NCBI GenBank assembly: GCA_030680575.1
Contig: JAUXVI010000045.1
Span: forward strand, 1-64,000
From: Hylemonella sp.
Lineage (GTDB): Bacteria > Pseudomonadota > Gammaproteobacteria > Burkholderiales > Burkholderiaceae_C
Length of the DNA: 64,000 bases
Direction of reading: 5' to 3'
The position numbers and the translations under genes are program-made. Shown in pieces: positions 1 through 64,000 of this stretch; within the stretch, counting starts at the first letter, position 1, and each line of letters begins with the position of its first letter. The notes below the pieces were generated by a model, which saw only the letters and a list, made by a program, of their open reading frames with translations, was not told the DNA's origin and made no database searches.

Positions 1-903
1 TTCGATGCCGGGTTCGAGTTCCACAAACGCGCCGTAGTCGGCGATGTTGGTGATCTTGCCGAACATGCGGGTGCCTTGCGGGTAGCGGCGGTTCACGCCC
101 ATCCACGGATCGTCGCCCATCTGCTTGAGACCCAGGGACACGCGGTTCTTCTCGGTGTCGAACTTGAGGATCTTGGCGGAGATTTCCTGGCCAGCCTGAA
201 CGACTTCGCTCGGGTGGCGGACGCGGCGCCATGCCATGTCGGTGATGTGCAGCAGGCCGTCGATACCGCCCAGGTCCACGAAGGCACCGTATTCGGTGAT
301 GTTCTTGACCACGCCTTGCACCACAGAACCTTCTTTCAGGGTCTGCATCAGCTTGGCGCGCTCTTCGCCCATGGAGGCTTCCACCACGGCGCGGCGGCTC
401 AGCACCACGTTGTTGCGCTTGCGGTCGAGCTTGATGACCTTGAACTCCATGGTCTTGTTCTCGTACGGAGACAGATCCTTGGTCGGGCGGGTGTCAACCA
501 GCGAACCGGGCAGGAAGGCGCGGATGCCGTTGACCAGCACGGTCAGGCCACCCTTGACCTTGCCGCTGGTGGTGCCGGTGACGAATTCGCCGGATTCCAG
601 GGCCTTTTCCAGGCTCATCCAGGAAGCCAGACGCTTGGCGGTGTCGCGCGACAGAATGGTGTCGCCGTAGCCGTTTTCGATGGAGCCGATGGCCACGGAC
701 ACGAAGTCACCCACTTGGACTTCGAGCACACCCTGGTCGTTCTTGAATTCCTCGATCGGCACGTAGGCTTCGGACTTGAGGCCGGCGTTCACGACGACGA
801 AGCCGTGCTCAATGCGCACGACTTCAGCGGTGATCACTTCGCCCGGACGCATTTCGGTGCGTTGCAGGGATTCTTCAAACAGGGCGGCAAAAGATTCAGA
901 CAT
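1..903 (-). CDS. rpsA: 30S ribosomal protein S1 (partial, C-terminus beyond window)
   Basis: Ribosomal protein S1 binds mRNA on the 30S subunit and helps start translation on structured or weak Shine-Dalgarno messages. The 301 visible codons run open to the left edge. They begin [14 protein letters not shown], typical of S1, and carry successive S1/OB-fold repeats, including [20 protein letters not shown] near residue 190 and [20 protein letters not shown] near 280. The full protein is normally about 560 residues, so a little under half is missing. The ATG at 901-903 is the only sensible start. It lies downstream of the aroA-cmk gene on the same strand with 181 bases between them, the usual Burkholderiales order. 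Family identity is certain; truncation is only the window edge. Confidence 0.97.
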
Positions 904-1084
904 TTAATTTCCTAGACCGTCTTGGCGTCCATGGCAAGGAACCATGGCGTTACAGCAGCACCATTGCTGCTGGGGGATAGCTTTCGACGGCGGTTTGTGC
1001 GGATGATCCGCGGGGTTACGTTGTTGAACCACACGACCGGGCGCAATGCATGCGCGAGAGGAGCCGTATGGGCCGGGTAGCCGC

Positions 1085-3160
1085 TCAGACAGTGCTGAAT
1101 GGCTGTTTGCTCTGCCACCAGTCCAGCACCAGATCAAGCGACTTTTCAATCGAGAGATCCGAGTTGTCCAGCAACCGGGCGTCCTGTGCCGGCTTGAGTG
1201 GCGCGACTGCGCGGGAGGTGTCCCGGGCATCGCGCGCTTCCAGATCGGCACGAAGATCTGACAATATAGCCGAAATCCCCTTTGAAATCAACTGCTTATA
1301 GCGTCTTTCAGCTCTTTTTTCGGCGCTGGCGGTCAAAAAGACCTTGAGCGGGGCGTCGGGGAAGATCACGGTGCCCATGTCGCGGCCATCGGCGACCAAG
1401 CCCGGCAACTGGCGGAAACTATGCTGCAGGGCCACCAGTGCGGTGCGTACCGCCGGCAGGGTCGAAACCTTGGAGGCGTTCATGCCGCCTTGCTCGCTGC
1501 GGATGGCGTCGCTGACGTCCTCGCCGGCCAACAGCACCTGCTCGCCAACAAAACGCACTGGCAGCCGTTCGGCCAGGGCGGCAATGGCGGTCTCGTTCTG
1601 CGGCTCCAGCGCCAGGCCGGCGCGCAGGGCAGCCAGTGCGGTCACGCGGTAGAGAGCGCCGGAATCCAGGTAGTGGTAGCCCAGCGCCTGGGCCAAGCGG
1701 GCAGCCAAGGTGCCCTTGCCGGAGGCGGTGGGGCCGTCGACACAGAGCACCGGCACGGTACCGGGCACGGGGGTCGTGACCGAGAACAGTGCTTCGAAAT
1801 AGTCGGGGAAGGTCTTGGCCACGCACTTGGGGTCGAGGATGCGCACCGGGAGCCGGGCCGGGTTGAAGGCGACCAGCGAGAAGCACATGGCGACACGGTG
1901 GTCGTCGTAGGTGTGAATGCTGGCGGCTTTCCATGTGGCCCCCACGCTCGGCACTGACGTGTCCTCGCTGCCCCCCGAGGGGGCTCGCGCGCCTTGGGAC
2001 GGCCCGGCGACGCTCGGTGCGGCCGGCGGCGTGATGCGGATGAAGTCCGGGCCTTCCTCCACCGTGGCGCCGAGCTTGCACAGCTCGGTGGCCATGGCGG
2101 CAATGCGGTCGGTTTCCTTGACGCGCCAGCTGGCGATGTTGCGCAGCGTTGTGGGGCCATCGGCATACAGCGCCATCATGGCCAGGGTCATGGCGGCGTC
2201 GGGGATGTGGTTGCAGTCCAGATCGATGGCCTTGAGTGGCCAACTGCCTTTTGAAATTTCCAGCCAGTTCGGGCCGCTGGTGACGTGGGCCCCCATCAGA
2301 CGGGCGGCATCGACGAACTTGATGTCGCCCTGGATCGAGCTTTCACCGACGCCTTCGATACGCACAGGGGTAGCCTGGTTGGCGGCGATGGCACCCAGGG
2401 CAATAAAGTAACTGGCCGAGGACGCGTCGGCTTCCACGTGCAGCACACCAGGGGTCTGGTAGTGCGAACCGGCGGGGATGGTGAAACGCTGCCAGCCTTC
2501 GCGTTGCACCGTGATGCCAAAGCGTGCCAGCAGATTGAGGGTGATCTCGATATAGGGTTTGGAGATCAGTTCGCCAACAACTTCGATCGTGATGTCCTTG
2601 CTGGCGACCAAAGGCAGTGCCATCAGCAGCGCCGTCAGGAACTGGCTCGAGACGTCGCCGCGTACCCGGATGGGCGCGTCAAGCTTCAGAGCCGGGCGGC
2701 CGATGCGCAGGGGCGGGTAGCCGTCGTTGCCGAGGTAGTCGATCTGGCAGCCGAGTTGGCGTAGCGCATCGACCAGGTCGCCGATCGGGCGCTCATGCAT
2801 GCGTGGGATACCGGACAGTTCGAAGTCACCCCCCAACACGGCCAAGGCTGCGGTCAGCGGCCGCATGGCGGTGCCGGCGTTGCCCATGAAGAACTTCAGG
2901 GCGTTGGCGGGCAGCTTCGCATCGAGACCGTCGATGGTGACTGTGGTGCCGTCCTGCTGCACGCCGCAGCCGAGTTGGCGCAGCGCTGCCAGCATGACAC
3001 GCGTGTCGTCGGAGTCCAGCAGGTCATGCAGGGTGGTGCGGCCGCGGCACAAGGCGGCCAGCAACAGGACACGGTTGGAAATGCTTTTGGAGCCGGGCAG
3101 CACGACGCGGCCCTGGGCGCCGGCCAGCGGCGGCAGATCGAGAAACTCGGTGGCAAACAT
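1085..3160 (-). CDS. aroA-cmk: Fused EPSP synthase / cytidylate kinase
   Basis: The N-terminal part (about residues 1-460) is 3-phosphoshikimate 1-carboxyvinyltransferase, step six of the shikimate pathway. It shows [10 protein letters not shown] near residue 21, [10 protein letters not shown] near 93, KETDRI near 348 and [14 protein letters not shown] near 419. The C-terminal part (about 470-691) is cytidylate kinase, which phosphorylates CMP and dCMP: P-loop [15 protein letters not shown] near 475, YLDSGALYR near 497 and [13 protein letters not shown] near 591. One reading frame encodes both, a fusion known in Burkholderiales. The ATG overlaps the tyrA stop by one base (TAATG), so translational coupling is likely. 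Oddity: residues 381-413, just before the IHTYDDHR motif, are a Gly/Ala/Ser/Pro-rich insert absent from E. coli AroA and carrying a GC-rich hairpin. Confidence 0.96.
1922..2020. repeat. GC-rich repeat-like insert inside aroA
   Basis: This stretch encodes the extra 33 residues between ITPP and IHTYDDHR of AroA. It contains the hairpin GCCCCCCGAGGGGGC (1970-1984) flanked by GC-rich arms. It looks like an intergenic repeat family I remember from Comamonadaceae genomes, here captured in frame within a gene. What is seen is the insertion relative to E. coli AroA and the hairpin; membership of a repeat family is from memory. Confidence 0.55.
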
Positions 3161-4035
3161 TATTTTTGGAACTTGTTCATGCTCCAGCCGGCGCGCGCGC
3201 GGCTGGCTTGGTCGATCAGACCTTCAAGCGCTTCGCCGTTGCCGTTGGAGATCATGAGTTCCAAGGCCTGCAGATGTCGCTGAAAGACTTTGGACTGGGC
3301 CAGCAACTCTTCCCGGTTGGAAATCAGGATGTCGCGCCAGACATGGGGGTCACTGGCGGCGATGCGGGTGAAATCGCGGAAGCCCGGCCCGGCCAGGGAC
3401 AGGAAGTCCTTGCCTTGCGGTTGGCTGGTAATCGAATTCATCAGGGCAAAAGCCAGCAGGTGCGGCAGGTGGCTGACGGAGGCAAAGGCTGCATCGTGCG
3501 CTTCGGGGGACATCTGCTGCACGCGGCAGCCCAGAGCCGTCCAGACATCAACGGCTTGCTGCAACTGGGTGGGTTGGGTGCGCTCGATCGGGGTCAGGAT
3601 GACCTGTTTGCCAGCGTAGAGGTCGGGGTCGGCATGTTCGACGCCGGAGACTTCTTTGCCGGCGATCGGATGGGCCGGCACGAAGGAGCCGATGTGGTCG
3701 CGCAGGGCGCGTCGGCCGGCATCAATGACATCGCGCTTGGTGGAGCCGACGTCCATGATCAGCATCTGTGGCGAGACAAGATGACGGATGGCCTTGAAGG
3801 TGGCCTCTGTCGCAGCCACCGGGACGGCGATCAGTACGATGTCGGCGCCCGAGACGGCCAAGAGCGCGGAGGGTGCCTCGACGTCGATGACGCCCAGTTG
3901 ACGGGCGCGTTCGGTGGTGGAGGGGGATTTGCTATAGCCGACGACGCGCTTGACCAGGCCGGCGCGCTTGAGGGCCAGCGCAAAGGAGCCGCCCATCAGG
4001 CCGCAACCAATTAAACCGAGTTGCTCGAACATCAT
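3160..4035 (-). CDS. tyrA: Prephenate dehydrogenase
   Basis: Oxidatively decarboxylates prephenate to 4-hydroxyphenylpyruvate, committing carbon to tyrosine, with an NAD(P) cofactor. The N-terminus [16 protein letters not shown] (residues about 7-22) is the Rossmann nucleotide loop. [17 protein letters not shown] near residue 120 is the conserved prephenate-site histidine and lysine region. The all-helical C-terminal dimerisation half follows, with [10 protein letters not shown] near residue 198. The 291 residues match the monofunctional family; there is no chorismate mutase or ACT domain. Start: two ATGs in a row (4035 and 4032); the first overlaps the pheA stop as ATGA. It sits between pheA and aroA-cmk in the aromatic amino acid run. 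Confidence 0.95.
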
Positions 4036-5114
4036 TCAGACACGGGGTAAGTGCCCAGCACCTTGTAGAAGGCGCACAGGCCTTGCAGTTCCTGCAGGGC
4101 CGCAGTGACATGGGGCTGTGAAAGGTGGCCCTGGATGTCGATATAGAAGTAATACTCCCATTGGCCGGAACGCGCCGGGCGCGACTCGAAGCGCGTCATC
4201 GACACACCGTGCTTCTTCAGTGGCACCAGCAGGTCGTGCACGGCGCCGGGGCGGTTGGGGACCGAGACGATCAGGCTCACGCAGTCCTTGCCCGAGGTCT
4301 CGGGGGCCGGCATGGTCTGCGGCAGGCAGACCACGGCGAAGCGGGTGCGGTTGTAGGCATCATCCTGGATGGCGTGCGCCACGACATGCAGGCCGAATTC
4401 GGAGCCGGCGCGCTCACTGGCGATGCCGGCCCAGGCCGGGTTGCTGGCGGCCAGGCGTGCGCCTTCGGCGTTGCTGGCGGCGGCATGGCGCTCGGCGTGC
4501 GGCAGGTGGGTGTTGAGCCAGTTTTGGCACTGGGCCAGGGCCTGCGGATGGGCGTAGACCGCCTCAATGCCTTCCAGTGAATCGGACAGGCGCAGCAGGT
4601 TGTGGCGTACCAGCAGGCTGGTTTCGCCGATGACGTGCAGTGGCGAGGTCAGAAACAGGTCGAGCGAACGCGACACCATGCCCTCGGTGGAGTTCTCCAT
4701 CGGCACCACGCCGTACTGGGCGCTGCCGGCGGCGGTGGCGCGGAACACTTCGTCGATGCTGCCACAGGGCATGCGTTCGATGCTGGAGCCAAAGAACTGT
4801 TCTGCCGCCTGCTCGCTGAAGGTGCCGGCCGGTCCGAGGTAGGCCACGCGTTGCGGCGCTTCCAAGGCGCGGCAGGCGGACATGATTTCGCGCCAGATGG
4901 TGGCCACGCTGTCGCGCTTGAGCGGTCCGGGGTTGGCGGTCTGCAGGCCGGCGATGACCTGGGCTTCACGCTCGGGGCGGAATACCGGCGAACCATCGAC
5001 CTTTTTGATCTCGCCGACATCATGCGCCAAGGCGGCGCGGCGGTTGAGCAGGGCCAGAAGTTCCTGGTCCAGGGCGTCGATCTCTACGCGCAGTTCTGAA
5101 AGGGTCTTGGCCAT
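4032..5114 (-). CDS. pheA: Chorismate mutase / prephenate dehydratase (P-protein)
   Basis: Bifunctional enzyme converting chorismate to prephenate and then to phenylpyruvate for phenylalanine. Residues about 1-85 are the AroQ-type mutase helices (LRVEIDALDQELLALLNRRA). Residues about 90-270 are prephenate dehydratase (YLGPAGTFSEQAA, GVVPMENSTEGMV). Residues about 278-355 form the ACT domain with the phenylalanine-binding ESRPAR motif. The 360-residue length and domain order are those of the full P-protein, so feedback inhibition by Phe is expected from family knowledge. The gene is spaced three bases behind the serC stop and overlaps tyrA by four bases. Confidence 0.96.
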   Translation of the reverse strand: MAKTLSELRVEIDALDQELLALLNRRAALAHDVGEIKKVDGSPVFRPEREAQVIAGLQTANPGPLKRDSVATIWREIMSACRALEAPQRVAYLGPAGTFSEQAAEQFFGSSIERMPCGSIDEVFRATAAGSAQYGVVPMENSTEGMVSRSLDLFLTSPLHVIGETSLLVRHNLLRLSDSLEGIEAVYAHPQALAQCQNWLNTHLPHAERHAAASNAEGARLAASNPAWAGIASERAGSEFGLHVVAHAIQDDAYNRTRFAVVCLPQTMPAPETSGKDCVSLIVSVPNRPGAVHDLLVPLKKHGVSMTRFESRPARSGQWEYYFYIDIQGHLSQPHVTAALQELQGLCAFYKVLGTYPVSE

Positions 5115-5117
5115 GAC

Positions 5118-6208
5118 TCAGCTTTGCGTACGTTCGAATTCTTGCATGTAGGACACGAGTGCCTGCACGCCCTCGAGCGGCATGGCGTTGTAGAGGCTGG
5201 CGCGCATGCCGCCGACCGATTTGTGGCCCTTGAGTTGCAAGAGACCATGCTCGCGGGCGCCAGCCAGAAAGGCTTCGTTGCGCGACTCATCACGCAGGAA
5301 GAAAGGCACGTTCATGCGCGAGCGGCAGCTCTTGGCCACGCGGTTGACGTAGAGCTGCGAGTTGTCGATGGTCTCGTACAGCAGCTGGGCCTTGGCGATG
5401 TTGCGCGCCTCGATGGCCGGCACACCGCCCAATTTCTTGAGCCACTGGAAGATCAGGCCGGCCATATAGATGGCGTAGGTCGGCGGCGTGTTGAACATGG
5501 ACTGGTTGTCGGCCACGGTCTTGTAGTCGAAGGCGCTGGGGCAGGCTGGCAGGGCATGGCCCAGCAGATCCTCGCGCACGATCACCAGCGTCAGGCCGGC
5601 GGGGCCAATGTTCTTCTGCGCGCCGCCAAAAGCCAGGCCGACGCGCGACCAGTCCACCGGACGCGAGGCGACCTGGGAGGAGAAGTCGACCACCAGCGGG
5701 GCGCTTGACCCCAGCGCCTTCAGGTCGGGCAGCTCATGGAACTCGACGCCATGGATGGTCTCGTTGGAGCAGATATGTACGTAGCTCGCGTCGGGGCTGA
5801 GCTGCCAGCTGGACGGCGCAGGCAACTGGGTGAAGCCGTTGGCTTCATCCGTGGCGGCGATATTGGCTTGGCAGTACTTGCGCGCTTCCTTGATCGACTT
5901 CTGGCTCCAGGTGCCGGTGAGCACGAAGTCCGCTTGGCCGCCGCGCGACAGGTTGAGCGGGACGATGGCGTTTTCCGCCAGGCCGCCGCCCTGCATGAAC
6001 AGGATGTGGAAGTTCTTGGGTACCGCCAGCAGCTCGCGCAGATCAGCTTGCGCCTGTTCGTAGATGCTGATGAACTCCTTGCCGCGGTGGCTCATCTCCA
6101 TCACCCCCATGCCGCTGCCATGCCAGTCCAGCATTTCGCTGGCGGCTTGCTGCAACACTTCCGGGGCGATGGTGGCCGGGCCGGCCGAGAAGTTGAAGGG
6201 GCGGGTCA

Positions 6209-6209
<1 letters not shown>
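5118..6209 (-). CDS. serC: Phosphoserine aminotransferase
   Basis: PLP-dependent transaminase making 3-phosphoserine from 3-phosphohydroxypyruvate (serine synthesis), also used in pyridoxal phosphate synthesis. It begins [20 protein letters not shown], the family signature. [21 protein letters not shown] near residue 27 and [18 protein letters not shown] near residue 194 carry the PLP lysine region. The C-terminus has the expected [11 protein letters not shown] motif. The 363 residues are full length. The ATG overlaps the gyrA stop by one base (TGATG), so gyrA and serC are probably read from one message, a common arrangement in betaproteobacteria. Confidence 0.96.
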
Positions 6210-8839
<2,630 letters not shown>

Positions 8840-9081
8840 GGAGCGCTCGGGTCAGGGACGTGGGCAATCTGTCATTTTAAGGGGGGCGCCTTGTGGCTTC
8901 ATAGCAACAGAGAGGCGGCTTGTTGGTTTGTAACTGGCTGTGTCGATGTTTTGACGATTGCGGCCCTTGCCATATGTGGCACAATGGCTGAGACCGTTCA
9001 GGTGGTAGTCCTATTAGTGCATGCCATCTTTTCTTCATTAATCGCAGCCTTGCTGCAGCTTTTTCCGCTCAAAGGAGAACC

Positions 9082-9705
9082 ATGAAAAAATTGAATAAAG
9101 TGGCCATGTTGATTGCATCAGCAGCTCTTGCTACCGCTGCAGGTGCCCAGTCTGTTGACAACTGGGTCAGCGGTTCTGGCATCGCTGTGAAGAACGGCAC
9201 CAACGAACTGTGCTGGCGCGATGCCAACTGGACGCCGGCTACCGCCGCTAAAGGTTGCGATGGCGCTATCGTCGAGGCTCCGAAGGCTGCTGCTGCCGCT
9301 CCGGCTGCTGCTGCCGCACCGAAGGCTGCTGCCCCGGCCGTTGCCGCCAGCAAGGTGACCTATGCTGCTGACGCTTTCTTCGACTTCGACAAGGCTGTGC
9401 TGAAGCCCGAAGGCAAGGCCAAGCTGGATGACCTGGCCCAGAAGGTCAAGGGCATCAACCTCGAAGTGATCATCGCTGTCGGCCATACCGACGCTGTTGG
9501 CACTGACGCCTACAACCAGAAGCTGTCGATCCGTCGTTCCGAGGCTGTCAAGGCCTATCTCGTGTCCAAGGGCATCGAAAAGAACCGTATCTACACCGAA
9601 GGCAAGGGCGAGAAGCAGCCTGTTGCTGACAACAAGACCAAGGAAGGCCGCGCCAAGAACCGTCGCGTGGAAATCGAAGTGGTCGGTACCCGCCCCAACA
9701 AGTAA
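9082..9705 (+). CDS. OmpA-family peptidoglycan-binding protein
   Basis: Likely a periplasmic or outer-membrane-associated protein that ties the envelope to peptidoglycan. Residues 1-23 are a Sec signal peptide ([23 protein letters not shown]). A short segment with two cysteines ([17 protein letters not shown]) follows, then an Ala/Pro-rich linker (about 70-95). The OmpA C-terminal domain is at about 98-205: [43 protein letters not shown] and [27 protein letters not shown]. There is no eight-strand barrel, so it is the short form common in Comamonadaceae. A strong ribosome site AAAGGAG precedes the ATG and a terminator follows, suggesting its own high-expression unit. Confidence 0.93.
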
Positions 9706-9723
9706 TCCCTCGGATTGCTGTTA

Positions 9724-9749
9724 AGAACCCCGCCTCGGCGGGGTTTTTT
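9724..9749 (+). terminator. Rho-independent terminator after ompA-like gene
   Basis: AACCCCGCC and GGCGGGGTT pair around a two-base loop (TC), followed directly by a run of T. It sits 20 bases past the stop of the ompA-like gene and before ubiG, so it should end that message. Confidence 0.9.
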
Positions 9750-9797
9750 GTTTCTGGGCAAAGGTTTGCGGCTTCTGCCTGGCCGATAATTGCTGCC

Positions 9798-10517
9798 ATG
9801 ACGACCACACTGAATGCCGATCCGGCCGAGCTGGCCAAGTTTTCCGAGCTGGCCCACCGCTGGTGGGACCCCGAGAGCGAATTCCGTCCCTTGCACCAGA
9901 TCAATCCGTTGCGGCTGAACTGGATCAATGGCTTGGCGTTGTTGCAGGGAAAGCAGGTGCTGGACATCGGTTGTGGTGGTGGCATCCTGTCCGATTCGAT
10001 GGCGCGCCAGGGGGCTCGTGTCACGGGCATTGACTTGTCGACCAAGGCGCTGAAAGTAGCGCAATTACACGCGCTCGAAGCCCAGACGCCGAATGTGCTG
10101 TATCGCGAGGTCAGCGCTGAGGCGCTGGCGGCAGAGCAGCCGGCCAGCTTCGATGTGGTGACCTGCATGGAAATGTTGGAACATGTGCCGGATCCCGCGT
10201 CTGTTGTGCAGGCTTGCGCCAACCTGGTCAAACCCGGTGGCTGGGTGTTTTTCTCCACGCTCAACCGCAATCCAAAATCATTCCTGTTCGCGATCGTCGG
10301 CGCTGAATACCTGCTCAAGCTGCTGCCGCGAGGTACCCACGAGTACGCCAAGATGATCCGTCCCAGTGAACTGGCACGTTACTGCCGCCAGGCGGGGCTG
10401 GAGTTGGGGCAGACCCGTGGCATGGAATACAACCCACTGACCCGGCGTTACTGGCTGAGTGCCGATACCAGCGTCAACTACCTGTTGGCGACACGCAGAC
10501 CTTTGACGGGGGCGTGA
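9798..10517 (+). CDS. ubiG: Ubiquinone biosynthesis O-methyltransferase
   Basis: SAM-dependent methyltransferase performing both O-methylations of ubiquinone synthesis. The N-terminus [33 protein letters not shown] is the UbiG signature. The SAM-binding motif [28 protein letters not shown] is at about residues 53-80, and [13 protein letters not shown] is motif II near residue 120. The C-terminus contains the expected [23 protein letters not shown]. At 239 residues it is full length. The next gene, gph, starts in its stop codon (TGATG overlap), so the two are translated together, as is usual in this group. Confidence 0.96.
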
Positions 10518-11188
10518 TGAAGGAGTTTCCCGGTATCGAGGCCGTCCTGTTTGACCTGGATGGCACCCTGATCGACAGTGCCCCGGACTTGGGGGCCGCC
10601 GTTGACAAAATGCGGACCGACCGCGGCTTGCCGTCCCTGGCGCCCGAGGTCTATCGGCCCATGGCGGGTGCCGGTGCGCGCGGCATGCTGGAGGTGGCCT
10701 TCGGCCTGACGCCGGAGCATCCCGAGTTCGCGCTCATGCGTGAGGAGTTTTTCGTCAACTACGAGAACTGCATGACACAGCGCACCTATGCCTTTGCCGG
10801 TGTTGCCGATTTGATCGAGCAATTGTTGCAGCGGCCTTTGGCCTGGGGCGTGGTTACCAATAAGTCCAAGCGTTTCACCGAACCACTGACCCAGGCCATG
10901 CCGCTGTTTGCCAGCGCCCGTGCCATTGTGAGTGGCGACACCACGCCGCATGCCAAACCGCACCCGGAGCCGCTGTTCGAAGCAGCTCGGCGTCTGCGGC
11001 TGCATCCCGAGCGCTGTCTTTATGTCGGTGACGACGAGCGCGACATTGTGGCCGGCCGCGCCGCCGGCATGGGCACGGTGGCTGCCACCTACGGTTATCT
11101 GGGGCAGAAAACGGATGTGGCCAGCTGGGGCGCACAAGCCACAATAAATTCTCCGGCCGAGCTCTTGCAATTGCTGGAGCAGGCCTAA
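10517..11188 (+). CDS. gph: Phosphoglycolate phosphatase (HAD family)
   Basis: Haloacid dehalogenase-type phosphatase that removes phosphate from 2-phosphoglycolate, a by-product of DNA repair and oxygenase activity. Motif I is AVLFDLDGTLIDSAPDL (nucleophile Asp near residue 13), motif II WGVVTNKS near 115, and motif III/IV YVGDDERDIVAGRAAGM near 172. The 223 residues fit the family. I chose the ATG at 10517 that overlaps the ubiG stop rather than the GTG just before it. The stop lies 13 bases before the tmRNA, so the ssrA promoter must lie within this coding region. Confidence 0.93.
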   Translation: MKEFPGIEAVLFDLDGTLIDSAPDLGAAVDKMRTDRGLPSLAPEVYRPMAGAGARGMLEVAFGLTPEHPEFALMREEFFVNYENCMTQRTYAFAGVADLIEQLLQRPLAWGVVTNKSKRFTEPLTQAMPLFASARAIVSGDTTPHAKPHPEPLFEAARRLRLHPERCLYVGDDERDIVAGRAAGMGTVAATYGYLGQKTDVASWGAQATINSPAELLQLLEQA

Positions 11189-11201
11189 AATAGGCAACTC
11201 A

Positions 11202-11574
11202 GGGGCTGCACTGGTTTCGACGTGGGTTCGGACACGCAGCAGGGCATGTCGAGGTTCTGTCACCTCGTAAAACCGCAGAAAAAAACTAACTGCAAACGAC
11301 GAACGTTTCGCACTCGCCGCTTAATCCGGTGAGCCTTGCAACAGTTGGCCGATAGGCTGGGCAAGGGGGCGTAAGCCTCCAGGCTGCAAGGGAATTCATA
11401 TTGGCTGGTCTGCCTCCGGGTGCCTTGGGGGTGGACGAGAAAATAGGGTACTGGTCTGATGCGTAGCGTGTCGCTGCGCGACGCATCGGGCGAGATCCAA
11501 ATCAGACGACTACACATGTAGAACTGCGCGAAGAAGGCTTGCGGACGGGGGTTCAAATCCCCCCAGCTCCACCA
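11202..11574 (+). ncRNA. ssrA: Transfer-messenger RNA (tmRNA)
   Basis: tmRNA rescues stalled ribosomes and tags the unfinished protein for proteolysis. The acceptor stem GGGGCTG (11202-11208) pairs with CAGCTCC (11564-11570, one G-U pair), and the encoded ACCA end follows. The tRNA-like start CACTGGTTTCGACGTGGGTT and the T-arm GGGGGTTCAAATCCCCCC are standard. The tag reading frame at 11292-11324 gives ANDERFALAA then TAA, the betaproteobacterial tag ending in the ALAA degron. Total length 373 bases is normal for a one-piece tmRNA. The accessory island begins just beyond it; ssrA 3' ends are well-known integration sites. Confidence 0.97.
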
Positions 11575-11580
11575 TTTACA

Positions 11581-11611
11581 AAGGGGACAGACTTTCTCTG
11601 TCCCCTTTTTT
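11581..11611 (+). terminator. Terminator after ssrA
   Basis: AAGGGGACAGA (11581-11591) pairs with TCTGTCCCCTT (11597-11607) around a five-base loop and runs into a T tract. It ends the tmRNA precursor. Confidence 0.88.
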
Positions 11612-11612
11612 C

Positions 11613-12027
11613 ATTGGGCTGTAGCCCAGTAACGGTGCCATTCCTCGCAAATGTCTTGAGGACGCCTTGCGTCAATTTCTCCCCAAAAGTGCCAATTTCC
11701 GGCATAGAAATCTCTGATTTTTCTACGTTTTCTCTGTTTTCTTGAGGACGCCTCCTCAAGAAGAACCTAGGATTCATGCGGGTTGCAGCTCGATGGTTTG
11801 ATGTGACTGATGGGTGGCATAGTTGACTGAACAGGTTATTCCGCGCTTTTTTATACCTTCAATAGCGATGTCCTCAAGTTCCTTGTTCGTGGAAGCTTGG
11901 CTGCAGTTCGGATCTTCGCCACATCGATATCGGTTGCAGGCTTGGAGCAGCCTCCGACCACAATCAGTGACGGGCAGCAACCGACCCAAAACCGATATGC
12001 GGGTTCATTTGCTAACGACCGCTTTCT
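11613..12027. other. Gene-poor boundary region behind ssrA
   Basis: I see no convincing gene in these 415 bases. A 71-codon open frame on the minus strand (11774-11989) has no family likeness and no good ribosome site. The stretch does hold a 14-base direct repeat TCTTGAGGACGCCT at 11654-11667 and 11740-11753. The second copy forms a hairpin with CTTGAGGA/TCCTCAAG arms (11741-11760). It marks the change from GC-rich core to AT-richer island. Confidence 0.6.
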
Positions 12028-12792
12028 CTACGACCGCTGAAGCTTGATAGCCTCTCGAAAAGGTGCAACTGCCTCACGAAGTATTTCCAAGAGTGCAGGC
12101 AACTCTAGTTCAATTTCAAGGATGGGTCCGCCAAGGCTGAGCGTCATTGGCTCACTACCCTTCGGGCTCGGCAAGAGGACAGCAAGTGCAGCAGCACCCG
12201 GGACGGATGTTCCTCTTGAAACGGCATATCCGTCCAATAAGGCTTGTTTTCGGGATTGGAGCGCTGTATCAATATCGACGCGATCAGTTGCGTTGGCCTC
12301 GTGTGCATTGGCATTCTGGAGCAGGCGTCCGATGTCCCGCTCGGCCAATGTCGTCAGCAACATTTTTCCGGTTGCACTGCGAAACAGCGGCCGGAGCAAG
12401 CCAATCTTGCTGGTGAAACTGCCTGCGCGTGTGGCCTGGAGAACGTGCAGGTAACGAACATTCGATCCTTCTCGCTTTCCGATCATGACGGTGTGGCCTG
12501 TGAGGTCCAGTACCTTTTCCATCATCCGCAACAGGCTTTGCTCCGTATAAAGCTGCTCTTCGATCCAGGCTGTTGCCAGTGCCAGCCGGATATTCGGACT
12601 GTAGAGCCCCGTCCGTGGATCATGGTCGAAATGCCCGGATTCTTTGAGACTGCGCAGCAGGACCGAGGTGCTCGACTGTGGGTATCCAAGTGATTGGGAA
12701 ATGTCCTTGATGGTGGCAGGTCGCCGCCACTCGGCAAAGAACTCCAAGAGTTCTAAGACACGGTGAGCAGACTTGACTGGCAAGGATTTCAT
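12028..12792 (-). CDS. IclR-family transcription regulator
   Basis: Helix-turn-helix regulator with an effector-binding GAF-like domain, typical of aromatic and organic-acid catabolic operons. The winged HTH is at residues about 5-65 (SAHRVLELLEFFAEWRRPATIKDISQSLGYPQSSTSVLLRSL). The IclR effector domain follows at about 75-250, with SATGKMLLTTL near residue 140 and RGTSVPGAAALAVLL near residue 193. At 254 residues it is full length. It is divergent from the Bug / enoyl-CoA hydratase / CoA-transferase unit across 100 bases that include two palindromes, so it very likely controls that unit. The effector is unknown. Confidence 0.92.
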   Translation of the reverse strand: MKSLPVKSAHRVLELLEFFAEWRRPATIKDISQSLGYPQSSTSVLLRSLKESGHFDHDPRTGLYSPNIRLALATAWIEEQLYTEQSLLRMMEKVLDLTGHTVMIGKREGSNVRYLHVLQATRAGSFTSKIGLLRPLFRSATGKMLLTTLAERDIGRLLQNANAHEANATDRVDIDTALQSRKQALLDGYAVSRGTSVPGAAALAVLLPSPKGSEPMTLSLGGPILEIELELPALLEILREAVAPFREAIKLQRS

Positions 12793-12802
12793 ATCCCATT
12801 CA

Positions 12803-12826
12803 TGATATCAAATCATATATGTGATT
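12803..12826. promoter_or_regulatory. Putative IclR operator in divergent promoter region
   Basis: TGATATCA (12803-12810) is a perfect palindrome, followed directly by AATCA-N6-TGATT (12811-12826). Both lie 10-35 bases upstream of the iclR-type start and between the divergent genes. Autoregulation and control of the Bug operon is inferred from position. Confidence 0.45.
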
Positions 12827-12892
12827 AAAAGTGATGGCGTTCGACTTCTTCTTTACAGTTGCGTTCAAACAGATCAACGAGGAGACAAGCTC

Positions 12893-13885
12893 ATGAAAAA
12901 CCGACGCTATTGCTTGAGTGCAGTTGCAGCAATGCTTGCAGGCACTGTGGTCAGTTCTTTCGCACAACCAATCGCACCCGTACTGAACAAACCTTTGAAA
13001 ATCGTTGTTGGCTTTCCGCCAGGAGGTTCAGCAGACACCTTGGCACGTGTCCTTGCACAACAACTGACAGGCGTTGCACCTTCGGTCATTGTGGATAACA
13101 AACCGGGCGCTGGGGGGCGAATTGCTCTGGAAGCTGTCAAAAACAGTGAGGCTGATGGCTCCACGCTGGTATTGACTCCGGCATCCATGGTGGCCGTCTA
13201 TCCGCACATTTATCGCAAATTGCCATATGACCCGGTTGTGGATTTAGTGCCAGTTGGACGCGTTGCCGCAGCTCCGTTCATTTTGGCTGTGGGACCTCAA
13301 GTGCCCCCAGAGGTCAAAACACTCGCAGACTTTGTCAAATGGGGTAAAGCCAATCCAACGCAGGCATCGTATGGCTCTTCAGGAGCTGGCTCTATCCCAC
13401 ATTTCACGGGTGTCGCCTTGGGCAAGGCTGCTGGCCTAGATTGGGCGCATGTGGCCTATAAGGGAGCAGCTCCTGCAATGAACGATCTGTTGGGTGGTCA
13501 GATCGCGGCCAATGTGAGCGTCATGTCCAATGCCTTGCCGCATGTTCAAGCAGGAAAGTTGCGTGCCCTGGCAGTGAGTTCCACCAAGAGGAACATCGCC
13601 TTGCCCTCGGTTCCAACTTTTGCAGAGGCAGGCGCCAAGGATGCAGCCGCTGTGGAGTGGTTTGGCGTCTTCGCACCAGCACGCACACCAGTGGATGTGA
13701 TCAATCGACTGAGCCAGGCCATCAGCGCTGCAGAACGTAGCAAAGTATTTCAAGATGCTTTGACCAAGGGCGGCTTTGATGCAGTGGAGACGGATACCCC
13801 GGCGACATTCGCCAGTGTGCTGAAAGCCGACATCCAACGGTGGGGCCAAATTGTGAAAGCGTCAGGCTTCACTCCAGAAGACTGA
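12893..13885 (+). CDS. Bug-family (TTT) substrate-binding protein
   Basis: Periplasmic solute receptor of the tripartite tricarboxylate transporter class. A signal peptide spans residues 1-24 (MKNRRYCLSAVAAMLAGTVVSSFA). The mature part begins with PLKIVVGFPPGGSADTLARVLAQQL and has the NKPGAGGRIALEAV loop and YGSSGAGSIPHFTGV, all Bug hallmarks. The start is the ATG at 12893, which follows GAGGAGAC; an upstream in-frame GTG would spoil the signal peptide. No TctA/TctB membrane partner lies nearby, so this is an orphan receptor, as most Bug proteins are. It is first in a unit with an enoyl-CoA hydratase and a CoA-transferase. The ligand, presumably an organic acid, is not predictable. Confidence 0.9.
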   Translation: MKNRRYCLSAVAAMLAGTVVSSFAQPIAPVLNKPLKIVVGFPPGGSADTLARVLAQQLTGVAPSVIVDNKPGAGGRIALEAVKNSEADGSTLVLTPASMVAVYPHIYRKLPYDPVVDLVPVGRVAAAPFILAVGPQVPPEVKTLADFVKWGKANPTQASYGSSGAGSIPHFTGVALGKAAGLDWAHVAYKGAAPAMNDLLGGQIAANVSVMSNALPHVQAGKLRALAVSSTKRNIALPSVPTFAEAGAKDAAAVEWFGVFAPARTPVDVINRLSQAISAAERSKVFQDALTKGGFDAVETDTPATFASVLKADIQRWGQIVKASGFTPED

Positions 13886-13890
13886 TCGCG

Positions 13891-14673
13891 ATGCAAGTTC
13901 TATTGGACTCTGCGCCAATCCTTGAGCGCATCGGATTTGTTGCCAAGATCACCCTGAGCAGGCCTGGAAAACTCAATCGGCTTACAACAGCAGATTTACA
14001 CGTCTTGCAGACTCACATGCGAGAAATAGAACGTGACACTTCTGTTCGTGTGGTGGTGCTTACGTCAGACACTGCCGGTCAAAAGCGTCCTGTCTTTTGT
14101 GCGGGCTATGACGTTGGTGGGTTTGATGATCCCAATCATGACCCTCGTCTATTCGAGAAGACCGTCGATTGCTTGGCTCAATTACCCCAAGTAGTCATTG
14201 CTGTGGTGAATGGCAGCGTCTACGGCGGTGCAACCGATATGGTTCTCGCCTGTGATTTACGCATTGGTCTGAAAGAAGCCGAATTTCGGATGCCAGCCTG
14301 CGCATTAGGCTTGCACTACTACCCCAGTGGCTTACAGCGTTATGTGAGCGTCCTGGGATTGAATGCTTCAAAGCAAGCATTCCTGACTGCGAATGCGATG
14401 CCCTTTGAGCGCCTCAGAGAGTTGGGCGCATTTATGTCACTGCACAGCAACCAAGACATCGATGCCGCTGGAAATCAACTCGCTGAAAAAGTCTCTCATC
14501 TTGCCCCTTTGGCGCTGATGGGTACGAAAGCCTCATTGAACGAAATTGGCAATGGGCAATCGAATACCGAATCACTGATGGCCCGCGAAGCGAAGTGTCT
14601 AACCAGTGCGGATTTCGCCGAAGGACGACAAGCGTTCTCAGAAAAACGTCAGCCCCGCTTTACCGGAAATTGA
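13891..14673 (+). CDS. Enoyl-CoA hydratase/isomerase family protein
   Basis: Crotonase-fold protein acting on an acyl-CoA. It shows ITLSRPGKLNRLTTADLHVL near residue 20, the oxyanion-hole segment PVFCAGYDVGGFDD near 68 and VVNGSVYGGATDMVLACDLRIG near 107. The usual second catalytic acid region reads EFRMPACALGLHYYPSGLQRYVSVLG, which resembles members whose acids differ from classic hydratases, so the reaction (hydratase, isomerase or hydrolase) is open. I start it at the ATG at 13891, five bases past the Bug stop. It is followed one base later by the CaiB gene, so CoA-ester breakdown of the imported acid is the natural reading. Confidence 0.85.
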   Translation: MQVLLDSAPILERIGFVAKITLSRPGKLNRLTTADLHVLQTHMREIERDTSVRVVVLTSDTAGQKRPVFCAGYDVGGFDDPNHDPRLFEKTVDCLAQLPQVVIAVVNGSVYGGATDMVLACDLRIGLKEAEFRMPACALGLHYYPSGLQRYVSVLGLNASKQAFLTANAMPFERLRELGAFMSLHSNQDIDAAGNQLAEKVSHLAPLALMGTKASLNEIGNGQSNTESLMAREAKCLTSADFAEGRQAFSEKRQPRFTGN

Positions 14674-14674
14674 A

Positions 14675-15886
14675 ATGAACACATCCGCTCATTTGCCCTT
14701 GAAGGGAGTACGCGTACTCGAAGTGGCGCAGATCATGGCTGGGCCCACATGCGGTCTGATGCTCGCAGACCTTGGCGCCGAGGTAATCAAAATCGAAAAA
14801 TTCCCGTCTGGCGATGATGCCCGTCAGTACCAAAAACCCGGTGACAGCGAGTTGCCACCATCGTTTCGGATGATCAATCGAGGCAAGCGATCTTTGGCTA
14901 TCGATGTGCGTCATCCCCTTGGAAAAGCAGCCCTGCTGCGCATGGCCGCCCAGGCCGATGTGTTGACAGAGAACTTCCGCGTTGGCGTCATGGATCGGCT
15001 TGGCTTGGGGTATGAGCAAGTTCACGCTGTCAATCCTGCTTTGATTTATTGCTCCATCACAGGCTACGGCAGTGTTGGCCCCATGGCACAAAAAGGTGGG
15101 TTCGATCTGATTTTGCAAGCCTTCAGCGGCATCATCAGTGCCACAGGCGAACCTGACCGACCTCCCGTGAAACCAGGGGTATCTATCGCGGATACCAATG
15201 CAGGAATCTTGGCTGCATTCGCCATTCTTGCGGCATACATCCATCGTCTGAAAACCGGTGAAGGTCAGCGTGTTGAAACATCACTGCTGCAAGCAGCGAT
15301 GCAGCAAACATATTGGCTGGCTGCCAATTACTTCTCAACTGGACGTAACACACCTCCGCTGGGGACCGCGCATTCACTCATCGCACCTTATCAAGTTTTC
15401 CAAGCGCAAGACGGCGGCATGGTGATCGGCGGGGGGAATCCCAACGCTTGGCGACGAATATGTGATGTTCTGGGGCATCCTGAATGGCAGGAAGATGAGC
15501 GCTTCAATCACCCGCAGCGCAGAGTTCAAAATCGGGCTAATTTGGAGCAATTAATCAACGACGTACTTGCTGGTGGCACTGTGGCGCATTGGTGCTCACA
15601 ACTTGATGAAGCAGGTGTTCCGTGTGGGCCACTCAATACAGCAGGTCAAGCGCTTGAACACCCTCAAACCAGAGCAATTGGCATGGTCATGGATGTCTCT
15701 GACGGGCAAGGCGGTACACAGCTAGGACTCGGCTTGCCCGTCACACTCAATCAGACGCCATCAACCCACGCAACCAGTTGTGCTCCACAGGTTGGAGAAC
15801 ACTCACATACCGTGCTCAAGGAGTTTGGCTTCTCGGATCAGGAAATTACTGAATTGCAGGAAGCTCAAGTCATTAGGCAGCACTAG
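14675..15886 (+). CDS. CaiB/BaiF family III CoA-transferase
   Basis: Family III CoA-transferases move CoA between an acyl-CoA donor and a free acid. Evidence: PLKGVRVLEVAQIMAGPTCGLMLADLGAEVIKIEKFPSGDDAR at the N-terminus, MINRGKRSLAIDVRHPLGKAALLRMAAQADVLTENFRVGVMDRLGLGYE with the conserved catalytic Asp region in between, and SITGYGSVGPMAQKGGFDLILQAFSG near residue 135. At 403 residues it is full length. The start ATG at 14675 nearly touches the hydratase stop (TGA-A-ATG). It probably activates the acid taken up with help of the Bug protein, then the hydratase-like enzyme acts. The exact substrate is unknown. Confidence 0.9.
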   Translation: MNTSAHLPLKGVRVLEVAQIMAGPTCGLMLADLGAEVIKIEKFPSGDDARQYQKPGDSELPPSFRMINRGKRSLAIDVRHPLGKAALLRMAAQADVLTENFRVGVMDRLGLGYEQVHAVNPALIYCSITGYGSVGPMAQKGGFDLILQAFSGIISATGEPDRPPVKPGVSIADTNAGILAAFAILAAYIHRLKTGEGQRVETSLLQAAMQQTYWLAANYFSTGRNTPPLGTAHSLIAPYQVFQAQDGGMVIGGGNPNAWRRICDVLGHPEWQEDERFNHPQRRVQNRANLEQLINDVLAGGTVAHWCSQLDEAGVPCGPLNTAGQALEHPQTRAIGMVMDVSDGQGGTQLGLGLPVTLNQTPSTHATSCAPQVGEHSHTVLKEFGFSDQEITELQEAQVIRQH

Positions 15887-16022
15887 AGACTTGTCTCGCA
15901 TCTAGACAGTTACAGCCGATGCAAAGGGGTCATGGCGCCTAGGGACATGCACGACCGCTAATGGTGTCAACTGTGCTGATACGGCCACTGAAGAACGATT
16001 TCTAAATTGATCATGGAACTTG

Positions 16023-17291
16023 TTAAACAATTGCGTCTTGAGACATCAAAACTCGACGCACTGCATTAGCATCTGGCATTTTTCCCAATGTGGCTTGCAG
16101 GGCAGCAGAAACACCCGCAGCTTGCCCACTGGCAAAGGCTGTTCCCATAACCCGTGTAGACCCGTAGGCTTGACGATCAGCCCCCATAACGCGCCCTGCT
16201 AATCGCAAATTTTCAATTCCTTCAGCTTGAATGGCTGTGTAAGGGATGTCAAAAAATCCATCTCCGCCGATAGGCACAAAGATAACTTGTCCAGGAGCCT
16301 CGTGAACCTCCATGGGCCAACATCCGCGACCTATACCGTCATTACGACGACGTCCAGTACGACCATCTTCACCCGTCACATCACCCATAGAACGAGGTCT
16401 ACGTGTTTCTCTAATGCCGAGCTGTGGTCCGGTAGTCGATATAAATGCCTTTTCAAAGCCTGGTAGCTTACGCAAGTAAGGCAAAAAATCCCAAGCCTGC
16501 CGTCTTGCAGCTAATTCAGCCGTGGCCAATTCCTCCCCCTGCAAGCCACCTGTAGCAAGATCAACACCCATCCACCAAACATCATCAGAGATGGGCAACC
16601 GAACCAATACACCACCGTCAGCGCGGTGTAACGGCGTCTTCGCTTGAGCGTTATATCGAGAGACAATTGCTGTTAGTTTCTCGCGATCAACTGGCAGTCC
16701 ACCCTGGACTCCACCCAATTGCACGGGAAGAGATGCTGGTTGCAAACGTGCCCCTGCTCCTCCAGGTTGTGAAAACGATGCTCCCGCAAACGCAGACAGA
16801 CTGGCTTCGCCACTGGCGTCTACAAAGGCTGCTGCTTCAATCTCATGCAAGCCTTCATGGTCAGCCAGACACACCGTGACTATCCGATTGCTTTCGACTG
16901 CGGCAGATACAAGCTGAGTATGAAATCGCAAATCCAGATTCGGTGTGCAAACCAGTCTGTCGAAGGCGAATTTCAACGCCTCTGTATCCAACATAACTAG
17001 CCAGTTCCCACTTTTGCTACGCACGGGTGAGCTGTCTACCCCCAGGTTTTCCAGCTCTTGGAGCAGCTCCCAACCCACGCCGCCAATGGCACGCGTTGCG
17101 TGCTCACCAGCCACATAGAAACCACAATAAGTCAGTACCAAGGAGGTAGTTGCTGCACCCCCTAAAAACCCGTAACGTTCCACCAGAAGGGTTCGTGCGC
17201 CCTGGCGAGCCGCCCCCAGTGCAGCGGCCACACCAGCAGCTCCACCGCCCACTACAACCACGTCATAACGATGTTTTTTCATTTTCTTCAT
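16023..17291 (-). CDS. FAD-dependent oxidoreductase (FAD_oxidored type)
   Basis: Flavoprotein with an N-terminal dinucleotide-binding motif VVVVGGGAAGVAAALGAARQGARTLLVERYGFLGG (residues about 10-45). The LGIRETRR motif is near residue 300 and the second FAD contact ENLRLAGRVMGADRQAYGSTRVMGTAFASGQAAGVSAAL is near 370. Both are typical of the PF12831-like group, whose members often act on sugar-like or unknown ring substrates. The ATG at 17291 overlaps the stop of the preceding Bug gene (TGATG). It is the last gene of the SDR - Gfo/Idh/MocA - Bug - FAD unit. The substrate is unknown. A second member of the same family lies at 22283-24532. Confidence 0.86.
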   Translation of the reverse strand: MKKMKKHRYDVVVVGGGAAGVAAALGAARQGARTLLVERYGFLGGAATTSLVLTYCGFYVAGEHATRAIGGVGWELLQELENLGVDSSPVRSKSGNWLVMLDTEALKFAFDRLVCTPNLDLRFHTQLVSAAVESNRIVTVCLADHEGLHEIEAAAFVDASGEASLSAFAGASFSQPGGAGARLQPASLPVQLGGVQGGLPVDREKLTAIVSRYNAQAKTPLHRADGGVLVRLPISDDVWWMGVDLATGGLQGEELATAELAARRQAWDFLPYLRKLPGFEKAFISTTGPQLGIRETRRPRSMGDVTGEDGRTGRRRNDGIGRGCWPMEVHEAPGQVIFVPIGGDGFFDIPYTAIQAEGIENLRLAGRVMGADRQAYGSTRVMGTAFASGQAAGVSAALQATLGKMPDANAVRRVLMSQDAIV

Positions 17292-18265
17292 CACTGAGGT
17301 TGATAGCCAATTCGTTTGGCCACGCGTTCGTAAAGTGCTTTATCCGCCGCCACCACTTTCAACAATCCCGCAGGTGTGGAGCCAATTGGGTCAACCTGCG
17401 TAGTCTCACGGAACTTGGCAATAAATGCAGGGTCTTTAGAAAGAGCCGAAATTTCATCACTCACGCGTTTGACAATGGCATCTGGTGTGCCGGGGGGAGC
17501 CCACAAGCCAAACATGGATCCTGTGCTGAATTCAATCGATTTAGTTTCGATGCCAGACGGTACATCTGGCAGTTGCGACATTCGTGCGCGTCCCGTGTTC
17601 ATGATGGCCCGGACCTTGCCCGTCTTGATGTGCTGAACATAGTTCGGGACTGTATCCAACACCATTTCTACCTCACCCGAGATCAACGCTGTCAGTGCTG
17701 GTGCGCTGCCCTTGTAGGGGATGGGTGTGAAGTCTAGGCCGATGCGCTCAGCAATGGCGTACATCACCATAGTGCTGGCTGGCGAAATGTCGGCCTGATT
17801 CAACTTGCCAGGATTTTTCTTTGAAAATGCCACCAGTTCCTGAATCGTTGTCGCTGGGACTTTGGTGCTCAGAAGCAGATAGAAAGGGGCTGAAAGAGTC
17901 TGCGAGACCGGCTTCATTTGCGTTACGAAATCCACAGCGCCGTTCTTGACGAAAATCGGGGAGGCCGACATTGCGCCACCGTAAAAGAAGGTATAGCCGT
18001 CTGGATCAGCTTTCAACACAGCATTGGCTGCGATGGTCGTCGCAGCACCAGGTCGGTTATCGATGATGACAGGTTGCCCCAAGCGTGGTGACAATTGCGC
18101 TGCAACAAGGCGGGCTGAGACGTCGATCAAACCGCCTGCTGCCACACCCAAAATAATGCGGATAGGTTTATTGGGGTAATGACCTTGAGCTGAAGACGCT
18201 AAAGGTGTGATACAGCTTGCAGTCACAGCAGCGGTCACAAGAAGTTTACGAAAGATGGATTTCAT
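17291..18265 (-). CDS. Bug-family (TTT) substrate-binding protein
   Basis: Periplasmic receptor with signal peptide MKSIFRKLLVTAAVTASCITPLASSAQG (residues 1-27). The mature start YPNKPIRIILGVAAGGLIDVSARLVAAQL, the DNRPGAATTIAANAVLKADPDGYTFF loop and the C-terminal Bug helices are all family traits. The GG-to-AG change in the ligand loop (VAAGGLID instead of FPPGGPAD) suggests a somewhat different ligand from the other two Bug proteins here. It sits inside an operon between the Gfo/Idh/MocA and FAD oxidoreductase genes. No TctAB genes are present nearby. Confidence 0.9.
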   Translation of the reverse strand: MKSIFRKLLVTAAVTASCITPLASSAQGHYPNKPIRIILGVAAGGLIDVSARLVAAQLSPRLGQPVIIDNRPGAATTIAANAVLKADPDGYTFFYGGAMSASPIFVKNGAVDFVTQMKPVSQTLSAPFYLLLSTKVPATTIQELVAFSKKNPGKLNQADISPASTMVMYAIAERIGLDFTPIPYKGSAPALTALISGEVEMVLDTVPNYVQHIKTGKVRAIMNTGRARMSQLPDVPSGIETKSIEFSTGSMFGLWAPPGTPDAIVKRVSDEISALSKDPAFIAKFRETTQVDPIGSTPAGLLKVVAADKALYERVAKRIGYQPQ

Positions 18266-18302
18266 GTTGACAGTCTCCGTTAATTAAATTGAGTTTTAAC
18301 AA

Positions 18303-19373
18303 TCAAGTGAGTGCGACTTCACGTTTTTCTTGGATCGAGAGGTAGCCAGCGGTGCTGACCTCCTGCACCAGAACGTTCAAGGCAAGGCTGCACAAGGGGT
18401 CGACTTCGCTTTCCCCTCGGATGACACTGACAAAGTGCTCGGCACCATCCTTGAATTTGACAGGCACATTGCTGCAATCGATGCGCACGCCCTTAGGATT
18501 TTCAGCATTCACCAGAACAACATAGCCTTTGCTGCTTGTGCGAAGCACCCCTTCAGTGCCATAAACAATGAGCCCTCTGTTGGTCGGATCAACCTCTTCA
18601 TCAGTGCCTTCGTCCCATTGTGTCCAGCTCCCTTCGGCCTGCCCCAAAGCACCTGGCCACCTCATGGTGACTACAGCGTTGTCCTCCATCTCCGCTGGAA
18701 TTTGCTCCTTGACGAAGTGACCAGCCATAGCCGACACACTCGCTGGCCTGCCAAACAGATGGCACAAATAACTGATACCGTAATAGCAATAGTTGATGAG
18801 AATCCCTCCGCCATTTTTTTCCATGTCCCATAGCCAGTCAGTGAAGTGCCGTGACACACCGGGGGCTTTCTCCGTGCCTGCGTTGGCATTGCGCCATTTA
18901 GCCCAGTAGGGACGGCCGATCGCGCCATCGGCGATCAGCTCAAAACCCTTGCGCAATGGCGCTTTCCAGATCGATAAAGAGTTGACCACCAGCTTTATGC
19001 CGGTCTCTTCGACGATTCTTTTCATTTCCCAGGCATCAGCCATGGTGGTACACAAGGGTTTGTCCATCAAGATGTGGACACCTCTCTTGGCAGCAGCCCG
19101 CACGGGCTCGACTTTGGCATTGCTTGGCAGGCCAATCAGAACAGCATCGAGTTGCTCTTTATCCAGCATCTCGTTGTAATCGGTATAGATGCGTTCAATG
19201 CCCAGTTCTGTCCGGAGCCTGTCCTGTAGATCGGGGTGATGCTCGGTGGCAGCGACCAAGGTGACGCCTGAGTGCAGGCGAAATTCATGGAATACGCCTT
19301 TTCCCCAGACTGGCCAAAAATGGTCGTGTACCGCACCGATAATGCCGATTCGGAGAACTTTCTTTGTGTTCAT
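18303..19373 (-). CDS. Gfo/Idh/MocA family oxidoreductase
   Basis: NAD(P)-dependent dehydrogenase of the sugar/inositol oxidoreductase family. The Rossmann fold starts at VLRIGIIGAVHDHFWPVWGKGVFHEF. The EKP-equivalent motif reads GVHILMDKPLCTT near residue 93. The C-terminal alpha/beta domain has FTDWLWDMEKNGGGILINYCYYGISYLCHLFGRP near 185. The GIIGAVHDHFWPVW N-terminus is less typical than GxGxxG, so the cofactor is probable rather than certain. It stands between the SDR gene and a Bug receptor, consistent with two-step oxidation of a polyol- or sugar-like compound. Confidence 0.87.
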   Translation of the reverse strand: MNTKKVLRIGIIGAVHDHFWPVWGKGVFHEFRLHSGVTLVAATEHHPDLQDRLRTELGIERIYTDYNEMLDKEQLDAVLIGLPSNAKVEPVRAAAKRGVHILMDKPLCTTMADAWEMKRIVEETGIKLVVNSLSIWKAPLRKGFELIADGAIGRPYWAKWRNANAGTEKAPGVSRHFTDWLWDMEKNGGGILINYCYYGISYLCHLFGRPASVSAMAGHFVKEQIPAEMEDNAVVTMRWPGALGQAEGSWTQWDEGTDEEVDPTNRGLIVYGTEGVLRTSSKGYVVLVNAENPKGVRIDCSNVPVKFKDGAEHFVSVIRGESEVDPLCSLALNVLVQEVSTAGYLSIQEKREVALT

Positions 19374-19393
19374 GCGAGCCTTTAAATAGTTTC

Positions 19394-20170
19394 TTAATTC
19401 TGATCAGAGGCGTAACGACCTACTGGAGCGAGCTGTGAACCGCCCGCAACATACAGCGTCTCACCCGTCACGAACCCGGCTTCTTCAGAAGCGAAATACG
19501 CAACTGCGCCTGCAATGTCCTCGCGTGTAGCCAGTCTCTGAATGGGAGTGCGACTGATGGCCAGACGGTTGCTGGCCTGTTGCTGCTCAGGGGTACGGTT
19601 CAAGATGTCGAGACCCGGTGTCACCGCAATAGAACTTGGTGCAACCGCATTGGCTGTAATGTTCCACGTTCCAAGTTCACGGGCCCACGAGACTGTCAGG
19701 GCATCAAGTCCGGATTTACTTGCGCCATAGGCTGGCATGCCGCCAGCCAGGCTATTGCGTGACGTAATGGCAATGAGTCTGCCCTGACCCTGCGCTTTCA
19801 TCGCAGGGATGACCGCTTTGGTGACCAAAAAAGGCCCTTTCAGGTTGATTTGGACAATGCGGTCGAATGTTGTCTCATCCATTTCACAATGGTCTTCCTT
19901 GACCAAAACACCCGCATTGTTGACCAAGACATCGATTCGTCCCCAGCGCTCAAGCACAAGTGCAACCGCTGAATTGACAGACGCTGCTGATGTCACATCC
20001 ATTTGTACGCTGAAGGCATCACCACCAAGTTCCTTTGCCGCAATTTCACAAGCACTGGCATTGATGTCTGCTAACACGATTCGGTAGCCGTCCTTTTGCA
20101 GGCGCGTCCCGATACCTCGTCCCAGTGCCCCTGCGCCGCCCGTCACCAGCGCTACACGTTTCAAATCCAT
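19394..20170 (-). CDS. SDR-family oxidoreductase
   Basis: Short-chain dehydrogenase/reductase. It has the cofactor motif VTGGAGALGRGIG (residues about 9-21), NNAGVLV near 87 and the catalytic set Ser (ITSRNS), Tyr and Lys (YGASKSG) near 140-158. C-terminal GETLYVAGG is standard. The 258 residues match the classical type. It is the first gene of the four-gene minus-strand unit and diverges from a LysR gene across 119 bases. The substrate is not predictable from sequence. Confidence 0.93.
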   Translation of the reverse strand: MDLKRVALVTGGAGALGRGIGTRLQKDGYRIVLADINASACEIAAKELGGDAFSVQMDVTSAASVNSAVALVLERWGRIDVLVNNAGVLVKEDHCEMDETTFDRIVQINLKGPFLVTKAVIPAMKAQGQGRLIAITSRNSLAGGMPAYGASKSGLDALTVSWARELGTWNITANAVAPSSIAVTPGLDILNRTPEQQQASNRLAISRTPIQRLATREDIAGAVAYFASEEAGFVTGETLYVAGGSQLAPVGRYASDQN

Positions 20171-20289
20171 GATATTTCCTGTCGATGCAATTTAGATGCA
20201 GCGAATGATGCCTTGGCATTAGAAAAAGCAACAGTCCATGTAGACTCACACCATCTGTGAATTTTTGGAATAGATAACTGGGGTAATCC

Positions 20290-21231
20290 ATGAGCACCGA
20301 CCGATTTCGTGAGTTTGAAACCTTCGTCTGTGTCGTCGAAACAGGAAGCTTTTCTGCAGCATCGCGCAAGCTCGGATGCACACCCTCAGCGGTCAGCAAA
20401 CTCATTGAACGAATGGAAAACCGATTAGGGGTTCGGTTAGTGCAACGAACATCACGCAGCCTCACGTTGACACAAGAAGGTCGCAATTTGCATCGTGCTG
20501 CTGCACATGTTCTGGAGACAGTGACTGAGGCCGAAGCAGCGCTTTTGGATACGGAAGCTACTGCTACTGGGCTGCTCAGAGTTCACACAACTCTAAATTT
20601 TGCTCAAACACAACTCGCACCATTGCTGCCTGATTTTTTGGCGGCTCACCCTAAACTTCGAATTGAATTTTTGCTGAATAGCGAACCGATTGACTTGGTT
20701 AATGCAGACATCGACATTTCGCTGCAAGTTGGACCTGTAACCAACCCGTCTCTCATCGCTCGACGCATAGCAACTACACGCTGGTTACTTTGTGCTGCCC
20801 CAAGTTATTTGCTGGCCTCTGGCACTCCAATAGTTCCCGCCGACTTGCTGAATCACAACTGTCTAAACTTTCTTCCTCAGACCTATCGAAGCGTGTGGCC
20901 ATTGCGTGATGAAAGTAAAGATGCATCTGACGACAAGTCGCCAAGCCGTTACGAGGCTTTAGGCAACGTCGCCAGCAACTCCGACAATTTTCTGCGTGTA
21001 CTCGCGTGCCAAGGCATGGGTATCGCTCGCTTGGCAGAGTTTCATATCGCCCAAGACTTACGTGAAGGGAGGCTGTGCCTGGTGCTGGGAGACAGCTTGC
21101 CAGATCAGCCTGAGCCTGTTTTTGCGGTCTATCAAAGCCGACGCAACCTGAGTTCACGTGTCAAAGTTTTTCTAGCTTATTTAGAAAAACGCTTATCCGA
21201 ATCTCTAGAGTGGAAAGCGAAAATCAATTGA
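20290..21231 (+). CDS. LysR-family transcription regulator
   Basis: LysR regulator with an N-terminal winged HTH (FREFETFVCVVETGSFSAASRKLGCTPSAVSKLIERMENRLGVRLVQRTSRSLTLTQEG, residues 4-65). The periplasmic-binding-like effector domain follows (about 90-300), with LAAHPKLRIEFLLN and ADIDISLQVGPVTNPSLIARRI. It is closest in style to the CrgA/DsdC-like group (RTSRSLTLT). It diverges from the SDR gene, so it probably controls the SDR - Gfo/Idh/MocA - Bug - FAD unit and itself. Confidence 0.92.
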   Translation: MSTDRFREFETFVCVVETGSFSAASRKLGCTPSAVSKLIERMENRLGVRLVQRTSRSLTLTQEGRNLHRAAAHVLETVTEAEAALLDTEATATGLLRVHTTLNFAQTQLAPLLPDFLAAHPKLRIEFLLNSEPIDLVNADIDISLQVGPVTNPSLIARRIATTRWLLCAAPSYLLASGTPIVPADLLNHNCLNFLPQTYRSVWPLRDESKDASDDKSPSRYEALGNVASNSDNFLRVLACQGMGIARLAEFHIAQDLREGRLCLVLGDSLPDQPEPVFAVYQSRRNLSSRVKVFLAYLEKRLSESLEWKAKIN

Positions 21232-21262
21232 GGTAAACCTCCACTGGATGAACCTCACGCGA

Positions 21263-22153
21263 CTATTTACGCCCGCGAATTCGGTTCGAAACAATATCGC
21301 AAAGTGCCTTGGCCAACGTTGGAGCAGGTCTTTCCTTATTGAGTACCGCGTAGACATCGAACTTCGTTGTTTCACGAGCGGGTCGGAAAATTAGTCCGAG
21401 TGACGCAAACGCTCTGGCTGTCACGTCGTCGACAAATGCAATGCCACCACCATTTGCCACGAGCGCGCAGGCCATCTGACCTGATCGAACCTCGATTGCG
21501 GAACTAGGCTGGATGCCCTTGCGTGCCAACCACTCGCGAATAACGCCCCCCTGCATGGTGTCTTTGTGAAAGGCGATGAGCTGTTCCCCGGCCACATCGT
21601 CTATGTCGATCACGCGTCGCGTCGCGAGGTGATGATCTTCGCGCATGACGCACACGAGTTTCCAATGCCCCACAGTGCGCGCATCTAGAAGCGGATGATC
21701 GAGCGCCAGAGCGGAGATTCCGATGTCAGCCTGCTCAGTGACCAACAAATCCGTCATCTGCACAGCTCGTTGCTGAACGTCCATCCAGATTCGTGCTGCC
21801 GGGTAGCGACGCGTAAGTTCGACCACAGCGCTTGGTAAGACGTCCAGGCCAAGGTTAGGGCTGGTAACTATTCGGAGTACGGTCTTCGCGCCTTCGCGAA
21901 GTTGGCGAGCAAAGTCCTGCACAGTCTCCATGCCCCGGTAGGCGCGCTCAACTTCGACGTGAAGCGCATGCGCCTCCGGTGTTGCTGCCACCCTACCATG
22001 ATTTCGCTCAAAAAGAGTGACACCCAGCTGTACCTCCAAGTGCCGCATCATCCGGCTAATCCCTGGTTGCGATACGTGCAGCAACTCAGCGGCACGCGTG
22101 AATGAGCCCGTGTTCATGACGGCGCGAAACACTTCAATCTGACGCAAATTCAT
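21263..22153 (-). CDS. LysR-family transcription regulator
   Basis: Second LysR protein. Its HTH reads LRQIEVFRAVMNTGSFTRAAELLHVSQPGISRMMRHLEVQLGVTLFERNHGRVAATPEA (residues 3-61), the subgroup of regulators of opine and amino acid or organic-acid genes. The effector domain includes TSPNLGLDVLPSAVVELTRRYPAARIWM. It diverges from the large FAD oxidoreductase - Bug unit across 129 bases containing an inverted repeat at 22174-22189, so it likely activates that unit. Confidence 0.92.
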   Translation of the reverse strand: MNLRQIEVFRAVMNTGSFTRAAELLHVSQPGISRMMRHLEVQLGVTLFERNHGRVAATPEAHALHVEVERAYRGMETVQDFARQLREGAKTVLRIVTSPNLGLDVLPSAVVELTRRYPAARIWMDVQQRAVQMTDLLVTEQADIGISALALDHPLLDARTVGHWKLVCVMREDHHLATRRVIDIDDVAGEQLIAFHKDTMQGGVIREWLARKGIQPSSAIEVRSGQMACALVANGGGIAFVDDVTARAFASLGLIFRPARETTKFDVYAVLNKERPAPTLAKALCDIVSNRIRGRK

Positions 22154-22173
22154 GACTGTTCTTGGCCTTTAAC

Positions 22174-22189
22174 AACATAACTTGATGTT
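22174..22189. promoter_or_regulatory. Inverted repeat, possible LysR binding site
   Basis: AACAT-AACTTG-ATGTT lies 21-36 bases upstream of the lysR start and about 95 bases upstream of the FAD oxidoreductase start. The size and symmetry suit a LysR recognition site. Function is inferred from position only. Confidence 0.4.
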
Positions 22190-22282
22190 ACTACTCTAGA
22201 GTCTTTTGGTATTTGAATGTTAGGCACTCCATTTTTACAATTTCTTCATTGTTCAATGGTCGCAAGGCAAAGAAAGATACAT

Positions 22283-24532
22283 ATGAGAAATGAAGTCGTC
22301 ACAACGGATCTGACGGTCATTGGAGGTGGCCTTGCTGGCGTATGCGCCGCCATAGCTGCAGCACGCATGGGGCGCCGCGTGGCCCTCGTACAGAACCGAC
22401 CGGTGTTAGGTGGAAACTCCAGCAGCGAGATCCGAGTGTGGGTCGGTGGTGCAAACGGCTTGAGCCATAACCGGTACGCCCGTGAGACGGGGATCATGGG
22501 TGAACTGCACCTGGAAAACCTGTACCGCAATCAGGAAGGTAATCCCTACATCTGGGATCTGGTCGTCCATGAAGCCGTCATGGCCGAGCCCAACATCGAG
22601 CTTTTTCTGAATACTGACGTACGCGAGCTCGATGCCGTTGGTGATCCCACGAGTAGACATATCCAGTCTGTAACCGGCTGGATGATGGGGTCTGAGCGAC
22701 TGATACGCTTCGAGAGCCCGCTTTTCATGGACTGCACAGGTGATGGTCTTGTTGGATTTCTGGCCAGTGCGAATTACCGAAGCGGTCGTGAACCGCAGGC
22801 AGAGTTCAATGAACCATGGGCACCTGAAAAGGCCGACGACATAACATTAGGCAGCACTATCTTTTTTCACACCAAGCGATCGAACGTTCCGGTTCCCTTT
22901 GTCCGGCCATCTTTCGCCAAAGATATTACGCAGACCTCAATACCCGTCAGTCGCATCCTGTCGACTGGCGATTCGGGTGCCAAGTACTGGTGGATCGAAT
23001 TTGGCGGCGAGTTGGACACAATCCATGACGATTCACGTATCCGTGATGAACTCTGGTCTGCCGTTTATGGCATCTGGGACTACATCAAGAACTCAGGCAA
23101 GTTCGACGCAGACCATCTGACGCTTGAATGGGTTGGGGCAATACCGGGAAAGCGCGAATCTCGTCGATTTGTTGGTGACTACATCTTGACCCAAAACGAT
23201 GTGATCAAGCAAAAGGTTTTCGAAGATGCGGTTGCGTATGGCGGTTGGATGGTGGACCTACACCCCCCGAAGGGGATGTACACCGAACAAGGCGCAGCGC
23301 AAAATATGTACACCAATGGTATTTTTCAAATTCCGTACCGCTCCCTTTATTCCGTCAATGTAGACAACTTGTTTTTTGCCGGGCGCAACATCAGTGCAAG
23401 TCATGCAGGATTTGGTGCCACGCGGGTGATGGCCACATGCGCCATCATGGGGGAAGCAGCAGGCACTGCGGCAGCCATGTGTCTGGACCTTAATGCATCT
23501 CCGCGTGGTCTGGCTCAACAGCACATTCAAGCTTTACAACAGCAACTCCTTGCGCAGGATGCAAGCTTGATCGGTGTGTCTAACAGTGACGTCAATGATC
23601 ACGCACGGATAGCAACAGTCAAAGCTTCTTCTTCGTTGCAGAGGCTGGCAATCGAAGAGTCTGACACCGTGCGTGAATTAGACCGCGACCTTGCATTTCT
23701 CGTGCCGGTAGAACCCAGCCTGGACGGCATTGAACTTCTGGTGGATGTTGAAAAGGACACTGTTTTGGAAGTTGAACTTTGGGCCACAGAGCGCCCAGAG
23801 AACTACCTGCCACATCGAAAGGTGTCAGAAAAAACGATTTCCTTGCGTTCCGGAACCCGTCAGTGGATCACGGCCGACCTGCATTGGACTCCTATGGCGG
23901 TAGCCAACAGCTGCGTGATCATTCGTGCGAAACCTGGCGTGTCCGTCCATCTTCAGAGTCAAGCGCGAACAGGAACGCTGACATATGTGCACAAGCCTGA
24001 GCGGATCCCTAACCAGTTTCACATCGATAACACAGATGCATATCCGCCAGCTGCACTCGAATGGGACATGAAAGAACTGCCTCGTACATCTGTGTGCTTT
24101 CGCATGAGGTCCCCAACGACTGCATATGCCTCGTCCAAAGTGACGAACGGATACGCGCGCCCATACGGTGGACCGAATTGCTGGAGCTCTGCACTGCTAA
24201 AGGGTAGTCAGGAATGGGTCGAATTGAGTTGGCCTCAACCTCTCGAACTGTCTAAGGTCACCGTCACCTTCAACGACGACGTCAATGAACATTTAAACAA
24301 CCTGCACAAGTGGATCACGCCTTACCGCATCACACCTGAAATGGTCAAGGATTACCGGATTGAGGCTTTCATGGATGGCTCATGGGTAGTCGTGGCGCGT
24401 GAGACCAACAACCGGCGTCGACATCGTGTTCACAACTTTGAGTCCTCAATTAAGACAAGCACCATCCGCCTGGTGATCGAATCGACCCACGGCGCGGCTT
24501 TCGCTGAGGTGTATGAGATTCGCGCTTATTGA
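22283..24532 (+). CDS. Large FAD-dependent oxidoreductase with beta-rich C-terminal half
   Basis: The N-terminal half (about residues 1-430) is a PF12831-like flavoprotein: LTVIGGGLAGVCAAIAAARMGRRVALVQNRPVLGGNSSSEIRVWV binds FAD; LEWVGAIPGKRESRRFVGDYIL and FFAGRNISASHAGFGATRVMATCAIMGEAAGTAA are the later family motifs. The C-terminal half (about 460-749) is beta-rich and ends in a segment resembling a discoidin (F5/8 type C) domain: WSSALLKGSQEWVELSWPQPLELSKVTVTFNDDVN and STIRLVIESTHG. No signal peptide is visible. I start it at the ATG at 22283, where the flavoprotein homology begins. It is followed by a Bug gene and diverges from a LysR gene. Similar two-part proteins occur in carbohydrate loci; the substrate is unknown. 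Confidence 0.83.
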   Translation: MRNEVVTTDLTVIGGGLAGVCAAIAAARMGRRVALVQNRPVLGGNSSSEIRVWVGGANGLSHNRYARETGIMGELHLENLYRNQEGNPYIWDLVVHEAVMAEPNIELFLNTDVRELDAVGDPTSRHIQSVTGWMMGSERLIRFESPLFMDCTGDGLVGFLASANYRSGREPQAEFNEPWAPEKADDITLGSTIFFHTKRSNVPVPFVRPSFAKDITQTSIPVSRILSTGDSGAKYWWIEFGGELDTIHDDSRIRDELWSAVYGIWDYIKNSGKFDADHLTLEWVGAIPGKRESRRFVGDYILTQNDVIKQKVFEDAVAYGGWMVDLHPPKGMYTEQGAAQNMYTNGIFQIPYRSLYSVNVDNLFFAGRNISASHAGFGATRVMATCAIMGEAAGTAAAMCLDLNASPRGLAQQHIQALQQQLLAQDASLIGVSNSDVNDHARIATVKASSSLQRLAIEESDTVRELDRDLAFLVPVEPSLDGIELLVDVEKDTVLEVELWATERPENYLPHRKVSEKTISLRSGTRQWITADLHWTPMAVANSCVIIRAKPGVSVHLQSQARTGTLTYVHKPERIPNQFHIDNTDAYPPAALEWDMKELPRTSVCFRMRSPTTAYASSKVTNGYARPYGGPNCWSSALLKGSQEWVELSWPQPLELSKVTVTFNDDVNEHLNNLHKWITPYRITPEMVKDYRIEAFMDGSWVVVARETNNRRRHRVHNFESSIKTSTIRLVIESTHGAAFAEVYEIRAY

Positions 24533-24589
24533 TGTAACGAAATTTTTGGCTACAAAACAGACGCACAGAGTGCGTCATTCGGAGACAAC

Positions 24590-25576
24590 ATGAAAATTAT
24601 CTTCAACTCTTGCAGGACATTTAAACGGCTGGCACTTGTGATCTTCGCAATGCTTTCAATCAGCGCGTTGGCGCAAGTCTATCCAGCCAAGCCCATTCGA
24701 CTTTATGTCGGATTTGCGCCGGGTGGTCCAGCAGACGGCTCTGCACGGATCATCGGTGAAGTGCTCGCCAGGACACTCAAGCAACCGATCGTGATCGATA
24801 ACAAGCCGGGGGCTGGCGGAACGATTGCCGCAGCAACGGTGGCGCAATCGCCCGCTGACGGATACACGCTCTTAATGGCTTCGAGCGGCCACGCAGGTAA
24901 CGGAGCGTACTATGGCAACCTGAACTTCGACACGGTCAAAAGCTTCAAGGCAGTTGGGGGCGTATCTGCGACGCCAGTCGTCATCCTCGTGGCGGCAGAT
25001 TCTCCCTATAAAACACTTGCAAATCTTTTGGATGATGCGAGAGCCAATCCCGACAAGATCAGTGTTGCAACTGGAGGCGGCGCAACCCTGACTAACCTGG
25101 CTGCCGAGGTATTGAAGAACTCGGCGAAGGTGCGAATGGTCGCAGTACCTTACAAGGGCACCGCACCGGTATTGACGGCCGTTATGGGGGGTGAAGTATC
25201 GGTCGGCATAGACACCGTTTCAGGCTCCATCGGGCTCATCCGATCAGGCAAGTTGCGAGCTCTGGCCGTGACCTCGGCGAAACGCTCCTCCGTGCTGCCA
25301 GATGTACCGGCCGTAGCTGAGACGAAATCCCTCTCAGACTTCGATATCACGGGTTGGTATGGGGTACTAGCGCCTTCAAGTACACCTGCGGAAGTCGTGA
25401 CGATACTTAATCGAGAAATCAACAAGGCACTGGCCACACCAGCTGTGATCGATAAGATCGCGCTGCTCGGGGCGGACCCTCTTCCAGGCAGTCCTGAGCA
25501 GTTCAATAGTTTGTTGGTTTCAGAAACCTCGCGTTGGACTGCCGTGATCAAGAAGTTGGGTTTGAAGAGCGAATGA
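24590..25576 (+). CDS. Bug-family (TTT) substrate-binding protein
   Basis: Third orphan periplasmic receptor in the island. The signal peptide extends to about residue 28 (LALVIFAMLSISALAQ). The mature start is VYPAKPIRLYVGFAPGGPADGSARIIGEVLARTL, with the ligand loop IDNKPGAGGTIAAATVAQSPADGYTLLMA and C-terminal Bug features (DITGWYGVLAPSSTPAEVVTILNREINKAL). A ribosome site GGAGAC precedes the ATG. It lies 57 bases behind the FAD oxidoreductase, presumably in the same unit. It is the last island gene before the prophage. Confidence 0.92.
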   Translation: MKIIFNSCRTFKRLALVIFAMLSISALAQVYPAKPIRLYVGFAPGGPADGSARIIGEVLARTLKQPIVIDNKPGAGGTIAAATVAQSPADGYTLLMASSGHAGNGAYYGNLNFDTVKSFKAVGGVSATPVVILVAADSPYKTLANLLDDARANPDKISVATGGGATLTNLAAEVLKNSAKVRMVAVPYKGTAPVLTAVMGGEVSVGIDTVSGSIGLIRSGKLRALAVTSAKRSSVLPDVPAVAETKSLSDFDITGWYGVLAPSSTPAEVVTILNREINKALATPAVIDKIALLGADPLPGSPEQFNSLLVSETSRWTAVIKKLGLKSE

Positions 25577-25664
25577 AAGGATTGCTACTTATCGGGTAGT
25601 CAATGATATGAACGGCAGCAACCGCTGGCAAAACAGCCGGTTTTATCCTGATCCGATGTCAGAT

Positions 25665-26117
25665 TTAATATGTTGGAGTCGAAGGGATACCTCGAATCTT
25701 TTGTCGCTGTTGTTCCCAATTCCAAGGAATAGGATTCGAGTTAAACCAATTCATAGTCAGTCCCTCAGGCTGCCGACCACGAAGGATGCTTTCAACGATT
25801 CCCGGATCTAGTAGTGTCAACCGTAGGATTTCGTTGACGGTGGCCAGATCCATATTCTCTTTGCGGGCGATCTCGGTCCCACTGTGAACAATCCCTCGAT
25901 CAAGCAAGCGTTGCCAGTGAAACGCTTTCGCAAGAGCGTTCATCAATGTCGTGTCAGGCAGAGGGCCATGCGGCGCTGTCATTTTCATTGCGTCTTCCGC
26001 TGTGGTCACAACACAGCGCCCTGAGCGCTTGGCAAACTTCAACGGGATGAATGTGCTGATTTGTTTTTCACGATCAGATGTCGTGACCGGCGTGCCGGTC
26101 AGATAAAAATAGTTCAT
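25665..26117 (-). CDS. Recombinase-associated HTH protein (unknown)
   Basis: A 150-residue protein that I recognise only as the usual small neighbour of this type of serine recombinase. The middle part LLDRGIVHSGTEIARKENMDLATVNEILRLTLLDPGIVESIL (residues about 70-112) reads like a ParB/KorB-type helix-turn-helix. Its start overlaps the recombinase stop by four bases (ATGA), so the two are translated together. It could be a recombination directionality factor or a regulator of excision; both are guesses from context. It is the last gene before the metabolic island and so close to one end of the prophage. Confidence 0.75.
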   Translation of the reverse strand: MNYFYLTGTPVTTSDREKQISTFIPLKFAKRSGRCVVTTAEDAMKMTAPHGPLPDTTLMNALAKAFHWQRLLDRGIVHSGTEIARKENMDLATVNEILRLTLLDPGIVESILRGRQPEGLTMNWFNSNPIPWNWEQQRQKIRGIPSTPTY

Positions 26118-27463
26118 GCGACCTCCAACTCGAGCAGTTCACTGCCAACAGTGTTTCTGGGTGGAGTGCCCATGAGTGCACCCCAGGCTTCATAACGCCA
26201 CTGCAGGTCGATGCCATCAGGTGTCACAGTGACCCGCTTGATCAGCGTTCGAACAATGTCTTGTTTGGCCTGTGTGGCCAACTTGTTCCAAATCGTGGCG
26301 GTGTTCTTGAAGAACAGCACCATGGCTTCTGGCTCGGAGAGATCCGGGTTGATGACAGAGATATGTTTCCAATACTGATGCACCATCTGGCCAGATCGCA
26401 AGATTTCCAGAACTTGCTCCATCACTGCTTTCTCCATCTGACCAGCGGGCAGATTACTGAAAGCCACAGTGCCTGCGCCCATGTTCTGGTTCTTGTTGAC
26501 CACGTAGTAGCGGTACACCTTGCCGCTGGGTTTTCGAGTGGCCATCGGCAGGTAAAGGTCGCCGTCAATTGTGAAGACCATGCCTCGCAGCAAAAAACCG
26601 TATTGGCACTTTTCTCCCCAGGTGTCACGGGCTCGCACTCGGCTGCTCTCGGTCATGATGGCTTGGACCTGATCCCAGGTGGGTTGATCGATCAGCGCTT
26701 CATGTTGCCCTCGGAAATACTCCCCTTTGTGGCCAAGTTCCCCCAAGTACATCCGGTTGTGGAGGATTTTGTAAATGGTTTGCTTGCTCAATGATTTACC
26801 GTTTTTGCTTTTGGCACCCTGCTCGGCCAGTTGCTTCACCATCTTGGTAGTCGAACGCGATGAGATGAAGGAATCAAAAATCTCCCTGACCAACTGCGCT
26901 TCTTCTGACACCACCACCAGTTGCCGGGATTCCACCCGATAGCCCAGCGGCACTGGCCCGCCCATCCACATGCCTTTGCGCTTGGAGGCGGCAATCTTGT
27001 CTCGGATACGTTCACCCGTGACTTCGCGTTCAAATTGGGCAAACGACAGCAGGACGTTGAGCATCAGCCTGCCCATAGACGTTGCTGAATTGATTTGTTG
27101 CGTGACAGAGCTGAAGCTGACCTTATGCTGATCAAAGATCTCGACCATCTTGGCAAAGTCTGCCAATGACCGAGAGAGGCGGTCGATCTTGTAGACCACC
27201 ACGATGTCGATCTTGCCGTCCTGAATATCTCGCATCAGTCGCCTGAGACCAGGCCGCTCCATGTTCCCGCCAGAAAACCCTGGGTCTTCATAGCTGTCGT
27301 CCACCCGCGCCCAGCCTTCGGCACGTTGGCTGGCGATGAACGCGGCACCGGCCTCTCGTTGAGCATCGATGGAGTTGAAGGTCTGGTCCAGGCGTTCATC
27401 CGAGGAGACGCGGCAATAAACGGCGCAGCGCTTCAGGATAGGTTGTTCAATGACGACGCTCAT
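26114..27463 (-). CDS. Serine recombinase (probable prophage integrase)
   Basis: Large serine recombinase of 449 residues. The resolvase catalytic domain begins KRCAVYCRVSSDERLDQTFNSIDAQREA, with the nucleophile Ser in CRVS near residue 20. DPGFSGGNMERPGLRRLM, VYKIDRLSRSLADF and LLSFAQFEREVTGERIRDKI follow. Then come a recombinase DNA-binding domain (GKSLSKQTIYKILHNRMYLG, near 245-265) and a C-terminal region that lacks the cysteine pairs of the usual zinc ribbon. The ATG at 27463 overlaps the stop of the DUF2924 gene. Such proteins integrate phages by attP x attB recombination; here it is the only integrase candidate in view. Confidence 0.9.
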   Translation of the reverse strand: MSVVIEQPILKRCAVYCRVSSDERLDQTFNSIDAQREAGAAFIASQRAEGWARVDDSYEDPGFSGGNMERPGLRRLMRDIQDGKIDIVVVYKIDRLSRSLADFAKMVEIFDQHKVSFSSVTQQINSATSMGRLMLNVLLSFAQFEREVTGERIRDKIAASKRKGMWMGGPVPLGYRVESRQLVVVSEEAQLVREIFDSFISSRSTTKMVKQLAEQGAKSKNGKSLSKQTIYKILHNRMYLGELGHKGEYFRGQHEALIDQPTWDQVQAIMTESSRVRARDTWGEKCQYGFLLRGMVFTIDGDLYLPMATRKPSGKVYRYYVVNKNQNMGAGTVAFSNLPAGQMEKAVMEQVLEILRSGQMVHQYWKHISVINPDLSEPEAMVLFFKNTATIWNKLATQAKQDIVRTLIKRVTVTPDGIDLQWRYEAWGALMGTPPRNTVGSELLELEVA

Positions 27464-27930
27464 GACTTCTTGCCTTTCAACCCAAAAAAGGCAGGTCCGG
27501 ACCATTGAGTGCCAGTGATCAGTTTGGCGATTGCAGACAGGCTCTTGTAGTTTTTGCCATCGAACTCATAAAGGCCATCCGGGAGAACGGTGACTTTGTA
27601 TTGCTGACCCGCAAAATCACGAAGCAGCGTTGTTCCGGGCAACACGACATGCGTGGGAGCAGAGCCGGATTTGATGGCAGAAAGTCTCTCGCCGTAGTCG
27701 GCCAACATGGCGCGAGTGGTTTCTGGCAAAGCGCCATAGGTCATCTCTTGGAGCTTGTAGGCCAGCCTTGACTCGATGAACTTGCGGTTCGGATGCGATG
27801 GGCGGTGAGGGAAATACCGGTCCCAAAGTGCCCACAGTTCAGACATTTTTTGGGTGGAGAGTTCGGCGATCTGTTCTGTTATTCGACCAGCACGCATGCT
27901 GTCCTGGATCGGTGGAGCAGTGGTTTTCAA
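27460..27930 (-). CDS. DUF2924-family protein
   Basis: A 156-residue protein matching the DUF2924 pattern: MSELWALWDRYFPHRPSHPNRKFIESRLAYKLQEMTYG near residue 29, and the C-terminal HVVLPGTTLLRDFAGQQYKVTVLPDGLYEFDGKNYKSLSAIAKLITGTQWSGPAFFGL. The second half resembles a small domain found in mobile-element proteins. The family is almost always next to a recombinase of this kind, but its function is unknown; a role in DNA binding or control of recombination is inferred. It overlaps both neighbours by four bases, so three or four genes here form one tight unit. Confidence 0.88.
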   Translation of the reverse strand: MKTTAPPIQDSMRAGRITEQIAELSTQKMSELWALWDRYFPHRPSHPNRKFIESRLAYKLQEMTYGALPETTRAMLADYGERLSAIKSGSAPTHVVLPGTTLLRDFAGQQYKVTVLPDGLYEFDGKNYKSLSAIAKLITGTQWSGPAFFGLKGKKS

Positions 27931-28166
27931 GGCTGTTTTCCTAAGTTGATAGACGGGTTCGTATTCACGCTCTGGTTGGCATGTAAGTCGAGAAACTCGT
28001 CTCTATCTGTCGCGTAAACCTGACTGCGGTGCGCCATAGCGAGCTCCTGGTGCTGACTGACCGTGGCTTGTGCAATCAAATGAGCAATCTCGGGAAGGGT
28101 GAGGTAGCCGCTTTTTTCGGCTGGCTCGTTTGCAGTTCTTGCAGTGACGGTTTGGAGGTGGTTCAT
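27927..28166 (-). CDS. Small protein at head of recombinase operon
   Basis: A 79-residue protein of unknown function. Visible: SGYLTLPEIAHLIAQATVSQHQELAMAHRSQVYATDRDEF, mostly helical, no cysteines, no membrane segment. It overlaps the DUF2924 start by four bases and is first in the minus-strand recombinase unit, which supports it being translated. It may be a regulator, but I see no defined HTH. Confidence 0.6.
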   Translation of the reverse strand: MNHLQTVTARTANEPAEKSGYLTLPEIAHLIAQATVSQHQELAMAHRSQVYATDRDEFLDLHANQSVNTNPSINLGKQP

Positions 28167-28328
28167 TCAGGTGGTTTGGGTGACTAGAACTAGCCTGAAA
28201 TCGTAAAAAACAACCCCTCCAGAGGTAACGTGTTTTGGCGGGCCAATGAGGGACACGAGCTGGAAACCTGCATAAATACTGAACTTTTGAAGTCGCGGCC
28301 TGCAGCCAAGCGGCTCGCAAATGCGGTT

Positions 28329-28356
28329 TTGACAAATCTGTAAAAAGCTGTATATT
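28329..28356 (+). promoter_or_regulatory. Sigma70-type promoter for cargo operon
   Basis: A perfect -35 TTGACA (28329-28334) is followed after 16 bases by TATATT (28351-28356), one mismatch from TATAAT. It points at the gene starting at 28457, leaving a leader of roughly 90-95 bases. The -10 lies inside the LexA-like box. Confidence 0.7.
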
Positions 28357-28363
28357 TATCCAG
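28348..28363. promoter_or_regulatory. LexA-like (SOS) box
   Basis: CTGTATATTTATCCAG matches the CTGT-N8-ACAG consensus with one mismatch (CCAG for ACAG) and has the AT-rich centre typical of strong sites. It overlaps the -10 element of the cargo promoter, the position where LexA represses. Control by LexA is therefore likely, but the mismatch leaves room for chance. Confidence 0.6.
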
Positions 28364-28456
28364 CAATCTGGCAAAACTCATCCCAAGCCCCCGGTCTTCA
28401 GATCAGGGGGTGAGACGCCTCATTGCCAAAACAAACAACAACAAAGGAGACAACGA

Positions 28457-29701
28457 ATGAGCCGCACTCAGACCTACGCCGACATCTTGCTGAACCTGCC
28501 TGTCGACGACACCCTCAAAACCTTCATCGAGCGCCACGCCATGCCTTTACCCGAGGGGTGGATCTGGCATGACTCAATCCAAGCCTCCAAGAGCCTGGTT
28601 GGCTTGATTCAGATGCACCCGAATGTCGCTATGCGTGACCGCATCGTGGCGGGGTTGCATGCCAGCACGCTGCTGGCTCACCCTTTGGGCAAGCAGGCCA
28701 TGTTTCAGGCTGCGCATGACCGGCCGACGGAATTGATGGGGCTCATTGCATGCAAGAACGATCTGCATCGGGCCTTCTGGCTGTACATCCATCACCCGGC
28801 GCTGTTTGAGGCGGCGGCCGAGATCGAATACCTGGACCACCACGGGCAACAAGCTCAGCAGCACGACTTGGGACTCAAGGGGACCATCAAGCGTGACGAG
28901 GAGTCGATCGCTGCATTCGGTGATGCCATCAAAGGCTTCTACCAGCGGGAGTTGGGGTGTGGCGAGGTGTGCGTGGTCAATGTACTGGACCGGGCACGCG
29001 GCACGCAATTGATCTCTATCCATGCCAAGGACCTGGCCACGGCCAAGCTGGAGTTCGAGGGCAGTCAGCTGCATCGGCGTGTGGGCAGCCCAAACATCCA
29101 TATGGTGCTGGAATACGCCCAAGCAACCGGTGTGGCCCGCACCATCATCCGTGGCGGAGCCAAGTACCACGCCATGCTGTGTGAGGCCTTTGCCAGGCAC
29201 CTGCTAGGTGTGGGTGTCGATGTGCAGCGGATTCAGACGCCACGCCTGAATCTGTCCACGCTGCGCTTGGGGCTGAACATATCGCAGGCAATCGATGATG
29301 GATTCGTTGGGTTGCAGGTCAAGAGCGTGACCGTGGTCAGTGGATGTGGGCGGCTCAAGATGGAATGCACGGCCAGTGCGTCTAGCGATCAACGCTGCGT
29401 GACGGAGCTGCTGCAGGACTACTTCGTCGCAGAAAACCCGCTTGCACGCGGCTGGACCATCCAGGCTGCTGTCCTCAACTTTTATCTGGCACCGATGCAG
29501 GGCAAGCACCGCTGTCAGGTGGTCAGTGTGGAGATCACCAGCAAGGGGCGACTGAACCTGCACAAGTTCGATGAGAAGCTGCGTGCGCAGTTGGAGGGTT
29601 ACCTGGTTCAGCTGGGCATCCTGAAGGCGCAGCAGGTGCTCAAACCCGACCGAGAGCAAGAACAGGCTCATCAGGCCGTGGCTACCAGCTTGTTCGAGTG
29701 A
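28457..29701 (+). CDS. Unrecognised 414-residue protein of cargo pair
   Basis: I do not recognise this family. The protein has no signal peptide or membrane segment and looks like a soluble mixed alpha/beta protein. Features: a helical N-terminal half with many His residues (YIHHPALFEAAAEIEYLDHHGQQAQQH near 111-137), a central part with VCVVNVLDRARGTQLISIHAKDLATAKLEF (about 173-202), and a C-terminal third rich in beta strands. A strong ribosome site AAAGGAG precedes the ATG. Seven bases separate it from the zinc-ribbon gene downstream, so the two form a unit. The promoter overlaps a LexA-like box. Position between integrase and replication genes is where prophages often carry defence or lysogeny-control cargo. 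Confidence 0.8.
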   Translation: MSRTQTYADILLNLPVDDTLKTFIERHAMPLPEGWIWHDSIQASKSLVGLIQMHPNVAMRDRIVAGLHASTLLAHPLGKQAMFQAAHDRPTELMGLIACKNDLHRAFWLYIHHPALFEAAAEIEYLDHHGQQAQQHDLGLKGTIKRDEESIAAFGDAIKGFYQRELGCGEVCVVNVLDRARGTQLISIHAKDLATAKLEFEGSQLHRRVGSPNIHMVLEYAQATGVARTIIRGGAKYHAMLCEAFARHLLGVGVDVQRIQTPRLNLSTLRLGLNISQAIDDGFVGLQVKSVTVVSGCGRLKMECTASASSDQRCVTELLQDYFVAENPLARGWTIQAAVLNFYLAPMQGKHRCQVVSVEITSKGRLNLHKFDEKLRAQLEGYLVQLGILKAQQVLKPDREQEQAHQAVATSLFE

Positions 29702-29708
29702 GGTGTGA

Positions 29709-30683
29709 ATGGAGTTGACACCCAATCAACGAGCCATCAGCTTGGCCGCTTTGATGTTCGTGCGGGGCAGTGCATCCTTGGAATGCAATCTGCACGATGA
29801 AGAAATTTCTGCGCTGGAGCTTCTCAAGCAAACGAAGGCAGTTGTGCCTGGCGTGGTCAATGGCCGGGATGCCCTTTGTGCTTTCTGTGGCCTGTACCGT
29901 GGTCCGATTTTCAGAACAGACGATGGGCTCATGGTGCAGTGTCCGGATTGTGGTCCGTTTGCCCTGGATCCAGCCAGTCAGCGCAATTGGCGGCTGGACG
30001 ACGAATGGCTGATTCGAAAACTGCGTGGCGCACTGGACATCTCGCCGCACACAACGGCCACTCAGATCGTCGATGGTGTGTGGGACATTGGTCGGTACAA
30101 GAAGCGGCCGGTGGTGCTGGCTCGCCGTATCGATCTGGTCGAGCGGCACGGGCTGCGGATATTCCATGGACCCGAGCCACGCAGCCAAAGCTGGGTGATC
30201 ACGCCACGGCCTTTGGTGCGGCATCCACTGGAACCGTTGGCGGGGACGGCAACGTGGTGGCATCTGGAAGACCGGTTTGCCTTGCATGGCTTGGCATTGC
30301 GATTGCTCGATCCGGACCAAGGTGAAAAAGCTGATTTCGGGCAGGATGGCACTCCGAGTGTGGCCGTCCATGGACCGTTCAGTGCAGATTACGTCTGGGT
30401 GCATCTGGAGGACTGGCCACACGGCCCCATTCGTTTGACCGATGCCCAGGCCCGGGTGTTTGCGGCGCTGTGGGAGCACCGTGATCGGGCGCAATCATCG
30501 GAATTCATCATGCGAGCTGCAGGGCTCGACAGCGAAAAGCCCATGGACGTGTTCAAGTTGAAGGCCGCAAACCGAGGTGATCCCGTCTACGAGGGGCCAT
30601 TGCATGCGTACGAGCAACTGGTCAGTCGGCAGCGCAGGCTGGGGTTGTATCGGCTGGTTTGGGCGGAGCCGTCAAGTCTTTGA
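29709..30683 (+). CDS. Unrecognised 324-residue zinc-ribbon protein of cargo pair
   Basis: Unknown family. Residues 57-81 carry two CxxC knuckles (LCAFC and VQCPDC), giving a probable four-cysteine zinc ribbon. The C-terminal part (about 240-320) has RLTDAQARVFAALWEHRDRAQSSEFIMRAAGLDSEKPMDVFKLK, which reads like a winged-helix segment, so DNA or RNA binding is plausible. No catalytic motif is evident to me. It follows the 414-residue gene by seven bases and precedes the AbiE-like pair, which has its own operator region. A partner role in a two-protein system is inferred from context only. Confidence 0.8.
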   Translation: MELTPNQRAISLAALMFVRGSASLECNLHDEEISALELLKQTKAVVPGVVNGRDALCAFCGLYRGPIFRTDDGLMVQCPDCGPFALDPASQRNWRLDDEWLIRKLRGALDISPHTTATQIVDGVWDIGRYKKRPVVLARRIDLVERHGLRIFHGPEPRSQSWVITPRPLVRHPLEPLAGTATWWHLEDRFALHGLALRLLDPDQGEKADFGQDGTPSVAVHGPFSADYVWVHLEDWPHGPIRLTDAQARVFAALWEHRDRAQSSEFIMRAAGLDSEKPMDVFKLKAANRGDPVYEGPLHAYEQLVSRQRRLGLYRLVWAEPSSL

Positions 30684-30690
30684 GGGCAGA

Positions 30691-30750
30691 ATCTAACATG
30701 GAGTTTGACTTTTAACATTAACAATGTTAGATTCAATTCATATGTTAGAT
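30691..30750. promoter_or_regulatory. Repeated operator before AbiE-like pair
   Basis: ATCTAACAT (30691-30699) is the exact inverse of ATGTTAGAT, which occurs at 30724-30732 and again at 30742-30750. Between them TAACATT-AAC-AATGTTA (30713-30729) is a perfect palindrome. The cluster spans the possible start codons, so a protein bound here would block transcription of the unit. Autoregulation by the wHTH product, as in AbiE systems, is the simplest reading. Confidence 0.65.
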
Positions 30751-31743
30751 AAGCCGCTTCCCCAGCAAACTGTCCGGTACTTGAACCAGGTACTCGGAGG
30801 GGAGGCCGTGCGCGTGGCTGGCAGCTCAAGAACCGCTGAGTTGACCTATTTTCTTCAAGAAACCTACGACGTGTTGACCGGCGAGCTGCTGGGACAACCG
30901 ATCACACTGGCCTGTGTCAAAGGGCATCAGCCACTGGCTGCTCAACAAATAAGCCAACACACCAAACTGCTGCGTGAGCTGTTGGATACGCCAGTCATCA
31001 TCGCATTGCCAGAGATTGCCCCCGGTGAGCGAAAGCAACTGATTGCGCACGGTGTGGCCTTCGTAGTTCCTGACAGGCAGCTTTTCGCACCGCAGCTGGG
31101 CGTGATTTTGACCGAGCGCTTTGGCACTGAACCCCGCAGGGAGCAAGAACTGTTCAGCCCTGCCACTCAGGCGCTGTTGATCTGGTTTTTGAATCACCAT
31201 CCAGTCACGGAAATCTGGCATCCGTTTGAAGAGGCTGCAGCGCTAGGTTATGCCGGGATGACGGCCACACGGGCTGTGCGCGAGTTGTTGCAATTCGAAC
31301 TGTTTGAACTGGAAGTGCGAGGCCGGGCCAAATACCTCAAGCTCCAAAGTACCCGCCGTGATCTTTGGGAAAAGGCCAAGCCCCACCTGCGCACACCGGT
31401 TCTTAGAACCTTGTGGACCTACGAAAAGCGCATTCTGCAAATGACGGACGCGCGTTGGGCTGGGGAGAGCGCCTTGGCTCATCTGACCATGCTCAATGAG
31501 CCGCGCCAGCAAGTGGTGGCCTTGACGGCCGAGGATGAGCAGCGGGCAAAGCAGGCAGGTATATTCTTCGAGCCTCGTGAGATTGCCGATGGCATTGCTG
31601 TGCAGGTGTGGCGCTATGAGCCCGGCATGCAAGCGAAGGAAAAGACCGTGGATCCTTTGTCTTTATGGCTCAGCTTGAGAGAGAACCGTGACGACCGGAT
31701 TCAGATGGCGCTCGATGAGATTGAGGAGAAGTTCTTGTGGTGA
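30724..31743 (+). CDS. AbiEi-like winged-helix protein (putative antitoxin/regulator)
   Basis: A 339-residue protein paired with a nucleotidyltransferase-like gene. Residues about 20-125 look like an alpha/beta domain (VRVAGSSRTAELTYFLQETYDVL and PVIIALPEIAPGERKQLIAHGVAFVVPDRQLFAPQLG). Residues about 140-215 read as a MarR-like winged helix (SPATQALLIWFLNHHPVTEIWHPFEEAAALGYAGMTATRAVRELLQFELFEL). The start is uncertain: ATG at 30724 or at 30742, both within operator repeats and both lacking a Shine-Dalgarno sequence. The stop overlaps the next gene by seven bases. By analogy with AbiEi it may repress its own operon and neutralise the partner; this is inference. Confidence 0.75.
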   Translation: MLDSIHMLDKPLPQQTVRYLNQVLGGEAVRVAGSSRTAELTYFLQETYDVLTGELLGQPITLACVKGHQPLAAQQISQHTKLLRELLDTPVIIALPEIAPGERKQLIAHGVAFVVPDRQLFAPQLGVILTERFGTEPRREQELFSPATQALLIWFLNHHPVTEIWHPFEEAAALGYAGMTATRAVRELLQFELFELEVRGRAKYLKLQSTRRDLWEKAKPHLRTPVLRTLWTYEKRILQMTDARWAGESALAHLTMLNEPRQQVVALTAEDEQRAKQAGIFFEPREIADGIAVQVWRYEPGMQAKEKTVDPLSLWLSLRENRDDRIQMALDEIEEKFLW

Positions 31744-32477
31744 GAGGGCAGGCAATTTTTCAAGAATGGTTCAAAGACTTCGAGAACCAGTACGTGCTGA
31801 TTGGCGGGACGGCCGCCTCAATCACCATGGAAGAGGCTGGTGTGCCGTTTCGAGGCACCAAGGATCTGGACATCGTTTTGCACGTCGAGGTATTGACACC
31901 TGCTTTTGGACAGAAATTCTGGGAATTCGTGCAAGCTGGTGGCTACCAGCAAAAAGAAGGCGATCCTGAGAAAAAGCCCTGCCTGTACCGTTTTCAGAAA
32001 CCGCTGGACGACGAATTTCCCTACATGCTGGAGCTGTTTTCTCGCGTGCCGGACGGCTTGAATTTTGTGCCTCCAGGGCATCTGACGCCCATTCCAATGG
32101 ACGAGCAGGTCTCCAGCCTGTCGGCCATCTTGCTTGATGATGAGTATTACCAGTTCGTGCTCACCGGTCGAAAAAACAAGCACGGCATACCGTCTTGGGT
32201 GGGCGAGGACCGACTGATTCCATTGAAAGCGGTGGCATGGATGGAAATGACCGAGCGTGTCCGACAGGGTGTAGTCATCGATTCCAAAAATATCAACAAG
32301 CACCTGTCGGACATCGTGAAGTTGTCAGCATTGCTGCAGCCGGGGCAAGTGATTGAGTTGCCCGCCAAACTCCGAGCCGACTTACAGGCGTTTGTCCAGG
32401 CAGTTGTCGCATTGAATCGGCCCGAACAGTTGCAAGCCATGGACCGGGTTGCTGCTGCATACGCTTTCGATTTGTAA
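31737..32477 (+). CDS. AbiEii-like nucleotidyltransferase (putative toxin)
   Basis: A 246-residue protein with the nucleotidyltransferase signature: GGT at residues 23-25 (YVLIGGTAASITM) followed by the metal-binding DLD at 43-45 (FRGTKDLDIVL), as in AbiEii/MNT toxins, which transfer nucleotides to tRNA or proteins. The rest, including LIPLKAVAWMEMTERVRQG and NINKHLSDIVKLSALL, fits the helical tail of that fold. It starts with GTG at 31737 behind the ribosome site GAGGAGA and overlaps the wHTH gene by seven bases, so the two are co-translated. Toxicity or phage defence is inferred from fold and pairing, not shown. Confidence 0.78.
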   Translation: MVRGQAIFQEWFKDFENQYVLIGGTAASITMEEAGVPFRGTKDLDIVLHVEVLTPAFGQKFWEFVQAGGYQQKEGDPEKKPCLYRFQKPLDDEFPYMLELFSRVPDGLNFVPPGHLTPIPMDEQVSSLSAILLDDEYYQFVLTGRKNKHGIPSWVGEDRLIPLKAVAWMEMTERVRQGVVIDSKNINKHLSDIVKLSALLQPGQVIELPAKLRADLQAFVQAVVALNRPEQLQAMDRVAAAYAFDL

Positions 32478-32600
32478 ATTCACCCTCAGTCCGTCGGCCA
32501 GCGCCATCCGACGGATCTATTCACGCCACATCAGCCACTCGACTTGCGCAGCCGGGTGGGTGACGCACCCCATGTGTCATGTCCGCTGAATGTCGGCTGT

Positions 32601-32657
32601 GATTAAGGAACTGGAGATTTCGCCAAAGTTCCTTAATCAGTTCCTTATCAGTTCCCC
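32601..32657. promoter_or_regulatory. Repeated operator upstream of excisionase-like gene
   Basis: GATTAAGGAACT (32601-32612) is the perfect inverse of AGTTCCTTAATC (32627-32638). AGTTCCTTATC (32639-32649) and AGTTCCCC (32650-32657) follow head to tail. A 12-base inverted repeat plus tandem partial copies about 11-12 bases apart suggests cooperative binding by a phage regulator in front of the early gene unit. Confidence 0.6.
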
Positions 32658-32711
32658 ATTGATTTTCTGAAATAGCAGCGTTGTCCCTCAACTCTCTGAA
32701 AGGAGTGACCC

Positions 32712-32981
32712 ATGCTGCTAGCAACACCAGCGCTTTCAACGCTCAACCCCTTGAGCGTCATGGCCCCAGAGCCACACATGCCCCCTCGGCAAGTCCTGAG
32801 CGAAGCCGATCTGGCCTCGCGTTGGGGCATGAGCCCCAAAACTCTCCAACGTTGGCGAATGGAAGGGCGCGGCCCCCATTACTTGAAGCTGGGCAAGCGG
32901 GTGAACTACCCCCTCAATGCCGTGATTGCCTTCGAGAACTGCGTCCAGCACGTCTCCACCTCGCAACGAGCAACTGCTTAA
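32712..32981 (+). CDS. Excisionase/AlpA-like HTH protein
   Basis: An 89-residue protein with a MerR/AlpA-style helix-turn-helix: VLSEADLASRWGMSPKTLQRWRMEGRGPHYLKLGKRVNYPLNAVIAFE (about residues 28-75). Such proteins act as excisionases or activators of phage early genes. The ribosome site GAAAGGAG precedes the ATG. It is first in the plus-strand early unit, just behind the repeated operator, and so is a candidate ligand of that operator. Not distinguishable from sequence: excision factor or transcription regulator. Confidence 0.82.
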   Translation: MLLATPALSTLNPLSVMAPEPHMPPRQVLSEADLASRWGMSPKTLQRWRMEGRGPHYLKLGKRVNYPLNAVIAFENCVQHVSTSQRATA

Positions 32982-32992
32982 GGAGCCGCCCC

Positions 32993-33478
32993 ATGAATCA
33001 CCTTCAATTGCAACAGGCGGCCTTGCCTGACCTATCCGAGAGCCAGATCAGCCGTCTGCCCAAAGATCAACTGGCTCATTTCAGCAACGCGGTGCAGCAG
33101 CTGCATGACTGGACGCTGCAGATGCGCGGCCGGATCAACCGAGGCATGGAAATCCGCTACGCCGAGCAGATTCGCCATGCCGACAGCCTTGGTCAAGACG
33201 AAGCTGCCAGATTCCGCATCGATGACGGTGACCTGCAGATCGATGTCTCGCAGCTCAAAGAAATCGTCTGGGACCAGAAGCACTTGTCCGAGATCGCCGA
33301 GCGGATGGTCGTTGCTGGTGACCGCGTACAGGACTTCATGCAGGTCCAGTTCTCGGTGGCCGAGCAGGACTATGCCCGCTGGCACCCACTGCTGCGTGCG
33401 GCATTTCAGCCCGCTCGAAAGGAACTCATCACTGAGCCCACCTTCCAGATCCGCTGGGTAGGCGATGTCCAGCTCTGA
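32993..33478 (+). CDS. Phage protein of unknown function
   Basis: A 161-residue soluble, mostly helical protein (MNHLQLQQAALPDLSESQISRLPKDQLAHFSNAVQQLHDWTLQMRGRINRGMEIRY). I do not recognise a family. The start at 32993 is chosen because AAGGAG lies seven bases before it; the frame is open further upstream but there it overlaps the HTH gene. The spacing of 11 bases from the HTH gene and 54 to the next gene makes it part of the early replication unit. Confidence 0.75.
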   Translation: MNHLQLQQAALPDLSESQISRLPKDQLAHFSNAVQQLHDWTLQMRGRINRGMEIRYAEQIRHADSLGQDEAARFRIDDGDLQIDVSQLKEIVWDQKHLSEIAERMVVAGDRVQDFMQVQFSVAEQDYARWHPLLRAAFQPARKELITEPTFQIRWVGDVQL

Positions 33479-33532
33479 GCGCCCAAAGCCTTCATCTTCA
33501 CCCAAACACCACCAATCAAAGGAGATTTCTCA

Positions 33533-34210
33533 ATGAACCACGACAACCACCACCAGGCCGCATGGTCTGATTTCAATGACGCCGATGCCCAGCAAGGCGA
33601 GTTCAACCTGATCCCCAAAGGCACCCAGGCCCTGGTCCGCATGGCCATCAAACCCGGCGGTCATGACGACGTCAGCAAGGGCTGGACGGGTGGCTATGCC
33701 ACGGCATCGGATGAAACGGGCGCAGTGTTCCTGTCCTGCGAGTTCGTGTTGCTCACAGGCCCATTTGCCAAGCGCAAGATCTGGAGCAATGTGGGCTTGC
33801 ATTCCAACAAGGGGCCAACCTGGGCGCAGATGGGGCGCAGCTTTATCAAGGCGGTACTCAACAGTTCGCGCAACATCCACCCGGATGACAACTCACCGGA
33901 GGCACAACGCGCTCGCCAGATTCGAAGCTTTGGTGACCTCGATGGTGCTGAATTTGCCGCGCGCATCGGTATTGAAAAAGATGGCCAAGGCGAGTACCGC
34001 AACATCATCAGGCTGGTGATTGAGCCTGACCACAAGGAATACGCAGAGCTGATGCAGGCCAAGCTGCAACGTGATGGAGGAACGGGTGGGGGCTCTGGCG
34101 GGGCCCCAGCGACTGCCGTACCCACATCAGCGGCGCAAGCTCCTCAGCCGGGGGCCAGCTACACACCCCGTCCCGGCAACGTGCAGGGCCGGCCTGCGTG
34201 GGCGCAGTGA
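33533..34210 (+). CDS. Phage early protein, possible ssDNA-binding role
   Basis: A 225-residue protein with a compact N-terminal domain (EFNLIPKGTQALVRMAIKPGG and AVFLSCEFVLLTGPFAKRKIWSNVGLHS) and a flexible Gly/Pro/Ala-rich C-terminal tail (about 185-225). This layout, an OB-like body plus a disordered tail, and its position just before the primase-helicase would suit a single-strand-binding protein, but there is no classical acidic tip. The family is not identified with certainty. Ribosome site AAAGGAGA precedes the ATG. Confidence 0.7.
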   Translation: MNHDNHHQAAWSDFNDADAQQGEFNLIPKGTQALVRMAIKPGGHDDVSKGWTGGYATASDETGAVFLSCEFVLLTGPFAKRKIWSNVGLHSNKGPTWAQMGRSFIKAVLNSSRNIHPDDNSPEAQRARQIRSFGDLDGAEFAARIGIEKDGQGEYRNIIRLVIEPDHKEYAELMQAKLQRDGGTGGGSGGAPATAVPTSAAQAPQPGASYTPRPGNVQGRPAWAQ

Positions 34211-34222
34211 TGGCGAGGCTGC

Positions 34223-34663
34223 ATGAAGTGCTGGGTGTGCTCCCGTCAGGCCAGAGGATTTGGCCATGTGGATCTGCGCTTCAAGGTGGGGCATCCCAAG
34301 CGGTACCCCATCGACTGGATCTTCTGTTCAAGGCGTTGCCAAGATTGTTTCCATCGGCTTTACACAGCCGGTGTGCGCTTTCTCGAACGAGAGGGCGCAT
34401 TGCCTACGGCAGCAGATTTGGGAGCGGGCGTGATAGATCCGACTGAAGCAGAACTCGCCGCCATGCAGCAATGCCTCAAGCCTTTGGGCGAAGCCGCCAG
34501 CGAGATCGGAATGGATCGCCCGCTGTCGAGCTACACCCAGCAAGAAGCTCTGCAGCTGATCAACGCCGTGGTCACGACCTATGTCGAGGCCATGGTTCAA
34601 GAACACGAACGCAGCAAGTACCCAAGCGCTCGTATGCAACTGGATGCGCAGCCAATTTATTGA
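34223..34663 (+). CDS. Cysteine-motif phage protein (DUF6511-like)
   Basis: A 146-residue protein opening with MKCWVCSRQARGFGH and IFCSRRCQDCFHRLY (near residue 33). These two CxxC pairs are likely to bind zinc. From memory it matches a family labelled DUF6511 in prophages of this group; the function is unknown. It lies 12 bases behind the preceding gene in the early unit. Confidence 0.72.
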   Translation: MKCWVCSRQARGFGHVDLRFKVGHPKRYPIDWIFCSRRCQDCFHRLYTAGVRFLEREGALPTAADLGAGVIDPTEAELAAMQQCLKPLGEAASEIGMDRPLSSYTQQEALQLINAVVTTYVEAMVQEHERSKYPSARMQLDAQPIY

Positions 34664-34698
34664 GCTGAGCGTCCTTCCAACCTTCACCAACCAACTGA

Positions 34699-34722
34699 TG
34701 CAGACGGCGAAAGCCGTCTGCA
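34699..34722 (+). other. Perfect RNA hairpin with GAAA tetraloop
   Basis: TGCAGACGGC (34699-34708) and GCCGTCTGCA (34713-34722) form a perfect ten-base-pair stem closed by the GNRA loop GAAA. It lies 15 bases before the next start codon and is not followed by a T run, so it is not a standard terminator. It may stabilise the message or control translation of the next gene. Confidence 0.6.
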
Positions 34723-34737
34723 GGGACGACTGTTTTC

Positions 34738-35025
34738 ATGAAAAAAACCAAACCAATGTTTTCTCCGCAGAGGCAGGCAGGCCATATGGTCTCTGACTTC
34801 GCGGAGGACTATCTCGTCACGGCCGAGCAGGCTTCAGCAGCGCTGAATTTGCCGCTGTACTACTTCATCGACGCCCGCAAGCGCGCTGAGCTGGGAATCC
34901 CGTACTACTCCATCAATCGCATGGTGCGCTATCGAATCCGGGAACTTCACAAATGGCAAGTGAGGTACGCAGCCGAGCAGGTCAAGCACTCAGATGCATC
35001 TCAAGCAGGAGGTGCTCATGCTTGA
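34738..35025 (+). CDS. Small HTH-like phage protein
   Basis: A 95-residue protein with FAEDYLVTAEQASAALNLPLYYFIDARKRAELGIPYYSINRMVRYRIRELHKWQ (about residues 21-74). This is a winged-helix, excisionase-like pattern similar in layout to the one at 32712. No clear Shine-Dalgarno sequence precedes the ATG at 34738; an internal ATG at residue 17 is possible. It overlaps the primase start by eight bases. It is probably a DNA-binding regulator or a replication accessory protein. Confidence 0.7.
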   Translation: MKKTKPMFSPQRQAGHMVSDFAEDYLVTAEQASAALNLPLYYFIDARKRAELGIPYYSINRMVRYRIRELHKWQVRYAAEQVKHSDASQAGGAHA

Positions 35026-37336
35026 TTTCAACGATGTCTCCAGCGGCCACACGCGCAAGGCAGCTGAGGGCAGCACGGACACGGCGCGCGAGAAAGATGA
35101 AATCCGCTCAGCCCTCAACGAACAACTGGGTCTGCTGGTACTGGATATCTGGCCTTCGGGTAAACGTCGCCAGAACAAGTACCTGGTCGGCGATGTGATG
35201 GGTGGCCCCGGCGATAGCCTGGAACTCCTGCTTTCTGGCCCTAAGGCTGGCCTGTGGACCGACCGTGCCACGGGTGAAGGCGGTGACATTCTCGACCTCA
35301 TCGCCCGTTACTACAGCCTCGATGTGCAGGCCCAATTTCCCCAGGTGCTCGAGCGGGCCAAGGGCTGGCTTGGCCGTGTCTCAGCCATGCCCGCAAGCAG
35401 CGTGGCAGCCAGTAAAGCCAAAGCACCTGCCGTGGATGAGCTCGGCCCTGCAACGGCCAAGTGGGATTACCAGGACGCCAGCGGAAAACTCATCGCTGTG
35501 GTTTACCGCTATGACCCCGAGCCCGGGCGCAAGGAGTTCAGGCCCTGGGATGTGCGCCGCCGCAAGATAGCTCCTCCAGAGCCGCGTCCTCTGTACAACC
35601 AGCCGGGCATGCTCAAGTCTGAGCAGGTCGTGATGGTGGAGGGCGAGAAGTGCGCCCAGGCATTGATTGACCTGGGGGTGTGTGCCACCACGGCCATGCA
35701 TGGAGCCAACGCTCCCGTCGATAAAACCGACTGGTCTCCCTTGTCTGGCAAGCACGTCTTGATCTGGCCGGATCGGGATAAGCCCGGCTGGCAATACGCA
35801 GACCATGCATCGCAGGCCATCATGCAGGCGGGGGCCAAGTCGTGCGTGATCTTGCAGCCACCGGCAGAGAAGCCCGAGGGTTGGGATGTTGCCGATGCCG
35901 TAAAGGATGGCTTTGACATTACCGGCTTTCTGGCCGTGGGCGAGAGGGTTCCTGTGGTGCATCAGATCGATGCGCATGCGCCCATGCAGTTGGTCGACGG
36001 CATCGACTACACGAACGAGGATGGCTTGGCCATGGCCTTTTCTCACCAGTTCTCCGAGGACTGGCGCTACTGCGCGCCGTGGAGCAAGTGGCTCGTGTGG
36101 AATGGTGTGCGCTGGAACATCGACAAAGCCTTGTATGTGATGCACCTGTGTCGCCTGATCTGCAGGGCAGCTTCGGTGCAAGCGGATGGCACCAAGCTCA
36201 AAGGTCGCTTGGCCAGCTCGGGAACGATTTCGGCGATCGAACGCATTGTGCGTTCGGATCCGCGTCACAGCGCTACGGTCGAGGAGTGGGACTCAAGCGT
36301 CTGGCTCCTGAACACGCCTGGTGGCATTGTGGACTTGCGCACTGGTGCACGTGGCCCACACGATCGGGATCGCCGCATGACCAAGGTCACCACGGCCACG
36401 CCGCAAGGCGATTGCCCGGTCTGGCGCAATTTTCTGGTGAACGTCACTGGCGATGATGAAGAGCTTCAGGACTATCTGCAACGCGTGGTGGGTTACTGCC
36501 TGACGGGCGACATCAGCACTCACGCGCTCTTCTTCCTGTACGGCACGGGAGCCAATGGCAAGTCGGTCTTCGTGAACGTGATCTCCACGGTTCTTGGCGA
36601 CTATGCCGCCAACGCGCCCATGGATACCTTCATGGAATCGCGTTCGGACCGGCACCCCACCGATCTGGCAGGACTGCGTGGTGCCCGCTTTGTTTCGGCA
36701 ACTGAGACAGAGCAAGGCAGGCGCTGGAACGAATCCAAGATCAAGGCGATCACGGGGGGTGACGACATCACGGCGCGCCTGATGCACCAAGATTTCTTTA
36801 CCTACAGACCGCAGTTCAAGCTGCTCATCGCGGGCAATCACAAGCCTGCGATTCGCAACATCGACGAGGCTATGCGCCGCCGCATGCACCTGATCCCTTT
36901 CACGATCACGGTCCCTCCAGAAAAGCGCGATCCGCTCCTGACCGAGAAGCTGCTTGCCGAGCGCGACGGAATCATGGCCTGGGCGGTTCAGGGCTGCCTG
37001 CTTTGGCAAAGCCAGGGCCTGGTTCAACCCAAGTCCGTGGTGAGTGCGACCGAAGAGTACTTCGAGGCCGAGGACGCCATGGGGCGGTGGATGAGTGAGC
37101 GCTGCAACCTGGGCGTCAACCACAAGGCATTGACGGCCACGCTCTTCAACGACTGGAAGCAGTGGGCCGAACTCAGTGGTGAGTACATAGGCACGCAACG
37201 CCGGTTCTCCGACGCCTTGTTGGCCAGACGGTTCGAGAAGTGGCGCAACTCCATGGGCGTGCGTGGCTATCAGGGGATCGACCTCAAACAGCCCACTTCC
37301 TTGCCTGCCCGGTCTTATCCGTACAACGATGATTGA
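35018..37336 (+). CDS. P4-type phage primase/helicase
   Basis: A 772-residue replication protein. The N-terminal part (about 1-110) looks like a primase-associated region (GLWTDRATGEGGDILDLIARYY). A Toprim-like core follows (VMVEGEKCAQALIDLGVCATT, DRDKPGWQYADHA, about 200-290). The C-terminal part (about 470-700) is a D5/P4 superfamily-3 helicase with Walker A LYGTGANGKSVFVNVI and FKLLIAGNHKPAIRN. It would prime and unwind at the phage origin. I start at the ATG at 35018 because AGGAGG lies just before it. No origin iterons are obvious nearby. Confidence 0.9.
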   Translation: MLDFNDVSSGHTRKAAEGSTDTAREKDEIRSALNEQLGLLVLDIWPSGKRRQNKYLVGDVMGGPGDSLELLLSGPKAGLWTDRATGEGGDILDLIARYYSLDVQAQFPQVLERAKGWLGRVSAMPASSVAASKAKAPAVDELGPATAKWDYQDASGKLIAVVYRYDPEPGRKEFRPWDVRRRKIAPPEPRPLYNQPGMLKSEQVVMVEGEKCAQALIDLGVCATTAMHGANAPVDKTDWSPLSGKHVLIWPDRDKPGWQYADHASQAIMQAGAKSCVILQPPAEKPEGWDVADAVKDGFDITGFLAVGERVPVVHQIDAHAPMQLVDGIDYTNEDGLAMAFSHQFSEDWRYCAPWSKWLVWNGVRWNIDKALYVMHLCRLICRAASVQADGTKLKGRLASSGTISAIERIVRSDPRHSATVEEWDSSVWLLNTPGGIVDLRTGARGPHDRDRRMTKVTTATPQGDCPVWRNFLVNVTGDDEELQDYLQRVVGYCLTGDISTHALFFLYGTGANGKSVFVNVISTVLGDYAANAPMDTFMESRSDRHPTDLAGLRGARFVSATETEQGRRWNESKIKAITGGDDITARLMHQDFFTYRPQFKLLIAGNHKPAIRNIDEAMRRRMHLIPFTITVPPEKRDPLLTEKLLAERDGIMAWAVQGCLLWQSQGLVQPKSVVSATEEYFEAEDAMGRWMSERCNLGVNHKALTATLFNDWKQWAELSGEYIGTQRRFSDALLARRFEKWRNSMGVRGYQGIDLKQPTSLPARSYPYNDD

Positions 37337-37348
37337 GAGGAAATTTCA

Positions 37349-37549
37349 ATGAAAAAGATTTCAGATATCGGCTGTTTGACGCAACTGACGAGTCATTACA
37401 TTGGTTCTTTACGCGGGCGCGTAGACGCGCATAAAGAGAAGGAGTGTTTTGTACCGTCAAAAGCGTCAGACCCATTGTCAAAACCGGACAAGTCCGTTTT
37501 TGACTTCCCAGCGGCGCATCGGAATATTTCGTTTGGAGGGCAGGTATGA
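37349..37549 (+). CDS. Small hypothetical protein before tail of early operon
   Basis: A 66-residue open frame (MKKISDIGCLTQLTSHYIGSLRGRVDAHKEKECFVPSKAS). It has a ribosome-like GAGGAAA and an ATGA overlap with the next gene, the two best reasons to call it. No family is recognised and the composition is unremarkable. It could equally be a leader for translational coupling. Confidence 0.5.
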   Translation: MKKISDIGCLTQLTSHYIGSLRGRVDAHKEKECFVPSKASDPLSKPDKSVFDFPAAHRNISFGGQV

Positions 37550-37800
37550 AGATCCCTCCAGCACGTTACCCATCGCCCCTTGGGCGCATGCAGGCCACTC
37601 CCATGGATGTCGAGGCGGCCAAGCGCCAGGGGTGGCGCGAGCAGCACATCCTGGTCGTCTCCCATGATGACGAGCGGCTTGACTTCTTGGAGCGCCAGCT
37701 CATTCGCAGCATTGGCGAAAGGCTCTATGGTCAGGGCCATGGTGCGAGTCATGGTCATGCCCATAGTCACTCCCAATCCAAGGGAGGTGGCCATGGATGA
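37546..37800 (+). CDS. Small His-rich phage protein
   Basis: An 84-residue protein. The first 60 residues look helical (AAKRQGWREQHILVVSHDDERLDFLERQLIRSIGERLYG), then comes a His/Ser/Gly tail (GQGHGASHGHAHSHSQSKGGGHG) that could bind metal. The start overlaps the previous stop (ATGA), and its stop overlaps the start of the following gene. Function unknown. Confidence 0.68.
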   Translation: MKIPPARYPSPLGRMQATPMDVEAAKRQGWREQHILVVSHDDERLDFLERQLIRSIGERLYGQGHGASHGHAHSHSQSKGGGHG

Positions 37801-38188
37801 AGTCTGGACAGTCGAAGCGGTGGCCGAGCGCTTTGTCGATGCGGCGAGAACTGCCAGGCGATTGCCACGTGTGGCGGTGCAAGGCTACGCCAGCACTTGG
37901 CCCATCGTGATCTTGCCAAACGACACGTACCCGGATCCGCACAGGGTGTATCGCATGGCACCTCCATCTCCACAGGATGTGGAGCAGATGCTCGAAGTCA
38001 TGCGCTGGGTGCAGATGCTTGAACTCGACGAGCGGCACCTGGTGTGGATGCGTGCCAAGCGTTTTGACTGGGTGGAGATCAGCAAGCGCTTTGCCTGTGA
38101 CCGCACTACGGCGTGGAGACGCTGGAAGAGGGACATGCAAGTGGTGGCTGACCTGCTCAACAGGCAGGCAGCACAACTGAAACGGTGA
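37793..38188 (+). CDS. DUF6362-like phage protein
   Basis: A 131-residue protein: WTVEAVAERFVDAARTARRLPRVAVQGYASTWPIVI, then VEQMLEVMRWVQMLELDERHLVWMRAKRFDWVEISKRFACDRTTAWRRWKRDM, a sigma-factor-like helix-turn-helix (about residues 85-118). It resembles a phage family I recall as DUF6362. Because of its HTH and late position in the early unit it may switch on late genes. That role is inference. Confidence 0.75.
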   Translation: MDEVWTVEAVAERFVDAARTARRLPRVAVQGYASTWPIVILPNDTYPDPHRVYRMAPPSPQDVEQMLEVMRWVQMLELDERHLVWMRAKRFDWVEISKRFACDRTTAWRRWKRDMQVVADLLNRQAAQLKR

Positions 38189-38633
38189 AGATTCGAACCA
38201 GAGAGGAAATTAGCGTGTTTTGGCGTGCATGCGCGGCGCAATTCAAACTGAAAAGTGAATGCGCGGTTTTTGGGGCCAAAACACGCTGCAACATTTGGGC
38301 GAATTGCAGCTACATTTTCATCTACGGTCGACAAAGGTGTGTGTGCAGCAACTGCACCGAACCCGACTTATCGCAAGACGACGATTTCCCCAGAGGCCTC
38401 GTATTCCGCCAGCTTTTCCAGCGGCAGGTACACAGTTGGTTTTTCTTCGCGAAGAACCTCAAGCCGACCTTCGACCTCCGACCCCACTCGGTATACCCCA
38501 GCAGTTAACGGCACAAAGCCGGTTTCTGCACTGGTCGTTTCATTTGAACTTTTGCGGGCCAGAACCCCGCGAACTACTTTGATTTGCACTGCAAGACATT
38601 CTCGTTTTGCGGCCAATTTTACCGGTCACCCCC
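38189..38633. other. Regulatory gap with long inverted repeat
   Basis: This 445-base stretch has no plus-strand gene. It carries the perfect inverted repeat GCGTGTTTTGGC (38213-38224) / GCCAAAACACGC (38275-38286). Its core CGTGTTTTGGCG is also found at 28229-28240 in the other regulatory gap of the prophage. The right part holds a possible small minus-strand gene (38368-38616). Confidence 0.55.
38368..38616 (-). CDS. Possible small antisense gene
   Basis: An 82-residue frame on the minus strand, opposite to its neighbours. It starts with TTG only, because a stop lies upstream, and has GGGGGTGA as a possible ribosome site. The protein (MAAKRECLAVQIKVVRGVLARKSSNETTSAETGFVPLTAGVYRVG, ending PTVYLPLEKLAEYEASGEIVVLR) has a natural-looking composition and a plausible beta-rich fold, unlike the Ser/Arg-rich frames across from it. 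No family is recognised. Confidence 0.42.
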   Translation of the reverse strand: MAAKRECLAVQIKVVRGVLARKSSNETTSAETGFVPLTAGVYRVGSEVEGRLEVLREEKPTVYLPLEKLAEYEASGEIVVLR

Positions 38634-39893
38634 ATGAATCATCCTGAGATCCGTATGGTCCCAGTGGACGCGCTCGTCCCGTATGCACGCAACGCCCGCA
38701 CCCACAGCGATGCCCAAGTGGCCCAAATTGCGGCCTCCATTACCGAGTTCGGCTGGACCAACCCCATCCTCACGGACGGTGCCAAGGGTCTGATCGCGGG
38801 TCACGGTCGCTTGATGGCAGCACGCAAGCTAGGTCTCAAGGAGGTACCGGTCATCGAGCTGGGGCACCTGACTCCCGAACAGAAGAAGGCCTACATCCTG
38901 GCCGACAACCGTCTGGCCGAGAACGCAGGTTGGGACGATGAGCTCCTGAAACTCGAGTTGGCCGAACTCAAAGCGGCCGACTTTGATCTTGACCTGATGG
39001 GCTTCACCGACAAGGAGCTCGAAGAACTTCTGAACGGAGACGAATCAGGCGGTGGTTTGACTGAAGATGACGCAATCCCAGATGCACCAGTAGACCCGGT
39101 ATCCAGACCTGGGGACTTGTGGATTCTCGGCAACCACCGCCTCCTTTGTGGAGACTCCACAGTCTTGTCGGATGTGGAACGGCTTATGGGTGGCCAACTG
39201 GCTGACATGGCCTTCACCGATCCACCCTACAACGTGGACTACGGCAACAGTGCCAAAGACAAGATGCGCGGCAAAGACCGGCGCATCATGAACGACGATC
39301 TGGGTGAGGGGTTCTTCCAGTTCCTCTATGACGCCTGTCTGAACCTGCTTGTGGTCACCAAGGGCGCCTGCTACGTGTGCATGAGCTCATCTGAACTGCA
39401 TACCCTGCAAAAAGCCTGGATAAAGGCAGGCGGCAAGTGGTCCACGTTCATCATCTGGTCCAAAAACACCTTCACGCTCGGTCGTGCGGATTACCAGCGC
39501 CAGTACGAACCCATCCTGTATGGCTGGAAGCAGGGCTCGGACCACTTCTGGTGCGGGGACCGTGATCAGTCGGACATCTGGAACTACAACAAACCCCGGG
39601 TCAACGACTTGCACCCGACCATGAAGCCAGTCGAGCTGGTCGAGCGTGCCATCAAGAATTCATCGAAGAGCCGGGACATCGTGCTGGATCTGTTTGGTGG
39701 CTCTGGCACCACCCTGATCGCCAGCGAGAAGACTGGGCGTCACGCCCGTCTCATTGAACTCGATCCCAAGTTCGTGGATGTGATCATCAAGCGCTGGGAG
39801 GACTACACCGGTCAGCAGGCAATGCGTGAAGACGACGGCCTGAGGTTTTCTGAGGCAAGCGAAACGGCGCTTCCCGATCCAGCAGCCCAATGA
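38634..39893 (+). CDS. ParB-like / DNA methyltransferase fusion
   Basis: A 419-residue phage DNA methylase. Residues about 1-95 form a ParB/Srx-like domain (VPVDALVPYARNARTHSDAQVAQIAASITEFGWTNPILTD and IAGHGRLMAARKLGLKEVPVIEL). The rest is an N4/N6-type methyltransferase with DPPYNVDYG near residue 197 and the SAM motif DLFGGSGTTLIASEKTGR near 352. This domain pair is common in prophages and has no restriction partner here, so it is an orphan methylase. It may protect phage DNA from host restriction or mark packaging or replication sites. Start: the ATG at 38634, where the family homology begins. Confidence 0.9.
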   Translation: MNHPEIRMVPVDALVPYARNARTHSDAQVAQIAASITEFGWTNPILTDGAKGLIAGHGRLMAARKLGLKEVPVIELGHLTPEQKKAYILADNRLAENAGWDDELLKLELAELKAADFDLDLMGFTDKELEELLNGDESGGGLTEDDAIPDAPVDPVSRPGDLWILGNHRLLCGDSTVLSDVERLMGGQLADMAFTDPPYNVDYGNSAKDKMRGKDRRIMNDDLGEGFFQFLYDACLNLLVVTKGACYVCMSSSELHTLQKAWIKAGGKWSTFIIWSKNTFTLGRADYQRQYEPILYGWKQGSDHFWCGDRDQSDIWNYNKPRVNDLHPTMKPVELVERAIKNSSKSRDIVLDLFGGSGTTLIASEKTGRHARLIELDPKFVDVIIKRWEDYTGQQAMREDDGLRFSEASETALPDPAAQ

Positions 39894-39956
39894 AGGTGGT
39901 CAGCATAGGCTTGCGTCAAAATCATGGGTAAGTCCCAATCATGAAATCAGACCGGC

Positions 39957-40454
39957 ATGTTCAGTCTTCACTGCACCAAGAAGCTTCTCGATCGCATCAA
40001 GCCAGAGCTTGAAGCGCCTCGGGCCGGTACAACGCGCCTTGGTAACTGGTATGCCACTGCGCTGTTTTGGAAACCTCAAATGGCGCTTGTGGTCAATGAG
40101 AGAACGCTGTTGCCTGTGCTGTTGCCATTGGCACCAGCTGCAACGCTTGCTGAGCGATTTCCGATTGCGCTGCGAGATGTGCTGCGCGCACTCGACATGC
40201 CAGCCGAATTCATTGAGTCAGAAATCAGTGGCATGGGTGAGGTGGTCTATGCCAAGACCGCCAACCGCAGCGTTTTAGGCGTGATGAACGAGTTTGTGTT
40301 TCTGGCTGAGGGCTACCGTGACCAGGATGGATCAGTCGATCCGGTCGCTTTGTCTCTTAAGTTGGCCGGTACGCCGTGCGGTCCACTCTACAAAGGCGCA
40401 GTATTTCCGGACAAGGCTCTGCGTGAGCTGGTCCACGGCGGAGCGATTCATTGA
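39957..40454 (+). CDS. DUF6933-like protein
   Basis: A 165-residue protein (MFSLHCTKKLLDRIKPELE, TTRLGNWYATALFWKPQMALVVNERTLLPVLLPLAPA, KTANRSVLGVMNEFVFLAEGY). This pattern matches a widespread small family I recall as DUF6933, also found on chromosomes and plasmids. Function unknown. It stands alone on the plus strand, convergent with the next three minus-strand genes, so it may be an added 'moron' gene. Confidence 0.78.
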   Translation: MFSLHCTKKLLDRIKPELEAPRAGTTRLGNWYATALFWKPQMALVVNERTLLPVLLPLAPAATLAERFPIALRDVLRALDMPAEFIESEISGMGEVVYAKTANRSVLGVMNEFVFLAEGYRDQDGSVDPVALSLKLAGTPCGPLYKGAVFPDKALRELVHGGAIH

Positions 40455-40472
40455 CTTTCTTCTGCAGACTGA

Positions 40473-40832
40473 TCAACCAAGGCGTGCGCAATAGCGACCG
40501 TAGTTCGACCCAGAGGGATCGATGAAGAGGTAAGGGCGACCGGGTGCATGCACTTCGACACACAGCCTGCCATCTCCGTAATAGCCACCCTTGCCATTGA
40601 GCCAGTCGCGAGACTGGAGCAGGTTCACTGCAAATCGGTCGAACTCTGCTGGTTCTATCTCGTGAGTCTCGGTGATGTAGACGGTGCAGTCTTCGCTGCC
40701 AGCGATCTCGCTCATGGTGGCGGGCTTGCGGCCAAAGGGCAGGCGGATGCTGAGCTCTTCGACCTCCATGTCCTTGCCATCGAACTGGATGGTCAGAGGC
40801 TTGCGTTCAATTGTGATGGTCATGGTTTTCAT
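40473..40832 (-). CDS. Hypothetical protein (minus-strand cassette)
   Basis: A 119-residue protein with MTITIERKPLTIQFDGKDMEVEELSIRLPFGRKPATMSEI and a C-terminal DWLNGKGGYYGDGRLCVEVHAPGRPYLFIDPSGSNYGRYCARLG. No family recognised. It is last of three minus-strand genes, seven bases behind the DUF3489 gene. Confidence 0.72.
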   Translation of the reverse strand: MKTMTITIERKPLTIQFDGKDMEVEELSIRLPFGRKPATMSEIAGSEDCTVYITETHEIEPAEFDRFAVNLLQSRDWLNGKGGYYGDGRLCVEVHAPGRPYLFIDPSGSNYGRYCARLG

Positions 40833-40839
40833 GTGAGCC

Positions 40840-41283
40840 TCAGGCAGCTTGGTTGGTGATGCGGTAGATGCGGTCAGTGCCGGGTTGCTTCTCTGAAGTG
40901 ATCTCCAGGCCCAGCTTCTTTTTGAGGGCTCCAGCCATGGTGCCTCGCACCGTGTGGACCTGCCAGCCTGTTGCCTCGGTCATCTGGGCCAGCGTGGCAC
41001 CTTCTGCGCGTGTGAGAAGCTCAATCAGTACGGCTTGCTTGGTGCCTTCGCGTTTGGCGCGCGGCGCCTGGACTGTGATCCCAATCGCCTGCAGCCCTGT
41101 GGCTGTGGCCACGTACACCGCAGGCTCTGCGGCGCTTGGCTCGATGAGCTCGGCGTTGTGCATCGAGGTGAGCACCTTGATGCGAGCCCCGCCCTTGAGG
41201 GTGTCGGGGAAGTTCGTCAGTTTCTTTTGTGGATGCTGCGCAGCCGCTTCAAGCAGCGCGCGTTGGGTGTCCGTGAGTTTCAT
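40840..41283 (-). CDS. DUF3489-family protein
   Basis: A 147-residue protein. The N-terminal part (TDTQRALLEAAAQHPQKKLTNFPDTLKGGARIKVLTSMHNAELIEP) is wHTH-like. The C-terminal DUF3489 domain reads TKQAVLIELLTRAEGATLAQMTEATGWQVHTVRGTMAGALKKKLGLEITSEK. The latter is a small winged helix common in phages and mobile elements. It probably binds DNA. The start ATG overlaps the stop of the preceding small gene (ATGA). Confidence 0.85.
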   Translation of the reverse strand: MKLTDTQRALLEAAAQHPQKKLTNFPDTLKGGARIKVLTSMHNAELIEPSAAEPAVYVATATGLQAIGITVQAPRAKREGTKQAVLIELLTRAEGATLAQMTEATGWQVHTVRGTMAGALKKKLGLEITSEKQPGTDRIYRITNQAA

Positions 41284-41486
41284 TGTTTGCCTTTCGATGT
41301 TGTTGATGTGCTTTTTCCTGCTTCGATCCCTGCGGCGTAAGCAGCCTCCATCGCGCTCTTGATGCACCAGACTGCGACGTCGTGGAAGTCCAGGCGATCG
41401 CTGTGTTGTGTCTCCAGCGTCTCGATGAACAAGTGCTCTTTGGCGATCTGCTCGAGCAGCTTGTTCAGGTCCTTGTTTTGTTTCAT
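41280..41486 (-). CDS. DUF6900-like small protein
   Basis: A 68-residue protein (LNKLLEQIAKEHLFIETLETQHSDRLDFHDVAVWCIKSAMEAAYAAGIEAG) matching, from memory, a small family labelled DUF6900 that travels with DUF3489 genes. First of the minus-strand trio. Function unknown. Confidence 0.78.
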   Translation of the reverse strand: MKQNKDLNKLLEQIAKEHLFIETLETQHSDRLDFHDVAVWCIKSAMEAAYAAGIEAGKSTSTTSKGKQ

Positions 41487-41593
41487 TGGCTTGGTTCCTT
41501 TCGTTCATCCAATGTGATGGATTGACGCTCTGAATCAAGATGAAGCCAAGTCAATTTTTGAAGCTGTCGCTTATTCCTTGAAAGACGATTGAG

Positions 41594-41962
41594 ATGCCGA
41601 GAAGTGCGCCCACTCCATGCCGTTACCCGGGTTGCGCACAGGTGCTCAACGTACCTGGTTACTGCGCCAATCACCAGTCGCAAGTGCACCGTGAATACGG
41701 ACGTGCGCGGCGCGGGTTCGACACCGAGCTCGGCTTCTATCAATCGGCCAGGTGGCGCAACACCCGTGCAGCGGTGTTACGGGATAACCCGCTTTGCTGC
41801 AGGTGCCAAGCGAAGGGGCTGTTGCAACCGGCCAAAGTCGTTGACCACATCGTTCCAGTCAAAGAAGGCGGTGAGCGCTTTGAGCGAGCGAACCTGCAGA
41901 GCCTGTGCGTGCCCTGTCACAACGCCAAGACCGCCTCAGAGACCGCGTCCTCGCGCCAGTGA
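41594..41962 (+). CDS. Phage HNH endonuclease
   Basis: A 122-residue HNH nuclease: zinc-binding CRYPGCAQVLNVPGYCANH at the N-terminus and LCCRCQAKG with VVDHIVPVKEGGERFERANLQSLCVPCHNAKT (residues about 66-113), which holds the His-Asn-His core. In HK97-like phages an HNH protein directly precedes the terminase genes and is needed with terminase for cleavage at cos. Position and size fit that role. It begins the late gene block. Confidence 0.9.
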   Translation: MPRSAPTPCRYPGCAQVLNVPGYCANHQSQVHREYGRARRGFDTELGFYQSARWRNTRAAVLRDNPLCCRCQAKGLLQPAKVVDHIVPVKEGGERFERANLQSLCVPCHNAKTASETASSRQ

Positions 41963-42126
41963 CCCCGTCCTGAGGGGGTAGGGGGGATGAATCTCTACAG
42001 ACTGCCTTCGAAGATGCGTTGGCCTGCGCAAATTTTTGTGCGTGCAAATTGAACAAGGGGGGGTATCCCCCAAAGCCTGCAGAAAAGGCCGTGCATCAGA
42101 TGAACATCAAACCAAGCGGGTGATTT
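41963..42126. other. Candidate cos (packaging) region
   Basis: This 164-base gap between the HNH endonuclease and the small terminase gene is where HK97-type phages carry cos. It is rich in G runs (GAGGGGGTAGGGGGG near 41972-41986; AAGGGGGGGTATCCCCC near 42053-42069) and contains TGCGCAAATTTTTGTGCG (from about 42026), an inverted repeat. No gene is visible. The exact cut site cannot be read. Confidence 0.4.
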
Positions 42127-42588
42127 ATGGGTGGACGCAAGCCGCTACCGACTCAAGTCAAACAGATCAAAGGGACCTTGCAACCATGCCGGACCAACTA
42201 CCACGAGCCTGTACCAGAGGGCTTGCTGGTCGAGCCCCCGGACTACATGCCAGAGGGGGCCAAAGCCGCTTGGCGCTACGCACTTGAATGTGCTCCGCCC
42301 ACGCTGATCCGCAAGCTCGACATGTCCGTGCTGGAGATCTGGGCTTGTGCCGCAGATCTCTACCGGCAGGCCCAGGCGGGCATCGGCAAAACCGGTCTCT
42401 TGGTAAAGGCGCCCCATAGCGGCGTGCCCATGCAGTCGCCTTACCTGGCCATTGCGAACAAGCAAGCCCAGATCATGACCAAAGCTGCGATCGAGATGGG
42501 TTTCACCCCGGCATCTCGCTCGCGCATCTCCATTCCAAACGAACGCCCGGGCGAGGAGCTCGATCTCTGGGAGGACATCGTGGGTTGA
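42127..42588 (+). CDS. Terminase small subunit (P27 family)
   Basis: Binds the packaging site and delivers DNA to the large terminase. The 153 residues start MGGRKPLPTQVKQIKGTL, followed by VEPPDYMPEGAKAAWRYALE and LIRKLDMSVLEIWACAADLYRQAQ, the P27 pattern. It ends 16 bases before the large subunit. Confidence 0.92.
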   Translation: MGGRKPLPTQVKQIKGTLQPCRTNYHEPVPEGLLVEPPDYMPEGAKAAWRYALECAPPTLIRKLDMSVLEIWACAADLYRQAQAGIGKTGLLVKAPHSGVPMQSPYLAIANKQAQIMTKAAIEMGFTPASRSRISIPNERPGEELDLWEDIVG

Positions 42589-42604
42589 CCCAAAGGGAAA
42601 CAGG

Positions 42605-44311
42605 ATGAGCACATACGCTGCGAGCGCCAAACAATATGCTGAGCGCGTTGTCTCTCATGAGATCCTGACCTGCGAGTGGGTCCAGAAAGCCTGCAAACGC
42701 CAACTCGATGACCTGATCCGCTTCAAGCGCAAGAGCAGTCTCTACCAGTTCAATCCGGAACTGCTTGACCGCTATGGCAGGCCCTACCGCCCAGCGGACA
42801 ACCTGTGCGCCTTCATTGAGCGATTGCCCCACGTCAAAGGCCCACTGGCCAGCAAGATGATTGTTCTGGAGCCCTGGCAGGTGTTCATCCTGTCCACGGT
42901 CTTCGGGTGGGTCAAATCGGACGGCAAGCGCCGCTTCAGGCGCTCCTACATCGAGGTGCCTCGGGGCAACGCCAAGTCCACCCTGTCCTCGGCAGTTGGC
43001 CTGTACATGCTGGCAGCCGACCGCGAGGGTGGCGCTGAGGTGTATTCGCTGGCCACCACCCGCGATCAGGCCCGCATCGTCTTTGGCGATGCTCAGACCA
43101 TGGCGCGCCTGAGCCCGGGTTTCAGGAACCGTTTTGCTGTGAACGTCGGAGCGCACAACATGCATGTGCTTCAGACCGGCTCCAAGTTCGAGGCGCTCTC
43201 GGCAGAAGGCTCCACGCTCGACGGCTTGAACATCCACTTCGGTTGCATCGACGAGTTGCACGCCCACAAAACCCGAACGGTCTATGACGTGGTGGAGACC
43301 GGTACCGGCAAGCGGGACAACTCACTGCTGTGGGTGATCACCACGGCTGGCAGCAACCGATCGGGCATCTGCTATGAGGTCCGAAGCTTTGTCACAAAGC
43401 TGCTCAACAGGGTGTTCGAAGACGACTCCCAGTTCGGGATCATCTATGGGCTCGATGAAGGTGATGACTGGGCCGCCAAGAACTCGCTCATCAAAGCCAA
43501 CCCCAATTGGGGCATCTCAGTGCGCGAGGAGATCCTGGTTCCCCTGCAGGCCAAGGCCATGCAGTTGCCCAGCGCGGTCAACAACTTCAAGACGAAGCAC
43601 CTCAACGAATGGGTGAGTGCAGACACGGCCTGGATGGACATGCGGTCCTGGGATGCCAGTGCCAATCCCGATCTTGAGCTCGATCAGTTCCTGGGCCGGC
43701 CCTGCTGGCTCGGTCTGGATCTGGCCAGCAAGACGGACATCGCGGCGCTCGTCATGGTGTTCGAGCACCCTGACACACCAGACGCATATGCGGTGTTTGG
43801 CAAGTACTACCTGCCTGAGGACACGGTCCAGGCGGCGGGTAACAGCCAATACGAGGGCTGGGCCCACACAGGACGCCTGTCGGTGACGCCAGGCAACGTG
43901 ATCGATTTCAGCTGGATCGAAGCCGATCTGCTGGACATCTCGTCACGGTTTTCAGTGCAAGCCGTGGCCTTTGACCCGTTCCAGGCCACGCAGCTGTCCA
44001 CACGGATGTTGTCCGAGGGCCTGCCCATGATTGAAGTGCGCCCCACGGTGCTGAACTTCAGCGAGCCGATGAAGACGCTTGAGGCCTTGGTCCTGCAAAA
44101 GAAGCTCGTTCATGACGGAGACCCGGTGCTGGCCTGGATGGCCAGCAACGTGGTTGCCCACACGGACGTCAAAGACAACATCTATCCAAGGAAGGAAAGA
44201 CCAGAAAACAAGATAGACGGTATCGTGGCACTGATCATGGCCCTATCACGGGCGATCAAACCGGGCGAATCGGTGGTGCTGGGATCCGACTATGAGTTGA
44301 TGGTGCTCTGA
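42605..44311 (+). CDS. Terminase large subunit
   Basis: ATP-driven packaging motor and nuclease of 568 residues, of the HK97/P27-associated type. Walker A-like VPRGNAKSTLSSAVGLYML near residue 119, Walker B FGCIDELHAHKTRTVYDVVETGTGKR near 212, and the nuclease-domain start WLGLDLASKTDIAALVMVFEH near 370. NKIDGIVALIMALSRA near the C-terminus is characteristic. Followed four bases later by the portal gene. Confidence 0.95.
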   Translation: MSTYAASAKQYAERVVSHEILTCEWVQKACKRQLDDLIRFKRKSSLYQFNPELLDRYGRPYRPADNLCAFIERLPHVKGPLASKMIVLEPWQVFILSTVFGWVKSDGKRRFRRSYIEVPRGNAKSTLSSAVGLYMLAADREGGAEVYSLATTRDQARIVFGDAQTMARLSPGFRNRFAVNVGAHNMHVLQTGSKFEALSAEGSTLDGLNIHFGCIDELHAHKTRTVYDVVETGTGKRDNSLLWVITTAGSNRSGICYEVRSFVTKLLNRVFEDDSQFGIIYGLDEGDDWAAKNSLIKANPNWGISVREEILVPLQAKAMQLPSAVNNFKTKHLNEWVSADTAWMDMRSWDASANPDLELDQFLGRPCWLGLDLASKTDIAALVMVFEHPDTPDAYAVFGKYYLPEDTVQAAGNSQYEGWAHTGRLSVTPGNVIDFSWIEADLLDISSRFSVQAVAFDPFQATQLSTRMLSEGLPMIEVRPTVLNFSEPMKTLEALVLQKKLVHDGDPVLAWMASNVVAHTDVKDNIYPRKERPENKIDGIVALIMALSRAIKPGESVVLGSDYELMVL

Positions 44312-44315
44312 CGTC

Positions 44316-45800
44316 ATGGGAATTTTTAACTTCTTTGACCGCTTCAGAGCCTCCAGGATTGGAGTCCAAAGTGATCGCTCGCCCTGGGGAGACTTTTACT
44401 TTGAGCCAGTCTCGGCTCGAAGTATCTCCGGCATGCGTGTCTCGGCCGATTCGGCCATGCGCCTGGCTGCGGTCTACGCTTGCGTACGCATTCTCTCGGA
44501 GACCATGGCGTCGCTCCCCCTGGTGGTCTACCGGCCCCGCAAGGACGGCGGCAAGGACCGGGTGACGGACCACTGGCTCTACCAGTTGTTGGGCAAACGG
44601 CCCAACCGATACCAGAACCCGTTCGAGTGGCGCGAGATGTTGCAGGGGCATCTGGCTCTGAGGGGGAATGCCTTCTGCCAGATCCTGGCCAACAGCCGGG
44701 GGGAGATCACCGAGCTGATCCCGATTCACCCTGACCGGGTGCGCATGGAGCTGCTGTCCTCTGGCGACTACCGCTACCGCATCCGGGATCAGGCAGGCTC
44801 CGAGATCGTCCTTCCTCGTGGGGAGGTCTGGCATCTGAGGGGCCTGTCTTCGGATGGGCTGATTGGCCTGAGCCCCATTGATCTCTCGCGAGAAAGCCTG
44901 GGTATGGCGCTGGCCGCGCAGGACTACGGGGCTCGGTTCTTCTCCAACGATGCCAAACCCACGGGGGGCTGGATCGAGTTCCCGGGCACCTTCAAGGACC
45001 CAGAGGCCAAGCGGGTGTTTCGGGAGTCCTACCAGGCGGCGCAGTCTGGTTCGAACCGGGGCAAGGTCCTGGTGCTTGAAAACGGCATGAAGTTTCACGA
45101 GGTGGGCGTCACGAACAAGGACGCTCAGTTCCTGGAGCTGCGCAAGTTCCAAATAACAGACATCGCCCGATTGTTCAGAGTGCCGCCACACATGATTGCG
45201 GACCTGGACCGGGCGACGTTCTCCAACATCGAGCAGCAAAGCCTGGAATTCGTCATGCACACCATGACGCCCTGGGCAGAGCGCTGGGAAGCATCCATCG
45301 AATCTGACCTACTCCCAGATGGAGACGCCCTGGAGATCGAGTTTGACTTTGCCAATCTGATGCGAGGGGATGCGGCCAGCCGCTCGGCGTACTACCAAAG
45401 CGGCATCCAGAACGGCTGGCTCACCCGCAACGAGGCCCGCATCTCGGAAAACCTCAACCCGATCGCAGGGCTCGATCAACCGCTGCGGCCGCTGAACATG
45501 GTCGAAGAGGATGACGCAGAGGACGCGGAAATCGAATCTCAGGATGCCGACACCGATGCCAGTCCTGAACCATACCAGCAGTTGAGCTTACGCCTGCGAA
45601 AGCTGGTTGAGTCCAACGCCCACCGGCTGGCCCGGCGAATTTGCAAAAAGGGTGCCCTGGGCACCAACGAAATTGACCTCATCGCCCAGACCTTCAGCCT
45701 GCCTCCATCGGCGGTGCTGGACTGGGCGCAGGGCGCTCCATCACTCGAGAATGAACCGGCGCTGTCCCGGTCCCTCATCCATTTGGGAATACACACATGA
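44316..45800 (+). CDS. Portal protein (HK97 family)
   Basis: Ring-forming protein at the capsid vertex through which DNA enters and leaves. Features: VSADSAMRLAAVYACVRILSETMASLPLVVYRP (residues about 39-70), FEWREMLQGHLALRGNAFCQIL, ITDIARLFRVPPHMIADLDRATFSNIEQQSLEFVMHTMTPWAERWEASI. At 494 residues it is somewhat longer than the average member, with an acidic stretch (EEDDAEDAEIESQDADTDASPE) near residue 397 and about 80 residues after it. It overlaps the protease gene by four bases. Confidence 0.94.
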   Translation: MGIFNFFDRFRASRIGVQSDRSPWGDFYFEPVSARSISGMRVSADSAMRLAAVYACVRILSETMASLPLVVYRPRKDGGKDRVTDHWLYQLLGKRPNRYQNPFEWREMLQGHLALRGNAFCQILANSRGEITELIPIHPDRVRMELLSSGDYRYRIRDQAGSEIVLPRGEVWHLRGLSSDGLIGLSPIDLSRESLGMALAAQDYGARFFSNDAKPTGGWIEFPGTFKDPEAKRVFRESYQAAQSGSNRGKVLVLENGMKFHEVGVTNKDAQFLELRKFQITDIARLFRVPPHMIADLDRATFSNIEQQSLEFVMHTMTPWAERWEASIESDLLPDGDALEIEFDFANLMRGDAASRSAYYQSGIQNGWLTRNEARISENLNPIAGLDQPLRPLNMVEEDDAEDAEIESQDADTDASPEPYQQLSLRLRKLVESNAHRLARRICKKGALGTNEIDLIAQTFSLPPSAVLDWAQGAPSLENEPALSRSLIHLGIHT

Positions 45801-46738
45801 ACAGGCAACTTTTGCTTTCCGAAATTCTGACCACCCCGTGGGCCCTGATGCCCGAGCGGCTCCAGGCCATGGCCGGTGTCTTGACCCGCTGGTCTGCGGG
45901 CGAGCCGCCAACTGACGAAGCCATGTTTCAGATCCAGTCGGACCGGGTGCTGCGCGATACCCGCAAACAGATGGCTGCTGCAAATGCTGGCTCTGGCATT
46001 GCCGTGCTGCCCCTGTATGGCGTGGTCACGCAGCGGGGCAACATGATTGATGACATCTCTGGCCCTGGCAGCACCAGCACCCAGCAATTCACCTCGGCCT
46101 TGCGCCAGGTCCTGGCCGACGACACGGTGGGCCAGATCCTGATCGACATCGACAGCCCCGGCGGCAGCGTGTATGGCGTTGCCGAACTCGCCTCGGAGAT
46201 CGTCAAGGCCCGAGCCCAGAAGCCTGTGGTGGCTGTGGCCAACAGCCTGGCTGCCTCGGCGGCTTACTGGATCGGCTGCTCTGCCAGTGAGTTCTACGTT
46301 ACCCCTGGTGGTGAGGTGGGCTCCATTGGCGTGTGGCAGGCGCACTTTGACTATTCGAAAGCGCTGGAAGAGGAGGGCGTCAAAACCACCCTGGTCTCAG
46401 CTGGCAAGTTCAAGGTCGAGGGCAACCCCTATGTGCCACTGGACCCGGAGGCCCAGGCCTTCATGCAGTCTCGTGTGGACGACTACTACAACGCCTTCAT
46501 ACAGGCTGTAGCTGTTGGCCGGGGCGTGTCGGTCGACGATGTCCGAAACGGCATGGGCGAAGGTCGGGTGCTCGGAGCTGATGCTGCCCAGGCGCAGCGC
46601 ATGGTCGATGGCATTGCATCCTTTGACGATGTTCTGGCCCGCATGCAGACCAAGGTCACAGGCAACGCCGTTCGAAGCCAGCCTCAGAAAAGTCAATCTC
46701 GCCTGAAACAAGCCCGGGACGCTCTCGCACTGGTTTGA
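45797..46738 (+). CDS. S49-family head maturation protease
   Basis: SppA/lambda gpC-like serine protease that processes the capsid during assembly. DIDSPGGSVYGVAELASEI near residue 113 and the catalytic Ser in AVANSLAASAAYWIGCSASEFYVTPGGEVGSIGV near 143-175 are visible. The lysine partner lies in KFKVEGNPYVPLDPEAQAF near 205. The 313-residue length is that of the protease without a large scaffold domain, though the final 40 residues could serve as a scaffold remnant. It precedes the capsid gene after a 137-base gap holding a terminator-like hairpin. Confidence 0.93.
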   Translation: MNRQLLLSEILTTPWALMPERLQAMAGVLTRWSAGEPPTDEAMFQIQSDRVLRDTRKQMAAANAGSGIAVLPLYGVVTQRGNMIDDISGPGSTSTQQFTSALRQVLADDTVGQILIDIDSPGGSVYGVAELASEIVKARAQKPVVAVANSLAASAAYWIGCSASEFYVTPGGEVGSIGVWQAHFDYSKALEEEGVKTTLVSAGKFKVEGNPYVPLDPEAQAFMQSRVDDYYNAFIQAVAVGRGVSVDDVRNGMGEGRVLGADAAQAQRMVDGIASFDDVLARMQTKVTGNAVRSQPQKSQSRLKQARDALALV

Positions 46739-46822
46739 TGCTGGCCTGATTTCAACCCTTTCCCTTTCAGTCCTCCGTTGAGGGCTGCGCCCCCCTGCGA
46801 CCCGTTGGTCGTGATCCCTGTC

Positions 46823-46856
46823 GCCGCCTTGAGTCATTTCGACCAGGCGGCTTTTT
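46823..46856 (+). terminator. Terminator-like hairpin before capsid gene
   Basis: GCCGCCT (46823-46829) pairs with AGGCGGC (46845-46851) and is followed by TTTTT. It lies 20 bases before the capsid ATG in a 137-base gap. It could dampen read-through of upstream genes or act as an mRNA-stabilising 5' hairpin for the highly expressed capsid message. Confidence 0.65.
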
Positions 46857-46875
46857 CATTTCTGGAGATAAACCA

Positions 46876-48192
46876 ATGAGCAAGCAATTGCGCGAGCTTC
46901 AGTCTCGCAAAGCCACCCTGGTCAAGGACGCGCGCGCCCTGACTGACATCGCTGCCGCTGAGCAGCGCGACATGAACGACGAAGAGGTCGCTGCCTTCGA
47001 CGCCCTTAAGGCCAGGATCGAAGCGACTTCAGCCGCCATTGACCGTGAAGCTGCCCTGATTGCCGAAGAGGCACAGATGAACCATCCCTCTCAACTGACC
47101 ACGGCCTCTGTGATCACGGTGGTGGATAACGCCGCCTCTGACCCCAAGCACGGGTTCAAGAGTGTGGGCGACTTCCTCAAGACCGTGCGCCAGGCGCAAA
47201 ACCCCGGCGCTTCGATCGATGAGCGCCTCCTGATCGGCTCGGGCCGAAACGCAGTGGCGCCTGCCACCTTCGGTAATGAAGGCTCGGCCCAGGACGGCGG
47301 CTTTCTGGTACCGCCCCAGTTCGCCCAGGAAATCTTCCAGTTGTCTTTGGGCGAGGACTCCCTGCTGCCGATGACCGACAACGTGGAGATCACGGGCAAC
47401 ACCATGGCCTTCCCCAAGGATGAGACCACGCCCTGGGGTACCAACGGCATCCGTGCCTACTGGCAAGGTGAAGCGGCTTCTGCCATCGGTACCAAGCCGG
47501 TGCTTGGCCTGTCGACCCTGCGCCTCAAAAAGCTCATGGCCCTGGTGCCGGTGACCGACGAATTGCTGGACGACACGAATGCCCTGTCGACCTACCTGCC
47601 CGACAAGATCGCCACCTCCATTCGCTGGAAGACCAACGAATCGATCCTGTTCGGCTCGGGTACTGGCCTGCCGGTGGGCTGCATGAGCAACGCCACCACG
47701 GTGACCGTGGCCAAGGAATCGGGTCAGGCCACGCAGACGCTCTTGGCCCAGAACCTGGCCAAGATGATCTCGCGCCTGCCACCCGGCTCGTTTGGCAAGG
47801 CGGTCTGGATCGTCAACAACGATGTGCTCCCAGCGCTTTTTACGCTGACCCTGGGCAACTACCCGATCTACCTGCCCACCGGCATGAACCCGGGTGGCAT
47901 TCAGGTTTCGCCCTACGGCACGCTGCTCGGCCGTCCGGTGATCGTCTCCCAGCACGCCAACACCTTCTCCTCTGCAGGCGATGTGCTCCTGGCGGACCTG
48001 TCGTACTACCAGACCATCACCAAGGCGGGGGGCATGCAGACAGCCACTTCCATGCACCTGTACTTCGATGCGGACCTCACGGCTTTCCGCACCACGTTCC
48101 GCATGGATGGCCAATCCAAGATCGCTGCGCCGATCACCCCCGCCAAGGGCAACACGACCCTGTCGCCCTTTGTCCAACTGGGCGCTCGCTGA
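46876..48192 (+). CDS. Major capsid protein (HK97 fold)
   Basis: The 438-residue shell protein. Residues about 1-75 form a coiled-coil delta domain (LRELQSRKATLVKDARALTDIAAAEQRDMNDEEVAAFDALKARIEATSAAIDREAAL), to be removed by the S49 protease. The HK97 core follows, with NEGSAQDGGFLVPPQFAQEIFQLSLGEDSLLPM near residue 134, LKKLMALVPVTDELLDDTNALSTYLPDKIATSIRWKTNESILFGSGTGLPVGCM near 217 and a C-terminal PVIVSQHAN region. An SD-like GGAG precedes the ATG. Confidence 0.95.
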   Translation: MSKQLRELQSRKATLVKDARALTDIAAAEQRDMNDEEVAAFDALKARIEATSAAIDREAALIAEEAQMNHPSQLTTASVITVVDNAASDPKHGFKSVGDFLKTVRQAQNPGASIDERLLIGSGRNAVAPATFGNEGSAQDGGFLVPPQFAQEIFQLSLGEDSLLPMTDNVEITGNTMAFPKDETTPWGTNGIRAYWQGEAASAIGTKPVLGLSTLRLKKLMALVPVTDELLDDTNALSTYLPDKIATSIRWKTNESILFGSGTGLPVGCMSNATTVTVAKESGQATQTLLAQNLAKMISRLPPGSFGKAVWIVNNDVLPALFTLTLGNYPIYLPTGMNPGGIQVSPYGTLLGRPVIVSQHANTFSSAGDVLLADLSYYQTITKAGGMQTATSMHLYFDADLTAFRTTFRMDGQSKIAAPITPAKGNTTLSPFVQLGAR

Positions 48193-48222
48193 GCTGGCGC
48201 CTGACCATCAAGGAGAAATCTC

Positions 48223-48672
48223 ATGTTTCCCAATGCAAAAGGCAGCGAGCTGTTCTCGGTTCTGGCCACCATCGACCCGGCCAGCCAGGCCGTCGGCACC
48301 ACCTCTACCGGCTGGATCTCGGCCGGTAACCATCACAACCTGCTGGCGCTTGTGCAAAGCGGCGCTTTGGGCACCAATGCCACGCTCGACGCCAAGCTCC
48401 AGCAGGCCCAGGATGCCTCGGGCACCGGTGCCAAGGACCTGACGGGCAAGGCCATCACGCAGCTCACCCAGGCAGCCAGTGGCTCGGCCAAGCAGGCGCT
48501 GATCAATCTGCGCCCTGAAGACCTGGATGTGACCAATGGCTATGCCTATGTTCGCCTGTCGGTGACCGTGGGCGTGGCCGCCAGTCTGACCGCAGCCCAG
48601 GTGCTTGGCGTCAATCCCCGGTTTGCGCCGGGCGACGCCAATAACCAGGCCGCTGTGGTCCAGGTGGTCTAA
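48223..48672 (+). CDS. Capsid-adjacent phage protein (possible decoration)
   Basis: A 149-residue protein (MFPNAKGSELFSVLATIDPASQAVGTTSTGWISAGNHHNLLALVQSGALGTNATLDAKLQQAQDASGTGAKDLTGKAITQLTQAASGSAKQALINLRPEDLDV). The C-terminal YAYVRLSVTVGVAASLTAAQVLGVNPRF is typical of small virion proteins next to capsid genes. It could be a head decoration protein. Function is inferred from position. Ribosome site AAGGAGA precedes the ATG. Confidence 0.72.
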   Translation: MFPNAKGSELFSVLATIDPASQAVGTTSTGWISAGNHHNLLALVQSGALGTNATLDAKLQQAQDASGTGAKDLTGKAITQLTQAASGSAKQALINLRPEDLDVTNGYAYVRLSVTVGVAASLTAAQVLGVNPRFAPGDANNQAAVVQVV

Positions 48673-48692
48673 GAAATCGGGGAGAGCAATGC

Positions 48693-49316
48693 ATGCCTAT
48701 GCAGTTGATCACCCCTCCTGCAGGAGAGCCGGTTTCGCTTGCCGAAGCCAAGCTCCACCTGCGGGTGGACTTCGATGACGACGACAGCCTGATTCAGGTC
48801 CTGATCTCGGCCGCCCGACAGGCGGCCGAGACGCTGACCAATCGACAACTCGTCACGGCTCGCTGGCGGATGGTGCTCGACAGCTTTCCTGGACCGAGCC
48901 TCATGGGCGTGCCCGCAGGGCAGACCTTCACGCTGCCCGGGCACGCTGTTTTGCTGCCCAAATCGCCCGTGCAATCGGTGGTGGAAATCCGCTATCTGGA
49001 CATGGCGGGTGCCTGGCAGGTCATGCCAGCAGCGAACTACACCGTTGACAGTGCCTGCGAGCCTGCCCGCATCACCCCCGTGTTCGGGCAGATCTGGCCG
49101 ATTTCCCTGCCTCAGATCGGGGCTGTGAGCGTGATCTTTGATGCAGGGTACGGCAATGCTTCGGTAGTGCCCGAGGGCATCAAGACCTGGATCAAGCTGC
49201 GCCTGGGCTCTCTGTACGTTCACCGCGAGGAGGTGGCATCGATGACGCGAGGGCGCATTGACCCTTTGCCTTTCATCGATGGCCTGCTCGATCCCTACAA
49301 GGTACCCCTGATATGA
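48693..49316 (+). CDS. Head-tail connector protein (gp6-like)
   Basis: A 207-residue adaptor binding the portal. MQLITPPAGEPVSLAEAKLHLRVDFDDDDSLIQVLISAARQAAETLTNRQLV at the start is the standard gp6/YqbG-type helix region. The C-terminal IKTWIKLRLGSLYVHREEVASMTRGRIDPLPFIDGLLDPYKV is also typical. The overlap of four bases with the next gene supports one operon. Confidence 0.86.
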   Translation: MPMQLITPPAGEPVSLAEAKLHLRVDFDDDDSLIQVLISAARQAAETLTNRQLVTARWRMVLDSFPGPSLMGVPAGQTFTLPGHAVLLPKSPVQSVVEIRYLDMAGAWQVMPAANYTVDSACEPARITPVFGQIWPISLPQIGAVSVIFDAGYGNASVVPEGIKTWIKLRLGSLYVHREEVASMTRGRIDPLPFIDGLLDPYKVPLI

Positions 49317-49663
49317 ACCCGATCGGAGCCGGAACGCTGGGCCGCCGCATCAAGATTCAGCGCCCCAGCACCATTAAAGACAGCCTGGGTGCACCCAGTC
49401 GGACATGGATCGATGTGGCTACCGTGTGGGCAGACATCCAGCCTTTGTCCGGACGAGAGGCCGTGATCGCTAGCCGCATCTCGGCCGAACTCACGCACCA
49501 GATCACGGTGCGCTACCAGAGCATTTTTGACAACCCTCAGCTGGTGGCCCAGTACAGGGTGCTCTACAAGTCCCGGATCTTCAACATCCATTCGGCCCTG
49601 AACGAGGACGAAAAGCGCGTCCTGGTCATCCTGCTGGCCAGCGAAGGTCTGGACGATGGCTAA
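49313..49663 (+). CDS. Head closure / head-tail adaptor protein
   Basis: A 116-residue stopper-type protein: GTLGRRIKIQRPSTIKDSLGAPSRTWIDVATVWADIQPLSGREAVIASRISAELTHQITVRY, the pattern of the phage_H_T_join family. It seals the connector after packaging. The stop overlaps the next gene by eight bases. Confidence 0.88.
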   Translation: MNPIGAGTLGRRIKIQRPSTIKDSLGAPSRTWIDVATVWADIQPLSGREAVIASRISAELTHQITVRYQSIFDNPQLVAQYRVLYKSRIFNIHSALNEDEKRVLVILLASEGLDDG

Positions 49664-50156
49664 GCATGAACGCTTCAAAGTGGAGGGCTTGGCTGAATTG
49701 GCCAAAGCCCTGCGCGAATTGCCTGACCGGGTGGCCAAGAACGGTCTGCGCGTCTCGGTCTATGCCGGAGCCAAGGTCATCCGTGATGAAGCTCGCATGC
49801 GTGCACCCAAAGCGGCCGAAGTCCTGGGACCCAATCAGCCGCCACCGGGCACGCTCAAGCGCTCGGTCATCATGAAACAGATCCCCGAGCTCTCCAGCCT
49901 CACGCGCCAGACCTTCTTTGTGACGGTGCGCCACGGCAAGAAGTACCGCAAGCAGGGCAAGAAGGGCAACCTCTCGCAGGATGCCTGGTACTGGCGTTTC
50001 GTGGAGTTTGGCACCCGAAAAATGCGCGCGCGGCCATTCCTGCGACCTGCCCTGGAAGCCAAGCGGCGTGAAGCGGTGCAGGCCATGAAGGACCGGTTGA
50101 GTGAGCGCATTGAGCTGGAAGCCAAGAACCTTTACAGAGGTCAGCAGAGGAAGTAG
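49656..50156 (+). CDS. HK97 gp10-like tail morphogenesis protein
   Basis: A 166-residue protein with FKVEGLAELAKALRELPDRVAKNGLRVSVYAGAKVIRDEARMRAP at the start and the hallmark YWRFVEFGTRKMRARPFLRPALEAKRREAVQAMKDRLSERIEL at the end. This family joins head and tail. It follows the adaptor gene in the usual order. Confidence 0.9.
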   Translation: MAKHERFKVEGLAELAKALRELPDRVAKNGLRVSVYAGAKVIRDEARMRAPKAAEVLGPNQPPPGTLKRSVIMKQIPELSSLTRQTFFVTVRHGKKYRKQGKKGNLSQDAWYWRFVEFGTRKMRARPFLRPALEAKRREAVQAMKDRLSERIELEAKNLYRGQQRK

Positions 50157-50158
50157 CC

Positions 50159-50509
50159 ATGCAGGATTTCTTTGACGCCATCAAGGATCTGGCCGGAGGT
50201 GAGGTCTACGCGCTTGTCGCTGCAGAAAACACCCAGTACCCGGCCGTTGTCTACACGCCCATCGTGCAGGAGCACATCTTCGGCATCGATGGACCGCATG
50301 GCCTGCAGCGCGTTCGCGTGCAGGTCGACACCTACGCCAGAACGTACCAGGAGGCCTTGCACCTGCAAGACCAGGTCCTGGCTGCGCTTTTGGCTGACAA
50401 GAGCACCGTCGCCGATGTGCGCATGGGGCTGAGTGAATTTGAAGATCAGGCCCGGCTGTACCGGGTGAGCGTGGACTACACCTACCACCGGCCGGTGGGT
50501 TCACCTTGA
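50159..50509 (+). CDS. Tail completion/terminator protein (DUF3168)
   Basis: A 116-residue protein of the DUF3168 type: MQDFFDAIKDLAGGEVYALVAAENTQYPAVVYTPI and GLQRVRVQVDTYARTYQEALHLQDQVLAALL, ending in RLYRVSVDYTYHRP. Like lambda gpU it caps the tail tube and fixes its length. Confidence 0.87.
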   Translation: MQDFFDAIKDLAGGEVYALVAAENTQYPAVVYTPIVQEHIFGIDGPHGLQRVRVQVDTYARTYQEALHLQDQVLAALLADKSTVADVRMGLSEFEDQARLYRVSVDYTYHRPVGSP

Positions 50510-50525
50510 AACAAGGAGCATCTGC

Positions 50526-50936
50526 ATGAGCAGCACCGCAATCACCGCGCAGGGCATCGCCATTGCCCGGTTTGGCACCACCGCCTTTGAAACCATCCCC
50601 AACGTGGTCTCGTTTCAAGGCCCTGGCGGGCAGGCCGCCGTGATCGACGTGACCAATCTGGCGTCCACCGCCAAGGAAAAGCGCGTGGGCCTGCGCGACG
50701 AGGGGCAGTTGTCCCTGACCCTGCACTACAACCCCGACGATCTGGTGCACCAGGGCCTGAGAACCGACCGGGCCAACCGGGTGCGCCGCCAGTTCAAGAT
50801 CACTTTTACCGACACCAACCCTGCCACCTGGACCTTCTACGGCTATGTCACGCACTTCAGCGTGCAAGGCGGTGTGGATGCAGTCGTGCAGGCCTCCGTG
50901 ACCATCGAAATCGATGGCGACATCACCGAAGCTTAA
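50526..50936 (+). CDS. Major tail tube protein
   Basis: A 136-residue tube protein: ISTAITAQG-like N-terminus, VVSFQGPGGQAAVIDVTNLASTAKEKRVGLRDEGQLSLTLHYNPDDLVHQGL and FKITFTDTNPATWTFYGYVTHFSVQGGVDAVVQASVTIEIDGDI. This is the beta-barrel pattern of siphovirus tail tubes. It lies between the terminator and chaperone genes, as expected. Confidence 0.9.
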   Translation: MSSTAITAQGIAIARFGTTAFETIPNVVSFQGPGGQAAVIDVTNLASTAKEKRVGLRDEGQLSLTLHYNPDDLVHQGLRTDRANRVRRQFKITFTDTNPATWTFYGYVTHFSVQGGVDAVVQASVTIEIDGDITEA

Positions 50937-50950
50937 AGAGAGACACATCC

Positions 50951-51289
50951 ATGTTGACCCGTGAACAAATCCTACAGAGCGAAGATCTGCCCCGTGAAAC
51001 TGTCCAAGTCCCGGAGTGGGGCGGTGAGGTGCAGGTGCGCACCATGACCGGTACCGACCGTGATGCCTTTGAGGCCAGCTTGATTGGCAAGGAAGGTCGC
51101 CTTGAGAACGTGCGTGCCCGCCTGGTCTCGCTCACCTTGTGCGACGAGATGGGCAACCGTCTTTTCAGCGATGGTGACATCACGGCGCTCGGTGGCAAGA
51201 GCGCCAAGGCACTGGACCGTGTGTTTGCCGTGTCCCAGCGTCTGAACGGCATTGGCGCTGATCAGGTGGACGCCGCAAAAAACGCCTGA
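50951..51289 (+). CDS. Tail assembly chaperone, upstream frame (G-like)
   Basis: A 112-residue protein (MLTREQILQSEDLPRETVQVPEWGGEVQVRTMTGTDRDAFEASLIG, then SLTLCDEMGNRLFSDGDITALGGKSAKALDRVFAVSQRLNGIG). It corresponds to lambda gpG or HK97 gp13, which binds the tape measure during tail assembly. The last codons include the slippery site AAAAAAC at 51277-51283, followed by GCC TGA. A -1 shift there joins it to the next frame to make the longer G-GT form. Confidence 0.9.
   Translation: MLTREQILQSEDLPRETVQVPEWGGEVQVRTMTGTDRDAFEASLIGKEGRLENVRARLVSLTLCDEMGNRLFSDGDITALGGKSAKALDRVFAVSQRLNGIGADQVDAAKNA
51277..51283 (+). other. -1 programmed frameshift site (AAAAAAC)
   Basis: The zero frame reads GC-A AAA AAC GCC TGA, so A-AAA-AAC is a canonical slippery heptamer in the right phase, two codons before the stop. 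After slipping one base back, reading continues CGC CTG ATC GCC CAT without a stop into the frame ending at 51639. Such a site in tail chaperones is a conserved feature of long-tailed phages. Confidence 0.85.
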
Positions 51290-51639
51290 TCGCCCATCCT
51301 TCGCGGCGCTTTGTGTTCCGGCTGGCGCTGGCTTTGGGCTTGCCGGTGCGCGAGATGCTCGCATCGATGGGATCTGACGAGCTGACCGAGTGGATGGCGT
51401 ACTACCAGCTCGAGCCCTTCGGGGACTACCGGGCCGATTACAGGTCCGGCGTGGTGGCCTCCACCTTTGCCAATGCCCACCGGGCCAAGGATGCGGGGCC
51501 GTTTCGGCCAGAAGACTTCATGCCGTTCCTCGAAAAACCGCAACCCACCCAACCTCAAGACGAAACACAGCTCAATGTGGCCCGGTTCAAGGCCATGTTC
51601 GCGCACAAGGTCCACATAAGGCAATCACAGCATGGCTGA
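51283..51639 (+). CDS. Tail assembly chaperone, T part reached by -1 frameshift
   Basis: The downstream 118 residues are read only after the shift at 51277-51283: RLIAHPSRRFVFRLALALGLPVREMLASMGSDELTEWMAYYQLEPFGDYRADYRSGVVASTFANAH. This is the DUF4035-type T domain. The combined G-GT product would be about 229 residues. Internal GTG at 51313 could in theory start a shorter product but has no ribosome site; the conserved HPSRRFVFRLALALG block begins upstream of it, which supports the frameshift. It overlaps the tape measure start by eight bases. Confidence 0.83.
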   Translation, partial: RLIAHPSRRFVFRLALALGLPVREMLASMGSDELTEWMAYYQLEPFGDYRADYRSGVVASTFANAHRAKDAGPFRPEDFMPFLEKPQPTQPQDETQLNVARFKAMFAHKVHIRQSQHG

Positions 51640-54076
51640 TATCGGCTCCCTCGTGGTCAAACTTGCAGCGGAAACGGCCGATTTCCGCGAAGACCTGGGC
51701 AAGAGTGCATTGCTTTTGGAGCGTCACGCGGAATCCATGCGTGGCTCTCTCGAAAAAGTGGCCGAAGTCGCCAAAACCACCTTTGCCATCGCCATCGGCG
51801 TGGAGTCGGTGGGGGCACTCAAAGAGTTGGTGGCCCACACACTGGAAACGGTGGCCGCCCTGCAGGATCTGGCCGAGCAGACCGGGGCGAGCGCCACGGC
51901 CCTGTCCGGCTTTGCACCGGTGGCCACCATCTCTGGCGTGGCGATGGAGCAGATCGGCGTAGGCCTGACCAAGCTCTCCAAGGGTCTGGCCGGGGTGGAC
52001 GATGAGACCAAGGGTGCTTCTCAGGCCCTGCAGTTTCTGGGCATCAAGGCCAAGGATGCAGGGGGAAACCTGCGCGATCCGGCCGAGGTCATGAATGACA
52101 TTGCCCTGAAACTGTCCAATTTCGAGGACGGGGCAGGCAAGACGGCAATTGCGCTTGAACTGTTTGGCAAATCTGGGGCGGGGCTGCTGCCCTTCCTCAA
52201 AGACCTGGCTGCCAACCAGGACCTGAACATCCGGCTCACTGAAGCAGAGATCGAATCTGCCGAGAAAGCCTCGAAGGCGCTGGGCCGCATGCGGGCCGAG
52301 CACAACTTCGTCGCCCAGACCATCGTGACGGCGGCGCTGCCTGCACTCGAAGAATTGGTCGGTGAGCTCAAGGCAGTGATGCTGGGCACGTACAACACGG
52401 CTGAGGCCATGGTCAAGCTGCGAGACGATGGCACGCTCAAGACCTGGGCGCAGGACACGGCGTATGGCATTGCCATCGTGATCGACGCGCTGCGAGGTGT
52501 GATCCAGATGGCCAAGGCGATCATGGGCAGCTTCGAGGCGGTCTGGGCCGATATTGAGCTGCTCGGCACGTTCCTCGCCGGTGGCAAGGGACTGAACCCG
52601 TTTTCCGAGGAAAACCAGGCCACCCTCAAGACCGCATTGGAAAAACGCAACGCGATCGTTGAGAAGGCCAATCAGACCTACGTTGACCTCTGGAAGATGC
52701 CTTTGCTCGCAAATGCAGTCAAGGAGCGTTTCGATGCGATCAACAAGGGAGAAGCCGAGGCTGCGTCCGAAGCCAAAAAGCCCAAGCTCAACTACAACTC
52801 GGCAACTGGTGCGCTCACCGCAGCGGCCATGGCCAAGATTGAGAGCGACATCAAGCAGCTGCAGGGTCTGACCGATGTGGAAACGGGCCTTCTGAAGGAC
52901 CGTCAAAAGATCGTCGACCTCTATGAGGGGCAGGGTTACATCAGCTACAAGGAGGCCAGTGAGGCCCGGCTGAACGCCCAGCAGGAATTCACGGACCGCC
53001 TGGGCGAGTTGTATGCGCAGGAAGAGTCCATCTTGAAGCGTGGACTGGCCACCGTGGCCAAGACAGCCCAGGACAAATTGAAGCTCCAGGACAAACTCTC
53101 AGAAATCACCCTTCGCCGAGAAAAGCTCGAGCGTGAAGCCCAGCAGTCTAATCTCGAGCGTGAAATCAAGCTGCCGGGTGAAGCACTCAAAGACCTGCAG
53201 GAGCAGGTGGCCAGGAGCCAGGGTCAGCTGCGATCGAGTGAAGAGCAGATCAAGGTCCTACGTGAGACTGGATCGATCAGCGAGATTGATGCGCTGAAAC
53301 GTCTGTCCGCTGCCAGGTGCTCCAGCGCCGATGAGTTGGCGGATTTCGCGGCCAAGGCCAGAGAGCTGGTGGAGGCCACGCCTGGCAACGACAAGTTGGC
53401 CGAATCGTTTCGGCGCATTGAGGAGGCGGCCCGTCAGGCAGCCGATGGAGCGACCTTGTTGGGGCAACGGGCCCTTGAGTTGTCAGACCCTGGCGCAGGC
53501 TTCTCCAAGGCGCTTCGCACCCTGGGTGAAGAAACCGAGCAGGTGGGCAAGCAGATGGAGGCGGTGACCACCAAGGCGTTCAATGGGATGACGGATGCGC
53601 TCACCAACTTCGTGATGACGGGCAAGCTCGACTTCAAGTCGCTGGCCACCTCCATCATCTCTGACCTGATCCGCATTCAGATCCAGCGTGCCATCACGCT
53701 GCCCATGGCCAAGGCGCTGGGAAGCATGTTCGGGTTCGCCGATGGCGGGATCATGACCTCATCGGGCCCTTTGCCTTTGCGGGCCTACGCCAGTGGCGGG
53801 GTGGCCACAACGCCTCAGTTGGCGGTCTTTGGCGAGGGCTCCATGGCCGAGGCCTATGTGCCGCTGCCTGATGGTCGATCCATTCCCGTGACCATGAACC
53901 AGTCTGCCTCTGGTGGCGGGGATGTTTTCAATATCTCGGTCAACGTAGCCGAGGGTGGGGTGACCAGCAGCGCAGGGCAGGGCAAAGACCTGGGGCGGGC
54001 GATTTCAAGCGCGGTGCGCCAGGAGCTGCTCAACCAAAAGCGGGCCGGTGGTCTGCTGGACCCGCGTCGGCATTGA
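51632..54076 (+). CDS. Tail tape measure protein
   Basis: An 814-residue protein that sets tail length. At roughly 0.15 nm per residue, a rule from other siphoviruses, the tail would be about 120 nm long. The N-terminus (IGSLVVKLAAETADFREDLGKSALLLERHAESMRGSLEKVAEVAKTTFAIAIG) and long coiled-coil stretches (about 440-600) fit the family. A hydrophobic piece lies at LRGVIQMAKAIMGSFEAVWADIELLGTFLAG, and the C-terminal FNGMTDALTNFVMTGKLDFKSLATSIISDLIRIQIQRAITLPMAKALG is the lambda gpH-like tail end. Confidence 0.93.
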   Translation: MADIGSLVVKLAAETADFREDLGKSALLLERHAESMRGSLEKVAEVAKTTFAIAIGVESVGALKELVAHTLETVAALQDLAEQTGASATALSGFAPVATISGVAMEQIGVGLTKLSKGLAGVDDETKGASQALQFLGIKAKDAGGNLRDPAEVMNDIALKLSNFEDGAGKTAIALELFGKSGAGLLPFLKDLAANQDLNIRLTEAEIESAEKASKALGRMRAEHNFVAQTIVTAALPALEELVGELKAVMLGTYNTAEAMVKLRDDGTLKTWAQDTAYGIAIVIDALRGVIQMAKAIMGSFEAVWADIELLGTFLAGGKGLNPFSEENQATLKTALEKRNAIVEKANQTYVDLWKMPLLANAVKERFDAINKGEAEAASEAKKPKLNYNSATGALTAAAMAKIESDIKQLQGLTDVETGLLKDRQKIVDLYEGQGYISYKEASEARLNAQQEFTDRLGELYAQEESILKRGLATVAKTAQDKLKLQDKLSEITLRREKLEREAQQSNLEREIKLPGEALKDLQEQVARSQGQLRSSEEQIKVLRETGSISEIDALKRLSAARCSSADELADFAAKARELVEATPGNDKLAESFRRIEEAARQAADGATLLGQRALELSDPGAGFSKALRTLGEETEQVGKQMEAVTTKAFNGMTDALTNFVMTGKLDFKSLATSIISDLIRIQIQRAITLPMAKALGSMFGFADGGIMTSSGPLPLRAYASGGVATTPQLAVFGEGSMAEAYVPLPDGRSIPVTMNQSASGGGDVFNISVNVAEGGVTSSAGQGKDLGRAISSAVRQELLNQKRAGGLLDPRRH

Positions 54077-54093
54077 TGTATTGAAGGATTCTC

Positions 54094-54432
54094 ATGGCGA
54101 CATTCATATGGATCGCCTCGATTGGGGCGTCCCTCACCCTCAAACCCAATGTCCGTAAGGTCTCCTTTGGGGACGGGTACGAGCAGCGTCTGGCCTATGG
54201 CATCAACACCCAGCCTGAGATCTGGTCGCTCGAATTTCGGGGCAAGTCCACGGCTGATGCCGCTGCGATCGACAACTTTTTGCGTGCCAGAGGGGCAGTC
54301 CAGTCCTTTGACTGGACCACTCCGAGCGGCATTGCTGGAAAGTTCCTCTGTGAGGAGTGGAGCCGCAGCATCGAAGAGCCCAATCTGGAAAACATCCACG
54401 CCACCTTCCGGCAGGTGTTTGATATGTCATGA
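54094..54432 (+). CDS. Minor tail protein M
   Basis: A 112-residue tail tip protein like lambda gpM: LKPNVRKVSFGDGYEQRLAYGINTQPEIWSLEFRGKSTADAAAIDNFLRARGAVQSFDWTTPSG. It overlaps the L gene by four bases. Confidence 0.9.
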   Translation: MATFIWIASIGASLTLKPNVRKVSFGDGYEQRLAYGINTQPEIWSLEFRGKSTADAAAIDNFLRARGAVQSFDWTTPSGIAGKFLCEEWSRSIEEPNLENIHATFRQVFDMS

Positions 54433-55133
54433 CCAGCCAAGCGATTACTTCAGAAATTCAGAAACTGGCCCCGAGCGCAGTCATCGAGCTCTTCGTGCTC
54501 GACCTGTCGCTGTTCAACGAGGGGGTGGTGAGGTTTCATGCCGGTACCAATGAGCTGCGTCAGCAAGTGGTCTGGCAGGGCAACACCTACGAGCCGTTTC
54601 CGATTCAAGCCGAAGGGTTCGAGTTCAACGGCAACGGCCAGGTGCCGCGTCCCAAACTCAAGGTGGCCAATGTCACGGGCAGCATCACCGCACTCATCCT
54701 GTCCTACCAGGACCTGGTGGGGGCCAAAGTCACCAGAAAGCGCACGCTCCTGAAATACCTGGATGCGGTGAACTTTTCCTCTGGGTCTAACCCGACAGCG
54801 GACGCTACCGCTGAATTCGCTGACGACGTGTATTTCATTGACCGCAAGTCCCGGGAAACCCGGGATGTGGTCGAGTTCGAGTTGGCCGCCGCCTTTGATC
54901 TGGAAGGGGTGTCATTGCCCCGGCGCCAGATCGTGCAAAACGTCTGTCCCTGGCAGTACCAAGGTGCCGAATGCGGTTACACCGGCAAAGCGTACTTCAA
55001 CGCTAACGATGAAACCGTCATCTCCCGCGCGCAGGATGCCTGTGGCAAACGCCTGGCGTCCTGTCAGAAGCGCTTTGGTGTGAATGCCGAGTTGCCCTTC
55101 GGCGGGTTTCCTGCAGCGGGGTTGATCCGGTGA
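54429..55133 (+). CDS. Minor tail protein L
   Basis: A 234-residue tail tip protein like lambda gpL: KLAPSAVIELFVLDLSLFNEGVVRFHAGTNELRQQVVWQGNTYEPFPIQAEGFEFNGNGQVPRPKLKVANV. Its C-terminus has four cysteines in NVCPWQYQGAECGYTG and DACGKRLASCQKRFG, matching the iron-sulfur-binding C-terminal domain known from gpL. It overlaps the K gene start (TGATG). Confidence 0.93.
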   Translation: MTSQAITSEIQKLAPSAVIELFVLDLSLFNEGVVRFHAGTNELRQQVVWQGNTYEPFPIQAEGFEFNGNGQVPRPKLKVANVTGSITALILSYQDLVGAKVTRKRTLLKYLDAVNFSSGSNPTADATAEFADDVYFIDRKSRETRDVVEFELAAAFDLEGVSLPRRQIVQNVCPWQYQGAECGYTGKAYFNANDETVISRAQDACGKRLASCQKRFGVNAELPFGGFPAAGLIR

Positions 55134-55885
55134 TGCTCGATGCCAACCAGACGCTGGCGCTGGCCCATGCTGCTCGGGAATTTCCCCGCGAAGCCTGTGG
55201 CTTGCTCGTCATTCACAAGGGCAGGGAGACCTATGCTCCGTGCCGCAATATTGGCTTGGGAACCGATCAATTTGTGATCCACCCCGAGGACTATGTGCGC
55301 GCCGACCAGCTTGGCGAGATCGTGGGGGTGTTTCACTCACACCCCAACTTGAGTCCTGAGCCCAGCCAGGCGGATCGTGTGGCATGCGAAGCCACGGCGC
55401 TGCCCTGGTTCATCGCGAGTTTTCCCTCCGCGCAGTGGACCGAGTTGCTCCCGCAAGGCTATGCCGCTCCGCTGGTCGGGCGCGAGTGGTCGCACGGCGT
55501 GCTCGACTGCTACTCGCTGATCCGGGACTGGTACGCCCAGGAGCGCGGCATCGATCTGCCGGATTTCACCCGCTTTGATGAGTGGTGGAAGCGCGGTGAA
55601 AACCTGTACCTGGACAACTTTGCTGGCGCAGGTTTTCATGTGGTGGAGCCAGCTGAAATGAATTTGGGTGATGTCCTGCTGATGCAGGTCGCATCGTCCG
55701 TGCCCAACCACGCCGCCATTTACCTGGGAGATGGTCTCATCCTGCACCACCTGCAGGGCAGGCTCTCCAGCCGCGATGTCTATGGCGGCTACTGGCAAAA
55801 GATCACCACCCACACCCTGAGACATCAACTCTTGCAGGAACTTCTGCACGAAAACCAGCATGGTCACGATCCTTCTTCTCGGTGA
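55133..55885 (+). CDS. Tail assembly protein K (JAMM + NlpC/P60)
   Basis: A 250-residue two-domain tail peptidase. Residues about 1-105 are a JAMM/MPN+ metalloprotease-like domain (EIVGVFHSHPNLSPEPSQADRVAC, with HSHP near 68-71 and Asp near 81). Residues about 115-245 are NlpC/P60 with the catalytic Cys in VLDCYSLIRDWY near residue 126 and the His in VPNHAAIYLGDGLILHHL. It processes tail components or cuts peptidoglycan on entry. I start at the ATG overlapping the L stop. Confidence 0.92.
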   Translation: MLDANQTLALAHAAREFPREACGLLVIHKGRETYAPCRNIGLGTDQFVIHPEDYVRADQLGEIVGVFHSHPNLSPEPSQADRVACEATALPWFIASFPSAQWTELLPQGYAAPLVGREWSHGVLDCYSLIRDWYAQERGIDLPDFTRFDEWWKRGENLYLDNFAGAGFHVVEPAEMNLGDVLLMQVASSVPNHAAIYLGDGLILHHLQGRLSSRDVYGGYWQKITTHTLRHQLLQELLHENQHGHDPSSR

Positions 55886-56453
55886 ACTGGGCAAGCGCTT
55901 CGGGCGTCGGCACAGGATGGCGGTGACCTCGGCGGCTGAGGCCGTGCGCGCCCTTTGTGCCAACTTCCCCGGTTTCGAACGGGCGCTGGTCGCCTCGGGT
56001 GAGCGGGGAGTGGGTTACCGGGTGCTGGCTGGAAGGGAAGCCCTGAGCCTTGATCGCCTACACGAGCCCAGTGGCCGACAGCGCATCACCATCGCGCCGG
56101 TCGTGTCCGGGGCCGGTGGCAACGGGCTGGGTCAGATCCTGCTGGGCGCAGCCCTGATCGCCGTGTCCTGGTGGAACCCGATGGGCTGGGCCGCAGCAGG
56201 TTCTTTCCTGTCGCAGGCCACTCTGTATTCGGTGGGCACATCCATGATCCTGGGCGGTGTGGCACAGATGATTGCCCCCACCGTCAAAGCCCAGGACCCT
56301 TCTGAGCGGCCAGGCAACCAGCCTAGTTATGTTTTCAACGGCGCTGTGAACACCACGGCCCAAGGGCATCCCGTGCCAGTGGGTTACGGGCGGCTGATCG
56401 TAGGTTCTGCTGTGATCAGCGCAGGTATTGATGTGGATGAAATCGCAGCATGA
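55860..56453 (+). CDS. Tail assembly protein I
   Basis: A 197-residue protein like lambda gpI: VTILLLGELGKRFGRRHRMAVTSAAEAVRALCANFPGFERAL (ubiquitin-like part), a hydrophobic Gly/Ala stretch (GLGQILLGAALIAVSWWNPMGWAAAGSFLSQATLYSVGTSMILGGVAQMIAP) and the C-terminal PSYVFNGAVNTTAQGHPVPVGYGRLIVGSAVISAGI. It overlaps K by 26 bases and J by four, the normal order K-I-J. Confidence 0.92.
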   Translation: MVTILLLGELGKRFGRRHRMAVTSAAEAVRALCANFPGFERALVASGERGVGYRVLAGREALSLDRLHEPSGRQRITIAPVVSGAGGNGLGQILLGAALIAVSWWNPMGWAAAGSFLSQATLYSVGTSMILGGVAQMIAPTVKAQDPSERPGNQPSYVFNGAVNTTAQGHPVPVGYGRLIVGSAVISAGIDVDEIAA

Positions 56454-59400
56454 GCACCCAGAGCACTTCTCTGATCATTGGCGCAGGTGGTGGTGGCAAA
56501 GGTGGTGGCGGCAGCGCTCGCGTGGCGCAGGAAGCGCCCGACAGCCTGCGCTCCAAGGCCTATGCCAGGGTGGTTGACCTCGTCTGCGAGGGTGAGATTG
56601 AGGGCTTGGCCGCAAACCTGCAATCCGTCTACCTGGACGACACCCCTATCCAGAATCAGGACGGCAGCTACAACTTCACGGGGGTAACGCTCGAAACCCG
56701 CCCTGGCACCCAGCAACAAAGCTACATCCCCGGCTTCTCCGCTGTGGAAAACGAAGTGGCTGTTGGGGTGGAGTGCAAGGCCAATCAGCCGGTGGTGCGC
56801 TCCATCACTGACCCTGACGTGGATGCCGTGCGCATCAAGGTCAGTATCCCGACGCTCACGCTGCAAGACACTACCAACGGTGACCTGAACGGCACTTCGG
56901 TCAGCTACGCGATCGACGTGCAGGCGCGGGGAGCCGGGTATGTGCAGGTGGTCTCCGACACGGTCTCGGGCAAAACCACTTCGCGGTACCAGCGCAGCTA
57001 CTACGTCCCGCTCATTGGCGCTGGTCCTTGGGATGTGCGCCTGCGCCGCATCACGGCCGACTCGACGCAGACCAGCCTGCAAAACAAGACATTTCTGGAC
57101 TCGTATACCGAGGTAATCGAAAGCAAGCTGCGTTACCCCAACAGCGCATTGATGGCCTTGCGGGTGGATGCCTCTCAGTTCACCTCGATTCCAAGGCGCA
57201 GCTATGACCTCAAGCTCCTGCGCGTTCGCATCCCCTCGAATTACTCTCCCGAGACCCGGTCGTACAGCGGCATCTGGGACGGCACCTTCAAGGTGGCGTG
57301 GACAGACAACCCTGCCTGGTGCTTTTATGACCTGGTGACCAATACCCGCTACGGTCTGGGCAGTTTCATTCCCGAGTCGCAGGTGGATAAGTGGGCGCTG
57401 TACCGGGTGGCGCGTTACTGTGACGAACTCGTGCCCAATGGACTGGGTGGCTATGAGCCGCGATTTAGCTGCAATCTGTATCTGCAAAGCCGCGAGCAGG
57501 CCTACAAGGTGGTGCAGGACATGGCCTCGATTTTCAGGGGCATGGCTTATTGGTCTGGCGGAGCAATCACGGTCACGCAGGATGCGCCCCAGGATCCCGT
57601 CTACCAGTTCACGGCTGCCAACGTCATCGGTGGCGAGTTCGCCTATCAGGGGTCATCCGCCAAGGCGCGGCACACGGTTGCTTTGGTCAGCTGGGTGGAT
57701 CCGGATGATTTCTACCGTCAGAAGGTGGAATATGTCGAAGACATGGCAGGCATTGCCCGCTATGGCGTGGTTCAGGCCGATGTGGTGGCCATGGGCTGCA
57801 CCTCCCGAGGTCAAGCTCACCGGGTGGGAAAGTGGCTGCTGTATTCCGAGCAGTCCGAATCGGAAATCATCACATTCCGCACGGGGCTGGAAGGCGCTGT
57901 TGTGCGTCCCGGCGATGTCATCAAGGTGGCTGACAGCAGCCGGGGTGGCCTGCGCTTGGGCGGACGCATCGCTGCGGCCACCACGATAAGCGTCACGCTG
58001 GATCAGGACCTGCCCGCCGGTTCGTGGCGCATCTCTGTGCTGCTGCCCACGGGAGTGGTGGTGGAGCGCCAAGTCGGATCCCTGTCGGGTCGCACGGTCG
58101 GTGTGACCAGCGCATTCTCTTTGGCACCTCAGGCGGGTGCCATCTGGGTGCTGGCCTCTACGCAAGTGGAGACGCAATTGTTCAGGGTGGTGCAGGTCGC
58201 AGAGAGCGAGCCGGGCATTCATGAAGTCACTGCACTGGCTCACAACCCGAGTAAATATGACGCCATTGAGCGGGGGCTGGCACTGCAGCCGCGTGATATC
58301 ACGGTGCTCTCCACAACGCCTGTGGCGCCCACGGGCCTGTTGGTCACCGAGAGCCTGTACCGGGTCAAGGATCAGGCGCTGGTACTCATTCAGTTGGGGT
58401 GGGAGCAGGTCTTCGGCGCCCTGGAGTACCAGGTGAGCTATCGGGTCAATGGCGGCAACACCGTCACCTTGCCCCGGAGTTCGAGCACCTATCTGGAGAT
58501 TCGAAACGCCGAGGCCGGGGATTATGTTTTCACGGTTCGGGCTGTGGGGGTGTCCGGCAAGCTTGGGGCCTCGGCCTCATTGAGCCAGACCATCCTTGGC
58601 AAACTACAGCCGCCCGATGACGTGCAGGACTTTGTGGTGCTGCGCCGCACGACCGATCTGCTGCTGAGCTGGAGCGCCAACACGGATGCCGATTTGGCGG
58701 GGTACGAGGTGAGGGTGGGCACGGGCTGGGATGCGGGAACGCTGGTTGGGCAGACCGCTGGTACCCAGCTCGTGCATGACCAAAGTGAATCAGGTCGGTA
58801 CAACTACTTCATCCGAGCCTTTGATACCTCTGGCAAGTACAGCCAGCATGTCGCCACCTTCGAGTTGGTCCTGTTGGCACCAGCCGCAGTGCGGCAGTTC
58901 GATGTGGTCCAGTCGGCCAACCGGCTGGAGTTTCGTTGGCTGCCCAATCCTGAGCCGGAGGTGGTGGCCTATGAGCTGCGAGAAGGCACGGCCTGGGACA
59001 CCTCAATCTTCATTGCAGAGGTCAAGTCCAGCAGCTTCACATTGCCTTCGGGCTTTGACGGTGAGCGTAATTTCTGGATCAAGGCAATCGCCTCGCCGGG
59101 CATCTATTCGGACGAGGCCACCTTCGTCTCGACGGTGGTGGCTCAGCCCCAGAACGCCAACCTGCTGGTCACCATCGATGCACAGGCCACCCGGTTTCCA
59201 GGGGTGAAGCATTTCGCATCGGTCGAGTCGGTCAACAGCCTGGATGTGCTGCGCATGGACAGTGGAGTGGCGCAGTCCGAGTACTTGTTCGAGGTGAATC
59301 TGCCCACCAGCTACCGGGCGCAAAACACCCTGCTGGCCAGCATCGGGGCCACGCTGGATGATAGGGAAACCTGGTCGACAGCGAACTACGTCTGGAGCAG

Positions 59401-59959
59401 TAATGCTGCCAAACGCCAATGGACCTATGACGGTGCGCTCAAAAGCATCGAAGCGAGGTTTCAGATGGCGCGCGAAGATGCATTGCAGGCCGGAGAGCTG
59501 TACGGCTGGCGCCTCAATGGTGCGCTGGCAGGGTACGGCAGCCCTAACAGCGGGGAGGCCGTGGGCGTGAGCTATGGCGACGGGCGATACGGCAGTGGGG
59601 TACTCATCAAGGACACGACTCGGGTTTCCTGGGGTGTGAGCATCCCGGGGGTGTTCCATGTGAGCTTTTGGTTCATCCCGAACCAAATCACCACCTCGAT
59701 CATTTGGACAGCATCTGGTGCAGGGGTGAGCCTGCTTGTGGGCTTCGATGCGGCGGTAGGCAGCTTCTTTCTGGAAGACCACCTGTTCAACCGAATCGTC
59801 GTGCCATACCCCGTGAGCGTCAGCGACCGAATTTGCGTTGGTGTGTGTCAGACGGCCACTGAACGCAGGCTCTTTGTCGGAAAGATGGGCGGCGATGTGC
59901 AAAGCGCAAGCAGCCCTTTGCAACCCACTGCCGGATACACCGTCCTCAAGCTGTATTGA
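56450..59959 (+). CDS. Tail tip / host specificity protein J
   Basis: A 1169-residue central tail tip protein. The first about 500 residues are the conserved gpJ baseplate part (DSLRSKAYARVVDLVCEGEIEGL, SYNFTGVTLETRPGTQQQ, YYVPLIGAGPWDVRLRRITADS, IPSNYSPETRSYSGIWDGTFKVAWTDNPAWCFYDLVTNTRYGLG). About 620-900 contain fibronectin-III-like repeats (PTGLLVTESLYRVKDQALVLIQLGWEQ; PPDDVQDFVVLRRTTDLLLSWSANTDADLAGYEVRVG; AVRQFDVVQSANRLEFRWLPNPEPEVVAYELREG). The C-terminal 250 residues are unlike lambda J and probably bind the receptor. A strong terminator follows. Confidence 0.95.
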   Translation: MSTQSTSLIIGAGGGGKGGGGSARVAQEAPDSLRSKAYARVVDLVCEGEIEGLAANLQSVYLDDTPIQNQDGSYNFTGVTLETRPGTQQQSYIPGFSAVENEVAVGVECKANQPVVRSITDPDVDAVRIKVSIPTLTLQDTTNGDLNGTSVSYAIDVQARGAGYVQVVSDTVSGKTTSRYQRSYYVPLIGAGPWDVRLRRITADSTQTSLQNKTFLDSYTEVIESKLRYPNSALMALRVDASQFTSIPRRSYDLKLLRVRIPSNYSPETRSYSGIWDGTFKVAWTDNPAWCFYDLVTNTRYGLGSFIPESQVDKWALYRVARYCDELVPNGLGGYEPRFSCNLYLQSREQAYKVVQDMASIFRGMAYWSGGAITVTQDAPQDPVYQFTAANVIGGEFAYQGSSAKARHTVALVSWVDPDDFYRQKVEYVEDMAGIARYGVVQADVVAMGCTSRGQAHRVGKWLLYSEQSESEIITFRTGLEGAVVRPGDVIKVADSSRGGLRLGGRIAAATTISVTLDQDLPAGSWRISVLLPTGVVVERQVGSLSGRTVGVTSAFSLAPQAGAIWVLASTQVETQLFRVVQVAESEPGIHEVTALAHNPSKYDAIERGLALQPRDITVLSTTPVAPTGLLVTESLYRVKDQALVLIQLGWEQVFGALEYQVSYRVNGGNTVTLPRSSSTYLEIRNAEAGDYVFTVRAVGVSGKLGASASLSQTILGKLQPPDDVQDFVVLRRTTDLLLSWSANTDADLAGYEVRVGTGWDAGTLVGQTAGTQLVHDQSESGRYNYFIRAFDTSGKYSQHVATFELVLLAPAAVRQFDVVQSANRLEFRWLPNPEPEVVAYELREGTAWDTSIFIAEVKSSSFTLPSGFDGERNFWIKAIASPGIYSDEATFVSTVVAQPQNANLLVTIDAQATRFPGVKHFASVESVNSLDVLRMDSGVAQSEYLFEVNLPTSYRAQNTLLASIGATLDDRETWSTANYVWSSNAAKRQWTYDGALKSIEARFQMAREDALQAGELYGWRLNGALAGYGSPNSGEAVGVSYGDGRYGSGVLIKDTTRVSWGVSIPGVFHVSFWFIPNQITTSIIWTASGAGVSLLVGFDAAVGSFFLEDHLFNRIVVPYPVSVSDRICVGVCQTATERRLFVGKMGGDVQSASSPLQPTAGYTVLKLY

Positions 59960-59981
59960 ACGTAAACCCAGAACCCCAACC

Positions 59982-60019
59982 CGGGCGTTGCATTGAAAGG
60001 TGCAGCGCCCGTTTTGTTT
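59982..60019 (+). terminator. Terminator after gene J
   Basis: CGGGCGTTGCA (59982-59992) pairs over 11 positions (one G-T) with TGCAGCGCCCG (60001-60011), loop TTGAAAGG, then TTTTGTTT. It ends the long structural message and separates the fibre module that follows. Confidence 0.85.
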
Positions 60020-60037
60020 GAAGAAACGGAAAACTCC

Positions 60038-60484
60038 ATGATTGAAGAAGGCATGAGCATCAAAGGCTCAATCACGTTGCTGCTGGCCAAGCCCACAGGC
60101 GAAGTCGAGGTGGTGCACAAGGACAACATCATCGTCAATGGCGGCTTTGACTTCGTGGCCGATGCCATTGGCAATTCGGCCAGCCGCCCCGGTGTCATGG
60201 GCTGGATTGCGGTGGGCACTGGCTCCACGGCCGCTGCTGCCACTCAGACTGCCCTGGTCACCGAAATCAAGCGCAATGCGGCCACGTATGCCCACACGGC
60301 TGGCACCAAGGTGTTCACTTTCACGGCCAGTTATCCAGCGGGTGATGCCACTGGTGCGCTCACCGAGGCGGGCGTGTTCAATGCGGCCTCTGCTGGCGCC
60401 ATGTTCGATCGGGTCGTGTTCCCGGTGGTGAACAAAGGCGTGGACGACAGTCTGACGGCTGTTTTCACCTTCACCATGAGCTGA
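60038..60484 (+). CDS. Fibre-module protein of unknown function
   Basis: A 148-residue protein (MIEEGMSIKGSITLLLAKPTGEVEVVHKDNIIVNGGFDFVADAIGNSASRPGVMGWIAVGTGSTAAAATQTALVTEI) ending in DATGALTEAGVFNAASAGAMFDRVVFPVVNKGVDDSLTAVFTFTMS. This beta-rich pattern (GVGTG...DTALxxE) is common in small tail-fibre-associated proteins. The start is set at 60038 because upstream in-frame codons fall inside the terminator hairpin; 60053 is also possible. Confidence 0.75.
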   Translation: MIEEGMSIKGSITLLLAKPTGEVEVVHKDNIIVNGGFDFVADAIGNSASRPGVMGWIAVGTGSTAAAATQTALVTEIKRNAATYAHTAGTKVFTFTASYPAGDATGALTEAGVFNAASAGAMFDRVVFPVVNKGVDDSLTAVFTFTMS

Positions 60485-60497
60485 TCGGGAACCTGAT

Positions 60498-61688
60498 ATG
60501 GCCGAGACCGTCAACGTCTCCAGCTCGCCGGGGGCCAACTACACCTGGACTTCCGGCAAGTTTGCCTGGAGCAGCGCTACGGCAGGCAAAAACTGGACAA
60601 CGGCCTACCCGGCGGTCTACGCCCTGAGCGTGGCCACTGACCTGAGTTTTGCCGAGTTGGTTCAGAAATTGGGCATCAAGCGCAATTCTGAGAGCATGAC
60701 CTTCTCGGATAAATCCAGCCGGGCTTTGGCACTCAACAAGTACGAGAACCTGAACTTTGTCGAGACCTACACCGACCTGATTGCCTTTGTGCTGCGTTTC
60801 GTTGAGTCCCTGACGTTCACGGAAAAGTACGCCCGCACGGGCACCAAAGCCGTCTTCGAGGCGTTTCAGGTGGGGGAGGGACTGGCACGGCAGTTGGTAT
60901 TGCGCAAATACGAGACGCTGGCGCTGGCTGAGACCTACACGGACCTCATTGCTTTCATCCTGAGGGTATCCGAGAGCCTGAGTTTTTCCGAGAAGCCTTC
61001 CAAAGGGATGACCAAGCCACAGGCTGAAAACTTCAGGCTGAGCGATGCACTGGTCAAGTCGCAGGTTAAGCAAATCTCCGAGGCCTTCAGTCTGGCCGAG
61101 GCGCTGGGCCGAACGGTCGCGTACCGCCGTGCCATCAACGAAGGCTTTGCCATTGGCGAGGCGATCAGGCGCGCACAGACTTTGAAGCTCAGCGAGGCCT
61201 TTAGTCTGGCCGAGCAGTACCGGCGCCGGGCCAATGGGGTGATCAGCGACATGATCGTTGCCAACACCGAGATCACCGAGCAGGACTTCATGGACATTCT
61301 GGAGTCTGGTCACCCCCCCGGGTACACCAATTTCCGGGACTTCATCCAGGGCGACTACACCTACCAGCGTGCGCTTTTCAGGGCAATCCTGACTTCAAGT
61401 AATGCAGACCGAGGCTACATCGATGGCCTGCGGGTAACTGTGGACGTGCCCGATGTGTTCGATCGAGGCACGGCGCAGGTGGTTACCGCGTCCAGTGGCG
61501 TGACAGTCATTTTTGTGCGGACTTTCCGCGTATCGCCGGAGGTCACTCTGACCTTCAAGGGCGGTACCACCGTGGCAATTCCACGAATCCTTGGAACGGT
61601 CACCACCGCAGGCTTTACCGCTGTTTTGGAAAACACCTCTGGCGCCCGCGTAACGGGAGCCATCTCTTGGATTGCACAGGGATATTGA
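60498..61688 (+). CDS. Repeat-containing tail fibre protein
   Basis: A 396-residue protein. Residues about 49-246 are made of roughly eleven imperfect repeats of 18-20 residues with the core E-(A/S)-(F/L)-(S/T)-(L/F)-(A/S)-E, for example ESLTFTEKYARTG, EAFSLAEALGRT, EGFAIGEAIRR and EAFSLAEQYRRR. Two copies share YTDLIAF-LR. The C-terminal 150 residues are a separate domain (YTYQRALFRAILTSSNADRGYIDGLRVTVDVPDVFDRGTAQV). A repeated shaft plus a tip suggests an extended fibre or a baseplate spacer. Exact family not recognised. Confidence 0.78.
   Translation: MAETVNVSSSPGANYTWTSGKFAWSSATAGKNWTTAYPAVYALSVATDLSFAELVQKLGIKRNSESMTFSDKSSRALALNKYENLNFVETYTDLIAFVLRFVESLTFTEKYARTGTKAVFEAFQVGEGLARQLVLRKYETLALAETYTDLIAFILRVSESLSFSEKPSKGMTKPQAENFRLSDALVKSQVKQISEAFSLAEALGRTVAYRRAINEGFAIGEAIRRAQTLKLSEAFSLAEQYRRRANGVISDMIVANTEITEQDFMDILESGHPPGYTNFRDFIQGDYTYQRALFRAILTSSNADRGYIDGLRVTVDVPDVFDRGTAQVVTASSGVTVIFVRTFRVSPEVTLTFKGGTTVAIPRILGTVTTAGFTAVLENTSGARVTGAISWIAQGY
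60642..61235 (+). repeat. 18-20 residue protein repeats in fibre gene
   Basis: About eleven tandem coding repeats, each one strand-like AFSLAE or SLTFTE core plus a basic helix-like stretch. DNA identity between copies is low, so these are old, selected repeats rather than recent slippage. Confidence 0.6.
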
Positions 61689-61699
61689 AAGGTTACTGA

Positions 61700-62710
61700 A
61701 TGCAAAACTACACCGAAATCCCATCCAGCACGACGCTCTCGGACTCGCTGTCTCAGATTCTGAACAACGACAAGACGGCGCTGTCGCTCTCCAGTGGTAC
61801 GGCGTTCCCGACGGTGAATCTGCAGCAGGGTATGCCGTGTTTCAGGACCGATGAGCAAAAGCTCTACATCCTCACAGTGGTCAGTCCTGTCACGTGGAAG
61901 ATGGTCATTGACCTGTCGGCCACGTTGGGCAAGGTGGCCAATGCTGATCTGCTGGACGGTATTGACTCCACCGGATTTGCACTGAGTGGTCACAACCACG
62001 ATGCCGCATATGCGGCGCTGGGTCACAACCACAACACGGTATACCTGGGCATCACGGCGAAGGCCACCGACGCCGACAAGCTCGACGGCTATGACTCCAC
62101 AGTCTTTGTGCGTTCAGTCAACGGCAACACCCCAGATGCCACTGGCAATGCCACCGTACCGATCGATTTGTCCAGTCGATTGGCCAAAGCCGGTGACACG
62201 ATGACAGGTCATCTGTACATGGGTACTGGCGCAGTGATTTACTCGTCGCAGTCTGGTGCGGCGGACAACGCTCGCAACACTGGCTATCGCATGAACGATG
62301 GACAGGACATTGGCGAGATGGGGCGCAGCAACCAGTACTACGACGACTTGGCGGGCAACTGCAATGGCATCTTGCCGACCGGCAACTGCGCAGGCAATAC
62401 GTACTGGAAACCCTCCAATACCAGCTGGTGGACCTGGGGCCTGGGGTTCAACTATTGCGCCAACTCGGCCCAATACGACGGGGCCGGTGGGACGACCTAT
62501 GCCTACAACGCTGTACCTAGCACGGGTTTCAACTACGACGGCTACTACCTGGCCCAAGACGAGATTGCCGGGGGCGAGTACCACCGCTGGTACCGGGCTT
62601 GCAATTGCAACTGCAACTGTGGCAGCTACACCAATTGCAATTGCGGCAACACGGCCTTCAACTGCCGCACAAACTGCAATTGCAACTGTGCTTGCTGCGG
62701 TTGCTGCTGA
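61700..62710 (+). CDS. Tail fibre with HxH motifs and Asn/Cys-rich end
   Basis: A 336-residue fibre protein. Residues about 80-140 hold two LDG(I/Y)DST-F repeats (NADLLDGIDSTGF, DADKLDGYDSTVF), common in phage fibre shafts, around GHNHDAAYAALGHNHNTVYL. That segment has two HxH motifs like those that bind metal in T4-type fibre tips. Residues about 165-300 are an aromatic, Asn/Gly-rich head domain. Residues 301-336 are extraordinary: alternating Cys-Asn (CNCNCNCGSYTNCNCG), ending CACCGCC, 14 cysteines in 36 residues. Such an end could be disulfide-linked, bind metal or be modified. It is followed 14 bases later by the next gene. Confidence 0.85.
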   Translation: MQNYTEIPSSTTLSDSLSQILNNDKTALSLSSGTAFPTVNLQQGMPCFRTDEQKLYILTVVSPVTWKMVIDLSATLGKVANADLLDGIDSTGFALSGHNHDAAYAALGHNHNTVYLGITAKATDADKLDGYDSTVFVRSVNGNTPDATGNATVPIDLSSRLAKAGDTMTGHLYMGTGAVIYSSQSGAADNARNTGYRMNDGQDIGEMGRSNQYYDDLAGNCNGILPTGNCAGNTYWKPSNTSWWTWGLGFNYCANSAQYDGAGGTTYAYNAVPSTGFNYDGYYLAQDEIAGGEYHRWYRACNCNCNCGSYTNCNCGNTAFNCRTNCNCNCACCGCC

Positions 62711-62724
62711 AAGAGGTGAACCAC

Positions 62725-63531
62725 ATGAAAGTTTTTCTTGTGCGCGCGGGCAAGCTCTCGACTGCGCTGGACTACGCCATTCATCTCAAAGTGGACCTGA
62801 CGGCTGAGCAGGTGCTCATGCGTTTTGGCTTGCGACACCGTCCGGATAGTGATCAACCTTCTGACTTTTCTGTGGAGGGGGTGGCTTACCAGGTGGTTGC
62901 CGAGCAGTTGTTTGCCTATCGTGAGCTGCGAAACAACCGAGGGTGGTCCGACCGACAGTCCTTCATGACCGGTTACCGCTGGGCAGAAAAACGGCTCATC
63001 GATCCGTTGCCCTTGTATGTCTACACCCTGTCTACGCGTTTTACAGCGCCAGAAGCTTCGGGGCATGTCTGGAACGGTAACTTCCTGACCGGATTTAACG
63101 TGCCCTTTGCGGACAGCAGCTTTGATGAATGCTTCGTGACGGTGAACCTTCATCCCACACTTGGAGGGTGTCTGGTTGAAGGTGTGGCTTCCACGGATGT
63201 GGAACACACCGATTACCAGTCATCTGCTCAGGTAAGGGAAATGGAGTTCCCAGACTTGCGGGTGATTGCCCCCGCAAATGTCATAGCGGGGGATCCAGCC
63301 GAATTCACTGTGCAGATGCTCGACGGCTTGGGCAATCCCAGCAACCGTGATGCAGAGATTCACTTTGAGTCGGTCAATGGTTATCTGCCCGTCAGCCGAC
63401 GCCGAACGCAGGGCGGGATGACCACAGCCACCGTCATGACCTTGGGGCTTCAAGCTGGCGACACCGTCCGATTGAAAGCGGGCTTCAAGTTCTACCCCGG
63501 CTGCGCCGATGCTCAGGTGGTCCTTTCATGA
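62725..63531 (+). CDS. Fibre-module protein with Ig-like C-terminus
   Basis: A 268-residue protein unknown to me. The first about 110 residues are mixed (MKVFLVRAGKLSTALDYAIHLKVDLTAEQVLMRFGLRHRPDS). A central part has three cysteines or so. Residues about 173-268 read like a bacterial Ig-like (Big/invasin) domain: DLRVIAPANVIAGDPAEFTVQMLDGLGNPSNRDAEIHFESVNGYLPVSRRRTQGGMTTATVMTLGLQAGDTVRLKAGF. The start at 62725 follows AAGAGGTGA. The stop overlaps the start of the oxygenase-like gene (ATGA), so the two are co-translated. Confidence 0.75.
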   Translation: MKVFLVRAGKLSTALDYAIHLKVDLTAEQVLMRFGLRHRPDSDQPSDFSVEGVAYQVVAEQLFAYRELRNNRGWSDRQSFMTGYRWAEKRLIDPLPLYVYTLSTRFTAPEASGHVWNGNFLTGFNVPFADSSFDECFVTVNLHPTLGGCLVEGVASTDVEHTDYQSSAQVREMEFPDLRVIAPANVIAGDPAEFTVQMLDGLGNPSNRDAEIHFESVNGYLPVSRRRTQGGMTTATVMTLGLQAGDTVRLKAGFKFYPGCADAQVVLS

Positions 63532-64000
63532 TTCGCGAACTGTTTTCTGCTCGGGTCTACCAAGTTCAACTGAGTTTTGAGGATGGCCTGCGTGATCAGA
63601 TGCTCAAAGGGGCGATGGATTTTCATCAGCGGCTCAATCGGGATGGGCAGCCCTGGGCGCGCAAAAGCCGTCAGTCCCTGATCGATCATGAAAGCTCCTG
63701 TGACGTCTTCAGACCCTTGGTAAATCAAGTTCGTGAAGCCATTGGGCACGCCTACCAGTGCGAACCCGTGTGGCAAACCGCCCGAGAGGTCATCACCCAA
63801 CCTGGTCAGTTCATTCCGCTGCATGCCGAAGACACCGATCTTTCGGCGGTGTATTGGATTGACGGAAATGCTCGGCCAGATCCTTCTCGCCAGGACTACT
63901 CCGGCGCTTTTGTGCTGGTCAATCCCAGCGGTGCTTACGGCAGCCGCAAATTGCCCTGGGAAGGCTGGCGCTCGGAAATCATCCATCCGTACCCCGGCCT
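63528..64000 (+). CDS. 2OG-Fe(II) oxygenase-like protein (partial, runs off the right edge)
   Basis: The visible 157 codons begin MIRELFSARVYQVQLSFEDGLRDQML. TQPGQFIPLHAEDTDLSAVYWIDG (near residues 90-113) carries an HxE motif, and SGAFVLVNPSGAYGSRKLPWEGWRSEIIHPYPGL follows. This layout fits 2-oxoglutarate/Fe(II) dioxygenases of the type seen in phages, which use HxD/E plus a distal His to bind iron; the distal His and the Arg for 2OG should lie beyond the window. It overlaps the preceding fibre-module gene by four bases, so a substrate within the fibre proteins is plausible. The family call is moderately sure. Confidence 0.6.
   Translation, partial: MIRELFSARVYQVQLSFEDGLRDQMLKGAMDFHQRLNRDGQPWARKSRQSLIDHESSCDVFRPLVNQVREAIGHAYQCEPVWQTAREVITQPGQFIPLHAEDTDLSAVYWIDGNARPDPSRQDYSGAFVLVNPSGAYGSRKLPWEGWRSEIIHPYPG

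Follow-up and report, generated by a model that had tools for sequence, protein, structure and literature searches.

An Asn/Cys-alternating tail of phage fibres is linked to a phage radical SAM/SPASM enzyme and is probably its substrate

Many unrelated phage tail fibres end in a tail in which Asn and Cys alternate, and this tail is linked to a phage-encoded radical SAM/SPASM enzyme. We judge it likely that the tail is a portable substrate module on phage fibres which is covalently modified by the enzyme, most likely with thioethers; for thioethers specifically, we put the chances at about even. Since the tail is the feature common to the fibres and is placed at their end, it is probably the substrate. 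A little more cautiously, we favour the view of a widespread phage system: a dedicated maturase would introduce non-canonical covalent bonds into the modular Asn/Cys tip of many unrelated fibres, with oxygenases, a second radical SAM enzyme or Hint as optional steps. This system is best read as a RiPP-like process, encoded by the phage, that matures the tip of a virion fibre.

The tail was found in the window, that is, the whole 64,000-nucleotide stretch of DNA analysed here, which lies within a 76,968-base contig (C8) of a 3.42 Mb genome in 58 contigs. The second half of the window is a prophage, with a terminase, a portal, a lambda-type tape measure (51632-54076) and a J-like tip protein, and then the genes starting at 59993, 60498 and 61700. 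The last of these encodes the fibre, downstream of the tape measure and the J-like protein. The features relevant to this work are as follows.

56450-59959, plus strand: J-like tail tip attachment protein upstream of the fibre (FNIII-A_GpJ, Phage-tail_3)
59993-60484, plus strand: tail gene, PHROG 5417, used as the co-occurrence anchor
61700-62710, plus strand: tail fibre protein of 336 residues, with a TGA stop codon at 62708-62710; it consists of an N-terminal part (residues ~1-172) common to many relatives, a C-terminal domain and the Asn/Cys tail
62597-62707, plus strand: Asn/Cys-alternating C-terminal tail (residues 300-336, 14 Cys), the proposed substrate segment
62725-63531, plus strand: partner gene of 268 residues, without a Pfam match, directly 3' of the fibre gene
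63528-64000, plus strand: first of three consecutive 2OG-Fe(II) oxygenase-like genes, continuing to position 64109 of the contig

The radical SAM/SPASM gene of the same prophage is located at contig positions 65569-66990, 2.9 kb after the fibre gene and 1.6 kb outside the window, and the three oxygenase-like genes (63528-64000 of the window and L002:1529-3373) lie between it and the fibre gene. The neighbouring tail protein at 60498-61688 contains, by eye, degenerate (E/A)(S/A)(L/F)(S/T)(F/L)(S/T/A)E-like repeats, and Tandem Repeats Finder (TRF) lists a weak array at 60959-60998.

The last 37 residues of the fibre are ACNCNCNCGSYTNCNCGNTAFNCRTNCNCNCACCGCC. An earlier note on this DNA had called attention to 14 cysteines in 36 residues at the fibre end, and we confirmed this count on the 336-residue reading frame at 61700-62710. 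Residues 301-336 (62600-62707), CNCNCNCGSYTNCNCGNTAFNCRTNCNCNCACCGCC, contain 14 Cys and 10 Asn, and the whole fibre contains 18 Cys. In 5000 shuffles of the fibre, no 36-residue stretch contained more than 10 Cys (the densest one had 5.0 on average), and an alternating run of at least four Cys arose in 39 of 20,000 shuffles. In the AlphaFold prediction, which covered the monomer only, the tail is without structure (pLDDT 31-37), and the model of the fibre domain is poor (pLDDT 49).

A sequencing artefact or a frameshift as the source of the repeat is ruled out by five contigs from different metagenomes (L003-L007), which carry the identical tail with synonymous differences only. The relatives do not end before the tail either. 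The Asn/Cys segment is present in 54 of the 54 loci found by a viral-contig search with the C-terminal domain, in which two of the six search patterns contained tail letters. A search with a different type of fibre body, from which the tail had been removed, retrieved 79 loci (75 complete fibres and 4 cut by the contig end), and all 75 complete fibres have at least three alternating Cys within the last 60 residues. In a 38-row alignment of C-terminal domains (A2), the conserved core is NCNC..FNCxTNCNCNC, in which the NCNC stretches are invariant and the FNC that separates them is nearly so.

The earlier note had also described the tail as a TGCAAT/TGCAAC hexamer run that can vary fast by slippage. 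A pure hexamer run is not present, as the Asn and Cys codons are irregularly mixed (AAT/AAC, TGC/TGT) and TRF lists no repeat there. The proposed variation is weakly supported, in that relatives differ from one another by one or two terminal NC units (NCNCNCACCGCC, NCNCNCNCNCCGCC and NCNCNCNCNCSTDC). Against it, the amino acids of the tail are unchanged in five near relatives, and the five comparisons together give 39 synonymous and 0 non-synonymous codon differences; fibre residues 161-299 show 146 synonymous and 25 non-synonymous differences from the same relatives. A slippage array as the main explanation is rejected on these codon differences together with the mixed codons and the missing TRF array.

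The linkage between tail and enzyme was observed in searches starting from the fibre, from a neighbouring gene and from the enzyme. With a profile built from the enzymes of Achromobacter phage JWF and the window's prophage, 46 of the 54 fibre-relative loci proved to have the enzyme, encoded downstream and on the same strand. In L025, it is located at the end of the locus, ~6 kb downstream of the fibre, and the remaining 7 contigs, which have no enzyme match, end inside the fibre gene or at most 1.7 kb from it. The query without a tail gave a similar picture: the enzyme accompanies 68 of the 75 complete fibres, and the other 7 have less than 4 kb of downstream sequence.

A pattern scan of viral contigs for exact CNCNCNC codons yielded at least 118 further loci, some of which are second views of contigs already counted. 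When the motif was C-terminal, defined as at most 25 residues from the stop of a reading frame of at least 65 residues, the enzyme was present in 42 of the 53 loci listed (41 downstream on the same strand and one, L134, overlapping), and the 11 tail loci without it have at most 2.4 kb of downstream sequence. When the motif was non-coding or elsewhere, the enzyme was present in one of the 65 loci listed (L079), where it lies upstream of an NC stretch inside a longer reading frame. This contrast gives a Fisher p of 1.6e-20, calculated with relatedness ignored.

Queries with gene 59993 and the J-like gene gave 119 further loci, from which 10 without the anchor and 77 shorter loci were set aside. 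All 32 loci with gene 59993 and at least 7.5 kb of downstream sequence (23 distinct sequences) carry both tail and enzyme, in a set that contains no system-free loci and hence provides no contrast. Among the 77 shorter loci, 36 have both, 39 have neither, one has the tail only and one the enzyme only.

The reverse search from the enzyme added at least 152 viral and genome loci, of which 29 with short flanks (12 with a tail) and 10 with a weak or no enzyme reading frame were set aside. Given at least 4.5 kb of upstream sequence, a strict C.C.C.C or Hint-fused tail was present in 50 of 59 viral loci and 38 of 54 genome loci (L328 doubtful). By eye, a looser C-terminus rich in Cys, such as NCNCNC or CSYCSYCTCAC, was recognised in 15 of the other 25 loci, leaving 10 of 113 enzyme loci in which no Cys-rich C-terminus was seen by eye (L212, L257, L294, L331, L332, L334, L335, L339, L340 and L350). 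Antisense reading frames with the motif numbered 6 in the viral set and 0 in the genome set. The reverse and anchor counts take in only loci new at that step, all counts include near-identical contigs, and several scans are lower bounds or comprise the best 80 matches.

Co-occurrence with the enzyme does not prove that the tail is its substrate. The pairing nevertheless strongly supports the suggestion of the earlier note that the tail may be a substrate for peptide modification, and we treat it as a candidate substrate on the strength of these sequence comparisons. Several arrangements beside the main pattern were also seen. C-termini with Cys at every third residue (CSYCSYC, SHCTYCAYC), a different repeat register, stand beside the same enzyme family in L246, L254, L293, L333, L336 and L346. 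Two successive NC-tailed reading frames precede one enzyme in L259-L261, L264, L324 and L330. Very small reading frames (67-82 residues read) with ..FDDYSTACNCNCNCNCTRGIL-like ends occur in L071, L080, L148 and L166; three of these four have radical SAM reading frames beside them (four in L071, three in L148), and the flank of L166 is too short.

The tail is carried by diverse fibre bodies. We collected 149 distinct fibre-enzyme pairs with a median gap of 1.5 kb; in one of them (L037) the wrong fibre was chosen, the real tail there being Hint-fused. The 148 clusterable bodies form 22 BLAST clusters, one of which is an artefact, under a stricter linkage (a looser one joined 139 of 149); with a few singletons alike by eye, they amount to some 20 body types. 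The candidate-substrate phage proteins range from roughly 70 to 890 residues, and the tail-bearing bodies include a collagen-like one (..GPQGPAG-NCNCACDCGNN). In the body used as the tail-less query, the first 172 residues are 89-92% shared with close relatives of the window's fibre (e.g. L396, L398 and L402), and the C-terminal domain is a different one. Since the N-terminal 172 residues are shared while the C-terminal domain differs, the C-terminal domain has been swapped and the tail kept. Among 665 residues at position X of C-X-C, Asn (426), Ala (121) and Asp (61) together make up 91%, followed by Gly (22) and few others.

Eleven loci have a tail that continues directly into a Hint-like stretch. 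A scan of the Hint-like loci other than L059 placed JWF and L052 above the Pfam cut-off and gave weaker matches in L296, L322, L353, L238 and L249; the Hint models had no match in L295, L357 and L037 (same contig as L243). The window's fibre has no Hint domain and does not belong to the Hint or bacterial intein-like families. Hint domains can cut at their N-terminus. In this minority of phages, cleavage at the end of the tail might therefore yield the same mature end that a stop codon provides in the unfused fibres.

The enzyme belongs to the radical SAM superfamily and carries a SPASM domain. C79, C83 and C86 are invariant in alignments A1 and A3, TIGR04085 matches above its cut-off, and the CX3CX2C motif occurs together with a seven-Cys SPASM pattern (CX9-15GX4C - CX2CX5CX3C - C) in 165 of 171 distinct full-length enzymes. 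For the Pfam Radical_SAM model, the JWF enzyme scores 37.7 bits, above the cut-off, and the window's enzyme 29.3 bits against a cut-off of 29.5. Since the curated peptide-maturase NCBIfam models among the best 25 matches listed (PapB, SCIFF, CcpM and others) all match far below their cut-offs, the enzyme is, judged by sequence, a separate family and not a member of the curated sactipeptide/ranthipeptide maturases. Domain models found no RRE family match in the enzyme; the first 60 residues of its structural model form three strands followed by a three-residue helix.

The AlphaFold model, made for the L208 protein (97% identical to the window's enzyme), is confident (pLDDT 92.6). Foldseek places CteB (5why/5wgg) first, followed by ChlB, TigE and anSME, with SkfB and SuiB later. 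A sequence-profile search gives a different order, in which TigE (4e-22) and anSME (2e-16) outscore CteB (2e-15), and the identity to CteB in the Foldseek alignment is only 16-18%. The anSME-type extra Cys was found by regular expression in none of the 171 enzymes, which have seven SPASM cysteines versus eight in anSME, so that Aux I resembles that of CteB. A section of PMC6231123 reports that Aux I of CteB has an open site, which a Cys from the leader of the substrate fills in the crystal structure, and mentions that seven SPASM cysteines had earlier led to a proposed open site in AlbA and other sactisynthases. Like the CteB/SCIFF maturases, the enzyme here has a Cys-rich candidate substrate nearby. 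The known CteB/SCIFF substrates are, however, short leader-bearing peptides, whereas the candidate here is the C-terminus of a phage protein. The tail likewise differs from a RiPP precursor, a short peptide from which a leader is removed, in being the end of a 336-residue fibre.

Two points favour thioethers: the enzyme's resemblance to CteB, and the fact that Asn and Ala have been recorded as acceptors. Asn and Ala serve as sactionine acceptors in thurincin H and ruminococcin C1 according to a portion of PMC8172795, and an excerpt of PMC8326336 reports that Asn20 of NxxcA is the acceptor for Cys23, three residues after it. In NCNC, an Asn three residues before a Cys recurs at every step. NxxcA, thurincin H and ruminococcin C are peptides and not fibres, and they are likened to the tail by these documented acceptor residues and not by sequence. 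It counts against thioethers that sactipeptide rings, as described in part of PMC8172795, mostly span more residues than the alternating NCNC offers locally.

We propose that the enzyme, encoded in the same tail gene row, would modify the tail before or during virion assembly. SAM-derived radicals would join the Cys sulfurs to carbons of neighbouring Asn, Ala or Asp residues, and through the resulting thioether cross-links a strand rich in thiols would become a rigid tip, resistant to proteases and to redox changes, at the far end of the fibre. The modified tip may serve host contact or tip stability.

The enzyme might instead epimerise the tail, converting alternate residues from L to D and producing a D/L Asn-Cys strand with a gramicidin- or polytheonamide-like beta-helix, perhaps as a membrane-inserting tip. 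We consider this unlikely. The small residues of the tail do alternate two by two, EpeE epimerases appear in the Foldseek list (best rank 44), and among NCBIfam models the window's enzyme matches the nif11-like maturase model TIGR04064 best, though far below its cut-off; we take this model to cover epimerases. Polytheonamide epimerisation proceeds in two-residue steps and its product forms channels, as stated in a passage of PMC8326336. According to the same passage, the proteusin epimerases (PoyD and OspD), which resemble the proposed enzyme in the radical SAM modification of alternating residues, have only the radical SAM cluster and a C-terminal RRE, without SPASM clusters, whereas the enzyme family here has the full SPASM pattern. 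Moreover, the nearest folds are thioether and anSME-type enzymes, and epimerisation would leave the need for Cys unexplained.

The earlier note also considered a metal-loaded or disulfide-bonded tip. We give still less credence to a metal-binding or disulfide-bonded tip that stays unmodified, with the enzyme acting elsewhere. Iron-binding HxH tips of T4-type needles are known, and the tail would be a Cys version of them; its Cys density and C-X-C spacing suit thiolate ligands. The window's tail contains no His and thus no HxH motif, and the pairing of enzyme and tail across some 20 unrelated fibre bodies would have no explanation. Conversion of tail Cys to formylglycine or a related reactive residue, through which the tip would bond covalently to the host surface, is highly improbable: anSME does rank near the top among solved folds and profile matches, and one JWF record annotates the enzyme as an anaerobic sulfatase-maturating enzyme, but by regular expression none of the 171 enzymes shows the anSME-type pattern with an extra cluster Cys, and the window's tail lacks the sulfatase-type motif C-x-P-x-R.

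If modification of the tail by the radical SAM/SPASM enzyme is the correct reading, phages complete their adsorption apparatus with radical-SAM chemistry, which to our knowledge has so far been reported in peptide natural products and a small number of cellular proteins. The fibres would then represent a new class of covalently built virion tips, the 149 pairs would offer thioether enzymology a set of enzymes with a minimal repeating substrate, and the generically annotated radical SAM genes in phage tail gene rows would gain a role.

Further genes recur between fibre and enzyme. The family of the partner gene at 62725 is located there in 117 of the 149 pairs, and a tblastn search of 50,697 phage records with this gene gave no match at E 1e-3. 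In 81 of the 149 pairs, the interval contains 2OG-Fe(II) oxygenase-like genes, and one of the three in the window's prophage matches an FlmC-family model below its cut-off. A second radical SAM enzyme precedes the main one in 17 of the 149 pairs; a second radical SAM reading frame with an intact CX3CX2C motif is found in L029, L031, L033-L035, L055, L102, L237, L242, L246, L265, L292, L333 and L336. The genes of these three kinds may help recognition or add modifications.

When three enzyme queries were searched against the 50,697 phage records, only Achromobacter phages JWF and 2-1 (three records) matched over most of the length. JWF is also the best match among cultured phages. The fibre of these Achromobacter phages contains ..NCNCDCNC(NC)SC.. 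and, unlike in the window, a Hint domain follows the tail. In JWF, the fibre gp028, gp029 and the radical SAM protein gp030 are encoded in a row, and gp029 does not match the 62725 family. The deposited JWF annotation names no link between fibre and enzyme, and in most of the open papers naming JWF, its genome paper aside, 'radical SAM' and 'Hint family' have 0 occurrences. The open PMC papers searched yielded no description of an Asn/Cys phage tail or of a phage fibre modified by a radical SAM enzyme. A further 15 Campylobacter phage records match ~30% of one enzyme query at ~31% identity. The CP220-type phages among the Campylobacter phages are alike in encoding radical SAM proteins, of which CP220 has 11, read as metabolic in a section of PMC2853527.

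The genome matches listed include Limnohabitans, whose enzyme is 85% identical to the window's, Burkholderia paludis, Thalassobacter, Thalassovita, Nereida, Magnetospirillum, Bradyrhizobium and others. On the strength of the 85% identity, the host of the window's prophage is probably a Burkholderiales bacterium of fresh water, near Limnohabitans. Plasmids gave no enzyme match at E 1e-20. A search of 300 genomes of the order matched one, the source genome itself. PHROG 1802 was rejected as a marker of the enzyme in cellular genomes, as it matched 37 of 369 genomes and also 5 of 14 control genomes. In 30 short PHROG 1802 loci, only the window's own enzyme matched the phage enzyme profile strongly. 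No tail was seen in 19 of these loci, which have at most 2.5 kb of upstream sequence, so short that the window's own locus fails likewise; the other 11 had no reading-frame match and were left out of the tail check. The enzyme was also seen on metagenome-assembled contigs labelled Planctomycetaceae, Prosthecobacter, Bacteroidetes and Klebsiella (L285, L287, L320 and L355), which are likely wrongly binned phage contigs.

Two observations concern other parts of the contig. The window contains a tmRNA gene at 11202-11574 with the tag ANDERFALAA. Directly beyond the prophage and outside the window, at L002:6447-14961 (~68.4-77.0 kb of contig C8), PADLOC identified SspB, SspC, SspD, a DndB-like gene and an SspH-like piece, which belong to a phosphorothioate-type anti-phage system.
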